DNA from: a virus
Length of the DNA stretch: 63,242 nt
IMG/VR virus record: IMGVR_UViG_3300034283_002437
Span: 1 to 63,242 of that record
Reading direction: 5' to 3' (one strand)
In this document: positions 1 to 63,242 of the stretch, piece after piece
Layout of the letters: the number at the start of each line of letters is the position of its first letter
Position numbering within the stretch: position 1 is the stretch's first letter
Position numbers and translations under genes: made by a program
Notes under the pieces: generated by a model
The model's database searches: none
Seen by the model: the letters and a program-made list of their open reading frames with translations, nothing else
Told to the model about the DNA's origin: nothing

Positions 1-687
1 AACGTAAACCAGCTAGTTTTAGAGGGTTTATTCGGTCCAGTGAATAAAGTAGTCAAAACCAAGAAATTAATTGAAAAAGGATACCTTTCTAATTTAAAAA
101 TCAATATCCTTTTACTACAACATGGGTATTCGTCATTTGAGTCGTATCAAGAGGAAATAGACTATATTTGTCGTCATCAACGACGAAACAATTATATTAA
201 AAAATTAGCAATAAACCAAGAGGGAAATACTCTAGTTCTTTTTGCTATGGTAGAAAAGCATGGCAAAGTATTATATGATTTAATAAATAGTGAAGTGGGA
301 AATCAAAGAAAAGTATTTTTCGTATATGGTGGTGTTGATACAGAAGAAAGAGAATTAATTCGTGAATTAACAGAAAAAGAATCTAACTGTATTATTATTG
401 CTTCATATGGTACTTTCTCTACTGGTATCAATATTAGAAATTTACATAATATAATCTTTGCTTCTCCAAGTAAATCTAGAATTAGAAATTTACAATCAAT
501 AGGAAGAGTTCTTAGAAAAGGAGAAAATAAATCAAAAGCAAAATTATTTGATATTGCTGATGATTTTTCCACAAAGGATAAAAAGAATTATACATTAAAT
601 CACTTAATTGAAAGAATTAAAATTTATTCTGAAGAACATTTTGAATATGAAATAATTCCAGTAAATTTTAAACCAGAAAAATCATGA
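1..687 (+). CDS. uvsW: UvsW RNA-DNA/DNA helicase, C-terminal part
   Basis: The reading frame is open from base 1, so the gene starts upstream of the window; 228 residues of the C-terminal RecA-like domain are visible. Helicase motif V is seen as YGTFSTGIN and motif VI as QSIGRVLRKG with its arginine finger. T4 UvsW is an SF2 helicase that unwinds R-loops and branched DNA and drives the switch from origin- to recombination-dependent replication. The stop overlaps the next start (ATGA), which suggests translational coupling. An internal GTG at 40 is not the true start, because the helicase fold continues upstream of it. Confidence 0.92.
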   Translation, partial: NVNQLVLEGLFGPVNKVVKTKKLIEKGYLSNLKINILLLQHGYSSFESYQEEIDYICRHQRRNNYIKKLAINQEGNTLVLFAMVEKHGKVLYDLINSEVGNQRKVFFVYGGVDTEERELIRELTEKESNCIIIASYGTFSTGINIRNLHNIIFASPSKSRIRNLQSIGRVLRKGENKSKAKLFDIADDFSTKDKKNYTLNHLIERIKIYSEEHFEYEIIPVNFKPEKS

Positions 688-1082
688 ATGAATTTTACGG
701 AATACTAAAACTAATAGATGGAACAGAGCTAGTAGGAACAGTATTATCATGCGAAAGTGAAAATGGATTTGTAGTTGAAAATCCTTTTGAAATCAATGTT
801 GAATTAATAATGACTCCTGCAGGAGAAATGTATAAGGTTGATATGAGACCTTGGATTAAGTTTTCAAAAGAAGATATCTTTTTTATTGAAACACAAAAAG
901 TATTTACTGTTGCAGAAGCAGATGAAAAAATCCTAAGACTTTATCGTAATACTTTAAGAAAGTACCTTAATGAAACTGATGATAATAAAGTTTCACTTGA
1001 TAAAGAATTAGGATTTAAAATTAATATTAATGATGCTAGAAAGATACTAGAGCAGTCCTTTAAACTTAATATAGATATCTAA
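684..1082 (+). CDS. Conserved phage protein, possible Sm-like fold
   Basis: This 132-residue protein overlaps the uvsW stop by four bases and is probably co-translated. It starts with a pattern like ILKLIDGTELVGTV followed by VENPFEI and a PW-containing stretch, then a helical tail beginning AEADEKILRLYR. The same layout occurs in the proteins at 10110 and 12747, so it is one of three paralogous or convergent small proteins in the window. The opening strand pattern is reminiscent of LSm/Sm-like RNA-binding barrels, but this is inference from pattern only. No catalytic motif is visible. Confidence 0.75.
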   Translation: MNEFYGILKLIDGTELVGTVLSCESENGFVVENPFEINVELIMTPAGEMYKVDMRPWIKFSKEDIFFIETQKVFTVAEADEKILRLYRNTLRKYLNETDDNKVSLDKELGFKININDARKILEQSFKLNIDI

Positions 1083-1095
1083 TACTTATAAGTAT
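1082..1095. repeat. 14-bp AT-rich perfect palindrome
   Basis: The sequence ATACTTATAAGTAT is a perfect palindrome that starts on the last base of the preceding gene's stop codon. It could be an operator or a weak hairpin. It lies inside the predicted antisense transcript from the minus-strand promoter at 1125-1153. Confidence 0.45.
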
Positions 1096-1104
1096 CTAAA
1101 TTAA

Positions 1105-1134
1105 ATCTGACCCTCAACAGAGTCATTATACACA
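1105..1134 (-). repeat. 30-bp promoter/leader element, copy 1 (inverted)
   Basis: Read on the minus strand, these 30 bases are identical to 31104-31133 on the plus strand. In both places the element contains the -10 hexamer TATAAT and the predicted first transcribed bases (GTTGAGGGTC). The flanks differ, apart from the TTGACA -35 that both loci place 17 nt upstream. On the plus strand, 1109-1117 and 1138-1146 also form a 9-bp inverted repeat (GACCCTCAA/TTGAGGGTC). Confidence 0.85.
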
Positions 1135-1153
1135 TATTTGAGGGTCTTGTCAA
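1125..1153 (-). promoter_or_regulatory. Consensus promoter pointing antisense into 684-1082
   Basis: On the minus strand TTGACA (1153-1148), a 17-nt spacer and TATAAT (1130-1125) form a perfect sigma-70-type promoter. No minus-strand gene follows it. A transcript would start near 1118 and run antisense to the hypothetical gene at 684-1082 and possibly into uvsW. Confidence 0.75.
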
Positions 1154-1159
1154 GGGGTA

Positions 1160-1188
1160 TTGCAAAAGCTCTGATTTTGTGTTACAAT
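1160..1188 (+). promoter_or_regulatory. Promoter for gp55
   Basis: TTGCAA and TACAAT are separated by 17 nt, and the -10 ends 26 bases before the gp55 start. It is divergent from the minus-strand promoter a few bases upstream. Confidence 0.65.
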
Positions 1189-1214
1189 AACCACAGTTGC
1201 ATAGACCACATTGA

Positions 1215-1685
1215 ATGAAGAAAAAAGAACACTACGTAAATAACAAAGATTTTCTAGATGCTTTGGTTATTTACAGAAATGAAGTAAAAAAATCAAAGGA
1301 AGAAGGTCTACCCAAACCTAAAGTTCCAAACTATATTGGAGAGTGTTTTCTTAAGATTGCTACTCATCTATCATATCGTCCTAACTTTGTCAACTACATG
1401 TTTAAGGATGACATGATATGTGATGGCATTGAAAATTGTCTGCAGTATATTGATAACTTTAATCCAGAAAAGTCTACTAATCCATTTGCATATTTTACTC
1501 AGATTATTTACTTTGCTTTTCTACGCAGAATTCAAAAAGAAAAGAAGCAATTAGAAATTAAAACAAAACTTCTTGAAAGGTCTGGATTTGATGAAGTATT
1601 TGCTGCAGACAGCAGTGTAATGGGATTTAATATGTCTGACATGAATAGTATTAAAGAAAATCTTGAATATCGCAATAATCGCTAA
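1215..1685 (+). CDS. 55: Late-transcription sigma factor gp55
   Basis: This 156-residue protein matches T4-family gp55, the sigma-like factor that lets host RNA polymerase recognise the TATAAATA late promoter together with gp33 and the gp45 clamp. A sigma region 2-like stretch is visible: the segment around IENCLQYIDNFNP and NPFAYFTQIIYFAFLRRIQKEKK resembles region 2.2-2.4 helices. It is somewhat shorter than T4 gp55 (185 aa). It has its own -35/-10 promoter. gp33 (51229) and gp45 (8496), its known partners, are also in this window. Confidence 0.9.
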   Translation: MKKKEHYVNNKDFLDALVIYRNEVKKSKEEGLPKPKVPNYIGECFLKIATHLSYRPNFVNYMFKDDMICDGIENCLQYIDNFNPEKSTNPFAYFTQIIYFAFLRRIQKEKKQLEIKTKLLERSGFDEVFAADSSVMGFNMSDMNSIKENLEYRNNR

Positions 1686-1702
1686 CACGGAGAACTGACA
1701 TT

Positions 1703-2749
1703 ATGAATTTAGTAGCAATTATTACTGATACTCATTATGGTGCAAGAAAAAATTCCAAAGAATTTCATGATTATTTCAATCTGTTTTACGAGAATGTTTT
1801 CTTTCCTACTCTAGAGAAATATAATGTATCAACAGTAATACATCTTGGAGATGCATTTGATAATAGAAAATCAATTGATTATCAAAGCTTTGAATGGACT
1901 AAGAAAAATATTTTTGATAAGCTGAAAAATTATACGGTACACATGATAACTGGAAATCATGATTGTTATTTTAAAAATACTAATAAATTAAATGCACCAT
2001 CTTTGTTATTAAATTCATATGATAATATTTCTGTGTACGATGAAGTTTGTGATATAGATATATTAGGAACTACCATTACAATGGTTCCTTGGATTAATTC
2101 AGAGAATGAGACCAAGGTAATGTCTCACCTTCAAAATACTAAAAGTAATGTTGTGATGGGACACCTTGAAATCAATGGCTTTGAAGCTCATCCAGGACAT
2201 ACTTTTGATGGGGGATTAGAACGAAATATTTTTCAAAAATTTTCTCAAGTTTTTTCTGGTCATTTTCATCACAAATCGGTAATGGATAATATTCATTATC
2301 TTGGAAATCCATATGAAATAACATGGAGTGATTATAATGAAAGAAGAGGGTTTCATTTATATGATTTAGATACTGGAGAAATAAAATTTTTCCAAAATCC
2401 ATATAAGATGTTTAGAAAATTTTACTATAATGATAAACAAAATGATTATATAAATTTTGATTTATCTGAGTACAAAAATACTCATGTTAAAGTAATAGTA
2501 GAAAATAAAACAGATACTTACTTATTTGATAAAATTATTGAGAAATTCTATTCTATTGGAATCTATGATTTAAAAATTATAGAAGACAATACAATATTTG
2601 ATTCTGACGATGAAATAATAACTGCAGAGCATGAAGATACATTATCAACTCTTCAGAAATTTATAGAAGATATGAAAGATAATTATGATAAACCACAATT
2701 AAAAACTATTGTAAAATCAATTTATGTGGAGGCATGTGAAGTTCAATAA
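1703..2749 (+). CDS. 47: Recombination endonuclease subunit gp47 (SbcD/Mre11-like)
   Basis: This 348-residue metallophosphoesterase is the nuclease half of the gp46/gp47 complex, which resects DNA ends for recombination-dependent replication. Metal-binding motifs are in order: D9-H11 (DTHYG), GD at 49-50, GNHD at 84-87, GH at 153-154 and GHFH at 186-189. Its length is close to T4 gp47 (339 aa). The stop overlaps the start of the next small gene, and gp46 follows, as expected for the operon. Confidence 0.95.
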   Translation: MNLVAIITDTHYGARKNSKEFHDYFNLFYENVFFPTLEKYNVSTVIHLGDAFDNRKSIDYQSFEWTKKNIFDKLKNYTVHMITGNHDCYFKNTNKLNAPSLLLNSYDNISVYDEVCDIDILGTTITMVPWINSENETKVMSHLQNTKSNVVMGHLEINGFEAHPGHTFDGGLERNIFQKFSQVFSGHFHHKSVMDNIHYLGNPYEITWSDYNERRGFHLYDLDTGEIKFFQNPYKMFRKFYYNDKQNDYINFDLSEYKNTHVKVIVENKTDTYLFDKIIEKFYSIGIYDLKIIEDNTIFDSDDEIITAEHEDTLSTLQKFIEDMKDNYDKPQLKTIVKSIYVEACEVQ

Positions 2750-3024
2750 TGTATATTCTAACACTCAAAGGAAAAAAACATGAAGGTGCATATGCCGTAG
2801 AAACATCCGATGGAAGTAAAGTTCTTCAATTGTTTGTTGACCACGACGATGCTTTGCGCTATATTGGGTTGTTAGAAGCAGATGGGTTTCCAGAAATGGA
2901 ATCTCTTGAAATTGAAGAAGAAGATGCTATTGCAGCATGTAAAAATTTTGGATATAATTATTGCGTAATTACTCCAGAAGACTTTGTAATTCCACCAGAA
3001 ACAGTTAGTTATGATTTTATTTAA
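2749..3024 (+). CDS. DUF3110-family protein
   Basis: This 91-residue protein resembles cyanobacterial DUF3110 proteins: an N-terminal strand (YILTLKGKKHEGAYAVE), a VDHDDALRYIGLLEADGFP segment, and an EEEDAIAACKNFGYNYCVI tail. Function is unknown. It overlaps gp47 by one base and gp46 by 14 bases, so it is translated within the nuclease operon and may act with that complex. The family is typical of cyanobacteria, so host origin is plausible (inference). Confidence 0.8.
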   Translation: MYILTLKGKKHEGAYAVETSDGSKVLQLFVDHDDALRYIGLLEADGFPEMESLEIEEEDAIAACKNFGYNYCVITPEDFVIPPETVSYDFI

Positions 3025-4726
3025 AAAGGTCACTTATTCAAATTTTCTTGCAGTAGGTAATACACCAATTAGTATTGATTTGAATTCAACTTCAACTACT
3101 TTAATTGTTGGTTCCAATGGAGCTGGAAAGAGCACTATTATTGAAGCTATAATTTTTGCTTTATTCAATAAGTCATTTAGGAAAGTAAACAAAAATCAGT
3201 TAATCAATTCTGTAAATGAAAAAGATTGTAAAGTAGAACTTGAATTTAGTATTGGTTCAAAAGAGTACAAAATTATTCGTGGGCTCAAGCCAAATATTTT
3301 TGACATCTATGTAGATGGAAATCCATTAGACCAACTTGCTGCAAATTCAGACCAACAGAAATACTTAGAGCAAAATATTCTGAAACTAAATTACAAATCA
3401 TTTACTCAAATTGTAATTCTTGGTAGCAGTACGTTTGTTCCCTTCATGCAACTTCCTGCTGCACATCGAAGAGAAATTATTGAAGACCTTTTGGATATTC
3501 GTATCTTTTCTACGATGAATGTAATTCTAAAAGATAGAATTAAGACAAATAATGAAATGATTAAAACCTTTGAGAATGAAATTGAATTCTTGAAGGAAAA
3601 AGTTAAGATGCAAAAGAATCATATTGACTATATTTCAAATCAGTCTCAAAAAAGTATTGAAGATAAACAAACACAAATTAAAGACTATGAATTTCAGATA
3701 TTAGAATGTAATACTCAATACGATTCTATCTGCGAACAGTTAGATGAAAAAAATAAAGAGTTAGCAAATATTCCAAAAGTTAATATTAAAGATTTAGAGA
3801 AGTACAAGACAAAATTCTTGACAAAATTATCTGACTATCAGAACAATAAAGAATTTTATAATGAAAATGATACATGTCCAACTTGCCAACAAGATTTAAC
3901 TGCTGAAGTTAAAACAAAACATATTACTAAATGTAATTCTCAGATTGAAAAATTAGAACAATCAATTCAAGAAGTAGAAGCTAAAATTGAAGAGTCTCAA
4001 TCAATCATTGATAAATCTCAGAAAATTTTGTCAGAGATTAATGAATTGACAATTCAAATGGCTTCTCAAAATTATAAATGTAAAGGTCTTGTAAAATTTA
4101 TTGATTCTTTGAAGGAAGAGATTGGTAAAATTTCAGAGTCTGATAAAGACATTGCAGTTGAAAAACAAAAATTAACTTCTCTTGCATCTGAAGGAGTTAC
4201 TTTAAAGAAGAAACTGGATAAGATGAAATTGAATAAAAATAATTACGAAGTAGTTTCAAGTCTTCTTAAAGATACTGGAATTAAATCAAAAATTATTAAA
4301 AAGTATCTTCCAGTAATGAATCAGCTTATCAATAAGTATCTTCAATTAATGGACTTCTATGTAAACTTTAATCTTGATGAAAATTTTGAAGAGACTATCA
4401 AATCTAGATTCAGAGATGATTTTAGTTATACTTCATTTTCAGAAGGAGAGAAAATGCGAATTGATTTGGCTTTGATGTTTACTTGGAGAGCAATTGCAAA
4501 ATTAAAAAATTCTGCAAATACTAATTTATTGATTCTTGATGAAGTATTTGATAGTTCTCTTGATATATCTGGAACAGAAGATTTTCTTCGTATTATTCGT
4601 GGTGGTATTGATGATGGAAGTAATATATTTGTTATCTCCCATAAAGGAGACCTTCTCCATGATAAGTTTGAAAGAGTTTTGAAATTTGAGAAAGTGAAGA
4701 ACTTCAGCAAGGTTAAAGAAATATAA
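3011..4726 (+). CDS. 46: Recombination endonuclease subunit gp46 (SbcC/Rad50-like)
   Basis: This 571-residue ABC-type ATPase is the partner of gp47. Walker A is GSNGAGKST at 34-42. A long coiled coil of Lys/Glu/Gln-rich sequence follows, with the zinc hook CPTC at about 289-292. The second coiled coil leads to the ABC signature FSEGEKMRIDLAL near 475 and Walker B LLILDEVFD near 505. Length is close to T4 gp46 (560 aa). It is the last gene of the gp47 operon. Confidence 0.95.
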   Translation: MILFKKVTYSNFLAVGNTPISIDLNSTSTTLIVGSNGAGKSTIIEAIIFALFNKSFRKVNKNQLINSVNEKDCKVELEFSIGSKEYKIIRGLKPNIFDIYVDGNPLDQLAANSDQQKYLEQNILKLNYKSFTQIVILGSSTFVPFMQLPAAHRREIIEDLLDIRIFSTMNVILKDRIKTNNEMIKTFENEIEFLKEKVKMQKNHIDYISNQSQKSIEDKQTQIKDYEFQILECNTQYDSICEQLDEKNKELANIPKVNIKDLEKYKTKFLTKLSDYQNNKEFYNENDTCPTCQQDLTAEVKTKHITKCNSQIEKLEQSIQEVEAKIEESQSIIDKSQKILSEINELTIQMASQNYKCKGLVKFIDSLKEEIGKISESDKDIAVEKQKLTSLASEGVTLKKKLDKMKLNKNNYEVVSSLLKDTGIKSKIIKKYLPVMNQLINKYLQLMDFYVNFNLDENFEETIKSRFRDDFSYTSFSEGEKMRIDLALMFTWRAIAKLKNSANTNLLILDEVFDSSLDISGTEDFLRIIRGGIDDGSNIFVISHKGDLLHDKFERVLKFEKVKNFSKVKEI

Positions 4727-4737
4727 GTTATCCTTAT

Positions 4738-4768
4738 GGTCCAACCCATTGACTTGCAGGGTTGGACC
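4738..4768 (+). other. 10-bp hairpin with the -35 box in its loop
   Basis: GGTCCAACCC (4738-4747) pairs with GGGTTGGACC (4759-4768). The loop carries the TTGACT -35 box of the next gene. There is no strong T-run, so termination would be weak. The arrangement resembles other terminator/promoter composites in the window. Confidence 0.6.
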
Positions 4769-4777
4769 TGTTACTAT
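4749..4777 (+). promoter_or_regulatory. Promoter for the VWA/HExxH gene
   Basis: TTGACT, a 17-nt spacer and TACTAT. The -10 ends 23 bases before the ATG at 4801. Confidence 0.65.
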
Positions 4778-4800
4778 GAGTGCAACGAATTGAGGCACCC

Positions 4801-6963
4801 ATGTCCGACATCAAACAATCCAAGAGTATTCTTGCGAAACTTCTTGCAACTGAGAACCTTACTGTAGAACATCGTTCAGTTGCTACTGCAAGCTTCGATA
4901 CTCATAATCGTGTTCTGACTCTTCCTGTCTGGGATAGTACCTCTGATGATGTTTATGACCTTCTTGTTGGTCATGAAGTAGGTCATGCTATCTATACTCC
5001 AGACCTTGTTGGGCAAGACTTGAATCTTCCTCATAGTTATATGAATGTGGTGGAAGATGCTCGTATTGAGAAGCTAATGAAGCGAAAGTATCCTGGTCTT
5101 GCTCGTGCATTTTATCGTGGATACTCTGAACTGAATGACCAAGACTTTTTTGAAATTAAGTCTATTGATGTAAATTCTCTCAAATTTATTGACAGGATTA
5201 ATCTATATTTTAAACTTGGCAATGTGAGTAGTGGAGTCTTTATTGATTTTTCTCCAGAAGAACAAGTATTTGTAACTAAAATTGCAGCAGCAGAAACCTT
5301 TGAAGATGTTATCAACATCGTTAAAGAACTTGTTGAACACGTTCAACAAGAAACTGAAGTGCAACTTGAAATTTCTACTGGAGATTGTGATAACTCCGAT
5401 GGTGAAACTGAGCAAATGGATTCTCAGACTGATGAATCTCAAAATAGTCAAGTAACAGAGAATCAAAGTAATAGTTCTCCTAATGAGGGGTCTGACAAAA
5501 AGGAAAATTCTCCTTCCGATGCTACTCAGTCTACTTCTAATAATTCTGGGATTGAGCAAGACTTTAGCTCTAAAACTGATGCAGCCTGGTCTAAGAACCA
5601 GAAGCAACTTGCTAATATGAATAGTAATAATTATATCTATCTACTTCCTCCAGAAATTAATGTAGATAATCACATTATTAATTGGAAAGAATTTGGAGAA
5701 GACCTTCCTAATATTTTTGCTGAACTTGTTCGGCAAGCGAATCCTACTGGATATGCCAACAAAGATTATTACAAATCTTTGTACAAGAAATCAGAATCTG
5801 ATTACAAAAAGTACAAAGAAGAATCTAAAAAGTCAGTTTCATATCTCATCAAAGAGTTTGAAATGAAGAAGCGAGCAACCGAATATAATCGGTCTGCTAC
5901 TGCTGGAACAGGTGTTCTTGATACAAATAAAATGCATTCTTATAAATGGAATGATGATATTTTCAAGAGGATTACTGTACTACCTAAAGGTAAATCTCAC
6001 GGTCTAATCATGTATATTGATTGGTCTGGCTCTATGCAAGGAAATCTTGTGGGAACTGTCAAGCAACTGTTTAACTTGATTCAATTCTGCAAAAAAACTC
6101 AAGTTCCTTTTGAAGTGTATTCTTTCAACGATAAGAATGTTGCACAGAATTATGCTAAGTTGTCTAGGAGCAAAACTCTAAAAATTAAAGAAAATCAAAT
6201 TTATATCAGTAATGATTTTCTCCTGGTGAATTTTCTGAGCAGCAAAATGAATACTGCTCAACTAGAAAAGCAAATGCAAAACATCTGGAAACTTTCTTAT
6301 CTTCTAGACACCAGAGTATATCTTCCTTATGAGTATGGTCATTATGATTTGGGAAGCACTCCTCTGAATGAATGTGTATTTGCTGCTATTCCTTTGTTCG
6401 ACCAATTCAAAAAAACTTACAAAGTAGATAAAGTAAATACAGTTTTTCTAACTGATGGAGAGTCAAATTCAGTTTCATATAATCGTCCATCACATCATGG
6501 GCAACGAAATATTGTTCATTCTGGTTGGATGCAGCACAATGATATTCTTTGTTTCCAAGACAGGAAGCACAAAATCACAATGATGAACATTACTAAAAAT
6601 GGAAGTATTGGAGTTACATCTTCATTTGTCGATTACTATCGTCAAGTAACTGGCTCTAATGCAGTTGGTTTCCGACTTATTGATTTCTATGCAGCTAAGT
6701 CTTTTGTTGCTCGTCATCTAAAAGATGAGTATTCTTCCTGGAGTAGTGTATCTGCTGAATGGTCTAAAACTAGGTCTTTCACTTCAATTTCAATGGGATA
6801 TAATGAATTGTATTTCATTGAAATTGGAGATTCTACTCCTACAGAAGATGACCAATCTCAAATTCCAGCAACTGGTAATGTGACCACCACATTTAAAAAA
6901 CAAATGGGTAAGAAGGCTTACAATAAAATCATCTTATCTAAATTCGTCGAGCAAATCGCTTGA
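4801..6963 (+). CDS. VWA-domain protein with N-terminal HExxH motif (CobT-like)
   Basis: The ATG at 4801 is chosen over the upstream GTG at 4780 because it sits just after the predicted promoter. The 720-residue protein has an HEVGH motif (H58-E59-H62), as in zinc metallopeptidases, with an ARIEKLMK-type helix after it. A Ser/Gln/Asn-rich acidic linker covers about residues 195-260. A C-terminal von Willebrand A domain has the MIDAS motif DWSGS (407-411) and a later TDGES. The next gene is a CobS/MoxR-like AAA ATPase. CobS-CobT and MoxR-VWA pairs act as chaperone or metal-insertion machines, so this pair is probably a functional unit. The substrate is unknown. Confidence 0.85.
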   Translation: MSDIKQSKSILAKLLATENLTVEHRSVATASFDTHNRVLTLPVWDSTSDDVYDLLVGHEVGHAIYTPDLVGQDLNLPHSYMNVVEDARIEKLMKRKYPGLARAFYRGYSELNDQDFFEIKSIDVNSLKFIDRINLYFKLGNVSSGVFIDFSPEEQVFVTKIAAAETFEDVINIVKELVEHVQQETEVQLEISTGDCDNSDGETEQMDSQTDESQNSQVTENQSNSSPNEGSDKKENSPSDATQSTSNNSGIEQDFSSKTDAAWSKNQKQLANMNSNNYIYLLPPEINVDNHIINWKEFGEDLPNIFAELVRQANPTGYANKDYYKSLYKKSESDYKKYKEESKKSVSYLIKEFEMKKRATEYNRSATAGTGVLDTNKMHSYKWNDDIFKRITVLPKGKSHGLIMYIDWSGSMQGNLVGTVKQLFNLIQFCKKTQVPFEVYSFNDKNVAQNYAKLSRSKTLKIKENQIYISNDFLLVNFLSSKMNTAQLEKQMQNIWKLSYLLDTRVYLPYEYGHYDLGSTPLNECVFAAIPLFDQFKKTYKVDKVNTVFLTDGESNSVSYNRPSHHGQRNIVHSGWMQHNDILCFQDRKHKITMMNITKNGSIGVTSSFVDYYRQVTGSNAVGFRLIDFYAAKSFVARHLKDEYSSWSSVSAEWSKTRSFTSISMGYNELYFIEIGDSTPTEDDQSQIPATGNVTTTFKKQMGKKAYNKIILSKFVEQIA

Positions 6964-6988
6964 CTTCCCTCCCCCTTTCCCCTATACT
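6960..6988 (+). promoter_or_regulatory. Promoter for the CobS-like ATPase
   Basis: TTGACT, a 17-nt spacer rich in C and T, and TATACT. The -35 overlaps the stop codon of the VWA gene. Confidence 0.7.
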
Positions 6989-7018
6989 ACATTCATACCA
7001 CACGAGGTTAATTTTATT

Positions 7019-8128
7019 ATGACTCAACTGACTGACCAACTTATCGAAAATCTTTCTGCTGTCTATGGCGAAACTGTTACTCGCCAACAACTGATTGAAT
7101 ATGCTGCAAGCTCCAATACTTCACTTGCGACTATTTGTAAGGCTCTAGAGACTCATAAATCTGGTCGTGGAGTTTGGAATCTGACTGCTGTTGAAACTCT
7201 TGAAAAAACTTTTAATTCTATGTCTGCAACACCTGCAACTCCAGTAGTTAGCTTTATTCCTCAGAAAGATAAGAACTATGTTTCTTTCGGTAACTTCACT
7301 GATGTGAAGCGGATTGTAAAGTCTGGTATGTTCTACCCTGTTTTTATTACTGGTCTGTCTGGTAATGGTAAAACTGTGAGTGTTGAGCAAGCATGTGCCC
7401 AGCTAAAGCGTGAACTGATTCGGGTTAACGTGACTGTCGAGACCGATGAGGATGACCTTCTGGGTGGCTTCCGCCTGGTAGATGGTGAGACTGTATGGCA
7501 CGACGGTCCTGTGGTAAATGCCCTCAAGCGTGGTGCAGTTCTACTACTTGACGAGATTGACCTTGCCTCTAACAAAATCATGTGCCTCCAGTCTGTGCTG
7601 GAAGGTAAGGGTGTTTTCCTCAAGAAAATCAATCAGTATGTCAAGCCTGCTGCAGGGTTCAATGTGATTGCTACTGCAAACACCAAAGGTAAAGGTTCTG
7701 ATGATGGTCGCTTCATTGGCACCAATGTGATGAACGAAGCTTTCCTTGAGCGTTTCCCAATCACCTTTGAGCAGGCATATCCTTCGATGTCTACTGAGAA
7801 AAAAATTCTCATGAACCTGATGAAGACTTTTGAGACTGTGGATGAGGAGTTTGTAGATAAGCTAATTGTCTGGGCAGATACCATTCGTAAGACCTTCTAT
7901 GATGGTGGTGTAGACGAAATCATTACCACTCGTCGTCTGGTTCACATTGTTCAGTCATTCGCCATCTTCAAAAATCGCAAGAAGGCAATCAACGTTTGCA
8001 TCAACCGATTTGATGATGACACCAAGAGTTCTTTCCTAGACCTCTACAAGAACATTGATGCTTCTGTTACAGATATTACTGAAGAAGCAACAGTAGAAAC
8101 TAATGAAGAGGTTGACACCGTTTTCTAA
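7019..8128 (+). CDS. cobS: CobS/MoxR-like AAA+ ATPase
   Basis: This 369-residue AAA+ protein has Walker A GLSGNGKT (112-119), a DEDDLLGGF segment (144-151), Walker B LLLDEID (175-181), a sensor-like ATANTKGKG near 215, and FLERFP near 245, all typical of the CobS/MoxR branch. CobS is the ATPase of aerobic cobaltochelatase, and cyanophages commonly carry this homologue. Direct cobalamin synthesis by the phage is doubtful because no CobN homologue is visible here. The adjacent VWA protein is the likely partner. Codon use around 7430-7640 is more GC-rich than neighbouring genes. Confidence 0.85.
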   Translation: MTQLTDQLIENLSAVYGETVTRQQLIEYAASSNTSLATICKALETHKSGRGVWNLTAVETLEKTFNSMSATPATPVVSFIPQKDKNYVSFGNFTDVKRIVKSGMFYPVFITGLSGNGKTVSVEQACAQLKRELIRVNVTVETDEDDLLGGFRLVDGETVWHDGPVVNALKRGAVLLLDEIDLASNKIMCLQSVLEGKGVFLKKINQYVKPAAGFNVIATANTKGKGSDDGRFIGTNVMNEAFLERFPITFEQAYPSMSTEKKILMNLMKTFETVDEEFVDKLIVWADTIRKTFYDGGVDEIITTRRLVHIVQSFAIFKNRKKAINVCINRFDDDTKSSFLDLYKNIDASVTDITEEATVETNEEVDTVF

Positions 8129-8140
8129 ATCGTGTATAAT
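8112..8140 (+). promoter_or_regulatory. Perfect-consensus promoter inside the cobS end
   Basis: TTGACA, a 17-nt spacer and TATAAT. The promoter spans the cobS stop codon. The predicted start (about 8147) falls inside the 5' arm of the terminator hairpin at 8143-8159, so transcripts made here should not form the full terminator. Confidence 0.85.
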
Positions 8141-8142
8141 AC

Positions 8143-8166
8143 GGGGAGTTCTTCTCCCCATTTTTT
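8143..8166 (+). terminator. Rho-independent terminator after cobS
   Basis: GGGGAG (8143-8148), loop TTCTT, CTCCCC (8154-8159), A, then six T. It overlaps the start site of the next promoter. Confidence 0.85.
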
Positions 8167-8184
8167 ATTTGGAGATTATTAATT

Positions 8185-8493
8185 ATGCAATGGAAGTACA
8201 ACGAGGAAAAAATCCTCAAAGATATTGAAGAGTATGTTGTGAGCACCTATGGAAGCCATTATTGTGGTCACGAGGATGAATATAGCGAAATTCAGACTAT
8301 TGACCTAATGGCAGCAAAAGGTCTTGCACCAGATTTCTGTCAAGCTAATATTCTTAAGTATGGCAGCCGATATGGTGATAAGGATGGTCACAACAAACGA
8401 GACCTTATGAAGGTGATTCATTACGCAATGCTTCTACTTCATTTCGATAGGCATTATTCTCGTACTAACAATGGTCTACAGGAGTTTAAGTGA
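8185..8493 (+). CDS. DUF3310-like protein
   Basis: This 102-residue protein has the pattern seen in DUF3310 ('nucleotide kinase-like') phage proteins: QTIDLMAAKGLAPDFCQANILKYGSR split by short loops, then KDGHNKRDLMKVIHYAML. No P-loop is present, so kinase activity is not supported by the sequence. It is the first gene of the clamp/clamp-loader operon, and its stop lies three bases before the gp45 start. Confidence 0.75.
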   Translation: MQWKYNEEKILKDIEEYVVSTYGSHYCGHEDEYSEIQTIDLMAAKGLAPDFCQANILKYGSRYGDKDGHNKRDLMKVIHYAMLLLHFDRHYSRTNNGLQEFK

Positions 8494-8495
8494 AT

Positions 8496-9161
8496 ATGAA
8501 AATTTCTGATAAAACTAAGAATGTTCTGGAAAATTTTTCAAATATCAATTCATCAATTGTAGTAAAAAAAGGTAATGTTCTAAAGACAGTTTCTCCACAA
8601 AAAAACATTATAGCAGTGTATGAATGTGAAGAATCTTTTGAACATAACTTTGCAATTTATGACCTTGGACAATTTCTTGGTGGTCTGACAATTTTCAAAG
8701 ATGCAGATTTTGATTTTTCCAATGAAAAGTATGTAGTCATCAGTAGTGGCAAATCTAAAGTAAAGTATTACTACTGCGATGCTTCTCTGATTACTACAAG
8801 TCAGAAAGAATTACCTGACCTAACTGTTGATGTTCAATTTAATCTTTCAAACGATATTTTAAATTCTATCAACAAAGCAGCAAAAATTTATGACCTCACC
8901 GATATCTCATTGACAGGTGATGGAACTGAAATGAGTCTGATTGTAAAAGATAAAGAAGATGTAACTTCAAATAATTTTTCAGTTGTTGTTGGAACTACTA
9001 GTAAAATTTTTACTGCAAATTTTAAAGTTGAAAATCTGAAAATCATTCCAGATAACTATACTGTACAGATTTCATTCCCAAATGTGTCAACATTTATTAG
9101 TTCTAATCATAAACTAACTTATCTTATTGCATTAGAACCAGATTCTTCAATTATGGAGTAA
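8496..9161 (+). CDS. 45: Sliding clamp gp45
   Basis: The 221-residue protein matches T4-like gp45, the trimeric DNA polymerase clamp that also tethers gp33/gp55 for late transcription. The ATG at 8496 is preferred over the GTG at 8490. Visible family features include FAIYDLGQFLGGLTIF and a repeated strand-rich architecture. Length is close to T4 gp45 (228 aa). It is followed directly by gp44 and gp62. Confidence 0.92.
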   Translation: MKISDKTKNVLENFSNINSSIVVKKGNVLKTVSPQKNIIAVYECEESFEHNFAIYDLGQFLGGLTIFKDADFDFSNEKYVVISSGKSKVKYYYCDASLITTSQKELPDLTVDVQFNLSNDILNSINKAAKIYDLTDISLTGDGTEMSLIVKDKEDVTSNNFSVVVGTTSKIFTANFKVENLKIIPDNYTVQISFPNVSTFISSNHKLTYLIALEPDSSIME

Positions 9162-9165
9162 AAAA

Positions 9166-10113
9166 ATGTCTCGTAATGATTTTTTGTGGGTTGAAACATA
9201 CAGACCAGTAAAAATTGAAGATTGTATATTACCAAAAAATATTAAAAAAACTTTCCAGAATTTTGTAGATAATCAAGAACTTCCAAATCTACTTCTTTCT
9301 GGTCCTCCAGGAATTGGAAAAACTACTGTTGCTAAGGCTTTATGTCAAGAATTAGGAGTTGATTGTTATGTCATTAATGGGTCCGATGAGGGCAGATTTC
9401 TCGATACGGTACGAAACAAAGCAAAGAACTTTGCATCGACCGTATCACTGGAAACAACTGGTAAACCAAAAGTCATCATTATTGATGAAGCTGACAACAC
9501 AACCAACGATGTACAACTCTTACTTAGGGCAAACATTGAGACGTTTCATCGCAATTGCAGATTCATCTTCACCTGCAATTACAAAAACAAAATCATTGAG
9601 CCTCTACACTCAAGGTGTGCAGTCTTTGACTTCAACATCACAGGAAAAGAAAAAGCAAGAATTGCTGCAGAATTCTTCAACCGTATCAGGACTATTCTTG
9701 AGAAAGAAAATGTTCAATATGATGAAAAAGTTATTGTTGAAGTAATAAATAAATTCTTTCCAGACTGGCGTAGAATTTTAAATGAGCTACAGAGATATTC
9801 TTCTGGTGGAATTATTGATAGTGGAATTTTATCAACATTTTCAGATGCAAATATTAAAACCTTAGTTGGTTTTATGAAAGACAAAAACTTTGCTTCAGTT
9901 AGAAAGTGGGTGGTAGAAAACTTAGATAATGATGTAAACAGAATTATTCGCAATATATATGATTCTCTTTATACTTCATTGGAAGCACCATCTATTCCTC
10001 AAGCTGTTATAATTATTGCAAATTATCAATCAAAAGTGCCATTTGTAGCAGACCAGGAAATTAATCTTTTAGCTTGCCTTACCGAAATTATGTGTGACTG
10101 TAAATTCAAATGA
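9166..10113 (+). CDS. 44: Clamp loader large subunit gp44
   Basis: This 315-residue AAA+ ATPase loads gp45 onto primer-template DNA. It opens with WVETYRP (the RFC/gp44 family signature). Walker A is GPPGIGKTT near residue 45-53, Walker B is IIIDEAD near 105-111, and the SRC arginine-finger motif is at LHSRCAVFD. It is close in length to T4 gp44 (319 aa). The stop overlaps the next start. Confidence 0.95.
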   Translation: MSRNDFLWVETYRPVKIEDCILPKNIKKTFQNFVDNQELPNLLLSGPPGIGKTTVAKALCQELGVDCYVINGSDEGRFLDTVRNKAKNFASTVSLETTGKPKVIIIDEADNTTNDVQLLLRANIETFHRNCRFIFTCNYKNKIIEPLHSRCAVFDFNITGKEKARIAAEFFNRIRTILEKENVQYDEKVIVEVINKFFPDWRRILNELQRYSSGGIIDSGILSTFSDANIKTLVGFMKDKNFASVRKWVVENLDNDVNRIIRNIYDSLYTSLEAPSIPQAVIIIANYQSKVPFVADQEINLLACLTEIMCDCKFK

Positions 10114-10397
10114 ACGTAAAACTTATTCGTATGTCCTCTGGTGAGGACCTAATTGCCAATTTAATTAAAGAAACCTTTGAAGTAATTGTGGTTGAAAACG
10201 CAATTGTCGGGGTTCCTACTGGTCAAGGGACTCTTGGATTTGCTCCATGGTCTCCGATGATTAGTAAAGCACAAACCGAGATTACTGTAGACAAACGATT
10301 CGTAGTATACATTACTGAAGCAGATGAAAGTATTGTAGAACAATATACTAAGATGTATAGTAATATTATTACTCCAGACAAGAAAATTATCGTGTAG
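10110..10397 (+). CDS. Conserved phage protein, possible Sm-like fold
   Basis: This 95-residue protein sits between gp44 and gp62 and overlaps gp44 by four bases. It begins MNVKLIRMSSGEDLIANL, contains VVENAIVGVPT, a FAPWSPMI segment and ends with ITEADESIVEQYTKMY. That order matches the proteins at 684 and 12747. No catalytic residues are apparent. Its position suggests a role linked to the replisome or to its expression. Confidence 0.75.
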   Translation: MNVKLIRMSSGEDLIANLIKETFEVIVVENAIVGVPTGQGTLGFAPWSPMISKAQTEITVDKRFVVYITEADESIVEQYTKMYSNIITPDKKIIV

Positions 10398-10402
10398 TAA
10401 TT

Positions 10403-10792
10403 GTGGCAGAATTAAAAGATTATTTAAATTCTATCAATCAGACTAAGAATAATTTAATGGATGACGATTCTTCCAATGAATCTCAATACCCTCCTTATGT
10501 TATTAATAAGTGTTTCTCTGGATTTTTAGATACAATTTTATTTGCGAATGAAATGAATTTCTATTGTAACTTAGACAAGAAGCTACAATATGATTTTTAT
10601 ATAAATATTATCAGACCAAAGAAACGTTTCTCGCCTTGGTTGAAAAAGGAGAATAATAGTTCTCTTGAACTTATTAAAAAATATTATGGCTATAGTGATG
10701 AGAAAGCTAAAATTGCTCTAAAAATTTTAACAGACGAGCAAATTGAATTTATTAAATCTAAGATGAATCGTGGAGGAAAAAATGAATACTGA
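10403..10792 (+). CDS. 62: Clamp loader small subunit gp62
   Basis: This 129-residue protein starts with GTG five bases after the previous stop. The KCFSGFLDTILFANEMN segment and its place between gp44 and regA identify it as gp62, the single non-ATPase subunit of the gp44/62 clamp loader. T4 gp62 is longer (187 aa); cyanophage versions are usually reduced. The stop lies 11 bases past the regA start. Confidence 0.88.
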   Translation: MAELKDYLNSINQTKNNLMDDDSSNESQYPPYVINKCFSGFLDTILFANEMNFYCNLDKKLQYDFYINIIRPKKRFSPWLKKENNSSLELIKKYYGYSDEKAKIALKILTDEQIEFIKSKMNRGGKNEY

Positions 10793-11204
10793 TACTGAAG
10801 TATCATGGTCAGCTGACCAGATGGTTGAAGTTATTTTAAATGAACCAGATGATTTTTTAAAGGTACGAGAAACATTAACCAGAATTGGTGTTGCTTCTCG
10901 TAAAGAAAAAAAGCTATATCAATCTTGCCATATTTTACATAAACAAGGTAGATATTATATCGTTCATTTTAAAGAACTGTTCGCACTCGATGGAAAGCGA
11001 GCAAATCTATTTCTGAATGATGTTCAGAGAAAAAATAGAGTAGCCCAATTACTACAAGATTGGGGACTTGTTAAAATTGTAAATGCAGACCAAGTTATTG
11101 ACGCAGCTCCGCTAAGTCAAATTAAGGTACTAGCATTTAAAGACAAGCATGAATGGATTCTTGAATCCAAATATAATATTGGAAAAAAGAAACAAGCAGA
11201 GTAA
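10782..11204 (+). CDS. regA: RegA translational repressor
   Basis: This 140-residue protein matches RegA, which binds ribosome-binding sites of early mRNAs and lowers their translation. The family pattern is visible in RETLTRIGVASRKEKKLYQ and CHILHKQGRYYIVHFKELF. The ATG at 10782 is preferred to the one at 10770, because a GGAGG lies just upstream of it. T4 RegA is 122 aa. Its position next to gp62 is the T4 order. Confidence 0.9.
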   Translation: MNTDTEVSWSADQMVEVILNEPDDFLKVRETLTRIGVASRKEKKLYQSCHILHKQGRYYIVHFKELFALDGKRANLFLNDVQRKNRVAQLLQDWGLVKIVNADQVIDAAPLSQIKVLAFKDKHEWILESKYNIGKKKQAE

Positions 11205-11210
11205 TTAAAA

Positions 11211-11236
11211 AGGGGGCATATGCCCCCTCTTTTTTT
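11211..11236 (+). terminator. Terminator at the end of the gp45-regA operon
   Basis: AGGGGGCAT/ATGCCCCCT is an 18-bp perfect palindrome followed by a T-run. AT-rich sequence on the other side (TAATTAAAAA) gives a partial U-tract on the minus strand, so it may also act on the convergent gene. Confidence 0.85.
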
Positions 11237-11381
11237 ATTTCATTGCCATAGCAATTTGTGCATCATGTAGTCTTTGTTCTCTTTCAATTTGTTTGCGAAT
11301 CAACAGTAACCAGTTACTTGCAAATTCTTCTTTTTTAATTTCTGTGTCGTATTTTACACCACGATAAGTTGCTTGTGACAT
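11235..11381 (-). CDS. DUF4278-like small protein
   Basis: A 48-residue minus-strand frame begins MSQATYRGVKYDTE. The YRGVKY core resembles the DUF4278 motif found in many short cyanobacterial proteins. The rest is a charged helix (KQIEREQRLHDAQ). A good ribosome-binding sequence (AAGGAGAACC) lies upstream. Function is unknown. It is the last of three small minus-strand genes that face the surrounding replication genes. Confidence 0.7.
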   Translation of the reverse strand: MSQATYRGVKYDTEIKKEEFASNWLLLIRKQIEREQRLHDAQIAMAMK

Positions 11382-11420
11382 TAGGGTTCTCCTTAATGGT
11401 TGAGGTTAAAGAGCGTTCCT

Positions 11421-11516
11421 TCAGTCGGCTTTTGCGTCTAGGGTACACTTTTTAGGTGTGAGTTGTTTGATTTCCCATATCAAATCATTCTTTTGTTTTG
11501 GAGTCAAATCAGCCAT
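11421..11516 (-). CDS. 31-residue hypothetical protein
   Basis: The frame begins MADLTPKQKNDLIWEIKQL and ends in a basic tail. A strong ribosome-binding site (TAGGAGGATTG) is placed seven bases before the ATG, which is the main support for it being real. No function can be assigned. Confidence 0.6.
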   Translation of the reverse strand: MADLTPKQKNDLIWEIKQLTPKKCTLDAKAD

Positions 11517-11649
11517 ATCAATCCTCCTAAACAGGAGTTGTGACTGTAAACACGTTAAAAGAAGTGCTTCCATAGATGAACGTTCCGTTCCGAGTCGGCT
11601 TACTTCCGTTCGCTATTTGAAAATAGCGAATGAACGTATATCTATTTAT

Positions 11650-11976
11650 TTAATCTCTTTGTCTCCAGTCATCTGGCTTATCTCTACCTTCACTGAAAAA
11701 GTCTACAATATCATCAACTGTATTGAATCCACCTATACCATATCTTTCATTTCCAAGTCCACCAATATCTAATTGATTTAGAAAATCATCTAAATCTCCT
11801 TCTTGCATATTAGGATTTTCTGATTTTCTTCTTGCTTGTCTAAGCATTGTGCCAGCGGTTCTGTTTGCTGCGGCGAGTTTCTCTGCCCATATCATATCGG
11901 ATAACTCTACAGATTCTCCGTTTACAATTTTTTCACAAATAGCCTGAAGTCTCAGGCGATACTGAGTAGAGAGCAT
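11650..11976 (-). CDS. Conserved hypothetical protein
   Basis: This 108-residue protein has an N-terminal helical part with many Arg/Lys (QYRLRLQAICEKIVNGE; RQARRK) and an acidic, Gly-rich C-terminal half (DDFLNQLDIGG). No family is recognised with confidence. It is divergent from hsp20, with an AATAAATA late-type motif upstream on the minus strand near 12000-12005. Confidence 0.75.
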   Translation of the reverse strand: MLSTQYRLRLQAICEKIVNGESVELSDMIWAEKLAAANRTAGTMLRQARRKSENPNMQEGDLDDFLNQLDIGGLGNERYGIGGFNTVDDIVDFFSEGRDKPDDWRQRD

Positions 11977-12022
11977 TTTATAATTTGCAAGTGTAATAGT
12001 ATTTATTTTCGGAAATCCGAAC

Positions 12023-12052
12023 TTGCAATTTTGGTCAACGCATATATATAAT
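12023..12052 (+). promoter_or_regulatory. Promoter for hsp20
   Basis: TTGCAA and TATAAT are separated by 18 nt; the -10 ends about 60 bases before the hsp20 ATG. Confidence 0.6.
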
Positions 12053-12112
12053 TGTGAAGAGATGCCTTCGGGGTCTCTATTAAAACTCTCGCTTACTAAG
12101 GAGATTCAGAAA

Positions 12113-12616
12113 ATGAAATTTACCACTCAATCATTAGATACATTTTGGAACGACTACGCTCCACTCGCTGTAGGTCTGGATGAAATGTTTAACAGACTAG
12201 ATGCAATGCATCATAACGTCAATGTTAACTATCCTCCCTACAACATCGTCAAACATGACAACAGTAACTACACAGTTGAAGTCGCTCTTGCAGGATTTAA
12301 ACCAGAAGAGATTGAAGTCTTTACAGAACAAAACGTTCTCACAATTGCCAGCAAAGTTGAGGAACGAGATACTGGAAAACAGTATGTACACAAAGGTCTC
12401 TCAAAACGTTCCTTCACCCGTAAGATTCAACTCTCCGATGAGCATAGAGTATCCTCTGTAGATTTTAATCATGGACTTCTAACAGTAGATATCGAAAGAA
12501 TTATTCCAGAGCATCAGAAGAAAACTACTTGGTCAATTCCTGGGGTAAAAACCGACCCACAGTTTTTAACAGAAGACCGAGATTCAAACTTCCCTGGAGA
12601 AAACACTATTAAATAA
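12113..12616 (+). CDS. hsp20: Small heat-shock protein Hsp20
   Basis: The start at 12113 follows an AAGGAGATT ribosome-binding site; an in-frame GTG-type extension upstream is unlikely. The 167-residue protein contains an alpha-crystallin domain with YTVEVALAGFKPEEIEV, a KGLSKRSFTRKIQLSDE segment, and the A-x-x-x-x-G-L-L-type motif as VDFNHGLLTVDI. Small heat-shock proteins hold unfolded proteins. Cyanophages commonly carry one, perhaps for capsid assembly or stress on host photosystems (inference). Confidence 0.92.
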   Translation: MKFTTQSLDTFWNDYAPLAVGLDEMFNRLDAMHHNVNVNYPPYNIVKHDNSNYTVEVALAGFKPEEIEVFTEQNVLTIASKVEERDTGKQYVHKGLSKRSFTRKIQLSDEHRVSSVDFNHGLLTVDIERIIPEHQKKTTWSIPGVKTDPQFLTEDRDSNFPGENTIK

Positions 12617-12651
12617 ATAGAATTGGGAAATCCCCAAATATCGTCGCCGCC

Positions 12652-12688
12652 GACCCACCCTGGCAACTATCAGGGCTGGGTCTTTTTT
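12652..12688 (+). terminator. Terminator after hsp20
   Basis: GACCCA (12652-12657) and TGGGTC (12677-12682) with additional CCCTG/CAGGG pairing inside, then six T. The -35 of the next promoter begins two bases after the T-run. Confidence 0.88.
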
Positions 12689-12689
12689 C

Positions 12690-12718
12690 TTGACAAGGGG
12701 GGCTTGGTGTGCTATCAT
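12690..12718 (+). promoter_or_regulatory. Promoter for the gp43 operon
   Basis: TTGACA, a 17-nt spacer and TATCAT, directly after the hsp20 terminator. Confidence 0.8.
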
Positions 12719-12746
12719 ACATAGAGATGTCCACCAAAGCCTTATC

Positions 12747-13112
12747 ATGAATATTAAATTAATTCAACTGACGACTAATGATTATATTATTTGTGAATAT
12801 GAGGAGCTTGATGAAGAACCTTCTCTGTACATGAAAAATCCATACAAAGTTGAAACATTGACCTATTGGGATTATGACGAAGATGATAAGCATTTCCCTC
12901 CATACAATGCGGTATTCTTGAGTAAGACAGAAGAAAAAAATATTAAAAATGGAAAGGAAACAATAACCGTACAGAATGATTATGCTCAATTAGAAAAGTA
13001 TCCACTTTTTACTAATGATGTGGATATCTTATTAAATTCTGATAAAATTATGACCATCATTGAACCAAAGCCAGAAATTCTAAATCTATACACTAAGCTA
13101 ATTTCCGAATGA
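12747..13112 (+). CDS. Conserved phage protein, possible Sm-like fold
   Basis: The 121-residue protein starts MNIKLIQLTTNDYIICEY, then KNPYKVETLTYW, FPPYN and a TIIEPKPEILNLYTKLI tail. The order of elements is the same as in the proteins at 684 and 10110. An in-frame start at 12690 lies inside the promoter and is rejected. It overlaps the DNA polymerase gene by four bases, so it is the lead gene of the polymerase operon. Confidence 0.75.
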   Translation: MNIKLIQLTTNDYIICEYEELDEEPSLYMKNPYKVETLTYWDYDEDDKHFPPYNAVFLSKTEEKNIKNGKETITVQNDYAQLEKYPLFTNDVDILLNSDKIMTIIEPKPEILNLYTKLISE

Positions 13113-15601
13113 GATTTTTTACAAATATAGAACTTATTGGAGATACAATTTATTATAGAGGATATGATGATGGAGTTCAAGAGATTTTTCAGACAAAATT
13201 CTCACCAACTTTATTTGTTCCTTCTCCAAATAAAACTAAATATGTAACTCTTGATGGAGAATATGTAAGTCCAATTAAATTCTCTAGGGTAAAGGAAGCT
13301 AGAGAATTTATGAAAAAATATGAAGATGTAGATAATTTTCAAATATATGGATATGAGAGATATCTATCTCAATATATTGCTGATGAATTTCCAGAGGATG
13401 AAATTAAATTTGATATTACTCATCTGAAAATTTATTCCTTAGACATTGAGGTTGCTTGTGAAAATGGATTTCCAAATGTAGAAGCAGCATCAGAAGAAAT
13501 GCTATGCATTACTGTCAAAAATTTAATCAGCAAAAAAATTAATGTATGGGGAACCAGAGAATATCAAACAACAAGAAGTGATGTAGAGTATCGTGTTTTT
13601 TGGACTGAGCAAGAAATGCTCAAAGATTTTCTTGTTTGGTGGGCTCATAATACTCCAGATGTAGTAACTGGATGGAATGTTTACTTATACGATATTCCAT
13701 ATATTATGAGAAGAATTGATAGAATTCTAACTGAAAAACACTTCAAATCAATTTCTCCCTGGAATATAGTTTCAAGTAGAGAAATTATTGTTCGTGGAAG
13801 AAAACAAATTGTCTATGAAATTGCTGGAATTTCTTGTCTAGACTACTTTGATTTGTATCAAAAATTTACTTATACCAATCAAGAATCTTACAGGTTGGAC
13901 CATATTGCAATGGTAGAACTTGGTGAGCAAAAGTTGGACCATAGTGAGTTTGAAAATTTTAAAGAATTCTATACTAAGAACTGGCAAAAATTTGTAGACT
14001 ATAACATTCGTGACGTAGAGCTTGTTGAGCGTCTAGATGATAAGATGAAACTTATTGAGCTTTGTCTTACTATGGCGTATGATGCTAAACAGAATTATCA
14101 AGATGTATATTCACAAGTAAAAACTTGGGATAACATTATCTTCAACTACCTAAAAAAGAAAAACATTGTAGTTCCTCCAAAGAAATCTCACAAAAAGGAA
14201 TATGCATATGAAGGTGCTCATGTCAAAGACCCTATCGTAGGAAAACATAATTGGGTTGTTTCCTTTGACCTTAACTCTCTATATCCACACCTTATCATGC
14301 AATACAATATTTCACCAGAAACTCTTCTGACAGAAAGAATGTCTGGTGTATCTGTGGATAAACTTCTCGATAAGCAGGTTGACACTTCTTCATTAGATTG
14401 CAGTACTGTATGTCCAAATGGAGCAATGTATGATACTCATGAGCAAGGATTTCTACCTAAGCTCATGCAGAAAACATATGAAGACCGAACCATTTACAAG
14501 AAGAAGATGCTTGCTGCTAAGCAAGAATACGAAAAGAATCCTTCAGTTGAGTTGAAGAAAGAGATTGCCCGCTGTAATAACATTCAGATGGCACGTAAGA
14601 TTCAACTCAACTCTGCCTATGGTGCCATCGGAAATGAATACTTCAGGTATTTCCTGATTACCAACGCAGAAGCTATTACTCTTTCTGGACAACTTTCTAT
14701 TCGATGGATTGAAAAGAGTCTAAATGAGTATATGAATAAAATTCTAAAGAGTAAGAACGAAGATTATGTTATTGCTATTGATACTGATTCCATTTATCTT
14801 AATATGGGTCCTTTTGTTGACGCTGTATTCAAGGGAAGAGAGAAAACTACTGAAAGCATTGTTTCGTTCCTTGATAAGGTCTGTAGCATGGAACTTGAGA
14901 AATATATTGAAAGTTCTTACAAAGAATTGGCACAGTATGTCAATGCCTTTGAACAAAAGATGCAAATGAAGCGTGAGAACATTGCAGACAAAGGTATTTG
15001 GACAGCAAAGAAACGCTACATTCTTAATGTATGGGATAGTGAAGGAGTTCGTTACGCAGAACCAAAAATGAAAATTATGGGTCTGGAAACTGCTCGTTCT
15101 TCTACTCCATCATATTATAGAGATAAATTGGAAAAGGCATTTAGAATTATTCTCAATCATGATAATGATGAAGTAATCAAATTTATCAAACAAATCAAAG
15201 ACGAAACTAAACAACAAGATGTTGTTAATATTTCCTTTCCCAGAGGTCTCAACAATCTTGACAAATATAAAAGTTCTGCTAAACTATATGCAGAGAAGAC
15301 TCCAATTCAAGTTAGAGGAGCAATCTTATATAATCATCTTCTTAAAAAGATGAAACTTTCTAACAAGTATCCTTACATTCAAGAGGGAGAAAAAATTAAG
15401 TTTGTCTATTTAAAAGAACCAAATCCTATTGGAGAAAACGTTATTTCATATTTTCAAAATCTACCAGAAGAATTTGGATTGCATGAGTATATTGATTATA
15501 ATATGCAATTTGAAACAAGTTTTCTAAAACCACTGAGGAATGTTTTAGATTCTATTGGATGGGTTTCTGAAAAACGAGGAACATTAGAAGCATTTATTTA
15601 A
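13109..15601 (+). CDS. 43: DNA polymerase gp43 (family B)
   Basis: This 830-residue replicative polymerase has an N-terminal 3'-5' exonuclease (ExoI SLDIEVACENG near 110; a YDIPYIM stretch near 195; an ExoIII-like YNIRDVELV near 295). The polymerase motifs are A (DLNSLYPHLIMQYNISPE, near 385), B (KIQLNSAYGAIGNEYFRYF, near 497) and C (IDTDSIYLN, near 557). It is slightly shorter than T4 gp43 (898 aa). It works with gp45, gp44/62, gp32 and gp41/61, all encoded here. Confidence 0.97.
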   Translation: MRFFTNIELIGDTIYYRGYDDGVQEIFQTKFSPTLFVPSPNKTKYVTLDGEYVSPIKFSRVKEAREFMKKYEDVDNFQIYGYERYLSQYIADEFPEDEIKFDITHLKIYSLDIEVACENGFPNVEAASEEMLCITVKNLISKKINVWGTREYQTTRSDVEYRVFWTEQEMLKDFLVWWAHNTPDVVTGWNVYLYDIPYIMRRIDRILTEKHFKSISPWNIVSSREIIVRGRKQIVYEIAGISCLDYFDLYQKFTYTNQESYRLDHIAMVELGEQKLDHSEFENFKEFYTKNWQKFVDYNIRDVELVERLDDKMKLIELCLTMAYDAKQNYQDVYSQVKTWDNIIFNYLKKKNIVVPPKKSHKKEYAYEGAHVKDPIVGKHNWVVSFDLNSLYPHLIMQYNISPETLLTERMSGVSVDKLLDKQVDTSSLDCSTVCPNGAMYDTHEQGFLPKLMQKTYEDRTIYKKKMLAAKQEYEKNPSVELKKEIARCNNIQMARKIQLNSAYGAIGNEYFRYFLITNAEAITLSGQLSIRWIEKSLNEYMNKILKSKNEDYVIAIDTDSIYLNMGPFVDAVFKGREKTTESIVSFLDKVCSMELEKYIESSYKELAQYVNAFEQKMQMKRENIADKGIWTAKKRYILNVWDSEGVRYAEPKMKIMGLETARSSTPSYYRDKLEKAFRIILNHDNDEVIKFIKQIKDETKQQDVVNISFPRGLNNLDKYKSSAKLYAEKTPIQVRGAILYNHLLKKMKLSNKYPYIQEGEKIKFVYLKEPNPIGENVISYFQNLPEEFGLHEYIDYNMQFETSFLKPLRNVLDSIGWVSEKRGTLEAFI

Positions 15602-15622
15602 CAAATTGTAACGGAGTATTTT

Positions 15623-16675
15623 ATGGCATTCTTAAATAGTGTAATTAAAGAATTAAAAAATGAATATGCAGGAATCGTTGACGAAGGAATCGCCGCAGGA
15701 GATTGTACAGGCTTTATTGACACTGGTAGTTATATCATCAATGCTCTCATCAGCGGGAGTATTTTTGGCGGGCTACCTGCTAATAAGATTACAGCTCTCG
15801 CTGGCGAAAGCAGCACAGGAAAAACTTTCTTCGCTCTTTCAATTGTAAAGCATTTTCTTGCATCAAATCCAGAAGGACAAGTTATTTACTTTGAGACTGA
15901 ATCTGCTATCTCAAAGGATATGATGGTCAGTCGTGGAATTGATACTAAGCGTGTAGGTCTAGTTCCTGTCACTACTGTTCAAGAGTTTCGTACTCAATCA
16001 CTCAAGGTAGTGGAAGAATATATGAAGCTTAAAAAAGAGGATAGACCCCCGCTGCTTTTTGTGCTAGACTCTCTGGGGATGCTCTCGACCACCAAAGAGG
16101 TTGAGGATGCTTCTGCTGGCAAGGAGACTAGGGATATGACCAGGGCACAGGTAATTAAATCTGTGTTCCGTCTTCTTTCCCTAAAACTTGGTCAAGCTAA
16201 TATTCCACTCATTGTAACCAACCACACTTATGACGTTGTTGGAGCATATGTTCCAATGAAAGAAATGGGAGGAGGAACTGGTCTTAAATATGCTGCATCC
16301 ACAATCATCTATCTTTCAAAATCAAAGGAGAAAGATGGAACAACTGTGGTTGGCAATATCATTACATGTAAGGCACAGAAGTCCAGGTTTACAAAGGAAA
16401 ACTCTGTAGTACAAACAAAACTATTTTATGATGAACGAGGACTTGAACGCTATCATGGATTATTGGAATTGGGTGAGAAGTACGGAGTCTTCGTTAAGTC
16501 TGGGAACCGTTATGATATTGATGGGAGTAAGTATTATGCTAAGCAGATTCTTGCTGACCCAGAAAGATTCTTCACCCCCCAGCTAATGCAAGCACTTGAC
16601 GAATGTGCTCAAAAAGAATTTTCTTATGGTAGTATTGGAGCACCAACAGATATTGATGATGGAGAAGATGATTGA
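15623..16675 (+). CDS. uvsX: UvsX recombinase (RecA-like)
   Basis: This 350-residue RecA-family strand-exchange protein has Walker A GESSTGKT at 61-68 and Walker B-like LLFVLDSLG near 150. DNA-binding loop sequence follows, and an acidic C-terminus (DDGEDD) is typical of UvsX. It catalyses homologous pairing in recombination-dependent replication. The stop overlaps the gp41 start. Confidence 0.95.
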
Positions 16676-18054
16676 TGGATAGAATTGAAATTAAAATTCT
16701 TTCAAATTTAATTTTTAATGAAACTTACACCAGAAAAGTAATTCCTTTTATTAAGGAATCTTATTTTGATACTCTTTCCGAAAGAATTATTTTTCAAGAA
16801 GTCAACAAATTTATTGCAGAATACGATAGTATTCCAACCAAATCTGTATTAAATATTCAGATTGAAAATAGAAGAGACATATCAGATACAATATTTCAGG
16901 AATCTGTAACTACAGTTTCCGAATTAAAGGATGAATCTGTTGATGCACAATGGCTTTTGGACACCACTGAAAAGTGGTGTAAAGATAGAGCAATTTTATT
17001 GGCATTGACAGAATCCATTAAGATTGCAGATGGAAAAGATAAAACTAGAAGTAAAGATTCAATTCCTTCTATTCTTTCTGATGCACTTGCAGTTTCTTTT
17101 GATGACCATATTGGTCACGATTACATTTCAGATTCAGATTTAAGATATGATTTCTATCACAAAAAAGAAGAGAAAATTCCCTTTGACATTGACATTTTTA
17201 ACAAAATTACCAAAGGTGGTATACCTAACAAGACTCTCAATATCGCTCTTGCTGGTACAGGTGTCGGGAAAAGTTTATTCATGTGCCACATGGCTAGCTC
17301 CGTCCTCCTGCAGGGGCGCAACGTTCTCTACATTACACTTGAAATGGCAGAAGAACGCATTGCTGAAAGAATTGATGCAAACCTCTTGAATGTAAATATT
17401 CAAGATATTGCGGAACTTCCAAAATCAATGTATGAAACAAAATTAAATAAATTATCTGAAAAGACCAGAGGAAAATTAATCATCAAAGAATATCCAACTG
17501 CTTCTGCTCATGTTGGACATTTTAAATCTCTGTTGAACGAACTTGCTTTAAAAAAAGGATTTCGCCCAGATATTATTTTTATTGATTACTTGAATATCTG
17601 TTCATCTTCTCGATATAAAGGGACATTGGTAAATTCATATACTTATGTCAAAGCTATTGCAGAAGAACTTCGTGGTCTTGCAGTAGAATGTAATGTTCCT
17701 ATTGTCAGTGCCACACAAACTACTCGTTCTGGATATGGTAACTCTGATGTTGAACTAACAGATACATCAGAATCATTTGGTCTTCCTGCTACTGCAGACT
17801 TTATGTTTGCTCTCATTAGTACAGAAGAATTGGAACAATTAAATCAAATTATGGTAAAGCAGTTGAAGAACAGATACAATGACCCAACTGTTTTCAAGAG
17901 ATTTGTCGTTGGTATTGACAGAGCCAAGATGAAGCTGTATAATTTGGAGGATGGTGCTCAGGGGAAAATCACTGATTCTGGTCAGAAGGAAGACTCTGAG
18001 TATGATGAGAAATTTACTAAAAAAACACGAACATTTGAAGGATTTAAAGTATGA
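16675..18054 (+). CDS. 41: Replicative helicase gp41 (DnaB-like)
   Basis: The ATG at 16675 shares a base with the uvsX stop (TGATG). The 459-residue protein has an N-terminal helical domain and a RecA-like core with Walker A GTGVGKS near 193 and Walker B IIFIDYLNI near 302. It is the hexameric 5'-3' helicase that forms the primosome with gp61. Length is near T4 gp41 (475 aa). An ATGA overlap links it to mazG. Confidence 0.95.
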   Translation: MDRIEIKILSNLIFNETYTRKVIPFIKESYFDTLSERIIFQEVNKFIAEYDSIPTKSVLNIQIENRRDISDTIFQESVTTVSELKDESVDAQWLLDTTEKWCKDRAILLALTESIKIADGKDKTRSKDSIPSILSDALAVSFDDHIGHDYISDSDLRYDFYHKKEEKIPFDIDIFNKITKGGIPNKTLNIALAGTGVGKSLFMCHMASSVLLQGRNVLYITLEMAEERIAERIDANLLNVNIQDIAELPKSMYETKLNKLSEKTRGKLIIKEYPTASAHVGHFKSLLNELALKKGFRPDIIFIDYLNICSSSRYKGTLVNSYTYVKAIAEELRGLAVECNVPIVSATQTTRSGYGNSDVELTDTSESFGLPATADFMFALISTEELEQLNQIMVKQLKNRYNDPTVFKRFVVGIDRAKMKLYNLEDGAQGKITDSGQKEDSEYDEKFTKKTRTFEGFKV

Positions 18055-18491
18055 CAAAGAAACTAATTAGTCTTGATGCTTATCAACAATTTGTTGGAGA
18101 TACTACTAGCCTAGCTTCTAGCAACCCAGAAGAATTTATTACTAGGGTAAATGAACTAGAACGTAAAGTGCCTGAAGACAATGTAATGGGTGCTGGCGTT
18201 GATTTGAACCGACTTCTGACTGCTGCTATTGGTCTTACTGCTGAGGGAGGTGAGTTTGCTGAAGTGGTTAAAAAGATTGCTTTCCAAGGTAAACCATATA
18301 ATGAGCAATCACGAATTCACATGATTAAAGAACTTGGTGATGTTATGTGGTATATTGCTCAGGGATGTATTGCACTAGGAACTAACATCGAAGAAGTTCT
18401 AGAGACTAATGTAGACAAGCTAACTGCTCGATATCCAGAAGGTGCTTTCCGAGTGTTTCGTTCAGAGAATCGTAAAGAAGGAGATATCTGA
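18051..18491 (+). CDS. mazG: MazG-like nucleotide pyrophosphohydrolase
   Basis: This 146-residue protein has the all-alpha NTP pyrophosphatase pattern: EGGEFAEVVKK, then KELGDVMWYIAQGC, which supply the metal-binding acidic residues (ExxE and ExxD). Host MazG hydrolyses (d)NTPs or alarmones. In cyanophages it is proposed to alter host nucleotide or stress signalling, but the substrate is not readable from sequence. It is translationally coupled to gp41 and to the next gene. Confidence 0.9.
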   Translation: MTKKLISLDAYQQFVGDTTSLASSNPEEFITRVNELERKVPEDNVMGAGVDLNRLLTAAIGLTAEGGEFAEVVKKIAFQGKPYNEQSRIHMIKELGDVMWYIAQGCIALGTNIEEVLETNVDKLTARYPEGAFRVFRSENRKEGDI

Positions 18492-18961
18492 TGACTTCAA
18501 TTAGTTTGGGCACAATTGAATCTTATTTGTTTAGCAATGGAAGTAAAAGTGTAGATGAATCATTAGCTCTACTTGAATCACTATCATTTTGTATTCAAGA
18601 AAAAGATAAACAAAAATTTGATAACTACCTCTCAGCTGCTCGTAGATTCTCTAAATTGTGCTCAAACTTTTTGGATATTGTATCAAGGAATAAAAATTTT
18701 GTTATCTATTCTCTATTAACAAATTTTGTAGAAAAATATCCAAAAACAAAACAGAATTTAGCAGACCCAAAGGAATTAACTAATTCGGTAATAAATTATT
18801 ATTTGATGAAGAGAAAAACTTCAAAGTTGTATAAACCAGAAAAAGATTTAATTCTAAAATTTATTAGAGATAATACAACAGACATTTATAATTGTATAGT
18901 TGTAATTACTAATGTGATGCGAGCAAAATCTTTGCTGAAACTAGCTTGGATGCCTAAATAA
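18491..18961 (+). CDS. Conserved hypothetical protein
   Basis: This 156-residue, mostly helical protein (for example VDESLALLESLSFCIQEKDK and FVEKYPKTKQNLADPKEL) has no catalytic motif that I recognise. The start overlaps the mazG stop region (TGATG), so it belongs to the gp43-uvsX-gp41-mazG operon. The C-terminus is hydrophobic and basic (VMRAKSLLKLAWMPK). Confidence 0.7.
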   Translation: MTSISLGTIESYLFSNGSKSVDESLALLESLSFCIQEKDKQKFDNYLSAARRFSKLCSNFLDIVSRNKNFVIYSLLTNFVEKYPKTKQNLADPKELTNSVINYYLMKRKTSKLYKPEKDLILKFIRDNTTDIYNCIVVITNVMRAKSLLKLAWMPK

Positions 18962-18985
18962 TAGATGTAGAAACAGTTTCTTTTG

Positions 18986-20188
18986 ATGAAAACTTTTAAA
19001 CAATTTGTAATTGAAGCTAGAACACCAGCGGGAAAGGAAGCAGAAAAGAAAGGTTTAGTTCATCTTGGAAAAGGATATTACTCTAATTCAAGAGGTGAAA
19101 TAGTTGCAAAGAGTGAAATGGGAGGAAGTAAATTAGTACCCATCTCAAAATCTGAAAAAGATAAAATTAAAAACGGTGTTCCTCTTTCTTCTAGTCCTCA
19201 ATCTGCAGCTGATGTACCAGCTTCTACTAAACCAGCTCCTGCAAGTAGTCCTACTGCAGGAGCTGGTTCTGCTGCTTCTGCACAACCACAGGAGCCAGCC
19301 CCTGGTGAAGGTCCTGCAATAGTAATTACATTTGGTAGATTCAATCCACCTACACTTGGACATGAAAAACTTCTAGCTGCAGTACAAGAACAAGCAGAAG
19401 AATTAGATGCGGAATATAGAATTTATCCAAGTAGAACTTCTGATGGTAAGAAGAATCCATTAGACTTTAAAACAAAATTAAATATCATGCAGCATGTATT
19501 TCCAGATTATGCTGAGAATATTATTGATGACAAAGAAAACGGAGATAACATTTATGATATTTTATCATCATTGCACGATGAAGGATATCATCATGTGATT
19601 TTAATGTGTGGTGATGAAAATGTAAAAAAATACGAAAAGATAGCACAAAAGTATAACGGTGAAGTTTATGATTTTTATGGAGTAGAAGTTGTTGGTGCAG
19701 GAATTACTGACCCAGATGCTGATAAATCTGAAGGTATTACTAGTTCAATGATGCGTAAAGCTGCACTTGAAAATGACTATGAAACTTTTAAGCAAGGACT
19801 TCCTGGTAATGTAAGTAAAAAGGAATGTCGTGCAATCTATATGCAAGTCAGAAAATCAATGAAGCTTTCTGAAGAAGTTTGGAATGTTGCTCCAGAATTA
19901 GATATAGTAAATCTTAGAGAACAATATTACCAAGGAAATATATTTAATCTTGGCGAATATGTTGAAGATATGCAAACTGGAATCTCTGGAAAAATTGTAA
20001 CCAGAGGTTCAAATTATGTAATCTTTGTTGATGAGCAGAAAAAAATTCATAGAACTTGGATTAAAGATTTGAGTTATCATCCTGGACCACTAGAAATAGG
20101 AACTGATGATTACAGAAGTTACGTTCAAAAAATGACACCTGGAGAAAAAATTCAGTCATTTAGTAAAGCTAATCGAAAAGATAAATAA
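18986..20188 (+). CDS. Nucleotidyltransferase (HxGH family), virion-associated candidate
   Basis: The ATG at 18986 gives 400 residues. Residues 1-11 (MKTFKQFVIEA) look like a short N-terminal tag seen in other phage proteins. A low-complexity Ser/Pro/Ala stretch covers about 70-110. The catalytic domain begins at VITFGRFNPPTLGHEKLL (the HxGH-type nucleotidyl transfer motif, here TLGH) and includes ITSSMMRKA, the ISSTxIR-like motif. A C-terminal domain (FNLGEYVEDM; GSNYVIFVDE) resembles a small beta barrel. NMN adenylyltransferase or cytidylyltransferase activity is possible; the substrate is unknown. Confidence 0.8.
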   Translation: MKTFKQFVIEARTPAGKEAEKKGLVHLGKGYYSNSRGEIVAKSEMGGSKLVPISKSEKDKIKNGVPLSSSPQSAADVPASTKPAPASSPTAGAGSAASAQPQEPAPGEGPAIVITFGRFNPPTLGHEKLLAAVQEQAEELDAEYRIYPSRTSDGKKNPLDFKTKLNIMQHVFPDYAENIIDDKENGDNIYDILSSLHDEGYHHVILMCGDENVKKYEKIAQKYNGEVYDFYGVEVVGAGITDPDADKSEGITSSMMRKAALENDYETFKQGLPGNVSKKECRAIYMQVRKSMKLSEEVWNVAPELDIVNLREQYYQGNIFNLGEYVEDMQTGISGKIVTRGSNYVIFVDEQKKIHRTWIKDLSYHPGPLEIGTDDYRSYVQKMTPGEKIQSFSKANRKDK

Positions 20189-20190
20189 TA

Positions 20191-20197
20191 ATAAATA
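20191..20197 (+). promoter_or_regulatory. Late-promoter motif (ATAAATA)
   Basis: ATAAATA lies 27 bases before the ATG of the giant Ala/Lys-rich protein and fits the T4-type late promoter. Confidence 0.55.
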
Positions 20198-20223
20198 TAG
20201 ATTTTTTACAAAGAGAGTATCAT

Positions 20224-23061
20224 ATGGATTTATCAATTGCGGCAAAATTCATGTCTCTTTCTCCAGACATGATGTATAGAGCTACAAAAATGGTGGAGAC
20301 TGTGGCATCATATTTTCCAGGTGATGTGGAATCTCAAGAAAATTATCTACGAGAGAATTTGATTGACGTTACTTTAGAGTATGCTCTAACTCTTCTTGAA
20401 GATAAGAAAATCAGAGATTATATGGGTGTGTCTGTGTACACCAATGGCACAACATTTAGTGCTCCAACTTTAGCTCTATATAATGTTGCTTCTATGCCAG
20501 AAATGAAGCAACGTATTCAAGCAAAATTAAATGCTAAGAGCAATATTCGTAGAGAAGCATTAGACCCAGTAGGTCGTGAAGATGCTGATATTGATAATGA
20601 TGGCAAACCAAATGATAAGAATGATAAGTATATTCGCAAGCGCAGAAGTGCAGTTGCTGCTGCTATTGCTAAGCGTAGACAACGTAATGAAGAAGTAGAA
20701 CAGATTGATGAAATTTCTGCTGCTCTTGCAATTACTGCATCACAGAAAGCAGATAATCAAAGAAGACTTGCTGCAAATGCTGGTGATAGACAAACTGCTG
20801 CTAAGAAGGCTGCACAAGCATCTCGTATTTACTCAAAGGTTGGAAAACTTAGAGCAAAGGAGAGAATGAATAAAGAAGAGTTTGAACTAGACGAACTCTA
20901 CAAAGGTAAGCATGGTCAATCTGAGAAAGAGTATCAAGCTGGACGTTCTGACGCAGGAAAGAGAATTTCAGGAGATTCTGAAACTGGTCCCAGATATTAT
21001 ACTTTAGGTCGTGCTCGTGGTGCTAAACCAGATGCACCAACTAAGCCAGGTGCAAGACCAGTAAATACTCCAAAACTTAGTTCAAGCGAAAAAGAATATC
21101 ATCAGTACAATAAGAGTGATGCTAAGCGTAGAGCTGCATATAATAAAGTAGGTGGTTCAAAAGGTCTTCCTGAAGAGTATGATTTAGTAAATGAAGAGGA
21201 CCCATGTTGGAAAGGATACACTCAAGTTGGAATGAAGAAAAAAGGTGGTCGTGAAGTTCCAAATTGTGTTCCTTCAAAAGGAGTTCCAAAGGCAAAAGGA
21301 TATAAAGAAGACTTTAGTTTTGAAGAACTTGCTGAATTTGCAGCAGATTATTTTATCGCAGAAGGTCTTAATGAATATGGCATTGATATTCTAATCGAAG
21401 AGATGGGAATTGATGCATTCTGCTATTATGTTGAACTTTTATCAGAAGAGGAAGAAGTTCTTTTAGAATGGAGAAGAGGTGCAGGAGGAACTAAAGTTCG
21501 TGGTTCTGGAATGTCCAAAGGTGGAAAGTCAATTGGTTCACTAAAGGGTGGTGCTAAGGCATCTGCTATTCGTGGAACTGCAGAGCACAAAGCAAGAAAG
21601 GCAGAAAAGGAAAAGGAATCAAGCAAGTCATCTGGAATGACTTCAGCACTAAAGAGTCAATCTAAAATCGCTAATGTCAAAAAATCACAACCAGAAACTA
21701 AATCTACAGCAACACAAACAAAAGAAAAAGCTAAGGGTGGTATTCTTGGAGCACTCAAAGCAAGAGCTGAAAGAGATACTGCACTTCTCAGAAAAACGGT
21801 AGATACTGCAAAGAAAGTAGGAGCAAGACGTGCAGCAGAAGTTAAGGCAACTTATGATGCAGTTAGAGCAAGGGGCAAAGAAGCTGAAAAATCTGCATCA
21901 GCAACTAGAGCAAGAAGAAAAGCAACTGTTGCGGCAGGTAGAGCTGCTCAGGCTGCAGGTAGAACTGCAGTCAAAGCTGCAGGAGCTGCAGGAGCAGCTG
22001 CAGGACAAGCTGTAGCAGCCAAGAGAGCTGGTAAGTCAAATGCTGCTGCGGCAGGAAGAGCTGCTGGTGCTTTTGTTAAAAAAATGACAAAAGAAGAAAA
22101 AGAACTTCTAACTCGTTACTTTATTGAATCTGAGATTGCATTTAACTATGATGAAGTCAATGAAATTTTTGAATCAATTGACCAAGAACATTTTGATTAT
22201 TTTATTGAGCAAGCTAATTTAATGTTATCTGAAGAAGTAGAAACTACTAATACTGCATTGAATACTATTCAAGAAAAACTTTCTACAATTTATAACAAAT
22301 CAGATTTTCAATTTGCTAATTGGAAGCAACTAACTGAAGCTAGTGAGGATGAAGCTACTAAAAAATTTGTTAAAACAACTTCTACCTTAACTACCAATCA
22401 TCAACCAAAAATGAAAGGTAAAGTAAAGGATGGAGTTATAATTAATCCAACATTTAAAATGACTGCAGAAGAAATTGAAAGTATTGAAGAGAAAGCACCT
22501 CCAGGCAAAAAGTATGAGAGAATGGTCAAGCACATCAAAAAAGGATATTCTGAAGATGGGCTAACCAAAAAAGAAAGAGGAATTGCATATGCAACTGCTT
22601 GGAAAAAATACAAAGCAGAGCAAGTAACTCCAGATGCAGCTAAAGATTCTCAGAGACTTAAGAATCAACAAATGATGTCAAAAAAGCAGCTAATGCTTCA
22701 ACAACAAAGACTTCAGTTGCAGAAACAAGGAAAACTTCCAATGGGACATGCAATGGAAGAAGTCGAACTTGATGAAACAAAACTTGGTTGGGCTGCAAGA
22801 GCTATTGAAAAGAGAGAAGCACAAAAAGGTGGTCTCAGAAGAACCAGAACTCCAAAAGAAGTTCAGGCAAGTAGACTTGGAAGTGCTCAACTGTTAAGTA
22901 AAGATGCTACTTTAGAAAAACAAAAAGCACCAGGAGACACTGGACTTCATAAAGGAGCAACTAGAAAGAAAGATGAGTACGATGATGAAGCTCCAAGAAG
23001 AAGATACAGAGATGACCATCCATCACTATCTGCAAGAGAGAGAAACCCAAATTTAAGATAA
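20224..23061 (+). CDS. Large Ala/Lys-rich modular virion protein candidate
   Basis: This 945-residue protein has several modules. Residues 1-115 are ordered, and a DxDxDG-like Ca-binding loop (DADIDNDGKPND) sits near 119-130. A second segment contains PCWKGYTQVGMKKKGG with paired Cys (330-355). Two acidic helical segments (near 365-425 and 625-680) follow the pattern EELAEFAADYFIAEG. Between them is a long histone-H1-like Ala/Lys/Arg tract (about 430-620). A late module reads APPGKKYERMVKHIKKGY. The EVELDE motif occurs twice. A preceding late-promoter motif suggests a structural or internal-head protein. The DNA-binding tract would suit packaging (inference). Confidence 0.75.
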   Translation: MDLSIAAKFMSLSPDMMYRATKMVETVASYFPGDVESQENYLRENLIDVTLEYALTLLEDKKIRDYMGVSVYTNGTTFSAPTLALYNVASMPEMKQRIQAKLNAKSNIRREALDPVGREDADIDNDGKPNDKNDKYIRKRRSAVAAAIAKRRQRNEEVEQIDEISAALAITASQKADNQRRLAANAGDRQTAAKKAAQASRIYSKVGKLRAKERMNKEEFELDELYKGKHGQSEKEYQAGRSDAGKRISGDSETGPRYYTLGRARGAKPDAPTKPGARPVNTPKLSSSEKEYHQYNKSDAKRRAAYNKVGGSKGLPEEYDLVNEEDPCWKGYTQVGMKKKGGREVPNCVPSKGVPKAKGYKEDFSFEELAEFAADYFIAEGLNEYGIDILIEEMGIDAFCYYVELLSEEEEVLLEWRRGAGGTKVRGSGMSKGGKSIGSLKGGAKASAIRGTAEHKARKAEKEKESSKSSGMTSALKSQSKIANVKKSQPETKSTATQTKEKAKGGILGALKARAERDTALLRKTVDTAKKVGARRAAEVKATYDAVRARGKEAEKSASATRARRKATVAAGRAAQAAGRTAVKAAGAAGAAAGQAVAAKRAGKSNAAAAGRAAGAFVKKMTKEEKELLTRYFIESEIAFNYDEVNEIFESIDQEHFDYFIEQANLMLSEEVETTNTALNTIQEKLSTIYNKSDFQFANWKQLTEASEDEATKKFVKTTSTLTTNHQPKMKGKVKDGVIINPTFKMTAEEIESIEEKAPPGKKYERMVKHIKKGYSEDGLTKKERGIAYATAWKKYKAEQVTPDAAKDSQRLKNQQMMSKKQLMLQQQRLQLQKQGKLPMGHAMEEVELDETKLGWAARAIEKREAQKGGLRRTRTPKEVQASRLGSAQLLSKDATLEKQKAPGDTGLHKGATRKKDEYDDEAPRRRYRDDHPSLSARERNPNLR

Positions 23062-23090
23062 ATAGTTAATAGCCGTAGTTGGGAAAAACC

Positions 23091-23261
23091 ATGAGAGCAC
23101 TCGTAGAACTAGTTAAACCAATTCTTGTTGCTACATTAAATAGCTGTGCAACAAAAAAATTAGTATGTGATTTGCTTGATAGATATGTGAAAACTACAGA
23201 TAATGATGTAGATAATGTAATTGCATCCACAGTAAGAGCAGCACTTCTAAAGAATTGCTGA
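23091..23261 (+). CDS. 56-residue hypothetical protein
   Basis: The frame starts MRALVELVKPILV and contains NSCATKKLVCDLLDRYVK. The first half is a hydrophobic/amphipathic helix. It lies between two structural genes. An upstream TTG at 23079 is less likely than the ATG. Function is unknown. Confidence 0.65.
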   Translation: MRALVELVKPILVATLNSCATKKLVCDLLDRYVKTTDNDVDNVIASTVRAALLKNC

Positions 23262-23291
23262 TACTTATTACCTAAATTTCATAGTTAATTC

Positions 23292-23315
23292 TGGGGAGGT
23301 AACTCCCCATTTTTT
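23292..23315 (+). terminator. Terminator
   Basis: TGGGGAG (23292-23298), loop GTAA, CTCCCCA (23303-23309), then six T. The final T is also the first base of the late promoter that follows. Confidence 0.88.
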
Positions 23316-23322
23316 ATAAATA
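23315..23322 (+). promoter_or_regulatory. Late promoter for the Ig-like protein
   Basis: An exact TATAAATA overlaps the terminator's T-run and lies 33 bases before the ATG. Confidence 0.75.
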
Positions 23323-23355
23323 ATAACAGAATAAAATATTTCAGAGGATTTTTAA

Positions 23356-24222
23356 ATGTCTCTTTACGGAAGAACTGATTCTAACGCAAATAAGTCAAAA
23401 GTCGAAAAGACTATTTCTGCATCTTCACAGGCAAAAACAATTGTTTTTGTTGATGAAACAGAAGCTGCACTAAATGAGAACCGTACTCGTGGTATTGATG
23501 GTCCTGGTTGGTGGTCATATTTCACATATACTGATGCTGCAGGAAATACTCGCCATAAAGCAGAAAAGCTAGTTGCACTATCTAACCCAGATACAAACGC
23601 AAACGAAACTCAGTCTGATGATACTATTGCAGCAGATGCAGCATCAGCAGTAACAATTTCTGTACAGCCAGCTAACGCATCATTCTATACTGATGGTGCA
23701 ATTCTAACTGTCACCAGTGCAGGTACTGCAGCAACAGGAACTGCTTCATATACTGCGGTTACAGGAACTGCATCTGGTTCTGGAACTGGTGCTCAGTTTA
23801 CTGTAGCAAGAGCAGGTGGTTCTTATACAGTAACAGTAACCAACAAGGGAAGTGGTTATGCTGCAAATGAAACTATCACTGTTTTAGGTAGTGCTCTAGG
23901 TGGTGTTGATACTACAAACGATTTGACCATTACAGTTGCAACTGTAGGTACAAATGATGCAACATTCACAGTATCAACTACAACTACAGGAACACCTGGA
24001 ACTCTAGCATACAGATGGCAGAGACAGTCTGCAACTGGAACTACTTGGACTAATATTACCAATGGTGGTGTATACTCTGGTGCTACCTCAGCAACTCTAA
24101 CACTAACTAATGCTACTTCAACTCTAAGTGGCACCAAGTTCCGTGTTAAGATTACATCTGCTGGTGGAACAGAGGAAGTTACTTCCAATTCTGCAACCCT
24201 AACATTCGTAGCCAGTGTTTGA
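23356..24222 (+). CDS. Ig-like virion surface protein
   Basis: This 288-residue Thr/Ser/Ala-rich protein starts MSLYGRTDSNANKSKVE, an N-terminus I associate with cyanophage structural proteins. The middle has Gly/Thr-rich repeats (TVTNKGSGYAANETI), and the C-terminal part resembles an immunoglobulin-like domain (LAYRWQRQSATGTTWTNI ... TSNSATLTF). It is probably a capsid or tail decoration protein that binds surfaces. Its exact late promoter supports a structural role. Confidence 0.8.
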   Translation: MSLYGRTDSNANKSKVEKTISASSQAKTIVFVDETEAALNENRTRGIDGPGWWSYFTYTDAAGNTRHKAEKLVALSNPDTNANETQSDDTIAADAASAVTISVQPANASFYTDGAILTVTSAGTAATGTASYTAVTGTASGSGTGAQFTVARAGGSYTVTVTNKGSGYAANETITVLGSALGGVDTTNDLTITVATVGTNDATFTVSTTTTGTPGTLAYRWQRQSATGTTWTNITNGGVYSGATSATLTLTNATSTLSGTKFRVKITSAGGTEEVTSNSATLTFVASV

Positions 24223-24235
24223 TAAGTAATATATT

Positions 24236-24598
24236 ATGAGATTTAATGAATTAAATGATGATAATTTTTTGCTTTTTGCAATTAAAAATTATGACAATCC
24301 AAATGCGATGACAAAAGATGATTTTTTTGAAGACCTGAAAAAGTTTAAGTATATCAAAAGATTACTCAAACGTTATGTAAATCAAGGAATTCTAAAACCT
24401 CATCTTTTGTTAAATCACATAATTGTAGTATATAATATTTTTGGTGATGCTGCCACTCCATTATTGTTTTTTAAAATAGAAAACAAATACTGGCCAGCAT
24501 TAAAATCTTTTATGGTTTTTTTAAACAGAATAGAGTCAACTACATTGCCTCATATTCAAACTGACCAATATTGCCTGGAGGAACTTCAAAAGATATGA
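24236..24598 (+). CDS. Conserved hypothetical protein
   Basis: This 120-residue helical protein has a basic KKFKYIKRLLKRYVNQG segment and a hydrophobic middle. It overlaps the next gene's start (ATGA). No function is recognised. Confidence 0.7.
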   Translation: MRFNELNDDNFLLFAIKNYDNPNAMTKDDFFEDLKKFKYIKRLLKRYVNQGILKPHLLLNHIIVVYNIFGDAATPLLFFKIENKYWPALKSFMVFLNRIESTTLPHIQTDQYCLEELQKI

Positions 24599-24969
24599 AT
24601 TACAATGAAGAAGTAGCTGCAAATTCAGTTGGAACTGGAGCTGCAGTTTCTCTACCACCAAGCGTAGAGCCTCCTGGAATTCCAGCTTCAAAAAGAAAAA
24701 AGAAAACTAAAGTTTCTGAAGGTTTACTCCATGAAAGTGGAGGAAAGGTAATTGACCAGTTAAAGCAAATTGCAATGTCTGGTCGTCCATCTGTAGTAAT
24801 GTTTGATAATGGAGAAAAGGCACAGGTTTCTCCAGACCAATCACAACAATTGGTAGATTTATATCGAAATTTGAATGCAAGTAATAGAGTTAAAATGATT
24901 AAGACTATTAATTCATCTTCTGCTGGGTTTGAAAAAATTATGACATTTTCATCATCAAGGACAAGTTAA
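24595..24969 (+). CDS. Conserved hypothetical protein
   Basis: The ATG at 24595 overlaps the previous stop; a longer in-frame start at 24571 would lie inside the preceding gene. The 124-residue protein has a Pro-rich N-terminus with a basic KRKKKTK patch and a compact domain (VMFDNGEKAQVSPDQSQQLV). Function unknown. Confidence 0.7.
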   Translation: MNYNEEVAANSVGTGAAVSLPPSVEPPGIPASKRKKKTKVSEGLLHESGGKVIDQLKQIAMSGRPSVVMFDNGEKAQVSPDQSQQLVDLYRNLNASNRVKMIKTINSSSAGFEKIMTFSSSRTS

Positions 24970-24988
24970 AACAAAGTAGGAGAAACAA

Positions 24989-25417
24989 ATGTTTCAAAAT
25001 TCTTCAACCGAAACTAAGCTAGCGTTACTTGAAGAAAGGCTTAGTGTATACGAGAGAATGATGAAAAAAATTGATTCCGCCATCGAGAAAATTAGTGAGA
25101 CTAGTCAAACAATCAGTAAGATGTTGGCTATACATGATGAAAAGATTGAACAATGTTCAAAAACAGATGAAGTAATAACAAATCTTATTGATAAACTCAG
25201 AGCTGAAAATAAAGAACAGCATGATGGAGTTTCGGAAAGAATTGATGAAATCGAGAAAGAAGTAAAGGAAATAGGAAAGATTAAATGGATGACTGTTGGA
25301 TGTGGAGTTGTTCTAGCAGTTTTAACAACAGCAGTTTCAACACTAGCTTCTGGATGGTGGGCTCCATCTGAAATGCAGATGCAGCATGATGGACATACTC
25401 ACAAGAAGGCAGATTGA
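24989..25417 (+). CDS. Coiled-coil protein with C-terminal membrane anchor
   Basis: This 142-residue protein has a long coiled coil (about residues 8-95, many Lys/Glu heptads) followed by a transmembrane helix (WMTVGCGVVLAVLTTAVSTLA, about 100-120) and a His-rich tail. This layout resembles XhlA-type or spanin/holin-associated proteins, but the match is structural only. A good ribosome-binding site (GTAGGAGAAAC) precedes it. Confidence 0.65.
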   Translation: MFQNSSTETKLALLEERLSVYERMMKKIDSAIEKISETSQTISKMLAIHDEKIEQCSKTDEVITNLIDKLRAENKEQHDGVSERIDEIEKEVKEIGKIKWMTVGCGVVLAVLTTAVSTLASGWWAPSEMQMQHDGHTHKKAD

Positions 25418-25442
25418 CAACCCACTCTAGGTGTGGTATGAT
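25414..25442 (+). promoter_or_regulatory. Promoter for primase gp61
   Basis: TTGACA, a 17-nt spacer and TATGAT. The -35 overlaps the stop of the coiled-coil gene. Confidence 0.8.
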
Positions 25443-25464
25443 TGGTGCATACTGAGCTTTTGTG

Positions 25465-26451
25465 ATGACTTACATTGATACAAAATACATCAATTTAATT
25501 TCTGCTAGACTAGATAAGTTCGCTAAAAAGAAAGAAAATTTATATAACTTCAGATGTCCTTATTGTGGAGATTCTTCACGAAGTAAAAATAAGGCAAGAG
25601 GGTTCTTTTATCTTAAAAAGTCAGAAATGCTTTTTAGGTGTCACAATTGTGGAGTAGGAAGAACTCTTGCTAATTTTTTGAAGGATATTGACGCAAGACT
25701 CCATGATGAATATGTCATGGAAAGATTTAAAAATGGTACTACTGGTAGAGGCTCAAATACAGCAAATCCTAAACTGGCAGTAGAGTTTACCAAACCAATA
25801 TTTAAGAAATCTCTAGACATAGATTTACCAAAAATATCAGAACTAAATAATTCACACCAAGCAAAAGAATATCTTCTCAAACGACAAATCCCAGAAAAAT
25901 ACTTTTCTAAATTTTACTACGCTGAAGATTTTAATGCTTGGGCAAATATCGAAAACAATAAAAAAGAAGCCAGGATTGTTATTCCACTTCTATCAAAAAG
26001 TGGCAAGATGTTTGGATATCAAGGTAGAGCTATTGACAAAAATTCAAATCTACGCTACATTACTACCATACTGGATGACAGGTATGTTAAATTATTTGGA
26101 CTTGATACTGTAAATTTTAACAATACAATTTATGTCACAGAGGGTCCCTTTGACTCTCTTTTTCTTTCTAATGCAATCGCTATGTGTGGTTCTGATGTTG
26201 ATTTAGAAAAATCTATTTACAAGGATAGAGTTTTCATTTTAGACAATGAACCCAGAAATTTTCAGATTGTACAACGTTATGAAAAATTGATTGAGTCTGG
26301 AGAAAAGATTGTCATTTGGCCATCTAATATCCAACAAAAAGATATAAACGATATGGTAATTGCTGGACTTGTCCCACAGCAATTGATAGCCGAAAATACT
26401 TATAAAGGACTAGAAGCAAAACTTAAATTTACTCAATGGAAAAAAGTATGA
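25465..26451 (+). CDS. 61: DNA primase gp61
   Basis: This 328-residue primase has an N-terminal zinc-binding motif (C31-x2-C34 ... C59-x2-C62) and a TOPRIM domain with VTEGPFDSLF (about 224-233) and an ILDNE acidic motif near 258. It makes RNA primers for lagging-strand synthesis as part of the gp41/gp61 primosome. T4 gp61 is 342 aa. Its stop overlaps the nrdA start by four bases. Confidence 0.92.
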   Translation: MTYIDTKYINLISARLDKFAKKKENLYNFRCPYCGDSSRSKNKARGFFYLKKSEMLFRCHNCGVGRTLANFLKDIDARLHDEYVMERFKNGTTGRGSNTANPKLAVEFTKPIFKKSLDIDLPKISELNNSHQAKEYLLKRQIPEKYFSKFYYAEDFNAWANIENNKKEARIVIPLLSKSGKMFGYQGRAIDKNSNLRYITTILDDRYVKLFGLDTVNFNNTIYVTEGPFDSLFLSNAIAMCGSDVDLEKSIYKDRVFILDNEPRNFQIVQRYEKLIESGEKIVIWPSNIQQKDINDMVIAGLVPQQLIAENTYKGLEAKLKFTQWKKV

Positions 26452-28745
26452 GCAATGGTACTAAAGTTAAAAAACGTAATGGTACTCTTGAACCACTTAA
26501 TTTAGATAAGATTCATAGTATGGTAGATTGTGCTTGTGGAGGATTGGCAGGAGTTAGTGCTTCCCAAGTTGAAATTCAATCTGGACTTCAATTTTACGAC
26601 GGAATTACTACTGATGAAATCCAAGAAATCCTGGTTCGGTCAGCTAGTGACCTCATTAGCCTTGATAATCCAAACTATCAGTTTGTTGCTGCTCGTCTTC
26701 TCCTGTTCGGTCTATATAAGCAAGTCTTTGGAGCTAATTGGAAAAACGGGTTCCCGACAGTAGGAGAGCATCTTACTACTGGTATTTTAAAAGGTGTTTA
26801 TGATAAAGAACTTGCTAGCAAATACACCGATGAAGAATGGGATAAAATTAATACATGGATTGACCACGAAAGAGATTATATTTTTACCTATGCTGGTCTT
26901 CGTCAAGTAGTAGACAAATATCTAGTACAGGATAGGAGTTCAAAAACAATTTATGAAACTCCTCAATACATGTATATGCTAATTTCTGCAACAATCTTTG
27001 CAGAGTATCCAAAAGAAACTAGACTAGAATATGTCAAACGATACTACAACGCAATCTCCAAGCACAGAATCAACATCCCAACACCAATTATGGCAGGCGT
27101 TAGAACAACTCTTCGCCAATTTGCTTCTTGTGTTCTTATTGATGTTAACGATTCTCTCAACTCTATTTTCAGTTCTGACATGGCTATCGGCAGGTATGTT
27201 GCTCAGAGGGCTGGAATTGGTATCAATGCGGGCAGAATCAGAGGTATCAATAGCAAAATTCGTGGTGGAGAAGTTGCCCATACAGGAGTTATTCCGTTCC
27301 TCAAGAAATTTGAAGCGACGGTCAGATGTTGCACTCAAAACGGCATCCGTGGTGGTTCTGCAACTGTTCACTTCCCTATTTGGCACCAGGAAATAGAGGA
27401 TATTCTCGTATTAAAAAATAATAAAGGAACCGAAGATAACCGTGTTCGTAAGTTAGACTACAGTATCCAAATCTCTAAACTGTTCTATGAACGATTCATC
27501 AAGAATGAAGATATTTCTCTCTTCTCTCCACACGACGTTCCTGGTCTTTATGATGCTTTTGGGACTGATTCGTTTGACGATATGTATGTGGCTGCAGAAC
27601 GAAATGATGCTATTCCGAGAAAAACTATCAACGCTCAAGAACTTTTTCTAGACCTTCTAAAGGAAAGAGCAGAAACAGGTCGTATCTATATCATGAATAT
27701 TGACCATTGCAACACACACTCTTCATTTATTGATAAAGTAAATATGTCCAATCTCTGTCAAGAGATTACACTTCCAACAGACCCGATTGAACATATTGAT
27801 GGAGAAGGAGAAATTGCACTATGTATTCTTTCTGCAATTAATGTTGGAAAGATTAATCACCATTCCGAAATGGAAGAACTATGTGACCTTTCTGTTCGTT
27901 CTCTAGATGAGCTTATTGATTATCAACGATATCCAGTAAATGCTGCAGAGATATCTACAAAGAATAGACGTTCTCTTGGAGTTGGATACATTGGACTTGC
28001 TCATTATCTTGCGAAACAAGGATTTAAGTATGAAGACAAAGAAGCTTGGAAATCAGTACATGAACTAACTGAAGCTTTTCAGTATTATCTGCTCAAAGCA
28101 TCAAACAGACTAGCTGTAGAAAAAGGTCCATGTGAATATTTCCATCGCACTAAGTATTCTCAAGGTATTCTTCCTATTGATACCTACAAAAAAGATGTAG
28201 ACGAACTAGTATCCAATGAACTAAATTATGATTGGGAGAATCTTAGAGCATCAATCGTGGCTAACGGTCTCAGGAACTCAACATTGTCGGCACAGATGCC
28301 ATCGGAGAGCAGTTCCGTTGTGTCAAATGAAACAAACGGAATCGAGCCACCTAGAGATTACTTGTCCGTTAAGAAATCAAAGAAGGGACCTCTTAAGCAA
28401 ATTGTTCCCAGCTACCAAAGTCTCAAAAAGAATTATACACTTCTTTGGGATATGTCTAGTAACACTGGTTATATTAACATTGTTGCTGTGATGCAGAAAT
28501 TCTTTGACCAAGCAATTTCTGGAAACTGGTCATACAATCCAGAGAATTATCCAGATAATGAAGTTCCAGTTTCTATAATGGCACAAGATTTACTTATGAC
28601 CTATAAGTATGGATGGAAGACATCATACTATCAAAATACATATGATAGTAAAACTGATGCAGACACTGAAGTAAAAGGAGAAGCATTGGAACAATTGCTA
28701 TGTCAATTAGAAGCTGAAGACGACTGCGAGAGCTGCAAAATTTAA
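26448..28745 (+). CDS. nrdA: Ribonucleotide reductase class I, large subunit NrdA
   Basis: This 765-residue protein has an N-terminal ATP-cone-like start (VKKRNGTLEPLNLDKIH). The active-site Cys in SCVLIDVNDS lies near 228, the thiyl-radical Cys in SNLCQE lies near 435, and a C-terminal CESCKI redox pair is present. It reduces ribonucleoside diphosphates for phage DNA synthesis. The start at 26448 overlaps the primase stop. nrdB follows after 12 bases. Confidence 0.96.
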   Translation: MSNGTKVKKRNGTLEPLNLDKIHSMVDCACGGLAGVSASQVEIQSGLQFYDGITTDEIQEILVRSASDLISLDNPNYQFVAARLLLFGLYKQVFGANWKNGFPTVGEHLTTGILKGVYDKELASKYTDEEWDKINTWIDHERDYIFTYAGLRQVVDKYLVQDRSSKTIYETPQYMYMLISATIFAEYPKETRLEYVKRYYNAISKHRINIPTPIMAGVRTTLRQFASCVLIDVNDSLNSIFSSDMAIGRYVAQRAGIGINAGRIRGINSKIRGGEVAHTGVIPFLKKFEATVRCCTQNGIRGGSATVHFPIWHQEIEDILVLKNNKGTEDNRVRKLDYSIQISKLFYERFIKNEDISLFSPHDVPGLYDAFGTDSFDDMYVAAERNDAIPRKTINAQELFLDLLKERAETGRIYIMNIDHCNTHSSFIDKVNMSNLCQEITLPTDPIEHIDGEGEIALCILSAINVGKINHHSEMEELCDLSVRSLDELIDYQRYPVNAAEISTKNRRSLGVGYIGLAHYLAKQGFKYEDKEAWKSVHELTEAFQYYLLKASNRLAVEKGPCEYFHRTKYSQGILPIDTYKKDVDELVSNELNYDWENLRASIVANGLRNSTLSAQMPSESSSVVSNETNGIEPPRDYLSVKKSKKGPLKQIVPSYQSLKKNYTLLWDMSSNTGYINIVAVMQKFFDQAISGNWSYNPENYPDNEVPVSIMAQDLLMTYKYGWKTSYYQNTYDSKTDADTEVKGEALEQLLCQLEAEDDCESCKI

Positions 28746-28757
28746 CGGAGAAATTAC

Positions 28758-29924
28758 ATGCAATTCATTAAAAATACAAACAGTGAAATTAAAGGAATGA
28801 CAGTATTTAATAGTAATCATGTAGACATTAAAAAGCAATCAATGTTTTTTGGTGCTCCACTTGGTATTCAAAGATATGATACTTATAAGTACCCTATCTT
28901 TGACAAGCTAACTCAACAGCAACTGGGATACTTCTGGAGACCTGAAGAGGTCTCCCTCCAGAAGGACCGTGCAGATTATGCTACTCTTCGCCCAGAACAA
29001 AAACATATTTTTACTTCTAATTTGAAGTATCAGATTATGCTTGACTCTGTTCAGGGTCGTGGTCCTGGCATGGCATTTTCTCCATATTGTTCTCTTCCCG
29101 AATTAGAGGCTTGTATGAAAATTTGGGAAACTATGGAAATGATTCATAGTCGCTCATATACTTACATTATTAAAAATGTGTATCCAGATGTATCTGAAGT
29201 ATTTGATACAATTCTAGATGATGAAAAAATTCTAGAAAGAGCAAAGAGTGTTACTGAAGCATATGATGAATTTATTGAGTCTGCTCATCAGTGGGATTCT
29301 GGAAATCTCTGGAGTTTAGGAACTTCACATTCAACTGCTAGTATCGAACTTAAAGAACTTAAGAGAAAACTATATCGTGCAGTAATGAATGTAAATATCC
29401 TTGAGGGTATTCGGTTCTATGTTTCGTTTGCTTGCTCTTTTGCTTTTGGAGAACTCAAAATAATGGAGGGTTCTGCAAAGATTATTTCTCTAATTGCTAG
29501 AGATGAATCTCAACATCTTGTAATTACTCAGAACATCATTAAGAATTGGAAGAATGGTGATGATGCTCAAATGGTAGAAATTATGCAGGAAGAAGAAGAG
29601 AATGTATATGAAATGTTCAAGAAAGCAGTAAATGAAGAAAAGGCATGGGCAGAATATCTGTTTAAAGATGGTTCTATGATTGGATTAAATTCAAAGTTAC
29701 TTGCTTCTTATGTGGAATATATTGCTAATCGTAGAATGAAAGCAATTGGACTTAAGCCTGCGTTTGATATTTCTATGTCAAATAATCCTCTTCCTTGGAC
29801 TGAGCATTGGCTAAATTCTAAGATGATGCAAAACGCACCACAAGAAACAGAAATTGAAAGCTATGTAATTGGTGGAATTAAACAAGATGTGAATAAAGAT
29901 ATGTTCTCTGGATTTAAACTATAA
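28758..29924 (+). CDS. nrdB: Ribonucleotide reductase class I, small subunit NrdB
   Basis: This 388-residue ferritin-like protein has the iron-ligand pattern ELEACMKIWETMEMIHSR (E-x6-E-x2-H-like) and a later ISLIARDESQH segment with the second E-x2-H. It carries the tyrosyl radical or metal centre that activates NrdA. A ribosome-binding site (ACGGAG) precedes the ATG. Confidence 0.95.
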   Translation: MQFIKNTNSEIKGMTVFNSNHVDIKKQSMFFGAPLGIQRYDTYKYPIFDKLTQQQLGYFWRPEEVSLQKDRADYATLRPEQKHIFTSNLKYQIMLDSVQGRGPGMAFSPYCSLPELEACMKIWETMEMIHSRSYTYIIKNVYPDVSEVFDTILDDEKILERAKSVTEAYDEFIESAHQWDSGNLWSLGTSHSTASIELKELKRKLYRAVMNVNILEGIRFYVSFACSFAFGELKIMEGSAKIISLIARDESQHLVITQNIIKNWKNGDDAQMVEIMQEEEENVYEMFKKAVNEEKAWAEYLFKDGSMIGLNSKLLASYVEYIANRRMKAIGLKPAFDISMSNNPLPWTEHWLNSKMMQNAPQETEIESYVIGGIKQDVNKDMFSGFKL

Positions 29925-29932
29925 CTAATAAA

Positions 29933-29978
29933 GGAGTTTTTATAAATAATACTATAAAGTAACATTTATAAAAACTCC
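29933..29978. repeat. Perfect 15-bp inverted repeat around a late promoter
   Basis: Arms at 29933-29947 and 29964-29978 are exact reverse complements (GGAGTTTTTATAAAT / ATTTATAAAAACTCC), with a 16-base loop. The left arm holds most of the TATAAATA late motif. The right arm ends one base before the next ATG and leaves that start without a Shine-Dalgarno sequence. Confidence 0.85.
29941..29948 (+). promoter_or_regulatory. Late promoter for the Ala/Lys-rich protein at 29980
   Basis: Exact TATAAATA, 31 bases before the ATG. Confidence 0.72.
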
Positions 29979-29979
29979 A

Positions 29980-30918
29980 ATGACAAGTACTCAAAAACTT
30001 TATGAGTCTTATTTCGCTGTCTATGACGACGAACTAAGGGAAACTCTTACCGAAGAAACAGAACTATTTGAAGATATTGATTATCTCTATGATGATGAAC
30101 TAGAAGAGATTGTTGATGAAACAATCGAAGCTATGGTCGAAGAAGGTTACGACCTAGACGAAATTGAAGAAGCATTTGAAGATATTCTTGAGGAAGCTAC
30201 CGTAACCATGGGTCGTGGTGGAGCCGCTGGTTCTTCCAGTAAAGTAACCACTGGTCAAGGAACTGCAATGCGTCAGCAAGCAAGACGTACTGCAGTAGTT
30301 TCTGCTGCTCGTCAAAGACAAGCTCAGGCAGTTAAAGATGCTCCAGGAAAAGCTGCAGGTAGAGTAAAGGCTGCTGTACAAAGTGGTGTTCAAAAAGCTA
30401 GAAAGGTAGTAGATACTGCTGCTGGTGATTATGCTGCTAAGCATAAACTAGTAACAGGCAAAAAGGGTCAGACACTCAATAGAAGTGCTATCGGAATGAA
30501 GCAAGCTTCAAAAGACCCATCAGGTCGTAGAGGAGTTCGCTCTGCAGTAGTTGGACATCTAGCATCAAGAGCTGCTAATAAACTACAGCGTGGCGTAGAG
30601 AAAGTAAAGGGTGCTGTTAAGTCAGCTGGACAATCTGCAGTAGAAAAAACTAAGTCTACAAGTGATGCTGCTCAGGCTAAGATGCAAGCAGCAGGTTCTG
30701 CTGCAAAGAAAACTGGCAAGAGCCTAGTTGGTAGAGTAGCTAGAAAGGTAGCTTCTGGTGCAGGTAAGCTTGCATCCAGACTTGGAGAAGAAACAGATGT
30801 ATATGATGTAGTTCTAGAGCATCTTCTAGAGGAAGGCTATGCTGAAACTCCAGAAGCAGCTCAAGCTATTATGGTAAATATGTCAGAAGTTTGGATTGAG
30901 TCAATTCTAGAAGGTTGA
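29980..30918 (+). CDS. Ala/Lys-rich virion protein candidate
   Basis: This 312-residue protein has three parts. The first 75 residues are strongly acidic (DELEEIVDETIEAMVEEGYD). Residues 80-260 are a basic Ala/Lys/Arg/Gly tract like histone H1. The C-terminus is acidic (YDVVLEHLLEEGYAETPEAA and an IMVNMSEVW segment). The acidic-basic-acidic layout matches the larger protein at 20224. Late promoter control suggests an internal-head or scaffold role. DNA binding by the basic part is an inference. Confidence 0.72.
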   Translation: MTSTQKLYESYFAVYDDELRETLTEETELFEDIDYLYDDELEEIVDETIEAMVEEGYDLDEIEEAFEDILEEATVTMGRGGAAGSSSKVTTGQGTAMRQQARRTAVVSAARQRQAQAVKDAPGKAAGRVKAAVQSGVQKARKVVDTAAGDYAAKHKLVTGKKGQTLNRSAIGMKQASKDPSGRRGVRSAVVGHLASRAANKLQRGVEKVKGAVKSAGQSAVEKTKSTSDAAQAKMQAAGSAAKKTGKSLVGRVARKVASGAGKLASRLGEETDVYDVVLEHLLEEGYAETPEAAQAIMVNMSEVWIESILEG

Positions 30919-30939
30919 TAATCTGGACAATCAAGTTAC

Positions 30940-30965
30940 GAGGGGGCTGGACCCCCTCTTTTTTT
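30940..30965 (+). terminator. Terminator
   Basis: GAGGGGG (30940-30946), loop CTGGA, CCCCCTC (30952-30958), then a seven-T run. Confidence 0.92.
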
Positions 30966-31084
30966 GTCTCAAATTTTCAGTAACCAGGCAGAAAAACCAT
31001 CATGTTTTGACCATTAAACCCAGTTGTAGGGGAACTAGGTTGGTTCTCTTCTTAAACTGCAAAAAACAGCATAAAACTTGGGAC

Positions 31085-31113
31085 TTGACAACCCCCTGGA
31101 ATCTGTGTATAAT
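31085..31113 (+). promoter_or_regulatory. Perfect-consensus promoter
   Basis: TTGACA, a 17-nt spacer and TATAAT. The sequence from 31104 to 31133 is the second copy of the 30-bp element at 1105-1134. Confidence 0.85.
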
Positions 31114-31133
31114 GACTCTGTTGAGGGTCAGAT
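31104..31133 (+). repeat. 30-bp promoter/leader element, copy 2
   Basis: Identical over 30 bases to the reverse complement of 1105-1134. It covers the -10 box and the predicted start of the transcript. Confidence 0.85.
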
Positions 31134-31162
31134 AAATATTTTAAGTTAAATATAAACATATA

Positions 31163-31504
31163 ATGAAGCCTCAAAGTGCTAAAGCTAAGGGGAGAAATCT
31201 CCAGAAGTGGATGAGAGAAAAGCTCATAGAAGAATTAAACATACATCCTGAAGATATTGAATCACGCTCTATGGGTGCTGGTGGTGAAGATTTGATTATG
31301 GCAAGAGCTGCTAGAGAAAAATTCCCATTGAGTATTGAATGTAAGAATGTTGAAAAACTCAATGTCTGGGAAGCATATGAACAAGCAAAAGCAAATGCAG
31401 GTAATTATGAACCTATTGTGGTAATGAAAAAGAATCATAAAAAACCATTAGTAGTAATAGACGCAGAGTACTTTATTAAACTATTCGGAGGTAAAGATGG
31501 CTAG
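31163..31504 (+). CDS. Putative PD-(D/E)xK nuclease
   Basis: This 113-residue protein has GAGGEDLIM, then LSIECKN, giving a plausible D-(x)n-E-x-K catalytic core (D about 37, E55, K57), and a basic N-terminus (AKAKGRNLQKWMREKL). This resembles small Holliday-junction or restriction-like nucleases of phages. It has its own strong promoter but no clear Shine-Dalgarno sequence. It overlaps the C39-like gene by eight bases. Confidence 0.72.
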   Translation: MKPQSAKAKGRNLQKWMREKLIEELNIHPEDIESRSMGAGGEDLIMARAAREKFPLSIECKNVEKLNVWEAYEQAKANAGNYEPIVVMKKNHKKPLVVIDAEYFIKLFGGKDG

Positions 31505-32195
31505 AATTGATTTACATAACTTCTTCAAACATTTTGATGAAAATAATCCAAAACATGTTGCTGCTGTAGAAGAGTTAGAAAAGACTCTTGAAAAGAAAGC
31601 ACCAGAAGAAATGGAAGACTCAGCAAACTGGGTCAGAATTTATAGAACTCAACCAGAGAAACCAAAATCAAACATTCTTGATGTGCCTTGGTTTCCTCAA
31701 ACAGATAACTACAGAGATGCTAATCGCACCTGTAATTCATCTGCCTGTGCTATGGTTTTAGAATATTTTAAACCAGGCACACTCAAAGGAGCAAAGGGCG
31801 ATGATGCCTACGTTCAAAAAGTATTTGCAATCGGTGACTCAACGGACCACATGGTTCAAACTCGTGTTCTCGCATCTTATGGCATTAAGTCAAGTTTCAG
31901 CTATTCCCTTACTTTTGCTGACCTTGATAGGGAGCTTGCCGCTGGCAGACCTGTTGTTGCTGGTATTCTTCATCGCGGTCCTCTATCTAATCCCACAGGC
32001 GGACACATGATAGTCATTAAAGGCAAGACACCATCAGGAGATTACGTCGTCAATGACCCCTACGGTAGCCTCAACGACGGGTATACGGGCGCTGTAAGCA
32101 ACGGTAAGGGTGCCATCTACAAACGCTCTGAGCTAGCTCGTAGGTGGTGCCCTGGTGGCAACGATGGATGGGGTAGGGTTTTCCAGAACCCATAA
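31497..32195 (+). CDS. C39-like cysteine peptidase
   Basis: This 232-residue protein has an N-terminal helical region and a papain-like C39 domain. The likely nucleophile is one of the two Cys in RTCNSSACAMVLEYF (79 or 85). The His lies in GGHMIVIKG near 170 and is followed by VVNDPYG with the acidic residue. Such domains cleave peptides or peptidoglycan cross-links, so a lysis or entry role is possible. Codon use in 31900-32160 is GC-richer than its neighbours, which may indicate recent acquisition. Confidence 0.75.
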   Translation: MARIDLHNFFKHFDENNPKHVAAVEELEKTLEKKAPEEMEDSANWVRIYRTQPEKPKSNILDVPWFPQTDNYRDANRTCNSSACAMVLEYFKPGTLKGAKGDDAYVQKVFAIGDSTDHMVQTRVLASYGIKSSFSYSLTFADLDRELAAGRPVVAGILHRGPLSNPTGGHMIVIKGKTPSGDYVVNDPYGSLNDGYTGAVSNGKGAIYKRSELARRWCPGGNDGWGRVFQNP

Positions 32196-32199
32196 GTTT

Positions 32200-32207
32200 T
32201 ATAAATA
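32200..32207 (+). promoter_or_regulatory. Late-promoter motif at the head of the tRNA region
   Basis: Exact TATAAATA five bases after the C39-like gene stop. Confidence 0.55.
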
Positions 32208-32218
32208 TCCCCAGTACC

Positions 32219-32247
32219 TTGACAACCGAATCAATTTCTGGTAAACT
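32219..32247 (+). promoter_or_regulatory. Promoter for the tRNA region
   Basis: TTGACA, a 17-nt spacer and TAAACT. The 116 bases from 32248 to the tRNA contain short inverted repeats (for example ATTTCC/GGAAAT) but no gene. Confidence 0.65.
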
Positions 32248-32363
32248 TGGTTCAAGTCTGAAGTCAGTAAACCTTTTGGCATTTCCGCCACAAGTCCAGC
32301 TGGAAATATGTTACTCGCTATGCAGATAGCATAGAAGGAGGCATTACTAATTTTAGGCTTATC

Positions 32364-32446
32364 GGGTAGGTGTCCGAGTGGTTTAAGGAACCTGACTGTA
32401 AATCAGGCGGCTCTGTCCAACGCTGGTTCAAATCCAGCCCTGCCCA
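32364..32446 (+). tRNA. tRNA-Tyr (GTA)
   Basis: Acceptor GGGTAGG/CCTGCCC, anticodon loop CTGTAAA with GTA, a long variable arm, and T-arm GCTGG-TTCAAAT-CCAGC. CCA is not encoded. Confidence 0.93.
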
Positions 32447-32496
32447 TTGACAACACCAATTTATATTATAAGCGATTGAGTTGTTGTCATTTTGTG
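32447..32496 (+). terminator. Weak hairpin after tRNA-Tyr
   Basis: TGACAAC pairs with GTTGTCA across a 30-odd-base AT-rich loop and is followed by TTTT. Termination is possible but uncertain. Confidence 0.4.
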
Positions 32497-32567
32497 CCCA
32501 GGAAGGTGCCCACCGAGAGGTGTGGTGTACCCCCCTTCTATTGGGATGTAGAGTTCTATTAATTTAA

Positions 32568-32930
32568 ATGCGTTTTATTTCAACACTTCTTATTGCTTCA
32601 ACACTTCTTGGATTTACGCCCCAAAAAGCTGAAGCAGCCAGCGGATGTTCAATGGCTTCACATTATGGTATTGGTGATGGATATCACGGTAGAACCACCG
32701 CTAACGGTGAAAGATACAATGCATATGGTAAATCGGTAGCACATAAATGGCTTCCATTTGGTACAAAGTTGCGGGTGACTAATCAATCAAATGGTAAATC
32801 AGTTATTGTGCGAGTGAATGATAGAGGTCCATATGTCGGAGGACGTGACCTTGACCTGTCTTATGGGGCATTCTCTTCAATTGCACATCCAGGACAGGGA
32901 GTGGCAAATATCTGTTACACTAGAGTGTGA
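32568..32930 (+). CDS. rlpA-like: RlpA-like double-psi beta-barrel protein, secreted
   Basis: This 120-residue protein has a signal peptide (MRFISTLLIASTLLGF...) with a likely cleavage site after AEA or AEAA near 23-24, then a DPBB domain: ASHYGIGDGYHGRTTANGE, LPFGTKLRVTN, VRVNDRGPYVGGRDLDLS. RlpA-type domains bind or cleave naked glycan strands of peptidoglycan. A host-derived lysis or wall-remodelling aid is the likely role. The 92 bases upstream contain GC-rich inverted repeats and no clear Shine-Dalgarno sequence. Confidence 0.85.
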   Translation: MRFISTLLIASTLLGFTPQKAEAASGCSMASHYGIGDGYHGRTTANGERYNAYGKSVAHKWLPFGTKLRVTNQSNGKSVIVRVNDRGPYVGGRDLDLSYGAFSSIAHPGQGVANICYTRV

Positions 32931-32967
32931 TAGACTAAATAATGGGGAGACGAGGTTCTCCCCTCCC

Positions 32968-33366
32968 ATGAATAAGAAACAAGTTATAAATTTTGCAATC
33001 ATAGGAGTTATACTTACCTCATCAGTAGGATTACTTACAAAATGTACAGGGATTGATGAGATACATTGGTATGACCTGATTGACGAAATTCAAAGAAAGT
33101 ATTTTCCAAATAGTCAATTAAACGACTATATAATAAAGGACCCAGCACTTCTTGACCGTCGTGTTAAGAGAGATGTTGACAAAGCAATTTCAGATTATGA
33201 ACGCTTGACAGGAGACGATGGAACTGTTAGAATTCCACCGCCCCGATACTCAGAGAAACCAGTGGACACTTCTGTGTGTTATACTGATGAGTGTCGAGCA
33301 CTGGGAGGAGAAATCCGACTCTGTGCTCCATGGGTCCCAGACTGCCCCTTGACAAAGCAAGATTAG
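32968..33366 (+). CDS. Membrane-anchored hypothetical protein
   Basis: This 132-residue protein has an N-terminal transmembrane segment (VINFAIIGVILTSSVGLLT), then a polar domain with four Cys in the C-terminal third (VCYTDEC, RLCAPWVPDC). It follows the RlpA-like gene and may act with it in the periplasm; a spanin-like role cannot be excluded. A GGGGAGA/TCTCCCC hairpin (32944-32963) lies immediately before the ATG in place of a Shine-Dalgarno sequence. Confidence 0.7.
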   Translation: MNKKQVINFAIIGVILTSSVGLLTKCTGIDEIHWYDLIDEIQRKYFPNSQLNDYIIKDPALLDRRVKRDVDKAISDYERLTGDDGTVRIPPPRYSEKPVDTSVCYTDECRALGGEIRLCAPWVPDCPLTKQD

Positions 33367-33377
33367 TCTGGTACAAT
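33349..33377 (+). promoter_or_regulatory. Promoter for tRNA-Arg
   Basis: TTGACA, a 17-nt spacer and TACAAT, 12 bases before the tRNA. Confidence 0.8.
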
Positions 33378-33389
33378 TACTACACAAAT

Positions 33390-33463
33390 GACTCAGTAGC
33401 TCAGCTGGATAGAGCATCTGCCTTCTAAGCAGTTGGTCGGGGGTTCAAGTCCCTCCTGAGTCG
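33390..33463 (+). tRNA. tRNA-Arg (TCT)
   Basis: Acceptor GACTCAG/CTGAGTC, anticodon loop CTTCTAA with TCT (reads AGA/AGG), T-loop TTCAAGT, discriminator G. Confidence 0.93.
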
Positions 33464-33493
33464 TGACAACTGAATATTTTAAGGTATGAAACA

Positions 33494-33745
33494 ATGTACA
33501 AAATTAGATGCAAAGATTGCAACACTGATTTGCAAGTAACTCAACCAAACCGTGGTCAATCATGTAAGTGTCCTAATAGAGCCTACATAAGACTTGACAA
33601 CAACGGATTACCTGTTATAATTGCTGAAGACATGAGCCGTGTTGAAATGGTGAGTGGATTCACTAAACCAAAAGAGAAACAAAAGATTATGGAACCAATG
33701 ACTCCAAAGAGACGAATAAGAAGACTAGATTACGAAGTTCGTTAA
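33494..33745 (+). CDS. Small zinc-ribbon-like protein
   Basis: This 83-residue protein has CKDC near the start and CKC at residues 28-30 (RGQSCKCPNRAYI), so a one-metal zinc ribbon is likely. The C-terminal part is basic (PKRRIRRLDYEVR). Function unknown. It lies between tRNA-Arg and tRNA-Ile. Confidence 0.7.
   Translation: MYKIRCKDCNTDLQVTQPNRGQSCKCPNRAYIRLDNNGLPVIIAEDMSRVEMVSGFTKPKEKQKIMEPMTPKRRIRRLDYEVR
33594..33621 (+). promoter_or_regulatory. Internal promoter candidate upstream of tRNA-Ile
   Basis: TTGACA, a 16-nt spacer and TATAAT inside the zinc-ribbon gene. It could feed the tRNA-Ile to tRNA-Ala stretch. Confidence 0.45.
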
Positions 33746-33753
33746 TTTAGTCT

Positions 33754-33825
33754 GGGACTGTCGCCTATTGGTTAAGGCCCACTGCTTATAACGGTGTGAA
33801 CGGGGTTCAATTCCCTGCAGTCCTA
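33754..33825 (+). tRNA. tRNA-Ile (TAT)
   Basis: Anticodon stem CACTG/CGGTG with loop CTTATAA, anticodon TAT, reading the rare AUA codon. T-arm CGGGG-TTCAATT-CCCTG. The first acceptor pair is G-U rather than G-C. Confidence 0.85.
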
Positions 33826-34106
33826 TTGGAGAGCGACGGTTCTCCAAAGAATGTGACAGAACAATCCTTGTGGTTACTCACGGGATAATGTAATAGGTTA
33901 GGGGTGGTGCCCGCTGTATCGTTGAGAAATCAAAGGTATAGAACTTCCGACCAAGAAGAATCTAGGTATTAGGAAATACGGTTGTCAGTGTAACCTTCCT
34001 GATTGTGGGTATGACAGATTCCCACCATTCACCCAAAACATTCATCATCAGAGTTTGCCAGTGTGTAGATGATGTCTCAGCGATAACTGGAATTGGGGAG
34101 AATAAT
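33826..34106 (+). ncRNA. Structured non-coding region, possible small RNA
   Basis: No credible gene lies between tRNA-Ile and tRNA-Glu. Several hairpins can be drawn: TTGGAGA/TCTCCAA (33826-33847) directly after the tRNA, AGGAA[..GGTT/AACC]TTCCT (33971-34000), GTGGG/CCCAC (34005-34025) and CATCATC/GATGATG (34043-34074). No known RNA family is recognised. It may be processed together with the tRNAs. Confidence 0.45.
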
Positions 34107-34152
34107 GAAGCCGCTTGATTTTAAATCAAGATTAAACATGCATCTTATTCTC
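34098..34152 (+). other. tRNA-like 55-base hairpin structure
   Basis: GAGAATAA (34098-34105) pairs with TTATTCTC (34145-34152). Inside it CTTGA-TTTTAAA-TCAAG looks like an anticodon arm with TTA, but there is no D-arm and no T-arm. It could be a degenerate tRNA or an unrelated hairpin. Confidence 0.4.
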
Positions 34153-34159
34153 TCATCAA

Positions 34160-34232
34160 GGTCTCATCGTCTAACTGGTCAGGACGTTACCCTTTCAAGG
34201 TAAAAATCCGAGTTCAATCCTCGGTGAGACTA
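34160..34232 (+). tRNA. tRNA-Glu (TTC)
   Basis: Anticodon arm TTACC-CTTTCAA-GGTAA, anticodon TTC; T-arm CCGAG-TTCAATC-CTCGG; acceptor GGTCTCA/TGAGACT with a first G-U pair. Confidence 0.92.
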
Positions 34233-34235
34233 CCA

Positions 34236-34309
34236 CGGAATGTAGCTCAGTTTGGTAGAGCACTCGCTTTGGGAGCGAGATGCCGTAGGTTCAAATCCTA
34301 TCATTCCGA
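34236..34309 (+). tRNA. tRNA-Pro (TGG)
   Basis: Acceptor CGGAATG/CATTCCG is perfect. Anticodon arm CTCGC-TTTGGGA-GCGAG, anticodon TGG; T-arm GTAGG-TTCAAAT-CCTAT. Confidence 0.94.
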
Positions 34310-34468
34310 CTTACCGTTAACAGAACTTTCCTTCTGACGGTAAATACCACTAGTATATTATTCAACATAGACTACAATCGCCGTTGTTTAGTTTACTAGT
34401 TTGACGTTGAACTGCAAAGTCAGCATACGGATAGAGATTAGGTCCCTGGTTTCACACCTAATCCATCT
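34310..34468 (+). other. Spacer with two hairpins
   Basis: Between tRNA-Pro and tRNA-Ala, TTACCGT/ACGGTAA (34311-34343) and ATTAGGT/ACCTAAT (34437-34462) can pair. No gene is seen. Confidence 0.4.
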
Positions 34469-34541
34469 GGGGGATTAGCTCAGTTGGTAGAGCGCCTGCT
34501 TTGCAAGCAGGATGTCAGCGGTTCGAGTCCGCTATCTTCCA
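34469..34541 (+). tRNA. tRNA-Ala (TGC)
   Basis: Anticodon arm CCTGC-TTTGCAA-GCAGG, anticodon TGC. The acceptor GGGGGAT/ATCTTCC includes the G3-U70 pair that specifies alanine. T-arm AGCGG-TTCGAGT-CCGCT. Confidence 0.95.
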
Positions 34542-34561
34542 TTCCCACTATATTATTTTCT

Positions 34562-34819
34562 ATGGGAGACTCAGTTAAGTATCAAATTGAAAAAGCTGAA
34601 CATGCACTTCGTTCTGCACTAGAACTAGGTGCTATGCATGAAGACCCTTATACTCTTCATACTATTGTAGAAGCTTTACAAAAGATAGGTTACATTATTA
34701 TAATGGGTAAAGTTCAAACATCAACGGAAGATTTTAAAGTAGAAGGTGGAATTCCTTTTGCAACTAATTATCCAGATGTAAATGATGTTGTTTCTCCAGA
34801 CATTAATTTTGTTACCTAA
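34562..34819 (+). CDS. Small hypothetical protein
   Basis: This 85-residue protein starts at an ATG 21 bases after tRNA-Ala; an earlier in-frame start would lie inside the tRNA. It has a helical first half (YQIEKAEHALRSALELGAM). No function recognised. Confidence 0.6.
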   Translation: MGDSVKYQIEKAEHALRSALELGAMHEDPYTLHTIVEALQKIGYIIIMGKVQTSTEDFKVEGGIPFATNYPDVNDVVSPDINFVT

Positions 34820-34872
34820 ATAAAATCAATACTTCTCAAGCCTATCAACGATGCTCAAACAGAGAAGTCACT

Positions 34873-34944
34873 GCGGAATTAGTTCAGTGGTAGAACGTCA
34901 GCCTTCCAAGCTGAATGTCAGGGGTTCAAGTCCCCTATTCCGCT
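34873..34944 (+). tRNA. tRNA-Gly (TCC)
   Basis: Acceptor GCGGAAT/ATTCCGC, anticodon arm TCAGC-CTTCCAA-GCTGA with TCC, T-arm AGGGG-TTCAAGT-CCCCT. Confidence 0.94.
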
Positions 34945-34965
34945 TCCTCAAACATTGAGGTTATT

Positions 34966-35121
34966 ATGTCACTTATTTCACAAAAAGATAGGGACCTTGC
35001 TATTGAAGCACTGGACTTCTATCTCTTCAATAAAAAGTTTGACTTTACTGAAGCAAAACGAGCAGAAGTAAATGCTCTTATTAATTGGATTAAATTGGAA
35101 AAATCTAAGCATGAAAATTAA
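34966..35121 (+). CDS. 51-residue hypothetical protein
   Basis: A short helical, charged protein (DRDLAIEALDFYLFNKKFD). Its ATG follows TTGAGGTT 21 bases after tRNA-Gly. It overlaps the next small gene by 11 bases. Function unknown. Confidence 0.6.
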   Translation: MSLISQKDRDLAIEALDFYLFNKKFDFTEAKRAEVNALINWIKLEKSKHEN

Positions 35122-35275
35122 TCTTTGGTATTGTGAAACGATGAATCAATGGAGGTGGACTCTTGTAGACGACCACCGCCCTGTTATCAAAATGGAATCA
35201 GGTCAACAACCTGACCTTCGCGTAGCAATGAATGACATTGCAAACACTGTTGAATATATGTTATCTCATCAGTGA
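35111..35275 (+). CDS. 54-residue hypothetical protein
   Basis: The frame reads MKINLWYCETMNQWRWTLVD and then DLRVAMNDIANTVEYML. It overlaps the previous gene, suggesting coupling. Trp-rich N-terminus; function unknown. Confidence 0.6.
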   Translation: MKINLWYCETMNQWRWTLVDDHRPVIKMESGQQPDLRVAMNDIANTVEYMLSHQ

Positions 35276-35281
35276 TTTCAT

Positions 35282-35353
35282 TCCAGAGTAGCTCAGTGGC
35301 AGAGCTGGCGGCTGTTAACCGCTCGGTCGCAGGTTCAAATCCTGCCTCTGGAG
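35282..35353 (+). tRNA. tRNA-Asn (GTT)
   Basis: Acceptor TCCAGAG/CTCTGGA, anticodon arm GGCGG-CTGTTAA-CCGCT with GTT, T-arm GCAGG-TTCAAAT-CCTGC, discriminator G. Confidence 0.94.
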
Positions 35354-35485
35354 TTGCTATACAATATAGCAAAAAATGTAGGAACCAAAACCTCTTCCTG
35401 GTCATGGCTAGGTAATGTGAAGAGGGAGGCTTAAGGTGATGCTCTCCCCTCCTACCACTAAATACATGTATCGGTAGATACAGTC
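35354..35485 (+). other. Spacer with an inverted repeat
   Basis: TGCTATA/TATAGCA (35355-35371) follows tRNA-Asn. A CTAAATA late-like motif is present near 35459-35465. No gene is seen. Confidence 0.35.
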
Positions 35486-35749
35486 ATGAAATACAAAATC
35501 TCCTCAAAGTATTGTTATTACAATAATGAAATTGTAGAGATGTATTTCATTAATAATGTTCCATTTACTTTTAATGAACTTCCTACAATAATGCAGGAAG
35601 ACCCATATGTTCAAGTTGAAGCATCTTCTAATCAAGAATATACTCCAGAAGATTTATATAGAACTTCGTTTTATTTAATTGATGAAGAATGTCATCCTTG
35701 TTTATTCCCAGTAGATTTAGAAAATCCTGAGGACATGCCAAATGATTGA
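35486..35749 (+). CDS. Small hypothetical protein
   Basis: This 87-residue acidic protein (MKYKISSKYCYYNNEIVEMY ...) has no recognised motif. It overlaps cpeT by eight bases. Confidence 0.65.
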   Translation: MKYKISSKYCYYNNEIVEMYFINNVPFTFNELPTIMQEDPYVQVEASSNQEYTPEDLYRTSFYLIDEECHPCLFPVDLENPEDMPND

Positions 35750-36263
35750 TAAATTTTTATCATACTTAGAAGGAACGTTTGATAATAAAACTCAAGCATA
35801 TACCTATCCTGGTGCATTTGGTCATATTCAAATTACTCATAAGATTATAACAAATAATCTTGTATATGGAGAACAAGGATATGTTTATTGCAATGGAACT
35901 CCATATAGACAATTTGTATTAGAAATTTTTCAGGATGATAATTTTATTATTGTACAAAATTACAAATTAAATAACCCAGAAAAATTTTTAGGATTCAATA
36001 ATTTAAATTTGATGACAAGCTCAGATATTTCATTAAATGAAAAATGTAATATCTATTTCACCGAAAGAAATAATATATTTTATGGTGAAAGTATTGGGTG
36101 TGAATGTTATGTTAATTGGTCTAATACATTAACCTATCTACAAACATATTCTCATCTTTCATCTGAATATTATTTTGTTGAGGATATTGGAATTAGTATG
36201 GAAACTGGAAAACAAATTTGGGGTTCCAGAAATGGAAAATTTCATTTTTATAAAATAAAATAA
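35742..36263 (+). CDS. cpeT: CpeT-like phycobiliprotein lyase family protein
   Basis: This 173-residue protein matches the CpeT/CpcT family: it starts DKFLSYLEGTFDNKTQA, and ends with a CYVNWSNTLTYL segment and TGKQIWGSRNGKFHFYK. Host CpcT/CpeT proteins attach bilins to specific Cys of phycobiliprotein beta subunits. Cyanophage versions are widespread and may support light harvesting during infection; activity is not proven by sequence. It sits in the tRNA/small-gene accessory region. Confidence 0.85.
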   Translation: MIDKFLSYLEGTFDNKTQAYTYPGAFGHIQITHKIITNNLVYGEQGYVYCNGTPYRQFVLEIFQDDNFIIVQNYKLNNPEKFLGFNNLNLMTSSDISLNEKCNIYFTERNNIFYGESIGCECYVNWSNTLTYLQTYSHLSSEYYFVEDIGISMETGKQIWGSRNGKFHFYKIK

Positions 36264-36266
36264 TAC

Positions 36267-36340
36267 GCCTCTGTAGCTCAGTTGGATAGAGCAGGGCTTT
36301 TGTAAAGCTCAGGTCGCATGTTCAAGTCATGTCAGGGGCT
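36267..36340 (+). tRNA. tRNA-Thr (TGT)
   Basis: Acceptor GCCTCTG/CAGGGGC, anticodon arm GGGCT-TTTGTAA-AGCTC with TGT, T-arm GCATG-TTCAAGT-CATGT. Confidence 0.94.
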
Positions 36341-36359
36341 TAAAATAAATATTAATTCT

Positions 36360-36572
36360 ATGTACGAAAATCAAACCGAGTTTGAATGGCATTTACTTGA
36401 CTTTGGAAAAAAAGTAGAGTATATTCTTGCTGCAGAAATGGCTGGTAGAGTTAATGCCAATGATGCCTATAAACAAATTAAAGATTTATTTGAAGACCTT
36501 AAAAAGTTTCGTAAAAAAGAAAAGAAGCAAGATAATCCTTTAGATTACGATAACATTCCTGAGAGGTATTGA
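36360..36572 (+). CDS. Small hypothetical protein
   Basis: This 70-residue charged helical protein (DFGKKVEYILAAEMAGRVNA; a Lys-rich C-terminus) has no recognised motif. It is followed immediately by the next gene, with overlapping stop and start regions. Confidence 0.6.
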   Translation: MYENQTEFEWHLLDFGKKVEYILAAEMAGRVNANDAYKQIKDLFEDLKKFRKKEKKQDNPLDYDNIPERY

Positions 36573-36574
36573 TT

Positions 36575-37162
36575 ATGTTTACACAAGGACTGGTTGAAAC
36601 TGAAAACGAAGACCCTGGATTTGAGATTACTCATCTCTCATTCCGCAAAAGAAGGTCAGAGAATATGTATGGTGGTCCTGTGCATTACTATGTTGGCAAC
36701 ATCGTATTTCGTTTGACTAACGAGGATGCGAAGCGTCGCATGGAATACATCATGCAAGAGAACGAGAGAGTTCGTGTAGCACCAGACGAGGAGTTACACA
36801 ACAAGTATTACGATGGTCTTCACTTCAAGTTCAATACTGAAGAACGAGAAGAGGATGCTGTAGAAGATGAGGATGGACAAAAGTTCTATCCATTAGATAT
36901 TATCAACAAAGAAGGCATCAAAGATGAGGATGTATTCATCTGGGGATACCGTCGTAACATGGACCCTCTACATGACTTCATTGAATACATTGAGAAGTTT
37001 GATTGTTACAGAATGCACGAATACTTTCAAGACACACCAGTAGTTCGTGGTATAATACAGTATCTCCAAGACATGAAAGATGGTAAACCTAATCCAAGCC
37101 GCACGGTCTATCATGAGCAGTTCCTCTCAACGCTCACAAACCTCTGCTGGTGGTGGGACTAG
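36575..37162 (+). CDS. Conserved hypothetical protein
   Basis: This 195-residue protein has a basic/Trp-Tyr-rich N-terminal part (SFRKRRSENMYGGPVHYY) and an acidic middle. The frame, its consistent codon use and a nearby ribosome-binding sequence (GAGAGGT) support a real gene. No family is recognised. Its 3' end overlaps the zinc-finger gene. Confidence 0.68.
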   Translation: MFTQGLVETENEDPGFEITHLSFRKRRSENMYGGPVHYYVGNIVFRLTNEDAKRRMEYIMQENERVRVAPDEELHNKYYDGLHFKFNTEEREEDAVEDEDGQKFYPLDIINKEGIKDEDVFIWGYRRNMDPLHDFIEYIEKFDCYRMHEYFQDTPVVRGIIQYLQDMKDGKPNPSRTVYHEQFLSTLTNLCWWWD

Positions 37163-37286
37163 AACCTGCTCCAAATGCAAAACTGAGAAACCCCTTGACA
37201 AGGACCACTACCAAGTGGTAAAATACTTTCGTTCTGGTTTCTCCTATTATTGCAATGAATGCAATAAACCCAAACCCAAGGATTGA
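37113..37286 (+). CDS. Small zinc-finger protein (HNH-type N-terminal finger)
   Basis: This 57-residue frame carries TCSKCKTEKPLDKDHYQ and YYCNECNKPK, the C-x2-C ... C-x2-C finger that usually precedes an HNH nuclease domain, but no HNH domain follows. It may be a stand-alone finger or the remnant of a homing nuclease. Its 3' end overlaps the -35 box of the tmRNA promoter. Confidence 0.6.
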   Translation: MSSSSQRSQTSAGGGTRTCSKCKTEKPLDKDHYQVVKYFRSGFSYYCNECNKPKPKD

Positions 37287-37311
37287 CAAGATACTCTGTT
37301 CGTGGTATCAT
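37283..37311 (+). promoter_or_regulatory. Promoter for the tmRNA gene
   Basis: TTGACA, a 17-nt spacer and TATCAT. The predicted start is near 37318, just before the GGTTGG/CCAACC hairpin of the acceptor piece. Confidence 0.8.
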
Positions 37312-37317
37312 AAATAT

Positions 37318-37492
37318 GTCGGTTGGAAACCCAACCTAACTCATTCTGGACTGGGGTTCGACTCCCCACACCTCCATTCACGGGGGTGAACTGGTATCGA
37401 CGGGGTGGGGGATGCGAGAACAAATCTCAACAACATCGTAAAATTTGAGAGGACTTCTGTTGCTGTATAGTAACGAACTCTGACTCACAATC
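37318..37492 (+). ncRNA. ssrA: Circularly permuted two-piece tmRNA (cyanobacterial type)
   Basis: The upstream piece is the acceptor RNA: a hairpin GGTTGG-AAAC-CCAACC (37321-37336), a T-arm TGGGG-TTCGACT-CCCCA (37352-37368), the 3' acceptor strand CACCTCC (37369-37375) and discriminator A (37376). Only five bases later the coding RNA begins with the 5' acceptor strand GGGGGTG (37382-37388). The two strands pair fully, including the alanine identity pair G3-U70. The D-like segment CTGGTATCGACGGGG follows, as in standard tmRNA. The tag frame 37429-37470 encodes NNIVKFERTSVAV then two stops, close to cyanobacterial tags that begin A-NNIV. CCA is not encoded. The RNA should rescue stalled ribosomes with host SmpB after processing into two pieces. 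Confidence 0.9.
37429..37470 (+). other. tmRNA tag-peptide reading frame
   Basis: AAC AAC ATC GTA opens the frame, which encodes 13 residues (NNIVKFERTSVAV) and ends TAG TAA. With the alanine from the charged tmRNA, the tag is 14 residues. It resembles host tags at the N-terminal side but ends in VAV rather than the usual VAA or IAA. Confidence 0.85.
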
Positions 37493-37510
37493 GGGGGGAA
37501 TTCCCCCCTT
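37493..37510 (+). terminator. Hairpin at the tmRNA 3' end
   Basis: GGGGGG-AATT-CCCCCC followed by TT and AT-rich sequence. The stem is strong, the T-run short. Confidence 0.6.
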
Positions 37511-37536
37511 CAAAATATAATATAAATTGTTTAAAC

Positions 37537-37899
37537 ATGGCAATTAAATACAATCTAACAATTGATAAACTTGAAAAAATTACATCACTTAATGAATTTA
37601 ATAATGTAATTAATGCAGTATCAGTTGTAATTAATGCATATTCTGAAGAATATCCAGATATTACATACGAATGTAGTGGAGATATCAAACTAGATGTTTC
37701 TAAAATTATTGAAGACCAATTTATTTCTTTTGAAGAAATTACACAGGAAGTAGTTCTTGATTGGATTCTTAAAAAGGAAGGAGTAGAAACTGTAGAAGAA
37801 TTTTCTTTATTAAAATTTTCAATTGCCAACATTCAATCTCGCATCAATAATCTAAACGAAAAAGAATTAATTGATGTAAATTGGACAATAAGTAATTGA
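37537..37899 (+). CDS. Conserved hypothetical protein
   Basis: This 120-residue acidic protein starts MAIKYNLTIDKLEKITSLNE and has an alternating strand-helix pattern. I do not recognise the family with confidence. The first copy of the CGGA...GCCCTGGT repeat starts six bases after its stop. Confidence 0.68.
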   Translation: MAIKYNLTIDKLEKITSLNEFNNVINAVSVVINAYSEEYPDITYECSGDIKLDVSKIIEDQFISFEEITQEVVLDWILKKEGVETVEEFSLLKFSIANIQSRINNLNEKELIDVNWTISN

Positions 37900-37905
37900 T
37901 ATATA

Positions 37906-37946
37906 GTCTCGGAGTAGACTTTAAACTCTGCCCTGGTCGGGAGCAA
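37906..37946 (+). repeat. Degenerate repeat, copy A
   Basis: Core elements are GTC-TCGGAGTA-GAC (small hairpin), TTTAAA, and GCCCTGGTCGGGAGC. It lies in the leader of the 65-residue gene at 37962. Copies B and C follow at 38148 and 38208. Confidence 0.6.
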
Positions 37947-37961
37947 CCCCCTTTAATTCCT

Positions 37962-38159
37962 ATGGAAAATACCCAAATCTGTTCACTCAAGTTATCAAGA
38001 GTCTGCTCTGAAATTGAAAGTGTAATTAATACACTTAAACAAATTCAAGTCCATATGGACTTGAAAACTTATGTTAAAGTTGATGAGACAATTAGAAAAC
38101 TTGATGAACACAAACAATATATCTGGCAAATATATAAAGATATTGATGTCTCGGAATGA
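37962..38159 (+). CDS. 65-residue hypothetical protein
   Basis: A short helical protein with Cys near the N-terminus (MENTQICSLKLSRVCSEIES) and a basic heptad-like middle. An upstream in-frame start at 37896 would run through repeat copy A and is less likely. Copy B overlaps its last codons. Confidence 0.6.
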   Translation: MENTQICSLKLSRVCSEIESVINTLKQIQVHMDLKTYVKVDETIRKLDEHKQYIWQIYKDIDVSE

Positions 38160-38202
38160 CTTAAAAACTTGCCCTGGTGGAGTCAAACATGACCCAATTT
38201 AG
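38146..38202 (+). CDS. Possible 18-residue peptide in repeat copy B
   Basis: An ATG frame reads MSRNDLKTCPGGVKHDPI and ends in TAG. The equivalent frame in copy A reads SLGVDFKLCPGREQPP, so a CPG-containing peptide is partly shared. Whether peptide or RNA is conserved is open. Confidence 0.3.
   Translation: MSRNDLKTCPGGVKHDPI
38148..38188 (+). repeat. Degenerate repeat, copy B
   Basis: GTC-TCGGAAT-GAC, TTAAAAAC, TTGCCCTGGTGGAGTC. Relative to copy A there are compensating one-base gaps. Confidence 0.6.
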
Positions 38203-38207
38203 TCCTC

Positions 38208-38248
38208 GTCGGATTGGACATTAAATATGCCGACTGGTGCGGATGAGG
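38208..38248 (+). repeat. Degenerate repeat, copy C
   Basis: GTC-GGATTG-GAC, ATTAAATATGCCGACTGGTGCGG. Part of it (AAATATGCCGACTGG) also resembles the start of the tmRNA acceptor piece (AAATATGTCGGTTGG at 37312-37326). Confidence 0.5.
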
Positions 38249-38310
38249 AGTTTTTTAACTCCGCCGAGTTTCCAATTTTCTCGTAAACAAAATTGGTGGC
38301 GAGCCTGCAA
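38249..38310 (+). other. Long imperfect hairpin before the tRNA-like gene
   Basis: CCAATTTT (38271-38278) pairs with AAAATTGG (38288-38295), extended by CGCC/GGCG on the outside. No gene is seen in this stretch beyond a 19-codon frame starting at 38227. Confidence 0.5.
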
Positions 38311-38316
38311 AGGGGG

Positions 38317-38346
38317 TTGACAACCCCTAACAGCTCCTAGTATAAT
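38317..38346 (+). promoter_or_regulatory. Consensus promoter with each box inside a hairpin
   Basis: TTGACA and TATAAT with an 18-nt spacer. The -35 is flanked by GGGG/CCCC (38313-38327) and the -10 by GCTCCTA/TAGGAGC (38333-38352). It drives the tRNA-like gene that begins at 38357. Confidence 0.8.
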
Positions 38347-38356
38347 AGGAGCATAT

Positions 38357-38426
38357 GGAAGTGAAGCCAACTGGAGCGGCACGGAGACAATCCATACAGT
38401 AGTTGGTTCGATTCCAACCACTTCCA
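38357..38426 (+). tRNA. tRNA-like gene with aberrant anticodon arm
   Basis: Acceptor GGAAGTG/CACTTCC, a D-arm GCC/GGC with a GG-containing loop, and T-arm GTTGG-TTCGATT-CCAAC are all sound, and length is 70 nt. The anticodon region (38381-38401) does not form a 5-bp stem with a 7-base loop: GGA/TCC closes a five-base loop GACAA, and no U precedes a clear anticodon. It may be a tRNA pseudogene or a tRNA mimic. Amino-acid identity cannot be assigned. Confidence 0.6.
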
Positions 38427-38431
38427 CACAA

Positions 38432-38439
38432 TATAAATA
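38432..38439 (+). promoter_or_regulatory. Late promoter for the SLH protein
   Basis: Exact TATAAATA 24 bases before the ATG. Confidence 0.72.
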
Positions 38440-38463
38440 AATTGTTGTAATTCTTAACATACT

Positions 38464-39324
38464 ATGATGATTCGTTCATTTATTGCTGCTGGTGTTGTTG
38501 CTGCCTCTATGGCTGCCCCTGCCATGGCACAAGTCACCAGTGTTTCACAACTGCGTGATGTTCAACCAACTGAGTGGTCATACCAGGCTATCTCTAACCT
38601 AGTATCACGTTATGGTTGTGTTGCTGGTTTCCCTGATGGTACTTTCCGTCCTGGTGAACCTGCTACTCGTGCTCAACTTGCTGCACTAACCAACGCATGT
38701 CTGGACCGTATTAGTGAATTCCAAACTGCTGCAGATGCACAGCTAGCTGCTGCTCTTCGTGCAGAATTTGCTAAAGAACTAGGTGCTACCAATGCCCGTG
38801 TAAGTGCTCTTGAACTTGCTGCTGCTCAAAAAGCTCAAGGTGTAGGTAACTATCTTGGTCTTGGCGTACTGCTAAACAAGCAGGGTGTTGATGGTGATGG
38901 TAAGTCTGTTAACAGCACTATCTCTGGTGGTACTCTCCAGGCTCGCTATGCTGTAAAGACTTTTAGCAACCAGAATGCTGTTTCTGTTCGTCCTTACATC
39001 AACGCTGTAGCTGGTCCTAATAGCAACATCGGTGCTGCTGGCGGTGCTATGGTTTCCTATGACTGGAGCATCTCTCGTGCTGCATCTGGCGTTAGCCGTG
39101 CTAACATCTACGCAGGTGCTGGTTATCAAGTTCCTTTCGTAAATGGTGTTGAAGCAAATGCTCAACCTGCTGTTGGGACTGGTACTGCCGTTCTTGCCCT
39201 TGGTCTTGAAGGTCGTATCACCAACTCTCTGGTTGGTTTTGCTGACCTGAAGTTCCCGACTCAAAATGCTGGTGGAGGTTCTTACTCTCCTGTGTTTACC
39301 ACTGGTCTGGGCTTCAAGTTCTGA
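38464..39324 (+). CDS. SLH-domain outer-membrane beta-barrel protein
   Basis: This 286-residue protein has a signal peptide (FIAAGVVAASMAAPAMA, cleavage near 22). An S-layer homology domain spans about 25-80 (WSYQAISNLVSRYGCVAGFPDG; FRPGEPATRAQLAAL). An Ala-rich linker leads to a beta-strand-rich C-terminal domain ending LGFKF with the terminal aromatic residue of outer-membrane proteins. It resembles the N-terminus of cyanobacterial SLH porins but is shorter than the usual 400-500 aa. Its GC-richer codon use points to host origin. It may remodel the host surface or block superinfection (inference). Confidence 0.85.
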   Translation: MMIRSFIAAGVVAASMAAPAMAQVTSVSQLRDVQPTEWSYQAISNLVSRYGCVAGFPDGTFRPGEPATRAQLAALTNACLDRISEFQTAADAQLAAALRAEFAKELGATNARVSALELAAAQKAQGVGNYLGLGVLLNKQGVDGDGKSVNSTISGGTLQARYAVKTFSNQNAVSVRPYINAVAGPNSNIGAAGGAMVSYDWSISRAASGVSRANIYAGAGYQVPFVNGVEANAQPAVGTGTAVLALGLEGRITNSLVGFADLKFPTQNAGGGSYSPVFTTGLGFKF

Positions 39325-39337
39325 TTTTCTGACAATC

Positions 39338-39361
39338 GGGGGTTGACAAACCCCCTTTTTT
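39338..39361 (+). terminator. Terminator after the SLH gene
   Basis: GGGGGTT (39338-39344), loop GACA, AACCCCC (39349-39355), then six T. The -35 box TTGACA of the next promoter occupies the stem/loop. Confidence 0.9.
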
Positions 39362-39371
39362 CATATATACT
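39343..39371 (+). promoter_or_regulatory. Promoter for the hli genes
   Basis: TTGACA, a 17-nt spacer made of the terminator's 3' arm and T-run, and TATACT. Confidence 0.8.
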
Positions 39372-39397
39372 AATGTAACAATTCTTAATGAACTAAT

Positions 39398-39592
39398 ATG
39401 ACGGTAACAACTAATGAGCGTGGGCAAATGAATATGTTTGCTAATGAGCCCACAATGTATTATGAAAACTACGGGATGTATACCCCTTCAGAAATCAAGG
39501 AACGTACAAATGGACGCTGGGCTATGGTCGGTATTATTGCTGGCTTTATTTCTTATTCTATCACAGGTAAACTATTCTTCGGAATCTTTTGA
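39398..39592 (+). CDS. hli: High-light-inducible protein
   Basis: This 64-residue protein ends with the one-helix chlorophyll-binding motif ERTNGRWAMVGIIAGF (Glu and Asn ligands) and a YSITGKLFFGIF tail. HLIPs bind chlorophyll and protect photosystem assembly intermediates. It is followed 11 bases later by a second hli gene; both are thylakoid membrane proteins in the host. Confidence 0.93.
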   Translation: MTVTTNERGQMNMFANEPTMYYENYGMYTPSEIKERTNGRWAMVGIIAGFISYSITGKLFFGIF

Positions 39593-39603
39593 GGAGGAAA
39601 ACA

Positions 39604-39723
39604 ATGGAAAAAATCTTCACAGAAAAGGCTGAGCGCCTAAATGGTCGTCTCGCTATGCTAGGATTCGTGGCTGCAGTTGGTGCATATCTTGCAACTGGCC
39701 AAGTAATCCCTGGTGTATGGTGA
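39604..39723 (+). CDS. hli: Short high-light-inducible protein
   Basis: This 39-residue one-helix protein reads EKAERLNGRLAMLGF then AAVGAYLATGQ, the minimal chlorophyll-binding HLIP. A strong ribosome-binding site (GAGGAGGAAAAC) precedes it. It is in tandem with the longer hli. Confidence 0.93.
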   Translation: MEKIFTEKAERLNGRLAMLGFVAAVGAYLATGQVIPGVW

Positions 39724-39724
39724 A

Positions 39725-39811
39725 ATGGGAGAAGTAATTTTTACTACTACTAGTATTACATTTCTAGTTCTTTTATTTCACTCTATCAATAAACTATCTG
39801 AAACATATTGA
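39725..39811 (+). CDS. Small single-helix membrane protein
   Basis: This 28-residue frame (MGEVIFTTTSITFLVLLFHS...) is one transmembrane helix with a polar tail. It starts two bases after the hli stop, so it is probably translated with it. The size is like small photosystem or cytochrome b6f subunits, but no specific match is claimed. Confidence 0.5.
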   Translation: MGEVIFTTTSITFLVLLFHSINKLSETY

Positions 39812-39817
39812 TAAATA
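39810..39817 (+). promoter_or_regulatory. Late-promoter motif for lysozyme
   Basis: GATAAATA ends just before the terminator at 39820. A start five to seven bases downstream would fall in the 5' arm of that hairpin. Confidence 0.55.
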
Positions 39818-39819
39818 CA

Positions 39820-39843
39820 GGAGGTTCAATACCTCCTTTTTTT
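39820..39843 (+). terminator. Terminator before the lysozyme gene
   Basis: GGAGGT, loop TCAAT, ACCTCC, then seven T that run up to the lysozyme ATG. Confidence 0.9.
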
Positions 39844-40443
39844 ATGTCTATAAAATTCGTTGATGCATCGAAATATGATAAAGGACTTCCTCATCAACTA
39901 GATGCATGGGAGTATCTTCAACAAAATACTCCACCACATGTATTAGTTGAATTTGAGAAAAGATTTAGAAATCAAAAAGCTGATAATTTATATTCTGGAA
40001 TATCACTGATTAAAGAATTTGAAAATATTGAATTGGTTGCATACCCAGACCCTAAAACAAAAGGTAAACCTTATACAGTAGGTTGGGGAAGCACTCGTAA
40101 GAAAGATGGAACTCCTTTTAAGTTGGGAGAAAGGATTACCCAAAAAGAAGCAGATGAGCTATTTGATTATCAAATTCAAAATGAATTTCTCCCACAACTT
40201 AGAAAGATTCCATACTGGGAGGAAATGAATGTCAATCAAAGAGGGGCTTTACTTTGCTTTGCTTATAATCTTGGTGCAGATTTCTATGGTTCTCCTGACT
40301 TTAATACTATTACACGAGTCTTGAAGAATAAAGAATGGTCTAAAGTACCAGAAGCACTTAAACTCTATCGTAATCCTGGAACTGATGTAGAGGCAGGATT
40401 ATTAAGAAGAAGAATTGCTGAAGGAAAACTTTGGATGAGTTAA
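39844..40443 (+). CDS. e: T4-type lysozyme (GH24 endolysin)
   Basis: This 199-residue protein has an N-terminal extension and a GH24 muramidase domain. The catalytic Glu is in SLIKEFENIELVAYPDP (E58), followed by YTVGWGST with the conserved Thr, and a C-terminal LLRRRIAEGKLW. T4 lysozyme is 164 aa. The ATG directly follows the terminator's T-run and lacks a Shine-Dalgarno sequence unless the GGAGG of the hairpin serves. It degrades peptidoglycan at lysis. Confidence 0.9.
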   Translation: MSIKFVDASKYDKGLPHQLDAWEYLQQNTPPHVLVEFEKRFRNQKADNLYSGISLIKEFENIELVAYPDPKTKGKPYTVGWGSTRKKDGTPFKLGERITQKEADELFDYQIQNEFLPQLRKIPYWEEMNVNQRGALLCFAYNLGADFYGSPDFNTITRVLKNKEWSKVPEALKLYRNPGTDVEAGLLRRRIAEGKLWMS

Positions 40444-40763
40444 TCTTCCATCTTTGCTTTTAAACCAAGCAATGCTGTAAGTAAAGTAAATAAAGCATTA
40501 TATCCCCTGCTCTCGGATTCTTTGCAGTCCAAGGGTGGGGGATTTACTAATCCACCTAATGCATCTGCTCTTTCCATTGACCCAGGAACCATAAAATTAC
40601 AATTTACAAATGTAATACCAACATATCCTAGTGTTCCTATTACAAGAGTTACAATCAATTTATCCAAAAGGCAAAGACCTTTTCTTTCCTTTTTTGGCTG
40701 GTCTCCTGATGAATCTGATAACTTCTGTTGGTTGTCTTTTTGGTTGTGGTCTTCTGTTTTCAT
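40440..40763 (-). CDS. Two-helix membrane protein, holin-like candidate
   Basis: The ATG at 40763 is preferred because GGAG lies six bases upstream; two earlier in-frame ATGs lack this. The 107-residue protein has a polar charged N-terminus, a transmembrane segment (DKLIVTLVIGTLGYVGITFV) and a C-terminal hydrophobic helix (NALFTLLTALLGL). It is tail-to-tail with the lysozyme gene, overlapping by four bases. A holin or lysis-regulator role is inferred from layout only. Confidence 0.65.
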   Translation of the reverse strand: MKTEDHNQKDNQQKLSDSSGDQPKKERKGLCLLDKLIVTLVIGTLGYVGITFVNCNFMVPGSMERADALGGLVNPPPLDCKESESRGYNALFTLLTALLGLKAKMED

Positions 40764-40827
40764 TGAAAACTCCATCATTGGTAATTAATCGTGTAAGTAA
40801 TAGTCCAACGATAAAAATGGATTTCAT
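40660..40827 (-). CDS. 55-residue membrane peptide overlapping the holin-like gene
   Basis: The frame starts with an ATGA overlap with the upstream gene's stop and overlaps the holin-like gene out of frame by about 100 bases. It has a hydrophobic N-terminal helix (MKSIFIVGLLLTRLI) and a strongly basic C-terminus (RPQPKRQ ... KKGKKR). There is no lipobox Cys, so it is not a classical outer spanin. The ATGA coupling is the main evidence that it is translated. Confidence 0.45.
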   Translation of the reverse strand: MKSIFIVGLLLTRLITNDGVFNENRRPQPKRQPTEVIRFIRRPAKKGKKRSLPFG

Positions 40828-41015
40828 TTTTGTTCTTGTTTATGAATCCAGGTTTTCAATTCATGCAAATATTCAATAAGTTGATTTGCTTTTTCTTCAT
40901 GCCAAAAATCTCCAGTAGATAACCATTCTTTTCTGTGGTTATCTATAGCTTTTAATATTTGATGTATTGGAGTATTCCAAGGTTCTCTTATAGGAGTATT
41001 CCATTCCCTTGGCAT
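40824..41015 (-). CDS. 63-residue hypothetical protein with an internal repeat
   Basis: The N-terminus repeats (REWNTPI / EPWNTPI) and the remainder is a charged helix rich in His, Trp and Glu (EKANQLIEYLHELKTWIHK). It is the first of three minus-strand genes leading toward the lysozyme gene. Function unknown. Confidence 0.6.
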   Translation of the reverse strand: MPREWNTPIREPWNTPIHQILKAIDNHRKEWLSTGDFWHEEKANQLIEYLHELKTWIHKQEQK

Positions 41016-41063
41016 GGTGTATACTATTATTTTAAGTATTTATTATAATATCTGCTTTGGCCC

Positions 41064-41092
41064 TTGACAGGGCAGGCGACCTGTGGTACTAT
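41064..41092 (+). promoter_or_regulatory. Early-type promoter for psbA
   Basis: TTGACA, a 17-nt spacer and TACTAT. It overlaps the late motif at 41090-41097. Confidence 0.8.
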
Positions 41093-41097
41093 AAATA
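41090..41097 (+). promoter_or_regulatory. Late promoter for psbA
   Basis: Exact TATAAATA sharing three bases with the -10 of the early-type promoter. Both would start transcription within about ten bases of each other, giving a leader near 60 nt. Confidence 0.7.
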
Positions 41098-41161
41098 AGT
41101 GGTGAGGGACGTAACATTCCTTCACATACTTTTTAATAAACCTTTACGTTCTTTTAAAACC

Positions 41162-42241
41162 ATGACTGCAACTCTCGCCCAACAGCGAAGTGGCAACACT
41201 TGGGAACAATTCTGCGAGTGGGTTACTTCAACCAACAATCGTCTTTACGTTGGCTGGTTCGGAACCCTCATGATTCCAACTCTTCTCGCTGCGACTATTT
41301 GTTTCATTGTTGCCTTTATCGCTGCACCTCCTGTCGATATCGACGGCATCCGTGAACCTGTTGCTGGTTCACTTCTCTACGGCAACAACATCATCTCTGG
41401 TGCTGTTGTTCCTTCCAGCAACGCTATCGGTCTTCACTTCTATCCCATCTGGGAAGCACTTTCACTTGACGAATGGCTTTACAATGGCGGACCTTATCAA
41501 CTTGTGGTTTTCCACTTCCTTATTGGTGTCTTCTGCTACATGGGTCGTGAATGGGAACTCTCCTATCGTCTGGGTATGCGTCCTTGGATTTGCGTTGCTT
41601 ATTCTGCTCCCGTGGCTGCTGCAACTGCTGTGTTTCTTGTTTATCCCTTCGGTCAAGGTTCCTTCTCCGATGGAATGCCTCTTGGAATCTCGGGAACGTT
41701 TAATTACATGCTCGTCTTCCAAGCAGAACACAATATTCTTATGCATCCGTTCCATATGCTTGGCGTGGCTGGGGTATTTGGTGGCAGTCTGTTTAGTGCT
41801 ATGCACGGAAGTCTGGTCACGTCATCGCTAGTGCGTGAAACTACTGAAACCGAATCACAAAACTATGGATACAAGTTCGGACAAGAAGAAGAAACCTACA
41901 ACATCGTCGCCGCACACGGCTACTTCGGACGCCTCATCTTCCAATACGCTTCCTTTAACAACTCTCGTAGCCTACACTTCTTTTTGGCTGCTTGGCCTGT
42001 TGTTGGTATTTGGTTTGCTGCTCTTGGAGTTAGCACGATGGCATTCAACCTGAATGGTTTCAACTTCAACCAGTCTCTGCTTGATAACAACAACCGTGTT
42101 ATTCCTACCTGGGCTGATATTCTCAACCGTGCTAACCTTGGTTTTGAGGTAATGCATGAGCGCAACGCTCACAACTTCCCTCTTGACCTTGCTGCTGCTG
42201 ATATGACCCCTGTGGCACTCACCGCACCAGCTATCGGCTGA
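41162..42241 (+). CDS. psbA: Photosystem II D1 protein
   Basis: This 359-residue protein is a full-length D1: it starts [20 protein letters not shown] and ends ALTAPAIG as processed D1 precursors do. The TyrZ/P680 region reads [18 protein letters not shown]. The quinone and iron ligand region is present as [20 protein letters not shown]. The in-frame GTG at 41099 is not used, since D1 begins at 41162. No intron is present. The phage D1 replaces photodamaged host D1 and keeps photosynthesis running during infection. Codon use is GC-richer than neighbours, as expected of a host-derived gene. Confidence 0.98.
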
Positions 42242-42249
42242 TTATCTAC

Positions 42250-42278
42250 TTGACAAATCTCTCCAAACCGTCTACAAT
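42250..42278 (+). promoter_or_regulatory. Promoter embedded in the psbA terminator
   Basis: TTGACA, a 17-nt spacer and TACAAT. The -10 lies in the 5' arm and loop of the hairpin at 42266-42290, and the predicted start (about 42285) is in the 3' arm. Confidence 0.8.
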
Positions 42279-42294
42279 GTGTAGGCGGTTTTTT
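42266..42294 (+). terminator. Terminator after psbA
   Basis: AACCGTCTAC pairs with GTAGGCGGTT (10 bp, one G-U), loop AATGT, then a T-run to 42294. Confidence 0.9.
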
Positions 42295-42301
42295 ATTGAT
42301 T

Positions 42302-42970
42302 ATGAAAAAGTACACTGTTTGGATAAGCTGTGGGAATAGTCCATGGGATAGAACATATTTCAATGAGCTAGGTGCAGTACAACTTACACAAGAACAAATC
42401 TCTAAATACTTTACTTTTTCAGAATCTGGAGAAATTGAATTTGATTCTGATGTTCTATCAGAAGAAACTGATAGAGATTGGAATGACCCAGAGAAAAATT
42501 TACCAACTTGGGATGATGTAACAGAAGGTTGTCTATGTTGGGGTCCAGATGCAGATGACCAATATGTTGGTGTATGTCTTGCAGAAGATGATGAAAATCA
42601 AATTTGGGTAAAATCAATTGAAGAACTACCGTATTATACTTCCAATGATATTCAAGAAGGACTTCATATTCAAGAAGAACATACTGGCGCAATTGCTAGA
42701 ATTATATCTGAATTGGATGAGCCTGATGGAGTTTGGATTGTCTATAATTCTTATGAGCGTGGTAGTTATGTTGGAGAATTTGAACTTCCAGATGATGTTC
42801 AATTTGACCCATCTAAATTAGTAGTGAATCTATCTGAAGTTGCAGAATCTTGGACTGTAGTTACTGGATTTGAATATGATGGAGAAGATATTTACTGTGA
42901 TGGTGATACTATGGGAAAAGGTATCGACTGGTATGTTTATTATAAAGGTCAGCTTCATAGCTTCAAATGA
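42302..42970 (+). CDS. Acidic hypothetical protein
   Basis: This 222-residue protein is very acidic and Trp/Tyr-rich (VWISCGNSPWDRTYFNEL; WGPDADDQYVGV). It has no recognised domain and is not obviously secreted. The promoter embedded in the psbA terminator drives it. Function unknown. Confidence 0.7.
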   Translation: MKKYTVWISCGNSPWDRTYFNELGAVQLTQEQISKYFTFSESGEIEFDSDVLSEETDRDWNDPEKNLPTWDDVTEGCLCWGPDADDQYVGVCLAEDDENQIWVKSIEELPYYTSNDIQEGLHIQEEHTGAIARIISELDEPDGVWIVYNSYERGSYVGEFELPDDVQFDPSKLVVNLSEVAESWTVVTGFEYDGEDIYCDGDTMGKGIDWYVYYKGQLHSFK

Positions 42971-42974
42971 CCCC

Positions 42975-43003
42975 TTGACAAATATTTGAAAATGTCCTAC
43001 ACT
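42975..43003 (+). promoter_or_regulatory. Promoter for the nuclease at 43029
   Basis: TTGACA, a 17-nt spacer and TACACT, 26 bases before the ATG. Confidence 0.75.
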
Positions 43004-43028
43004 AGAATCGTGACTCGATTTACACTGA

Positions 43029-43565
43029 ATGCAGTATAAAGAAATTTTTGAGCGAGAGCACTGGATTAAAATTCTAAACAATGTAGTTGAAGAATTGCAA
43101 TTTGTACTATCTCGTAATATTAAATTAAAACTAAAATCTGAATTAATTTCAGAAATGACTGAAAAACTTGCACAAGAATATTTCTCTAAAATTTATCCAG
43201 AGAATGTAAAATGTGCAACTTGTGATAATGACCCAGACTTAGTATTTGGAACTACTCCAGTTGAAATTAAAGTAGCAAAGTATTGTAATGGCTTTTGCTG
43301 GAGAGGAGCTAAATACTCTAAGCGAGAAAGTGATTACGTTTTGATTGCATGGGATTTTAATAAGTACAACCCAGAAGTAATTCATTTTGCAGTTTATAAA
43401 GCATTCCTTTCAACACAAGATTGGATTGAACAAAAACGTGATAACTATTATGCTAAGTTATACACAATGAATTTATTGTCTAAAAATAAAACACACTTTG
43501 CAATTATTGGAGATATTTCATACAATAAAAACGATAATGCAAAACCTATCTTTGAGGAAATCTAA
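43029..43565 (+). CDS. Putative PD-(D/E)xK endonuclease
   Basis: This 178-residue protein has a core DNDPDLVFGTTPVEIKVAK: Asp, then E-x-K, as in restriction-like nucleases. A basic helix precedes it, and WRGAKYSKRESDYVLIAWD follows with a strand-rich pattern. It could cleave host or branched DNA. Its stop overlaps the next start. Confidence 0.75.
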   Translation: MQYKEIFEREHWIKILNNVVEELQFVLSRNIKLKLKSELISEMTEKLAQEYFSKIYPENVKCATCDNDPDLVFGTTPVEIKVAKYCNGFCWRGAKYSKRESDYVLIAWDFNKYNPEVIHFAVYKAFLSTQDWIEQKRDNYYAKLYTMNLLSKNKTHFAIIGDISYNKNDNAKPIFEEI

Positions 43566-43798
43566 TGGAAGACCAAGTAATTGATGTTGAAGCTTCTTCT
43601 GTTGTTGATGAACAATTTCCATCTAATATTAGTATGGAAGTCAATCATGAAGATAAAATTAAAACAGCAGCAGAAATCCGAAATGATTTAAATAAACTAA
43701 AAGAACTGAATAGAGAACTAAAGAAAATCAAAAGATATATGAAGAGTCCTATTCATGCTATTCGACAAATGGATGCAAAAGCTGCCATGAATCAATGA
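43565..43798 (+). CDS. Coiled-coil hypothetical protein
   Basis: This 77-residue protein has an acidic N-terminus and a Lys-rich helix (NKLKELNRELKKIKRYMKSP). It overlaps the nuclease by one base. Function unknown. Confidence 0.65.
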   Translation: MEDQVIDVEASSVVDEQFPSNISMEVNHEDKIKTAAEIRNDLNKLKELNRELKKIKRYMKSPIHAIRQMDAKAAMNQ

Positions 43799-43807
43799 TA
43801 TATAATA

Positions 43808-43829
43808 AGTAACCATTGGTTACTTTTTT
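43808..43829 (+). terminator. Terminator before tRNA-Ser
   Basis: AGTAACC-ATT-GGTTACT followed by T-run ending at the first base of the tRNA. Confidence 0.75.
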
Positions 43830-43916
43830 GGAGGGTCAATCCGATTGGCGACGGAACCTGTCTTGAAAACAGTTGAGGTGTTAAAGCCCTTGGGCGTTCG
43901 ACTCGCCCACCCTCCG
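43830..43916 (+). tRNA. tRNA-Ser (TGA)
   Basis: Acceptor GGAGGGT/ACCCTCC, anticodon loop CTTGAAA with TGA, a long variable arm, and T-loop TTCGACT. It lies apart from the main tRNA region and directly follows a terminator, so its own promoter is not obvious. Confidence 0.93.
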
Positions 43917-43934
43917 TTAATTGATATTATTTTT

Positions 43935-44090
43935 ATGAATGACAAAATGTACAAAGAATTTTGTGAAAAAATTCAACACAGTATTCAAATTTCAATTAAG
44001 CATGGTCACAATGATTATGCACTGGGATTAAAAAAATCTATCATGATTATGAATGAATTAAGACAAAGATATGCAAATGAAACTAAATAA
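43935..44090 (+). CDS. 51-residue hypothetical protein
   Basis: The ATG at 43935 follows the tRNA; longer in-frame starts lie inside the tRNA. The protein is helical and basic (MYKEFCEKIQHSIQISIK). Function unknown. Confidence 0.55.
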   Translation: MNDKMYKEFCEKIQHSIQISIKHGHNDYALGLKKSIMIMNELRQRYANETK

Positions 44091-44116
44091 TATCATTCTT
44101 AATCTGAGAGGTTAGT

Positions 44117-44308
44117 ATGGAAAAATGTCCTGCCTGTGGGATAATTATTGAAGACGGATTAGCTAAATTTTCATACGGGAAACCTGGAAGTTTAGAATAT
44201 CTTGCTCAACGAGTCTGCCAGTATCGTAAAGTAGATTCTCCATGTATAAATCCTTGCTATAATGAAGAGACTGATTATCCTCCTGGATACGACGAACTTC
44301 CATTTTAA
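44117..44308 (+). CDS. Small Cys-rich protein, zinc-binding candidate
   Basis: This 63-residue protein has CPAC near the start and further Cys at RVCQY and SPCINPCYN, so it can bind zinc. A ribosome-binding site (GAGAGGTTAGT) precedes it. Function unknown. Confidence 0.65.
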   Translation: MEKCPACGIIIEDGLAKFSYGKPGSLEYLAQRVCQYRKVDSPCINPCYNEETDYPPGYDELPF

Positions 44309-44325
44309 CCTTATTATTAAATATT

Positions 44326-44883
44326 ATGATTGAATTAAATGATTTTATAAAAGTTTATGATGATGTATTAGATAATGATACATGTAATCAGTTGATTCAA
44401 TTTTTTGAATCCAATAACGAAAAACAAGAACATATTAATAATAATTATTGTCCTAATTTTATTCAGTTAAACTTAACCGAAAATCACAAACAAAATTCAG
44501 ACATACAAACTATTCACAATCAACTAATAAAAAAGACAATAGAATATAGAGATAAGTATTATGAATTTGTAGATAAAAACGTATTTCCAGAAACTCATGC
44601 ATTTGAGCAATTTAGAATTAAAAAATACTTAGACAATGCTGAGTATAGATTTGATACTCATGTTGATGTTACTGATTATAGTTCTGCTAGAAGATATCTT
44701 TCTTTTATGTGGTATTTAAATGATGTAGAAGTTGGAGGACATACTGTTTTTAAAGATTTTAGTATAGTTCCAAAAACTGGAAGATTACTTGTATTCCCTC
44801 CACTATGGTTGTTTCCTCATTATGCACAACCTGCTTTGAGTGGAGTTAAATATATTATAAGCACATACTTACACTACAAATGA
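44326..44883 (+). CDS. 2-oxoglutarate/Fe(II) dioxygenase
   Basis: This 185-residue protein resembles the prolyl-4-hydroxylase-type fold: the HxD motif is in RFDTHVDVT (His about 112, Asp 114), the core reads YLSFMWYLNDVEVGGHTVF, the distal His lies in LFPHYAQPALSG, and a Lys follows in GVKYIIST for 2-oxoglutarate binding. Such enzymes are common in cyanophages; protein or nucleobase substrates are unknown. ATGA overlap joins it to the next gene. Confidence 0.88.
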   Translation: MIELNDFIKVYDDVLDNDTCNQLIQFFESNNEKQEHINNNYCPNFIQLNLTENHKQNSDIQTIHNQLIKKTIEYRDKYYEFVDKNVFPETHAFEQFRIKKYLDNAEYRFDTHVDVTDYSSARRYLSFMWYLNDVEVGGHTVFKDFSIVPKTGRLLVFPPLWLFPHYAQPALSGVKYIISTYLHYK

Positions 44884-45083
44884 CTATGGAAACTAACACT
44901 GAGGCTACTGAAAATCTAGAGATTGAATTGGATGATGATACTGCCAAGATTGCATCAATCTTAGCAGAAGAAAGAGGTATTACTGTAGAAGAATTACTTC
45001 AACAAGTTTTGACTGATGCATTGGAAAGTGGGTATTTTGATAATCCAGAAAATATAACTGTCAATGATTCTCTAGACGTATGA
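44880..45083 (+). CDS. Acidic hypothetical protein
   Basis: This 67-residue protein has an acidic N-terminus and the segment ILAEERGITVEELLQQVL. It resembles the helix-turn-helix of ribbon-helix-helix-like proteins, but this is weak. ATGA overlaps occur at both ends, which suggests a coupled gene string. Confidence 0.65.
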   Translation: MTMETNTEATENLEIELDDDTAKIASILAEERGITVEELLQQVLTDALESGYFDNPENITVNDSLDV

Positions 45084-45241
45084 CACCACAAGTATTTTTT
45101 ACATTATTAATATGTATACTTTGGTATGTCTGTTTCACTGACCCGAATATATTAGATTGGGTTACTATTAAAATACAACATTTTTTTGTGTATTTACATT
45201 TGCAATATATTAAACTTAAATGGAAATTTAAGAAATTTTAG
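45080..45241 (+). CDS. 53-residue single-helix membrane protein
   Basis: The frame starts with an ATGA overlap, has a hydrophobic N-terminal helix (VFFTLLICILWYVCF) and a basic C-terminal helix (YIKLKWKFKKF). Function unknown. A terminator begins at its stop codon. Confidence 0.65.
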   Translation: MTPQVFFTLLICILWYVCFTDPNILDWVTIKIQHFFVYLHLQYIKLKWKFKKF

Positions 45242-45262
45242 CGTCGGGGTGCCCTGGCGCTT
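45240..45262 (+). terminator. Terminator
   Basis: AGCGTCGGG pairs with CCTGGCGCT (G-U included), a tight loop, then a T-rich tract. The following extended -10 lies just downstream. Confidence 0.7.
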
Positions 45263-45274
45263 TCCTGCTTTTTG

Positions 45275-45283
45275 TGCTATACT
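45275..45283 (+). promoter_or_regulatory. Extended -10 promoter for glutaredoxin
   Basis: TGC followed by TATACT, 24 bases before the ATG. There is no good -35 box. Confidence 0.5.
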
Positions 45284-45307
45284 ACGGAGAGAATCCGACA
45301 ACTGCCT

Positions 45308-45544
45308 ATGGACATTGTAATTTACAGTAAAGAAAATTGCCAGTATTGTGAAAAAATCAAGCAAGTTTTTGGACTCAAACAAATGAATTATGTTGAGTAT
45401 AAACTTGATGTAGATTTTACTAGGCAAAATTTCATAGATGAATTTGGAGAAAATTCCACATTTCCTAGAATCTTAATTGATGGGAAATTAATTGGTGGAG
45501 CATCTGAAACAATTTCTTATCTTAAGGAGAACAATTTAGTATGA
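45308..45544 (+). CDS. Glutaredoxin
   Basis: This 78-residue thioredoxin-fold protein has the redox pair C11-Q-Y-C14 (SKENCQYCEKIK), the cis-Pro in STFPRILIDGK, and GGASETISYL, all of glutaredoxins. It can supply electrons to NrdA/NrdB encoded at 26-30 kb. Its stop overlaps the next start. Confidence 0.93.
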   Translation: MDIVIYSKENCQYCEKIKQVFGLKQMNYVEYKLDVDFTRQNFIDEFGENSTFPRILIDGKLIGGASETISYLKENNLV

Positions 45545-46251
45545 TTAAAGTGTGTGAAATTTCTTCTTTTATTGATACATTGATGGATAACTTTACTATT
45601 CATCGAAAAAAACCTAAAGCTAGTTTTGTTAAATTTTTACAGTCGCAGGATATTGACCGTAAAACAATTAATGATTATGTAGAAAACAAAACTGGTTTTA
45701 TTGAAGAGCAAATAAAGGAACTTGAACTTGCGATGTCTGGTGCTGACCCACAAGTAAAAGAAGGGTACGGAAATTTTCGTAAACCAGAACTTCGTGAATT
45801 TAAAGAAATGCTAGAACAAATCATTGATGATTTGCATAGCTATAAAGACAGCAAGAAGATTGTACGAAAGCGTAAAACACATTCACCAGAAAAACTAATA
45901 AAGTATATTAGTCTTAATACTAATCCAATTGTAGTAGGAACAAATTCATATTCTGCTATTCCTACTCTAAGTATTATTGGTGCAAAACATATTTTTCTAT
46001 ACAACGCAGAAAACAGAGAACTTTCATATTATACTGGTAGGTCTCTTAGTGTTCGTAGAACTTTAATCACTGGATTTGATTCTGAAAAATCTTGGGTTAG
46101 GACTATTAGAAAACCAGAAGATTTTCTGACTGAAATTATTTCTTGTAGTAAATTCAATGTTGAAAATATTGGAACTCTTCTAACTACAAAACCTAAAACT
46201 CCAACTGGTCGTACCAATTCAAAACAGACATTATTGAAGGTTTTGACATGA
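45541..46251 (+). CDS. Conserved hypothetical protein
   Basis: This 236-residue protein has a helical N-terminal half (DTLMDNFTIHRKKPKASFV) and a strand-rich C-terminal half with many Thr and Lys. It is translationally coupled to glutaredoxin and to the small gene after it. No family is recognised. Confidence 0.7.
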   Translation: MIKVCEISSFIDTLMDNFTIHRKKPKASFVKFLQSQDIDRKTINDYVENKTGFIEEQIKELELAMSGADPQVKEGYGNFRKPELREFKEMLEQIIDDLHSYKDSKKIVRKRKTHSPEKLIKYISLNTNPIVVGTNSYSAIPTLSIIGAKHIFLYNAENRELSYYTGRSLSVRRTLITGFDSEKSWVRTIRKPEDFLTEIISCSKFNVENIGTLLTTKPKTPTGRTNSKQTLLKVLT

Positions 46252-46418
46252 ACTCAATTCCAGAAAAATACCTAAATAAAAATGTAAAAGCAATGTTGAG
46301 TGGGAGGAGTAAGACTTTTAATAAAAAGCCTGACTTTCACTTTTCTAGGGTATTTTCATTTCTTCAAAAAGCCTATAAAGTGGAGATAAAAATTTTCGTA
46401 GATAACGTACAACCATAA
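46248..46418 (+). CDS. 56-residue hypothetical protein
   Basis: It overlaps the previous stop by ATGA. The sequence is basic in its first half (NKNVKAMLSGRSKTFNKK) and ends with VEIKIFVDNVQP. Function unknown. Confidence 0.6.
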   Translation: MNSIPEKYLNKNVKAMLSGRSKTFNKKPDFHFSRVFSFLQKAYKVEIKIFVDNVQP

Positions 46419-46441
46419 TCTAAGGCTAGAGGAGAAAACTT

Positions 46442-46681
46442 ATGCCAAGTCTACTAGTTCTCATTTCCGTACTATCAATAGGTATTGTACTAATTGTTCT
46501 GAGTTTTATGGTAGGAATTGTATTTGGTTGGTTTGCAAATGAATACTTTACTCCTATGACTTCTGGAAACAATCATCTACATCCAGAAATGTATGATGAA
46601 AACGGAAATTATATAACTGAAGAATTAATTGCTGTGCGTTTTGAAGAAGAAGATGAGGAAGACGAAAACGAAGAGGATTAA
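46442..46681 (+). CDS. Single-helix membrane protein
   Basis: This 79-residue protein is a long transmembrane segment (LVLISVLSIGIVLIVLSFMV) with a very acidic C-terminal tail (EEEDEEDENEED). A ribosome-binding site (GAGGAGAAAAC) precedes it. It may be a lysis or membrane-anchor protein. Confidence 0.68.
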   Translation: MPSLLVLISVLSIGIVLIVLSFMVGIVFGWFANEYFTPMTSGNNHLHPEMYDENGNYITEELIAVRFEEEDEEDENEED

Positions 46682-46684
46682 TTT

Positions 46685-47563
46685 ATGATACTTGTTGATA
46701 TGAATCAGTGTATGATTAGTAACTTAATGATGCAGACCAAAATTGATGATGGACTAGATGAAAATATGGTTCGTCATATGGTTCTAAATTCTATTAAATC
46801 ATACAGGAAAAAATTTCATGAAGAATATGGAGAACTAGTACTTTGTTATGATAGTAAGCACTATTGGAGAAAGGAAGTTTTCCCATATTATAAACAAAAC
46901 AGAAAAAAAGATAGAGAAAAATCTTCTCATAATTGGTCTAAAATTTTTGAAGTATTGAATAAAATTAGGGATGAGATTAGAGACAACTTTCCATATATTG
47001 TAATGGAAATTTATGGAACTGAGGCAGATGATGTGATAGCAACATTATCAAAATATATCTCTATTCAAAATATTAAAAAACAGAAGCAAAATCTTCCCAC
47101 AGAAAAAGTATTAATTCTATCTGGGGATAAAGATTTTATTCAACTTAAAAAATATCCATGTGTGTCTCAATACAATCCGTTACAGAAAAAATTTGTAAGC
47201 GGAATTGACCCAAAAATTTACATCAAAGAGCATGTAATCAAGGGAGATAAATCAGATGGAATTCCAAATTTCTTATCAGCATCTGATACTTTTGTTACTG
47301 GAAAAAGACAGAAGCCAATAAGTAAAAAGAATATTGATAAGTGGATAAACTGTGACCCAGAATCATATTGTAATGCAGAACAACTTTCAAATTATCATCG
47401 AAATCTTAGGTTAATTGATTTGAGTATGATACCTTCTGAAATTGAAAACAAAATTATAGAAGAATTTGAGAAGTTAAATAGTAGTAAGCCAAACAAGCTA
47501 TCAATAAATTATTTTATTGAAAACAAATTAGTATCTTTATTAAATGAAATGGAGGATTTTTAA
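46685..47563 (+). CDS. rnh: RNase H (T4 rnh, FEN family)
   Basis: This 292-residue protein matches T4 RNase H, a 5' nuclease that removes primers from Okazaki fragments. Metal ligands appear in LVDMNQ (D5), EADDVIA (about 113-119), GDKDF (about 147) and KGDKSDGIPN (about 187-196). Length is close to T4 (305 aa). Confidence 0.92.
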   Translation: MILVDMNQCMISNLMMQTKIDDGLDENMVRHMVLNSIKSYRKKFHEEYGELVLCYDSKHYWRKEVFPYYKQNRKKDREKSSHNWSKIFEVLNKIRDEIRDNFPYIVMEIYGTEADDVIATLSKYISIQNIKKQKQNLPTEKVLILSGDKDFIQLKKYPCVSQYNPLQKKFVSGIDPKIYIKEHVIKGDKSDGIPNFLSASDTFVTGKRQKPISKKNIDKWINCDPESYCNAEQLSNYHRNLRLIDLSMIPSEIENKIIEEFEKLNSSKPNKLSINYFIENKLVSLLNEMEDF

Positions 47564-47565
47564 CA

Positions 47566-48018
47566 ATGGCTGAATTACCAGTAGAAAAACTTCTGATGTC
47601 AGAAGTTCTTCAAAAAATATCAAACGCAAAAACGAAGGCAGAAAAAATAGTTCTACTTCAAAAATACAAAACACCAGCACTACAATCTTTGTTAATTTGG
47701 AATTTTGATGATAGTGTTGTAACACTTCTTCCTGAAGGAGATGTTCCATATAAACCAAATGAAGCTCCTATAGATACTGAGCATACTCGTTTGATTCATG
47801 AGTATAGAATTCTGTATCATTTCATCAAAGGTGGAAATGATGGACTATCAACTCTAAAAAGAGAAACGATGTTTATCCAACTACTAGAAGGACTTCATAT
47901 GGATGAAGCAAAAGTTCTTTGTTTAGTTAAAGATAAACAATTAGGCAAAAAGTATAAAATTACAAAAGCTTGTATAGCGGAAGCCTATCCAGAAATTCAA
48001 TGGGGTAATAGGTCGTGA
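47566..48018 (+). CDS. Conserved hypothetical protein
   Basis: This 150-residue helical protein (VEKLLMSEVLQKISNAKTKA; NDGLSTLKRETMFIQLL) starts two bases after rnh. It follows rnh as replication or DNA-binding genes do in T4, but no specific homologue is claimed. Confidence 0.68.
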   Translation: MAELPVEKLLMSEVLQKISNAKTKAEKIVLLQKYKTPALQSLLIWNFDDSVVTLLPEGDVPYKPNEAPIDTEHTRLIHEYRILYHFIKGGNDGLSTLKRETMFIQLLEGLHMDEAKVLCLVKDKQLGKKYKITKACIAEAYPEIQWGNRS

Positions 48019-48019
48019 C

Positions 48020-48277
48020 ATGTGTAAAATTGTTCATTTAGATTGCAGCAAAGAACTAGCAAAAGATAAAACTCTTCCACTGAATTCATATCTGGTCACT
48101 TATGTACTTGACAACCAGACCAGATATGATATAGTGGTATGTAACAAGCGGTCTCATATCTTCGACATGTACTGGGATAAGTACAGAGAGGGATTGAAGG
48201 ATATTCGCTGGACTGATGGAAAAGTCAACCCAAAACTTTGGGGAGTTGAACCAAAAGAATCTAAAAAGAAAAAGTAA
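48020..48277 (+). CDS. Small hypothetical protein
   Basis: This 85-residue protein has a KxKKKK C-terminus, a Trp/Tyr-rich middle (DMYWDKYREGLKDIRW) and Cys pairs. It lies between the previous gene and thyX without spacing. Function unknown. Confidence 0.65.
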   Translation: MCKIVHLDCSKELAKDKTLPLNSYLVTYVLDNQTRYDIVVCNKRSHIFDMYWDKYREGLKDIRWTDGKVNPKLWGVEPKESKKKK

Positions 48278-48279
48278 TT

Positions 48280-49032
48280 ATGAAACCTATCAAATCAAAA
48301 GACCTTCTTGAACTCGATACGCATCTTGAAGTAGTGAAACTTCAAGGATACCCAATTCCAGAACAAGTCATTTGGCAAGCAGGAAAGGGTGACTATTCTG
48401 AAGTTCCAATTCATACAGTTAAAGTTCCTAATCATCAGGAGTGTGGTGAATGGATTGTAGAACAACTACTTGCAAACGAGAGAGGTCATTGGGGTCCAAT
48501 TGAACATCCAGGAATTACTTTCTCTTGCTCTGGATTTGTTCATAACGTAATTGTTCAGGCAAGAACACATCGTATTGGAACAAGTTGGGATGTTCAATCT
48601 CAACGTTATACTGGAAAGCGGGTAGTTAAAGTTGCCAAGAAAGAACTTGATATCGAAGAGGTCTTTTATGTGCGTCCTGCGGGGTTCTACACCAATCGTA
48701 AGGGCAAGAAGTATGAATGGACCGAAGAGCATCGCCAACGCAAACTAGGGCGTATCCTGAGTGAGTGTGAGGAGTATGCTGATTACTATGAGCAAGGAAT
48801 GTGTGAAGAACATATTCGTGACTACCTTCCTCAGGCAATTCGTCAGAACTTTGTAGTTTCATTCAACCTTAGGTCTGTATTACACTTTATGGACCTTCGC
48901 TCAAAACTAGATGCCCAACTTGAAATTCAAGCATTGTGTGATTCATTTGCTCCAGAACTGAAACTATGGGCACCCAATGTCTGGAATTATTATGAAGAAA
49001 AGCGGCTACACAAGGCAAGGCTGAGTCCTTGA
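48280..49032 (+). CDS. thyX: Flavin-dependent thymidylate synthase ThyX
   Basis: This 250-residue protein has the ThyX motif region RTHRIGTSWDVQSQRYT, which corresponds to the RHR-x7-S signature with Thr replacing the first Arg-side residue. The FAD/dUMP-binding regions follow, and LRSVLHFMDLR near 200 matches ThyX family sequence. It makes dTMP from dUMP using tetrahydrofolate and FAD. Cyanophages commonly carry it for phage DNA synthesis. Confidence 0.92.
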   Translation: MKPIKSKDLLELDTHLEVVKLQGYPIPEQVIWQAGKGDYSEVPIHTVKVPNHQECGEWIVEQLLANERGHWGPIEHPGITFSCSGFVHNVIVQARTHRIGTSWDVQSQRYTGKRVVKVAKKELDIEEVFYVRPAGFYTNRKGKKYEWTEEHRQRKLGRILSECEEYADYYEQGMCEEHIRDYLPQAIRQNFVVSFNLRSVLHFMDLRSKLDAQLEIQALCDSFAPELKLWAPNVWNYYEEKRLHKARLSP

Positions 49033-49041
49033 TGCTATAAT
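49033..49041 (+). promoter_or_regulatory. Extended -10 promoter
   Basis: TGC-TATAAT just after the thyX stop, 24 bases before the next ATG. The -35 is poor. Confidence 0.5.
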
Positions 49042-49065
49042 TGATGAGTGACTTCCTTTTATATT

Positions 49066-49614
49066 ATGAACATCTTTTATTTGAATTACAATCCAGTTGT
49101 GTGTGCTCAAGAGCATTGCGACAAGCATGTTGTTAAAATGATTGTAGAGTATGCACAACTTCTATCTACTGCTCATCGAGTTCTCGACGGTATTGGTTAT
49201 TACGAACTTTCTGAAAAGAATCGTAAAGTCAAACGATTCAAACTCGATGAGCCACGAGAATCGAATCTCTATAAAGCTTGTCATATCAACCATCCTTCTG
49301 CTATTTGGACTAGAAGTTCTGCTTCACATTATAAGTGGCTCTACGAACTCTTTGAACAATGCTGTGCTGAATACACCAGGAGATATGGCAAGTTTCATGC
49401 TACTGAATCTTTGAAAGCTTATCTTAAATATCCACCTAATAATCTACCAAGTCTTGGTTGGTCGGACCCCCCTCCAGCAATGCCCGATAAATACAAAGTA
49501 GCTGATTCAATTCAGTCCTATCGTAACTATTACATCGGAGAAAAAGTTTCCTTTGCAAAATGGAAATCTCCAGCAACTATTCCTGAATGGTTTAACACTC
49601 ATGCCTACTTATAG
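49066..49614 (+). CDS. Conserved CDKHVVKM-motif protein
   Basis: This 182-residue protein begins MNIFYLNYNPVVCAQEHCDK and continues with HVVKMIVEYAQLLSTAHR, a set of conserved His, Cys and Asp residues that suggests a metal site or catalytic centre. Later segments include WTRSSASHYKWLYEL and FAKWKSPATIPEW. Function is unknown; I recall the family from marine phages but cannot name it. It overlaps the next gene by 14 bases. Confidence 0.72.
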   Translation: MNIFYLNYNPVVCAQEHCDKHVVKMIVEYAQLLSTAHRVLDGIGYYELSEKNRKVKRFKLDEPRESNLYKACHINHPSAIWTRSSASHYKWLYELFEQCCAEYTRRYGKFHATESLKAYLKYPPNNLPSLGWSDPPPAMPDKYKVADSIQSYRNYYIGEKVSFAKWKSPATIPEWFNTHAYL

Positions 49615-49831
49615 ATTCAAAGACAATAACACTGGTGAACAATTTGATAAATGGATGTATATGGCAGAAAGGGAACCTTATCTAGCAAATAATCCTCATC
49701 TAACTCAAATTCCAACTGGTCTAAATGTAGTTGGTGGAGTTGGAGAATTTAAAAATAAAGCTCCAGACACTTTCAAAGACGTTCTTCGTCGCATCAAATC
49801 AAGCCATGCACATTCAACAATAGACGTATGA
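49601..49831 (+). CDS. 76-residue hypothetical protein
   Basis: The protein (MPTYRFKDNNTGEQFDKWMY ...) resembles the N-terminal part of small phage/bacterial regulators that read MPxYxF, but lacks the Cys pairs. It is coupled to the gene before and to phoH (ATGA overlap). Function unknown. Confidence 0.65.
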   Translation: MPTYRFKDNNTGEQFDKWMYMAEREPYLANNPHLTQIPTGLNVVGGVGEFKNKAPDTFKDVLRRIKSSHAHSTIDV

Positions 49832-50583
49832 CAAGTTCACGCAGAAGAAAATCTGACCAATCATTTTCTGATGTTCCATCTAAAAAAATGAGAAGGAAAA
49901 AACCAATTGACATTGAGCATATTAGAGACATTTCTCCATTAACACCAGCTCAAGAAAAAGTATTTGAAGAATATGCCAATCAAAAGAATTTGTTTCTTTA
50001 TGGTGCTGCAGGCACTGGTAAAACTTTTATTAGCTTATATCTTGCTCTTAAAGATGTATTGAACGAAAGAACTCCATATGATAAAGTCTATATGGTTCGT
50101 TCTCTAGTTTCTACCAGAGAGATTGGTTTCCTTCCAGGAGACCATGAAGACAAGTCTTCACTTTACCAGATTCCATATAAGAACATGGTAAAGTATATGT
50201 TTGAAATGCCAGACGAAGCATCATTTGAAATGCTTTATGGCAATCTAAAAAATCAAGGAACTATTAGTTTTTGGTCTACCTCTTTTATTCGTGGAACAAC
50301 TCTTGACAACTGTGTTATAATTGTAGATGAAAGTCAGAATCTCAATTTCCATGAATTGGATTCTATTATCACTCGTGTTGGGCAGGATACAAAAATTATT
50401 TTCTGTGGTGATGTCAATCAAACAGACTTAATTAAAACAAATGAAAGAAATGGTATTCTAAACTTTATGAGTATTCTTCAAACCATGGAAGAATTTTCTA
50501 TGGTAGAATTTGGCATTCCTGATATTGTTCGTTCTGGTCTCATCAAGAGTTATCTAATTAGCAAAATGAATTTAGGATTATAA
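49828..50583 (+). CDS. phoH: PhoH-family ATPase
   Basis: This 251-residue P-loop protein has Walker A GAAGTGKT (59-66), Walker B IIVDESQN near 165, and a sensor GDVNQTD near 195, as in PhoH. It starts with a basic tail. Host PhoH is linked to phosphate stress and RNA metabolism; the phage role is unclear. No promoter or pho box is evident; it is part of a coupled gene string. Confidence 0.9.
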   Translation: MTSSRRRKSDQSFSDVPSKKMRRKKPIDIEHIRDISPLTPAQEKVFEEYANQKNLFLYGAAGTGKTFISLYLALKDVLNERTPYDKVYMVRSLVSTREIGFLPGDHEDKSSLYQIPYKNMVKYMFEMPDEASFEMLYGNLKNQGTISFWSTSFIRGTTLDNCVIIVDESQNLNFHELDSIITRVGQDTKIIFCGDVNQTDLIKTNERNGILNFMSILQTMEEFSMVEFGIPDIVRSGLIKSYLISKMNLGL

Positions 50584-51251
50584 TGTTTATACATTTAAAT
50601 AATGCTCCGTTGATTGATTTACAAGCAGAAACAACAGATAAAGGAAGGATTTATGTTACTCCATCTGGTAACAGGTATCCTTCCGTTACTACTGTTATTG
50701 GTGCTAAATCAAAAAAATCTATTCTTGAATGGAGAAAGAGAGTAGGAGAAAAAGAAGCTAATCGTATTTCTTCCAGAGCTTCTGCTAGAGGTACTTCATT
50801 GCATTCTATGAATGAAGATTACCTAAATAATATGTTCGATGAAAACAAGTATAAAGATAAAGTACTTCCTTTATACATGTTCAAATGTCTGCGACCATAT
50901 CTAGACAAGATTAACAACATACATGTTCTAGAAGGAGCATTATATAGCGATATATTAAAACTTGCTGGAAGAGTTGATTGTATTGCTGAATATGAAAATG
51001 AGCTTGCAATTATAGATTTTAAAACTTCTACTGAGCCAAAGGAACGGCAATGGATTGATAATTACATTGCACAAGAATGTGCATATGCAATGATGTATTA
51101 TGAACGTACTGAAATTAAAGTAAAAAAACTTGTAACATTAATTGCTTGTGAAGATGGAGAAATCCAAGTCTTTCAGGAGTATGACATCATGAAGTACATG
51201 AAAGTACTAATGGAATACATCAAAGCCTATGAAAAACAAAGAACTAACTGA
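50583..51251 (+). CDS. PD-(D/E)xK exonuclease (MGME1/Cas4-like)
   Basis: This 222-residue protein contains YPSVTTVIGA at the start, a helix with RGTSLHSMNEDYL, and the catalytic core LAGRVDCIAEYENELAIIDFKTS with Asp and D-x-K, plus QECAYAMMYYE. The pattern is that of lambda-exonuclease or MGME1-like ssDNA exonucleases. It lies between phoH and gp33 in a replication/recombination string and may process recombination ends. Confidence 0.85.
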   Translation: MFIHLNNAPLIDLQAETTDKGRIYVTPSGNRYPSVTTVIGAKSKKSILEWRKRVGEKEANRISSRASARGTSLHSMNEDYLNNMFDENKYKDKVLPLYMFKCLRPYLDKINNIHVLEGALYSDILKLAGRVDCIAEYENELAIIDFKTSTEPKERQWIDNYIAQECAYAMMYYERTEIKVKKLVTLIACEDGEIQVFQEYDIMKYMKVLMEYIKAYEKQRTN

Positions 51252-51492
51252 TTTATTTGATGATAAATTTATGACAGCAACTAAATTTTCTATGGAAGTA
51301 GAAGAAATAGTTCACTCAAATCAGGGTGGGCTAAATTATATTGAAGCAATATTAGTTTATTGCGAACAGAATGAAATTGAGTTAGAGAATGTATCTAAAC
51401 TTATTTCAAAACCACTTAAGGAAAAACTTAAAGTTGATGCACAACGCATGAACTTTATGAAGAAAACAAGTAAGGCAAGACTTCCTATTTGA
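51229..51492 (+). CDS. 33: Late-promoter coactivator gp33
   Basis: This 87-residue protein matches gp33 in context and in segments such as FMTATKFSMEVEEIVHSNQG and ENVSKLISKPLKEKL. gp33 links RNA polymerase to the gp45 clamp and activates gp55-dependent late transcription. It overlaps the exonuclease by 23 bases. T4 gp33 is 112 aa. Confidence 0.85.
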   Translation: MKNKELTDLFDDKFMTATKFSMEVEEIVHSNQGGLNYIEAILVYCEQNEIELENVSKLISKPLKEKLKVDAQRMNFMKKTSKARLPI

Positions 51493-51493
51493 T

Positions 51494-52084
51494 ATGGATG
51501 GCTTTGAAGTTTATAAATTATATGTTGCCATAAAATCTCATTTTTTAACAGATAAATATGATTTCTTCACCTTCAATGGAAAGACCAGAACTTCTGCGAA
51601 TTCATTCCAAAAAAGAGGTGACATATACTTTTTCAAAAAACTTGCTACGAAATTTAATAGAGAAGAAATGATACAATATTTTGTATCACACTTTGTTAAT
51701 GATGAACATACTTGGATTGGAGATATTTCAAAAGTTCCAAATTCAAGTAAAGTATATTTAGAGTGGAAAAGAAAAATCAATAGCATGAGTAATGTATTTA
51801 CAAATGATATTGATAGTTTGTTGACAGATAATAATTTAGAAGATATTTTTAAAGTTGTTCATACGCATCCACCATTAATTACAAAATATCTTTCCAAGTC
51901 GATTACACTTGAAACCCTGGTGATAATGAACAAAATTTTTAACTATGTTCCTGACCTTGATAAAGTTATTTCCGAAACAGTTATCTGGCCAGACTTGAAA
52001 AAACGAATCCTAAAATATCAACCTTTTCTTTCCATAGATAGACCTAAATATAAACAAATACTACTAATGAAGGTAACTGAATAA
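51494..52084 (+). CDS. 59: Helicase loader gp59
   Basis: This 196-residue protein matches gp59: MDGFEVYKLYVAIKSHF and KFNREEMIQYFVSHFV in the N-terminal half are family features. gp59 binds fork DNA and gp32 and loads the gp41 helicase. Its length is close to T4 gp59 (217 aa). It overlaps the next gene. Confidence 0.9.
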   Translation: MDGFEVYKLYVAIKSHFLTDKYDFFTFNGKTRTSANSFQKRGDIYFFKKLATKFNREEMIQYFVSHFVNDEHTWIGDISKVPNSSKVYLEWKRKINSMSNVFTNDIDSLLTDNNLEDIFKVVHTHPPLITKYLSKSITLETLVIMNKIFNYVPDLDKVISETVIWPDLKKRILKYQPFLSIDRPKYKQILLMKVTE

Positions 52085-52419
52085 TGTCTTTTTTTGAGCA
52101 AGAACTCATTCAAGGTGAATTGCAAGAAATGACAAAATTATATGAAGAAATTCGTTTTATGATGTCATATCCTCATGAGCAATCTTTAGAATCTAGAAAG
52201 GAGTGTTTGGATAAATTAGAAAGACTTGTAGAATTACAAGAATTACTATATTTTAGAGCCAAATATTCTGATGACTCAGAAGCTAAAGATTTTGCAGTTA
52301 TGATAAAACAATCTGCCATTTTACTTGGTGTACCTTCATATGTAGATATTTCTGAAATTTTCGCCCACATGCGTCAGGACATCGAACGAGCAAGAAACAA
52401 ACTTGACAAGTCCGCCTGA
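52084..52419 (+). CDS. DUF1825-family protein
   Basis: This 111-residue protein resembles the cyanobacterial DUF1825 family: it starts MSFFEQELIQGELQEMTKLY and has a helical bundle pattern (LDKLERLVELQELLYFRAKY). Function unknown. It is cotranscribed with gp59, and the gp32 promoter lies at its end. Confidence 0.78.
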   Translation: MSFFEQELIQGELQEMTKLYEEIRFMMSYPHEQSLESRKECLDKLERLVELQELLYFRAKYSDDSEAKDFAVMIKQSAILLGVPSYVDISEIFAHMRQDIERARNKLDKSA

Positions 52420-52431
52420 CCATGTTATGAT
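52403..52431 (+). promoter_or_regulatory. Promoter for gp32
   Basis: TTGACA, a 17-nt spacer and TATGAT, at the end of the DUF1825 gene and 69 bases before the gp32 ATG. The leader is about 60 nt. Confidence 0.8.
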
Positions 52432-52499
52432 AATCATGTATTTGGTGAAGCAGGCCAAATCCTAACAATCCATTTAATCCATTTAATACGGAGAATCCA

Positions 52500-53387
52500 A
52501 TGTCTTTTGCAACTCTAAAGCGTAACTCTTCCTCAGTATTTGAGAAGCTATCTCAAGAGGTAGAAAAAATTTCCAATTCATCTTCTAGCAATGTAGATGA
52601 CCGCTTCTGGAAACCAGAAGTAGATAAAGCTGGAAATGGTTATGCAGTCATTCGTTTCCTTCCTTCAAAAGAAGATGGAAATCTACCTTGGGTAAAAATG
52701 TATACTCATGCTTTCCAAGGTCCTGGTGGTTGGTACATCGAAAATTGTCTTTCCACTATCAACAAATCAGACCCAGTAATGGAACTGAATCGCCAGCTAT
52801 GGAATACTGGTCGAGATTCAGACAAAGAAATTGCTCGTAAGCAAAAGCGTAAACTATCATATTACAGCAATATTTACGTCGTAAAGGACCCAGCTCATCC
52901 TGAGAATGAAGGTAAAGTATTTCTTTACAAGTACGGTAAGAAGATTCATGATAAAATTCTAGAAGCAATGCAACCTGCATTTGCAGACGAAGTTGCAGTG
53001 AATCCTTTTGACCTTTGGGAAGGTGCTGACTTCAAACTAAAAATTCGTAAGGTTGACGGTTATTGGAATTACGATAAATCTGAGTTCGCTTCAACTGGAA
53101 CTCTTGGTGATTTTGATGATAATCAACTTGAGCAAATCTATAACAAGATTTATGACCTAAGTGAATTTACTGCAGACAGTAATTTCAAATCATATGAAGA
53201 ACTTCAAAAGCGTCTTAATATGGTTCTAAATTCTGCTCCAGCTGTAAGGATTGACCGTGAGACTTATGAATCTGAAGAGGAAGAAACAATCGTAGAAGCT
53301 CCTCAGACTGTAGTTTCTCGTTCAACCGAAGTTGATGATGAGGATGATACTCTAAGTTACTTCGCTCGTTTGGCTGAAGAAGACTGA
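52500..53387 (+). CDS. 32: Single-stranded DNA-binding protein gp32
   Basis: This 295-residue protein has the N-terminal basic cooperativity region, the OB-fold core (FWKPEVDKAGNGYAVIRFLP; WVKMYTHAFQGPGGWYIEN) and an acidic C-terminus (DDEDDTLSYFARLAEED) for partner binding. Only one Cys is seen in the core; the zinc ligands of T4 gp32 (C77, C87, C90) are missing. Length is close to T4 (301 aa). Confidence 0.95.
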   Translation: MSFATLKRNSSSVFEKLSQEVEKISNSSSSNVDDRFWKPEVDKAGNGYAVIRFLPSKEDGNLPWVKMYTHAFQGPGGWYIENCLSTINKSDPVMELNRQLWNTGRDSDKEIARKQKRKLSYYSNIYVVKDPAHPENEGKVFLYKYGKKIHDKILEAMQPAFADEVAVNPFDLWEGADFKLKIRKVDGYWNYDKSEFASTGTLGDFDDNQLEQIYNKIYDLSEFTADSNFKSYEELQKRLNMVLNSAPAVRIDRETYESEEEETIVEAPQTVVSRSTEVDDEDDTLSYFARLAEED

Positions 53388-53395
53388 TATGTTAA

Positions 53396-53419
53396 AGGGG
53401 GCGTAAGCCCCCTTTTTTT
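53396..53419 (+). terminator. Terminator after gp32
   Basis: AGGGGGC-GTAA-GCCCCCT followed by seven T. It separates gp32 from the convergent gp53. Confidence 0.92.
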
Positions 53420-54080
53420 ATACTTCAGAATATCTGATTCCGTTAGCATCAATTTTATATTCAGTATCGTATTTAAATAATTCCTTAACTTCTTTTTCTA
53501 ACATTGGCAAATATCTATTCTTTACTAAATATATTTCTTTTTTCTTTTCATTTTGTAAGTATTCATAATCTCTATTTGTAATTTTTTTCAATGCTTGATT
53601 TGCAGGAACAGTTATAATAACATTATTGCCATCATTATAATTTAAATTGAAAGATGGAAAATAATTGCTTGCATCTTGAGTACTCAATCCTTGATACATT
53701 TCAATTACAATTCCAGCTTCTTGAACTATAACATTACTAGAATTTCTAATTTCAATAGTTTCCCAATACTTTGGTTTATCTGCATCTTCTCCATATTTGT
53801 TATATATTTCTGTATCTAATTGAGTAGCAGTCTTTGGCCAATCATTGTTTACATCAATGATATTATTTAAAATAAGAATAGTCCAATACCATTGTGTTGA
53901 CCCATATCTTTCCTGAGAAATTAATTCTGGAGTTTCTCCTTCTTTAATAGTATATCTTACCGAGTTTAAATACACAGCATTTAGATTATCTCTAAATCTA
54001 ATCCTTCTGAATAAATTTTTTGATATTTTATTCTCACCTTTATGTGGATAATAAAAATCTGGTTGTGATGTAAAAAACAT
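53418..54080 (-). CDS. 53: Baseplate wedge protein gp53
   Basis: This 220-residue protein matches gp53, which joins the baseplate wedges. A LysM-like fold is visible in SVRYTIKEGETPELISQERY and STQWYWTILILNNIID. Length is close to T4 gp53 (196 aa). It lies three bases after gp48 on the minus strand. Confidence 0.92.
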   Translation of the reverse strand: MFFTSQPDFYYPHKGENKISKNLFRRIRFRDNLNAVYLNSVRYTIKEGETPELISQERYGSTQWYWTILILNNIIDVNNDWPKTATQLDTEIYNKYGEDADKPKYWETIEIRNSSNVIVQEAGIVIEMYQGLSTQDASNYFPSFNLNYNDGNNVIITVPANQALKKITNRDYEYLQNEKKKEIYLVKNRYLPMLEKEVKELFKYDTEYKIDANGIRYSEV

Positions 54081-54082
54081 TT

Positions 54083-55111
54083 TTAGAATCCTTCTTTAGT
54101 AACTTCTTTAGCAGTAATAATTTCTGTTTCTTGAAATTCTAAGTTCAATTCATATGCAATAGGTGCAGGACCAGATAAAGCTTGCTCTCCAACTTGGTGA
54201 GTAGCCCATACTCCTTCTGGAGTATAGTTTACACTAATATTTTTTAATACTGCTGGTTTAATCTTTGGTAGTGATTGAATCGGAGCATCTTTTCCATACA
54301 ACCATTTTAAGTTGTAGATATTTGGAACTGTCAACCATCTATCATTTAAATTATTTTGAATGTTTATTCCTTCTGCATCATCATCAGCACCAGCAGCAAG
54401 ACCACTGGATGAGGTATAATCTGGAAGTGCATAATAACGAAGTGCTTTAATGATGTTATGAATTCTAACTTGCTCCTTTGAATTTCTTGGAACTAGTTTC
54501 CATCTAAAACTGAATGTTCTCATTCCAATTCCTTTAAAGATTTGTTCTTTATAAGGATTCAATACTCTTCCACCAACTCCTTGAGTTATTGATTCTGGGC
54601 TTGGTCCACCAGCTTCTTTAATCTTGTTTAGCACCATGGGTCCAAGTCCAGCCTTGGCTAGTGATGATAAGGTGTTCCCTAACGCTGCTGTGTCGCCTCC
54701 AGCAGCCTGTGCAGCCAGTCCAGGGGCAAATTTACCCAGAATACCAATGTCTTCTTCTGACCATGCTGGAGCGTCTGCGTACTGAATACCCTCAGGCACT
54801 GGAAGTAGAATTGTTGCTAGTGCTTGTCTATCTCCACCTGTTCTTTGAACATTAGATAGTTGAGTTGCAAATGTAGAAGCAGGAGTCACTGCAGTTGGAC
54901 TAGTGCTTGTAGATGCTGTTGGTGTTGCCTGGGCTTGTGGAATTGAACTAGTTGCAAATAATCCAGACTGTGAAATAGGAATAAATCTAACTATATCAAT
55001 TCTAAGCATGTCATATATTTCTGGTACTCTATCTGGCCAATATAAATCTTTAAAACTACCATCCTTGTAGTCTTCATCTGTAGAGTAGGTTTTACTAACA
55101 GTGGTAGCCAT
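54083..55111 (-). CDS. 48: Tail tube cap / baseplate protein gp48
   Basis: This 342-residue protein has an N-terminal YWPDRVPEIYDMLRIDI, a Ser/Thr/Pro/Ala-rich linker (about 55-85), and a tail-tube-like C-terminal domain with NPYKEQIFKGIGMRTFSFRW, the gp48/gp54 family signature. T4 gp48 is 364 aa. Its start codon is in the inverted repeat with the divergent gp4 gene. Confidence 0.85.
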   Translation of the reverse strand: MATTVSKTYSTDEDYKDGSFKDLYWPDRVPEIYDMLRIDIVRFIPISQSGLFATSSIPQAQATPTASTSTSPTAVTPASTFATQLSNVQRTGGDRQALATILLPVPEGIQYADAPAWSEEDIGILGKFAPGLAAQAAGGDTAALGNTLSSLAKAGLGPMVLNKIKEAGGPSPESITQGVGGRVLNPYKEQIFKGIGMRTFSFRWKLVPRNSKEQVRIHNIIKALRYYALPDYTSSSGLAAGADDDAEGINIQNNLNDRWLTVPNIYNLKWLYGKDAPIQSLPKIKPAVLKNISVNYTPEGVWATHQVGEQALSGPAPIAYELNLEFQETEIITAKEVTKEGF

Positions 55112-55149
55112 AAATACTTATAGTGTTCCCTTTATATAAAGTATTTATG
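55109..55149. repeat. 11-bp inverted repeat with divergent late promoters
   Basis: CATAAATACTT (55109-55119) and AAGTATTTATG (55139-55149) are exact reverse complements. Each arm is a late-type motif reading toward the other gene, and each arm ends in the start codon of one of the two divergent genes (gp48 minus, gp4 plus). Confidence 0.85.
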
Positions 55150-55584
55150 AAGACTTTAAAGGGGAAATTTTCTCCAAAAAATATTCACAAATACAAAGGA
55201 AATTATCACAATATAGTTTACAGGTCTTCCTGGGAACTTAAGTTTATGAAATATTGTGATAGTAGAGACCACATATTAGAGTGGGGTAGCGAAGAAATTG
55301 TTGTGCCCTATAGGTCTCCTTTGGATAATAAAATACACAGGTATTTTGTAGATTTTTATATAAAGGTTAAAGATAGTAATGGTAATATTCAAAAATACTT
55401 AATTGAAATAAAACCAAAACGTCAAACTGAAATTCCAAAAGTTCCCCAGCGAAAAACAAAACAGTATATGTATGAAGTAACTGAATATGTAAAGAACCAA
55501 GCAAAGTGGAGTGCTGCTGAAGAGTTTTGTTTAGATAATAATTGGAAATTTATGATACTTACCGAAAAGGAATTAAAGGTATGA
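55147..55584 (+). CDS. 4: Head completion protein gp4
   Basis: This 145-residue protein matches gp4: NYHNIVYRSSWELKFMKYCD, PYRSPLDNKIHRYFVDFY and KYLIEIKPKRQT show a TnsA/nuclease-like core (E, D and E-x-K). gp4 with gp50 completes T4 heads. Length is close to T4 gp4 (150 aa). ATGA overlap joins it to the next gene. Confidence 0.87.
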   Translation: MKTLKGKFSPKNIHKYKGNYHNIVYRSSWELKFMKYCDSRDHILEWGSEEIVVPYRSPLDNKIHRYFVDFYIKVKDSNGNIQKYLIEIKPKRQTEIPKVPQRKTKQYMYEVTEYVKNQAKWSAAEEFCLDNNWKFMILTEKELKV

Positions 55585-56147
55585 CAGTACTCAGAAGTAA
55601 GGACCAGATTAGTAAAGGATTTGGTCAAATTCAATTAAGTGGAAGTATATTTGAGGATGTTAGAAAACTTGCTAGAACCAAACCAAAATCATATAGTTGG
55701 TATAGAGACACTGTTAGAATGGTCTCTTCAAAAAGTGATATCTATGCTACACTATCAACATGCGAAGAGACATTGTTTCCAGCAGGAGGAAAATTATATT
55801 TCTTTGAATATAATGCAACATGGGCTAGAAAATTAAAATATTATGATGAATTTCCTTTAGTGTATATGTTATCTGGAGGAAAGAATTTTTTCGGAGCAAA
55901 TTTACACTATCTCAATTATGCAAGAAGAGTACAAGTCATTGAAAGTATCGTGGCAGGAACACCAACAATCCCAAAACAGTGCTTTCATAATTATGTTCAT
56001 GCTGGTCTTGACACGCCGCTTTTTGAAATAAATAGTGAAGATTGGAAAACAGCAATCTTCATTCCCAATGAAAGTTTTGTTACAAGAAGAAGAGGATTGT
56101 ATCAAAGAGTAAGCAAATCTTTTGTCTGGGGAGACAGTAATCAATGA
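55581..56147 (+). CDS. Conserved hypothetical protein in the tail module
   Basis: This 188-residue protein has Tyr/Phe-rich strands (RTKPKSYSWYRDTVRMVSS; KLKYYDEFPLVYMLSGGK). It overlaps gp4 and the next gene by ATGA, so it is co-translated with baseplate genes. It is probably structural, but no T4 homologue is assigned. Confidence 0.7.
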   Translation: MTVLRSKDQISKGFGQIQLSGSIFEDVRKLARTKPKSYSWYRDTVRMVSSKSDIYATLSTCEETLFPAGGKLYFFEYNATWARKLKYYDEFPLVYMLSGGKNFFGANLHYLNYARRVQVIESIVAGTPTIPKQCFHNYVHAGLDTPLFEINSEDWKTAIFIPNESFVTRRRGLYQRVSKSFVWGDSNQ

Positions 56148-56998
56148 ATACATTTAGCGCACCACCGATTAATAATTTCAAAACTTTTAAAAGTTACGTT
56201 ACAAAATATGGGTTTTCCCTGAGTAACTTTTATGATATAGATTTTAGATTTTCTAATTCAACTGGATACTTATATTCTCTTTTGAGAAGAAGTCTAGTTT
56301 CTCCAAATTTAAATCAAAACACAGCAACAACCATTGGTAACGACCAAGATACTGTTGTTGGATTAATGAGAGCATATGCTGAAGAATGTACCATTCCAGG
56401 TTTTCAGATTTCTACTGGTGACTATAGAATTAATAATAGTCCAATGTTTAAGTATGCATATGGAATTGTAAATAATGAAATAACATTTTCATTCATTTAT
56501 GATGCAGATTCTGAAATAAGAAAAGTATTTGATGCTTGGCAAAATTACATCTATTGCAATGTTGCTACAAATTCAGAATCTGATTTGAATAATATTAACG
56601 GAATCAATAATTTAGGAAGGACTAGATATAGAGATGAATATGTATGTGATATTGTAGTAATCAAATATGAGAGACATGCATCAAGTAAGAGAAATACATT
56701 TGTTAAGAATAATCAAAGTTTAAATAGTTTTTATCCAACAAAAGATATCATTCCAGATTTTGATGTAAAAAATAGAAATGCCATGGAATTTACTTCTGGG
56801 TTTGGAAAAGCTAAGCCAGTGTATTCTACCAAATTAATAAATGCGTTTCCAACAAATATTTCTTCTATTGCACTATCAAGTGGCTCTTCTCAATTAATTA
56901 AATTACAAACCACATTTGAGTATGAGACTGCAATTACAAGCGGGCAAGTATCTGGAAGTGTACTAACTTCTGGAAATGCTAGAACTATCTCTAAATAA
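56144..56998 (+). CDS. Tail-tube-fold baseplate protein (gp54-like candidate)
   Basis: This 284-residue protein has MRAYAEECTIPGFQISTGDY followed by SPMFKYAYGIVNNEITFSFI and EIRKVFDAWQNYIY, a layout like tail-tube/initiator proteins. It resembles gp19/gp54 folds by pattern only. Its position next to gp48 and before gp26 suggests the tail tube initiator or another baseplate component. Confidence 0.6.
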   Translation: MNTFSAPPINNFKTFKSYVTKYGFSLSNFYDIDFRFSNSTGYLYSLLRRSLVSPNLNQNTATTIGNDQDTVVGLMRAYAEECTIPGFQISTGDYRINNSPMFKYAYGIVNNEITFSFIYDADSEIRKVFDAWQNYIYCNVATNSESDLNNINGINNLGRTRYRDEYVCDIVVIKYERHASSKRNTFVKNNQSLNSFYPTKDIIPDFDVKNRNAMEFTSGFGKAKPVYSTKLINAFPTNISSIALSSGSSQLIKLQTTFEYETAITSGQVSGSVLTSGNARTISK

Positions 56999-57034
56999 CT
57001 AACCTAAATAATTTTAATTATATTATAGGATATT

Positions 57035-57745
57035 ATGCCTTTACCAAAAATAGTAGCACCAACTTATGAGTTGCGTTTACCTTCAACTGATGAACTCATA
57101 AAATTTAGACCTTTCCTTGTAAAAGAAGAAAAAATTCTTCTTATGGCACTGGAAACTGAAGATGAAAAACAAATGACCAATGCGGTTAAAACAATTCTCA
57201 AGAATTGTATTCTGTCTAAAGTAAAAGTTGAAGAACTATCAATTTTTGATATTGAATATTTGTTCTTAAATATTCGTTCAAAATCTGTTGGAGAAGAAAT
57301 TGAACTCAATTTAACTTGCACTGATGATAATGAAACTGTAGTACAAGTTACTATTAACGTTGATGATATTAAAGTTAATAAACCAGAAGACCATAAGAAA
57401 ATTATTGATATAACTGATGCTATTACAGTTGTGATGAAATATCCAAGTATGGATATGTTTATTAAAAATAATTTTTCTTCTACTGGAAAATCTGAAGACG
57501 TATTTGAAATTGCAGCTTCATGTATTGAACAGATTTTAGATGGTGATGATGTATACGAAACTAAGAGTTTTAATAAAAAGGAAATTATGGATTTCCTTGA
57601 GAGCATGGATACTGCTCAATTCTTAAAGATTCAACAATTCTTTGAAACAATGCCTAAACTAACTCACACAGTTAAGGTAGTTAATCCAAATACTGAAGTT
57701 GAAAATGAAATTGTCATTGAGGGATTAGCAAATTTTTTCGGCTAG
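57035..57745 (+). CDS. 26: Baseplate hub / tail assembly chaperone-like protein gp26
   Basis: This 236-residue protein matches gp26 of T4-like phages: it starts PKIVAPTYELRLPSTDELIK and contains FRPFLVKEEKILLMALET and KFRPF-type family features. It is followed by a start-less frame and then a large tape-measure-like gene, the order of lambda-type tail chaperones. Its last codons contain T TTT TTC G at 57733-57739, a slippery heptamer in the right phase for a -1 shift. T4 gp26 is 208 aa. Confidence 0.85.
   Translation: MPLPKIVAPTYELRLPSTDELIKFRPFLVKEEKILLMALETEDEKQMTNAVKTILKNCILSKVKVEELSIFDIEYLFLNIRSKSVGEEIELNLTCTDDNETVVQVTINVDDIKVNKPEDHKKIIDITDAITVVMKYPSMDMFIKNNFSSTGKSEDVFEIAASCIEQILDGDDVYETKSFNKKEIMDFLESMDTAQFLKIQQFFETMPKLTHTVKVVNPNTEVENEIVIEGLANFFG
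57733..57739 (+). promoter_or_regulatory. Candidate -1 ribosomal frameshift site
   Basis: The heptamer T TTT TTC (X XXY YYZ) lies six nucleotides before the gp26 stop codon, within the final FFG of gp26. A -1 slip moves the ribosome into the 63-codon frame that runs to 57930. Confidence 0.65.
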
Positions 57746-57930
57746 GATTAGCTCATGAATCATTAGAAAATTATTATAAAATAAATTTCATTTTATTACA
57801 GCACCACAAATGGACGCTAACTGAAATTGAAGATATGATTCCGTGGGAAAGAGAAGTCTATGTACATTTATTAATTGATTATATTGAGGAAGAAAATAAT
57901 AGACAAAAATCCAATCAGCAGTCATTGTAA
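57739..57930 (+). CDS. 51: gp51-like extension read by -1 frameshift from gp26
   Basis: In the -1 frame, RLGLAHESLENYYKINFILL then HHKWTLTEIEDMIPWERE is open for 63 codons to a TAA just before the tape-measure start. There is no ATG, GTG or TTG until an internal ATG 33 codons in, and no ribosome-binding site. The text matches the 'H-x-x-x-W-x-x-x-E' helix pattern of tail chaperone extensions (G-T type). The gp26 fusion would be 298 residues. Independent initiation at the internal ATG would give only 30 residues. Confidence 0.65.
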   Translation, partial: RLGLAHESLENYYKINFILLQHHKWTLTEIEDMIPWEREVYVHLLIDYIEEENNRQKSNQQSL

Positions 57931-60900
57931 ATGGCACCTAAAGCACCAGAACCAAAATACAGATATTCTAAAGTAGACCCCTCTACTATTAATAGAGGGG
58001 GTTCTGGTGGTGTGCGTAAACTAATTGCAGGTAATAATATTGCAATTTCTCCAAAGAAAGGAACTGGAGTAGTAACAGTTAATTCGATTTCTCCATTTGA
58101 AGGAGTAGATGGTAAAAAGATAGTAAGCGAATTAACTTTTACCAGAATTTTAATGGAGAAGTTATTTGATATTGAAAAGAAAAATTATGATTTGCTTACA
58201 GATAAAATATTAGAAGATGCTAAGAGAACTCAACGAGAAGAGTTACAGCGTAGAGAAGCAAGACAAGAAAAAACTAAGACTTCAAAGAAAGTAAAAAATT
58301 CATCTCTTGAAAAGTCAAAGACAAAGATAAAGGGAATTAGTGAGTTCTTTTCTGGACTTGTTAAGTTTTTTGTACAGTATAAAATTGTAGAGTGGTTTGG
58401 AAAACCAGAAAATCTTAAAAAGGTTCAAGATTTTGTAAAACTATTCGGAGCAATATTTAAATTCATTAGTGGTATTGTGACCTTTGGTGTTGATGTTTTG
58501 ATGAAAACATTCAACGTCATATCTGGTGGATTGAATTTATTCTTTGATGTATTTGGAGCAATTAGTAATTTTGTAAAATTTATTTGGGATGGTGGAAAAA
58601 CTATAATTGATGGTGTATCTCAACTAACAAAAGTATTTGAGATTGTTCCAAAAGCTATATCAAATGTATTAAATTTTTTCACAAATTTAATACCTAATTT
58701 TATTGAAGGTGCATTAACAGAAGGATTATTTGGTGCCAAGAAAGATATCGAAAGTGGTGCATCCGAATCTACAAAAGCAGCAAGCACTCAATTAAATCCA
58801 TCTGAAAAATCTAATACTCCAGGAAAATCTAATCTAGATTTTGGTAAACTTATAGGAAATGCTGGAAAAGGAATTGGTGAACTATTATTAAATGTATTAG
58901 TCCCTGGTGCAGGATTAGCAAAGGGTCTTATTTCTTCAGTATCTGGATTTTTTGGTGGAAATAAAGAACTTCCAAAATTAGCAAAGGGTGGAATTGTAAC
59001 AAAACCAACTGAAGCAATCGTTGGAGAAGCTGGACCTGAAGCTATTTTACCTTTAAGTAAATTAGGAAAAATTGCTGGAGTTCAACTAGGAATTAGTAAA
59101 GTAATACCGAAGTTTATGAAACTTCTTACTTTACCATTTACTATTGTTGGTGCAGGAATTCTTGCATTAATATCTTCTTCATTATCAATGATTCCAGGTG
59201 TCGGTCCAATTATATCTCCGTTACTTGGAAATATTGCTTCTATGTTTGGAATCCCACCATCTGTAGTTAAGGGATTGAGTAATTTTACAGGAGCTGCAAT
59301 AAAATCAGTTGGTGGAGGATTGGGTAATATTATTGATGTCTTTGGTAAGAAAGACCCAACTGTTGATATGGGCAAAAGTTCTAAATTTACTCCAAAGAAA
59401 GATTATAGTGTTAGAGGACTATTAGCAAACATTCTTGGAGCTTTGATAAGCAAAAATTCAAATAGAATTTCTTCAACTCAAACAACTTCATCCTCACCAT
59501 CAACTCCTACAGGGGCAGCTCCAGCTCCAACTGGAACCACTCCAACTATGAGTGCCCAGGAGTTTTCTAAATCAGTTTTAGAAAAAGCTTCTGTAACAAC
59601 AGTTAATGATGGAAGACAAAGTAAAGTAGTTGTTAATACTTCCACTACAGGATTGCAAAAAGTAACTGGACAAAATCCTGGTAAGTATTATTATGATGCA
59701 TACGGAAATATCTATTCATTAGATAAGGATGAAAAAAGATTATTGACAAAAGAGGATTTTAATGCAGGAGTTGGAGGAGGATTATTTGGTGCTGTTCATT
59801 TCTTCCGTAATCTGAAAAATGGAACTGTATCATTAGAAACTCATGCAAATGCATCTGCTGAAGGTTGGTATGATTATGCAGCAAATGCTGTTAGAGAAGT
59901 CATAAAGGGTGATGGAAGTAGAAATAATCCAGATAGACTTTCTTGGATACCTGCGAATCAAAGTAAAAAATTCAAAGATGGATTTACAGAATCTACTCCA
60001 TATGGAAAGAGTACTATAAAAGCTATGAATGGAACTTATGTTCCTGGTAGTGGAGATGGAGATAAAGTTGCAGCTTTATTAGAACCTGGAGAATATGTAC
60101 TGAATAAAAATTTGGTAAAACATATTGGAGGTCCAGAAGTATTAGACAAATATAATTTTGATATGTTCCCAAGATTTAAAAACTCTGCCAGGAGAGCAAT
60201 AACAGGTGGAGCAATTATGAGATATGCTACTGGAGGAACTGTAATTGAGTACATAACTGGAGACAGAAAACATCCTGCATATAGAAGTGACCATGGTGGT
60301 GGACAATATCATGACCACCTTGCATTCAAGAGCAAGGAAGAGAGAGATAGAGCAATTGATTATTTACAGAAAAAGGGTTGGTATGTAGGTTCTAAAAATG
60401 ATGGCAGACATGCTGCAGGTTCATATCATTATTCAAACCAAGCTATTGATATTCCATTCTATCCAAATCAATCTAGAAAAGGAGTATCTGATAATGCTGC
60501 TGGAGAATCTGCATTAAGTTCTGCTCTCAGAAAAGATTTAAAAAATGCAGGATTTGTTTTTGGTGGACCTGATGTAAGAGAACAAGATTCTAATGTATCT
60601 GGAACTGCAGGAACTCAACAAGCTACAATTAACTGGGAAGAAATTGCAAAAGGTCTTGGTGGATTGTATAAATCATTGGCAAGCAGTGGACCACCGAATC
60701 AAGAAGTTGGTTCATCTTCATCTCAAGCTGCACCAAAAATGTCTCCATCAATACCTTCTTCATCACAATCATTGAGAACTGTACAGTCAGAAAATAACAG
60801 ATTAGATTTCCAGAGAAGGGCTTCAATGACAGCACAGCAGAAAGGTGGAAATGTAATTAATTTAGGAAATCCAAATCAAGTAATTCAATCCAGCACAACT

Positions 60901-60972
60901 CAAATAGCTCCTGCTGGATTAGGCGGAACATTAGCACCAAATCCACTAGTAATATATCCAGCGGCTCCATAA
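57931..60972 (+). CDS. Tape-measure-like tail protein with C-terminal hydrolase-like domain
   Basis: This 1013-residue protein has a basic N-terminal coiled coil (about 85-135) and hydrophobic/amphipathic helices (about 150-265). GGIVTKPTEAIVGEAGPEA is seen near 350, a motif of tape-measure and tail proteins; more hydrophobic helices follow. The C-terminal third has DHGGGQYHDHLAF and SYHYSNQAIDIPFYP near 785-850, similar to metal-binding His/Asp sites of M15-like peptidases. A Ser/Gln-rich tail ends it. It sits directly after the gp26/gp51 frames. It is likely tail-associated with peptidoglycan-digesting ability (inference). Confidence 0.75.
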   Translation: MAPKAPEPKYRYSKVDPSTINRGGSGGVRKLIAGNNIAISPKKGTGVVTVNSISPFEGVDGKKIVSELTFTRILMEKLFDIEKKNYDLLTDKILEDAKRTQREELQRREARQEKTKTSKKVKNSSLEKSKTKIKGISEFFSGLVKFFVQYKIVEWFGKPENLKKVQDFVKLFGAIFKFISGIVTFGVDVLMKTFNVISGGLNLFFDVFGAISNFVKFIWDGGKTIIDGVSQLTKVFEIVPKAISNVLNFFTNLIPNFIEGALTEGLFGAKKDIESGASESTKAASTQLNPSEKSNTPGKSNLDFGKLIGNAGKGIGELLLNVLVPGAGLAKGLISSVSGFFGGNKELPKLAKGGIVTKPTEAIVGEAGPEAILPLSKLGKIAGVQLGISKVIPKFMKLLTLPFTIVGAGILALISSSLSMIPGVGPIISPLLGNIASMFGIPPSVVKGLSNFTGAAIKSVGGGLGNIIDVFGKKDPTVDMGKSSKFTPKKDYSVRGLLANILGALISKNSNRISSTQTTSSSPSTPTGAAPAPTGTTPTMSAQEFSKSVLEKASVTTVNDGRQSKVVVNTSTTGLQKVTGQNPGKYYYDAYGNIYSLDKDEKRLLTKEDFNAGVGGGLFGAVHFFRNLKNGTVSLETHANASAEGWYDYAANAVREVIKGDGSRNNPDRLSWIPANQSKKFKDGFTESTPYGKSTIKAMNGTYVPGSGDGDKVAALLEPGEYVLNKNLVKHIGGPEVLDKYNFDMFPRFKNSARRAITGGAIMRYATGGTVIEYITGDRKHPAYRSDHGGGQYHDHLAFKSKEERDRAIDYLQKKGWYVGSKNDGRHAAGSYHYSNQAIDIPFYPNQSRKGVSDNAAGESALSSALRKDLKNAGFVFGGPDVREQDSNVSGTAGTQQATINWEEIAKGLGGLYKSLASSGPPNQEVGSSSSQAAPKMSPSIPSSSQSLRTVQSENNRLDFQRRASMTAQQKGGNVINLGNPNQVIQSSTTQIAPAGLGGTLAPNPLVIYPAAP

Positions 60973-60973
60973 T

Positions 60974-63242
60974 ATGAATACTATTACTCCTATAAACAAA
61001 AAAGTTTTTACAGAAATTAATAGTATCAGGCTTATTACAAGAGATTTGTATAAGCAAAAAAAGCTCACATATGTTCTGGAAAAGAAACATGTTGCAAATC
61101 AAAAGAAGTTAAATGAGAAAAGAAAACTCTCAAGAAGAGAAGAAAGTCAAGAAACTTCAAAATCAAATTTAATACCAAATTTTCTAAAGCAACAAAATTT
61201 AGAATCTAAATCATTTCAATTATATGATTTAATTAAATTTTTAGTACTTTATAAAGCAATTGATTGGATTGCCAATCCTAAAAATTTAGCAGCAGTGCAA
61301 AATATGGTGAAGGCTATAGCTGGTATTGCTAAAGTCATAAACTTTTTTGCTGGAATTGGAGTAGAAGGTGTATTTGGTGGATTGCACAGTATTTTATTTG
61401 GAGGAAGTATACTAGAAAGAATATTTGGAATATTCAAATTAATGGGTGGAATTTTTATTCTGAGAAGAATATTAAAACCACAAGTATTACTTAAAGACTT
61501 AAATTGGATATTCAAGAATAGAAAAGGTATACTTGATATATTTAAAAATCTTCGTATTGGAAATTTCAAAAAATCAATCGAGGGAATATTTAAAGTATTC
61601 ACTCCAAATTTATTCTCTATATTTAAAAAGGGATTAGGACTTTCTATTAAACGTGTAGTATTAAAAGTATTTGGTAAAGGAGGTCTGAGATTCATAACTG
61701 CAGTAGCATCTAAATTAGGATTTAAAAGTGCAGAAGCTGCATTAAAAGGTAGTATTCAAGTAGGAGCAAAATCATTAGGAAAATCAATTCCTATTGTTGG
61801 TCCAATTATTGGATTGGGTATAAATTTATTATTAGGAGACCCATTAGATAAAGCTGTAGTAAAGCTAGCTGCAACTCTTGCTGGACAAGCAATTGGTGGA
61901 TTGCTGATGGGATTAATTGGCAGTGTTGTTCCAGTTGCTGGTACTGCAGCAGGAGCAGCAGTTGGCTCTGCAATTGGAGGATTGATAGGAGATTGGTTAG
62001 GAGGAGTATTGTATGATGGATTTAAAAATTTAATATCTCCAAAAAATGAACCTGCACTTGCTGTTGGTGGAATTGTAACTAGACCTACTAGAGCATTAAT
62101 TGGTGAAGCTGGTCCAGAGGCTGTAATTCCATTGCCACAATTATTCGGTGGAAGCATATTTAATTCTACATTTGGATTAATGGGTGCATCTATTATAGGT
62201 GGAGTTGATGCTGTACTAAGTTCTATGGGTTCTGTTGGTTCATTAGTGAGACCATTTGCAACTCAGTTATTATCTCCTTATGCTAGAGAATTTGGCGTAA
62301 AGCAATATGTTTTCAATTCTGATATTGGAAAGGCTAGTGGTAAAAAGTTAGCCTCAACTGAAGCTTCTGGTGTAGATAGTAAAGAACTTAAAAAAATCAT
62401 AGGTACAAATACATCACCAAGATTATTAAATTCAAAAGACTCAAATCCAAGAGCAAGATATAATACTGGAAATAGTTTAATTGCATTACTTGGAGATATT
62501 TTTAACAATATAATAAATCTAGATTCTACAACTGGAGGCACTGCACCTGGAGGTGGTGGAGTAACTGGGGATACTGGAGACTTGGGAGGAGAGGTTGATT
62601 TATCATCTGCAGATGACCAGACATTACTAAAGCAACTTGCACTTGCTGAAGCAGCAGGTGAAGGTAAACTTGGAATGGCATTAGTTATTAATTCTGTTCT
62701 AAATCGAAAAAGAATTTTAGACTCTGGAAAATCTCCAAGTTTCTTTGGTGCTAATGACAATACAATTCGTGGAATAATATATGGAGGAAATGGAGCACAA
62801 TATCAACCAGTTGCAAATGGTTCTATTAATAAACAGTGGGGAGAAGGTTCCTTAAAATTAGCACAAGAAGCATTAGAATTAGCAAGAGATAAAGCAAAAC
62901 TATCTCGTGCATTAGGTGAAGTTGCAAATAAACAATATCTACTGGGAGCAACTGGATTTAGAGCTGGGTCTGCATTTGATGACCCATCTCAAAATGTTAA
63001 TGTTACTAAGTATGGAAATCATTATTTCAATACTGCTGGAAATCTAAAAATGAATAGAGGTGGTGTAGTTAATCCAGTGCCATCTCAGAATATTGCTACA
63101 AATAAAGGTGGATATGCAGCAGATACTGGTTTAGATATATTTACTCCTATTGGCTCTAGAATTGTTTCTCCAGTATCTGGTGTAATTGAATATGCAGAGA
63201 AAGGTCATGTTAGACAAATGGGGCAGGATGCAAATCCAAATA
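60974..63242 (+). CDS. Tape-measure-like tail lysin, partial (cut by window end)
   Basis: An open frame of 756 codons continues past the window end. It begins with a basic helical region, hydrophobic Gly/Ala-rich helices, then GGIVTRPTRALIGEAGPEA near 372, as in the previous protein. A SleB-like hydrolase domain follows (LALAEAAGEGKLGMALVINS, near 555-620). At the end KGGYAADTGLDIFTPIGS and PVSGVIEYAEKG resemble the LytM/M23 peptidase start, so that domain is cut off. It was probably made by duplication of its neighbour and may digest peptidoglycan at infection. Confidence 0.75.
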   Translation, partial: MNTITPINKKVFTEINSIRLITRDLYKQKKLTYVLEKKHVANQKKLNEKRKLSRREESQETSKSNLIPNFLKQQNLESKSFQLYDLIKFLVLYKAIDWIANPKNLAAVQNMVKAIAGIAKVINFFAGIGVEGVFGGLHSILFGGSILERIFGIFKLMGGIFILRRILKPQVLLKDLNWIFKNRKGILDIFKNLRIGNFKKSIEGIFKVFTPNLFSIFKKGLGLSIKRVVLKVFGKGGLRFITAVASKLGFKSAEAALKGSIQVGAKSLGKSIPIVGPIIGLGINLLLGDPLDKAVVKLAATLAGQAIGGLLMGLIGSVVPVAGTAAGAAVGSAIGGLIGDWLGGVLYDGFKNLISPKNEPALAVGGIVTRPTRALIGEAGPEAVIPLPQLFGGSIFNSTFGLMGASIIGGVDAVLSSMGSVGSLVRPFATQLLSPYAREFGVKQYVFNSDIGKASGKKLASTEASGVDSKELKKIIGTNTSPRLLNSKDSNPRARYNTGNSLIALLGDIFNNIINLDSTTGGTAPGGGGVTGDTGDLGGEVDLSSADDQTLLKQLALAEAAGEGKLGMALVINSVLNRKRILDSGKSPSFFGANDNTIRGIIYGGNGAQYQPVANGSINKQWGEGSLKLAQEALELARDKAKLSRALGEVANKQYLLGATGFRAGSAFDDPSQNVNVTKYGNHYFNTAGNLKMNRGGVVNPVPSQNIATNKGGYAADTGLDIFTPIGSRIVSPVSGVIEYAEKGHVRQMGQDANPN

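Follow-up and report, generated by a model that had tools for sequence, protein, structure and literature searches.

A palindrome at the predicted start of a few promoters in T4-like cyanophages, one of them antisense and divergent from gp55: possible core of a small phage regulon

We propose that a 30-bp repeat in a phage contig forms the central part of a small regulon of marine T4-like phages, whose strong promoters of the host-sigma70 type carry an operator for a phage factor at their start region. Judging from the sequences, we give this proposal roughly an even chance of being right. Its constant member would be a promoter that diverges from that of gp55, the gene for the late-transcription sigma factor, and fires antisense into an Sm-like gene and uvsW. 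The window analysed is positions 1-63,242 of the IMG/VR record IMGVR_UViG_3300034283_002437, which, by its relatives, is a T4-like cyanophage of the Kyanoviridae.

The repeat and its promoters

The initial annotation reported 30 identical base pairs at two loci in opposite orientation, and the identity is indeed exact. Positions 1105-1134 (minus strand) and 31104-31133 (plus strand) both read TGTGTATAATGACTCTGTTGAGGGTCAGAT, with 30 of 30 bases matched and the flanking base mismatched at both ends, inside a wider inverted pair (1105-1154 and 31084-31133) that is 90% identical over 50 nt. We agree that chance can be dismissed as the cause, since about 2e-8 inverted exact 30-mers are expected from composition and the 20-mer core had 0 matches in 100 shuffles. 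The same core has no further match in the contig at up to 3 mismatches.

Both copies stand behind a perfect TTGACA-17-TATAAT. The TTGACA had been placed 17 nt upstream, which is correct at both sites when the distance is counted, more precisely, to TATAAT. An early promoter of the sigma70 type should have TTGACA and TATAAT-like boxes, 16-18 nt apart, in non-coding DNA, and this is what we find. The site-1 promoter (1125-1153, minus strand) agrees with the consensus at 12 of 12 positions and consists of TTGACA at 1153-1148, a 17-nt spacer and TATAAT at 1130-1125; that of site 2 (31085-31113, plus strand) has TTGACA at 31085-31090 and TATAAT at 31108-31113. The predicted +1 is 1118 (minus) and 31120 (plus), and is taken, from the spacing and a near-invariant TG, as the 7th base after the -10 box, a near-invariant G in relatives. 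The start-site element, -6 to +13, occupies 1106-1124 on the minus strand, with the palindrome GACTCT-GTTG-AGGGTC at 1124-1109, and is identical to 31114-31132 on the plus strand, where the palindrome is at 31114-31129.

Site 1 lies between the Sm-like gene and gp55, behind uvsW. The helicase gene is cut by the contig start, leaving its C-terminal part (40-687, plus; Helicase_C); the Sm-like gene (684-1082, plus; PHROG 471, Pfam Sm_like under the cut-off) and gp55 (1215-1685, plus; PHROG 234, E 4e-68) follow. The order uvsY-uvsW-Sm-like-gp55 is also found in S-CREM1, P-HM2 and Sf-FP1. That the site-1 promoter is aimed antisense into the gene at 684 is borne out by its orientation in the sequence, which is away from gp55 and into the Sm-like gene and uvsW. 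The predicted promoter of gp55 itself, TTGCAA-17-TACAAT at 1160-1188 (plus), is divergent from it, with 6 bp separating the two -35 boxes. Site 2 is in sense orientation upstream of a gene for a PDDEXK/RusA-like endonuclease (31163-31504, plus), and in about 27 contigs that share the gene order a conserved counterpart of its promoter precedes the homologue of this gene. Directly 3' of the site-2 element is a late-promoter-like GATAAATA (31131-31138, plus), in agreement with the late promoter published for cyanophages, NATAAATA (PMC2984593).

The element is not a general property of early promoters; we rejected this idea because other TTGACA-17-TANNAT sites in the contig, in S-PM2 and in a relative contig are without it. 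Nor does an Rfam family account for its identity, as none of the 14 Rfam matches in the contig falls at 1105-1154 or 31084-31133. The Rfam matches in a tRNA-rich region are a manA RNA (33827-34035, 109 bits) and a wcaG RNA (38200-38310, 52 bits); further ones are an abiF RNA (34832-34868), a permuted tmRNA (37342-37412) and a borderline selenocysteine-tRNA (43830-43915).

Three other places in the contig may be recorded here. The spacer of site 1 contains, at 1138-1147, an extra inverted copy of half the element (GACCCTCAA, minus strand), forming a perfect inverted repeat that spans the -10 box and is absent at site 2. At 29043-29061 (plus), within an nrdB-like gene and promoterless, GACTCTGTTCAGGGTCGTG has 4 mismatches to the element, a count within the expectation of the reversed-pattern control. 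At 8112-8159 a perfect TTGACA-17-TATAAT is followed, 2 nt past the -10 box, by a strong intrinsic-terminator hairpin (GGGGAGTTCTTCTCCCC and a T-run) where the gene 7019-8128 ends; contig G002 has a related layout at 95602 (minus).

Conservation of the antisense promoter before gp55

Lack of conservation of the element in relatives had been named in advance as part of what would refute the observation; it is in fact conserved there. Of the viral contigs that contain a relative of gp55 we examined 79, and every one has the same minus-strand promoter, with an exact TTGACA. Among 71 distinct versions of the gp55-side element the spacer is 17 nt in 70, and -1/+1 is TG in 65. S-CREM1, S-PM2, Syn9, P-HM2, P-SSM2, P-SSM4, S-SM2, S-RSM4 and others have the antisense promoter, and in the Pelagibacter (SAR11) phage HTVC008M the region before gp55 is laid out alike, with the palindrome AGGCATGTGCCT in the same position. 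The predicted +1 G of the gp55-side element is at about 84,439 in S-PM2, and the starts expected in Syn9 are at about 123,698 (minus) and 52,776 (plus).

The gp55 promoter is opposite in direction, and its -35 box is mostly 2-9 bp from the antisense one, or else an extended -10 goes with an overlapping -35; most distinct loci have this back-to-back or overlapping arrangement. Because the -35 regions abut or overlap, two RNA polymerases are unlikely to bind at once, as far as geometry can tell. At the 3' end of the Sm-like gene codon conservation is not in excess, and the body of the predicted antisense RNA is therefore without detectable constraint, which would agree with an effect exerted by the act of transcription.

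A palindrome with compensatory changes

Straight after the -10 box comes an imperfect palindrome (-6 to +9 around the +1 G), mostly AACTCT-N3/4-AGGGTT with a loop of 3-4 nt, whose arms change in compensation. A palindromic site at the promoter is what one would expect of an operator, and it is found here, imperfect in some classes, several of which have mismatches in mid-palindrome (AACACT/AGGGTT, AACCAT/AGGGTT). In 17 versions with a loop of 3 nt, 98% of the stem cells are paired versus 23-61% with the partners slid by 1-3 columns, and both arms have changed, as in AACCG/CGGTT, AACTG/CAGTT and AACAG/CTGTT. The stem tolerates G.U and hardly A.C (58 versus 3 cells, a count that includes related sequences). 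The covariance model describes the loop-3 elements only, loop-4 elements being misplaced by the ungapped MAFFT alignment.

Further copies of the element

It had been suggested that the rest of the genome and related phages be searched. Of 15 complete cyanophage genomes, 13 have the element 1-2 times more, behind TTGACA-type promoters. The covariance model search gives 1-3 strong copies per complete cyanophage genome; in T4, the negative control for this type of search, there is no copy (best match E 0.67). A model-free search with the gp55-side 18-mer recovered most of the other copies, again at TTGACA-type promoters, so that the search is not biased by the covariance model. In most genomes the extra copies ranked first or nearly first among non-self matches, and lower in S-CREM1, P-SSM4 and S-RSM4. 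The second copy of ACG2014e was missed by the 18-mer and supplied by the model; the third of S-H35, with a weak model score, was recovered by the 18-mer. BLASTN of the site regions returned mostly chance matches, plus the first useful cyanophage ones. P-HM2, P-SSM2 and HTVC008M have the gp55 copy only (a second was sought in HTVC008M and none was found), hence the proposed regulon is not universal.

In a near-identical relative of our contig, IMGVR_UViG_3300044630_004416, a third, diverged copy lies about 50 kb beyond the point where our window ends on the left. The third copy of contig G002 is back to back with a small-gene promoter and antisense to the preceding gene, a layout like that at gp55. 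What follows copies 2 and 3 is not the same gene in every phage (the PDDEXK nuclease and other small genes, mostly of no known function), for which reason we rejected a single conserved downstream gene or an autoregulator. IMGVR_UViG_3300044630_004416 has, at 81.8-82.5 kb (minus), several small-gene promoters whose predicted transcripts start with GTTCA-N4-TGAAC-like hairpins (GTTCACTTCTGAACC, GTTCAATTCTGAACC, GTTCACACATTGAACC), which constitute another family of shared 5' ends.

One to three copies per genome with no fixed gene downstream are also what one would see if the elements marked R-loop origins of the T4 type, with the shared start motif bound by a phage-specific initiator or transcription factor. 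The promoter would then be followed by an A+T-rich unwinding region, and its transcript would prime leading-strand synthesis. We consider this unlikely, while taking it seriously. The leaders, +14 to +63, are A+T-rich, with a G+C of 0.27 for the gp55-side copy and 0.33 for copies 2 and 3, versus 0.40 at other TTGACA-17-TAnnnT sites and in the genomes (Wilcoxon 2e-4 and 5e-4), the control promoter-like sites including chance matches in coding DNA. The transcript predicted on the gp55 side is not an mRNA, and its body is unconstrained. MotA acts at T4 oriF and oriG. The element adjoins uvsW, and in T4 UvsW unwinds origin R-loops and oriF overlaps the uvsY promoter (PMC3016281). On the other hand, there is no G+C-skew switch at the element sites, ordinary small genes follow most copies 2 and 3, and T4 oriF and oriG have little mutual homology, R-loop formation requiring no specific sequence (PMC3016281).

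Concerted change within genomes

The argument for a regulon comes chiefly from the way the copies of one genome resemble each other. S-H35 has AACACTGTCAGGGTTGAT twice, S-T4 CTGGCTTGTCCAGGATGA twice, S-RIM2 AACCATGT three times, S-PM2 AACTCTGTCNNGGGTTCATGAGA twice and our contig GACTCTGTTGAGGGTCAGAT twice. Identity at -6 to -1 is 0.94 within genomes versus 0.71 between them (18 genomes, R1 matches with E <=0.002; 0 of 20000 permutations), and the effect is absent from the control region +25 to +49. With one genome per class the figure is 3-4 of 40320 permutations; the genomes compared are related, and this class-level test addresses kinship in part. Taken by position, the excess reaches from about -10 to +13. 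The length of the palindrome, or half-site spacing, is matched as well, 0.74 within versus 0.31 between (4 of 20000). The threshold left out weak extra matches in P-SSM4, P-HM2, G003 and G015, and the third S-H35 copy, found later, is outside the test. There are exceptions: the nuclease-gene copies of G005 and G012 depart from the other copies of their genomes at -3/-2, and in S-CREM1 and G002 the half-site spacing differs between copies. The same site at several promoters, changing together between lineages, is the behaviour of an operator, and it is seen here apart from the three single-copy phages.

A shared 5' leader and a common regulator or RNA had been supposed initially. The regulator is strengthened by the concerted change. 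The leader is not the main part of what is shared, as the match includes the untranscribed -6 to -1 and reaches about -10.

Could the likeness within genomes be the functionless result of recent duplication or gene conversion? T4-like phages recombine heavily, which counts for such a view, as do the identical 30 bp in our contig. Nevertheless, class after class the likeness ends near -10 and +13 while spacer and leader differ, and random conversion is an unlikely cause because it would not end at the same limits each time. Long shared tracts around the copies are absent in the 13-18 genomes examined. In our opinion this explanation is highly improbable.

The copies are probably read by a trans-acting factor, and probably one encoded by the phage, because the elements of S-PM2, S-T4 and S-RIM2 differ (AACTCT, CTGGCT and AACCAT, respectively) although Synechococcus WH7803 is the recorded host of all three. 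A cyanobacterial host transcription factor would have a precedent, in that cyanophage promoters exploit the host regulator PhoB (PMC10976474). Yet three elements in three phages of one host, and the same architecture with another palindrome in a SAR11 phage, are so hard to reconcile with a host factor that we assign it a very slight probability.

Recognition could concern RNA rather than DNA. The element would then act as a 5'-terminal hairpin or leader that one or two mRNAs have in common with the antisense RNA, and its reader would be an sRNA, an RNase or an RNA-binding protein of the phage, for which the neighbouring Sm-like protein might qualify. The covarying stem, in which G.U pairs are frequent and A.C pairs very few, the loops of 3-4 nt and the inclusion of +1 to +13 in the concerted region would all agree with this. 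Still, a start at the near-invariant G, 7 nt past the -10 box, leaves the 5' arm (-6 to -1) untranscribed though it is best matched; half-site spacing is matched within genomes, several classes have internal mismatches, and there is no constraint deeper into the antisense RNA. The RNA reading thus appears improbable to us, and DNA recognition is favoured because the untranscribed bases are the best matched and the spacing is matched too.

A candidate reader

When distances between proteins were compared with distances between elements, DUF6433 (PF20025, beside rnh) ranked highest among 46 core families (partial r 0.63, family-wise 20/1000; 13 genomes, core distance controlled, the signal being weaker once the most divergent genomes were dropped). 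Its predicted structure (mean pLDDT 78; four other structure models had far lower scores) is similar to that of the DNA-binding domain in T4 DNA ligase (TM 0.66/0.71, E 0.011). In S-PM2 the gene, at 140953-141387 (L394:1501-1932), adjoins rnh and encodes a predicted stand-alone ligase-DBD fold. Pfam and PHROGs give no function for DUF6433, and we found no paper on it. As the cognate factor it is a weak candidate, a lead and not a conclusion. A fuller picture, in which a fast-evolving phage DNA-binding factor, possibly DUF6433, reads a lineage-specific start-site palindrome at 1-3 promoters and the antisense promoter couples the gp55 switch to R-loop origin transcription, is a long shot.

How the regulon might work

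The operator would extend from -10 to +13 as an imperfect palindrome with its centre near +2, and would be bound by the putative phage-encoded factor; each lineage would have its own version and half-site spacing, held constant at 1-3 promoters per genome. With the antisense -35 box abutting or overlapping that of gp55, RNA polymerase would probably sit on one promoter at a time. Early in infection the antisense promoter would be on, restraining the gp55 promoter and directing transcription in the opposite sense into the genes before gp55. As the factor accumulates, it would bind over the start site and turn off the antisense promoter together with the other one or two marked promoters, whereby gp55 and rightward transcription would be released. 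T4 makes UvsW late (PMC3016281), hence an early block of the Sm-like gene and uvsW would make sense.

Relation to known systems and implications

Close parallels are the operators of lambdoid and TP901-1-type repressors, which also have a palindrome over the start, a lineage-specific sequence at few promoters and divergent promoters at a switch gene. Here, however, the phages are lytic and T4-like, without a known repressor of such kind; the switch gene is a late sigma factor, one of the two promoters is predicted to yield antisense RNA only, and the binding protein is putative. T4 middle promoters (MotA box, AsiA/MotA) likewise join a sigma70-type -10 box to an element that is specific to the phage and recognised by one of its factors, control genes between early and late, and are used at oriF and oriG, whereas the present element is at -10 to +13 instead of -30 and full TTGACA boxes are present. 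Cyanomyoviruses are reported to be without motA and asiA (PMC2984593). The R-loop origins oriF (uvsY) and oriG share with our sites a promoter followed by an A+T-rich region, the uvsY-uvsW neighbourhood and a low number per genome, but the T4 origins have little sequence in common, while our sites have a shared element and no skew switch. CfrI of S-PM2, in the psbA region, is also an antisense RNA of a T4-like cyanophage; it belongs to another locus and was demonstrated experimentally (PMC2984593, PMC5931967), whereas ours is predicted.

The conserved antisense promoter, locked to that of gp55 and bearing a phage-specific site that a few other promoters share, could serve as bait for the missing regulator, and the element gives a precise position to inspect in start-site maps, whether already made or still to come. 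The T4-like cyanophages count among the most abundant marine viruses and reportedly lack the middle-mode regulators of T4. A review describes how their early and middle genes are transcribed as a question yet to be resolved (PMC2984593). The element could help to explain how genes are timed in marine T4-like phages that do not have the known regulators of T4.
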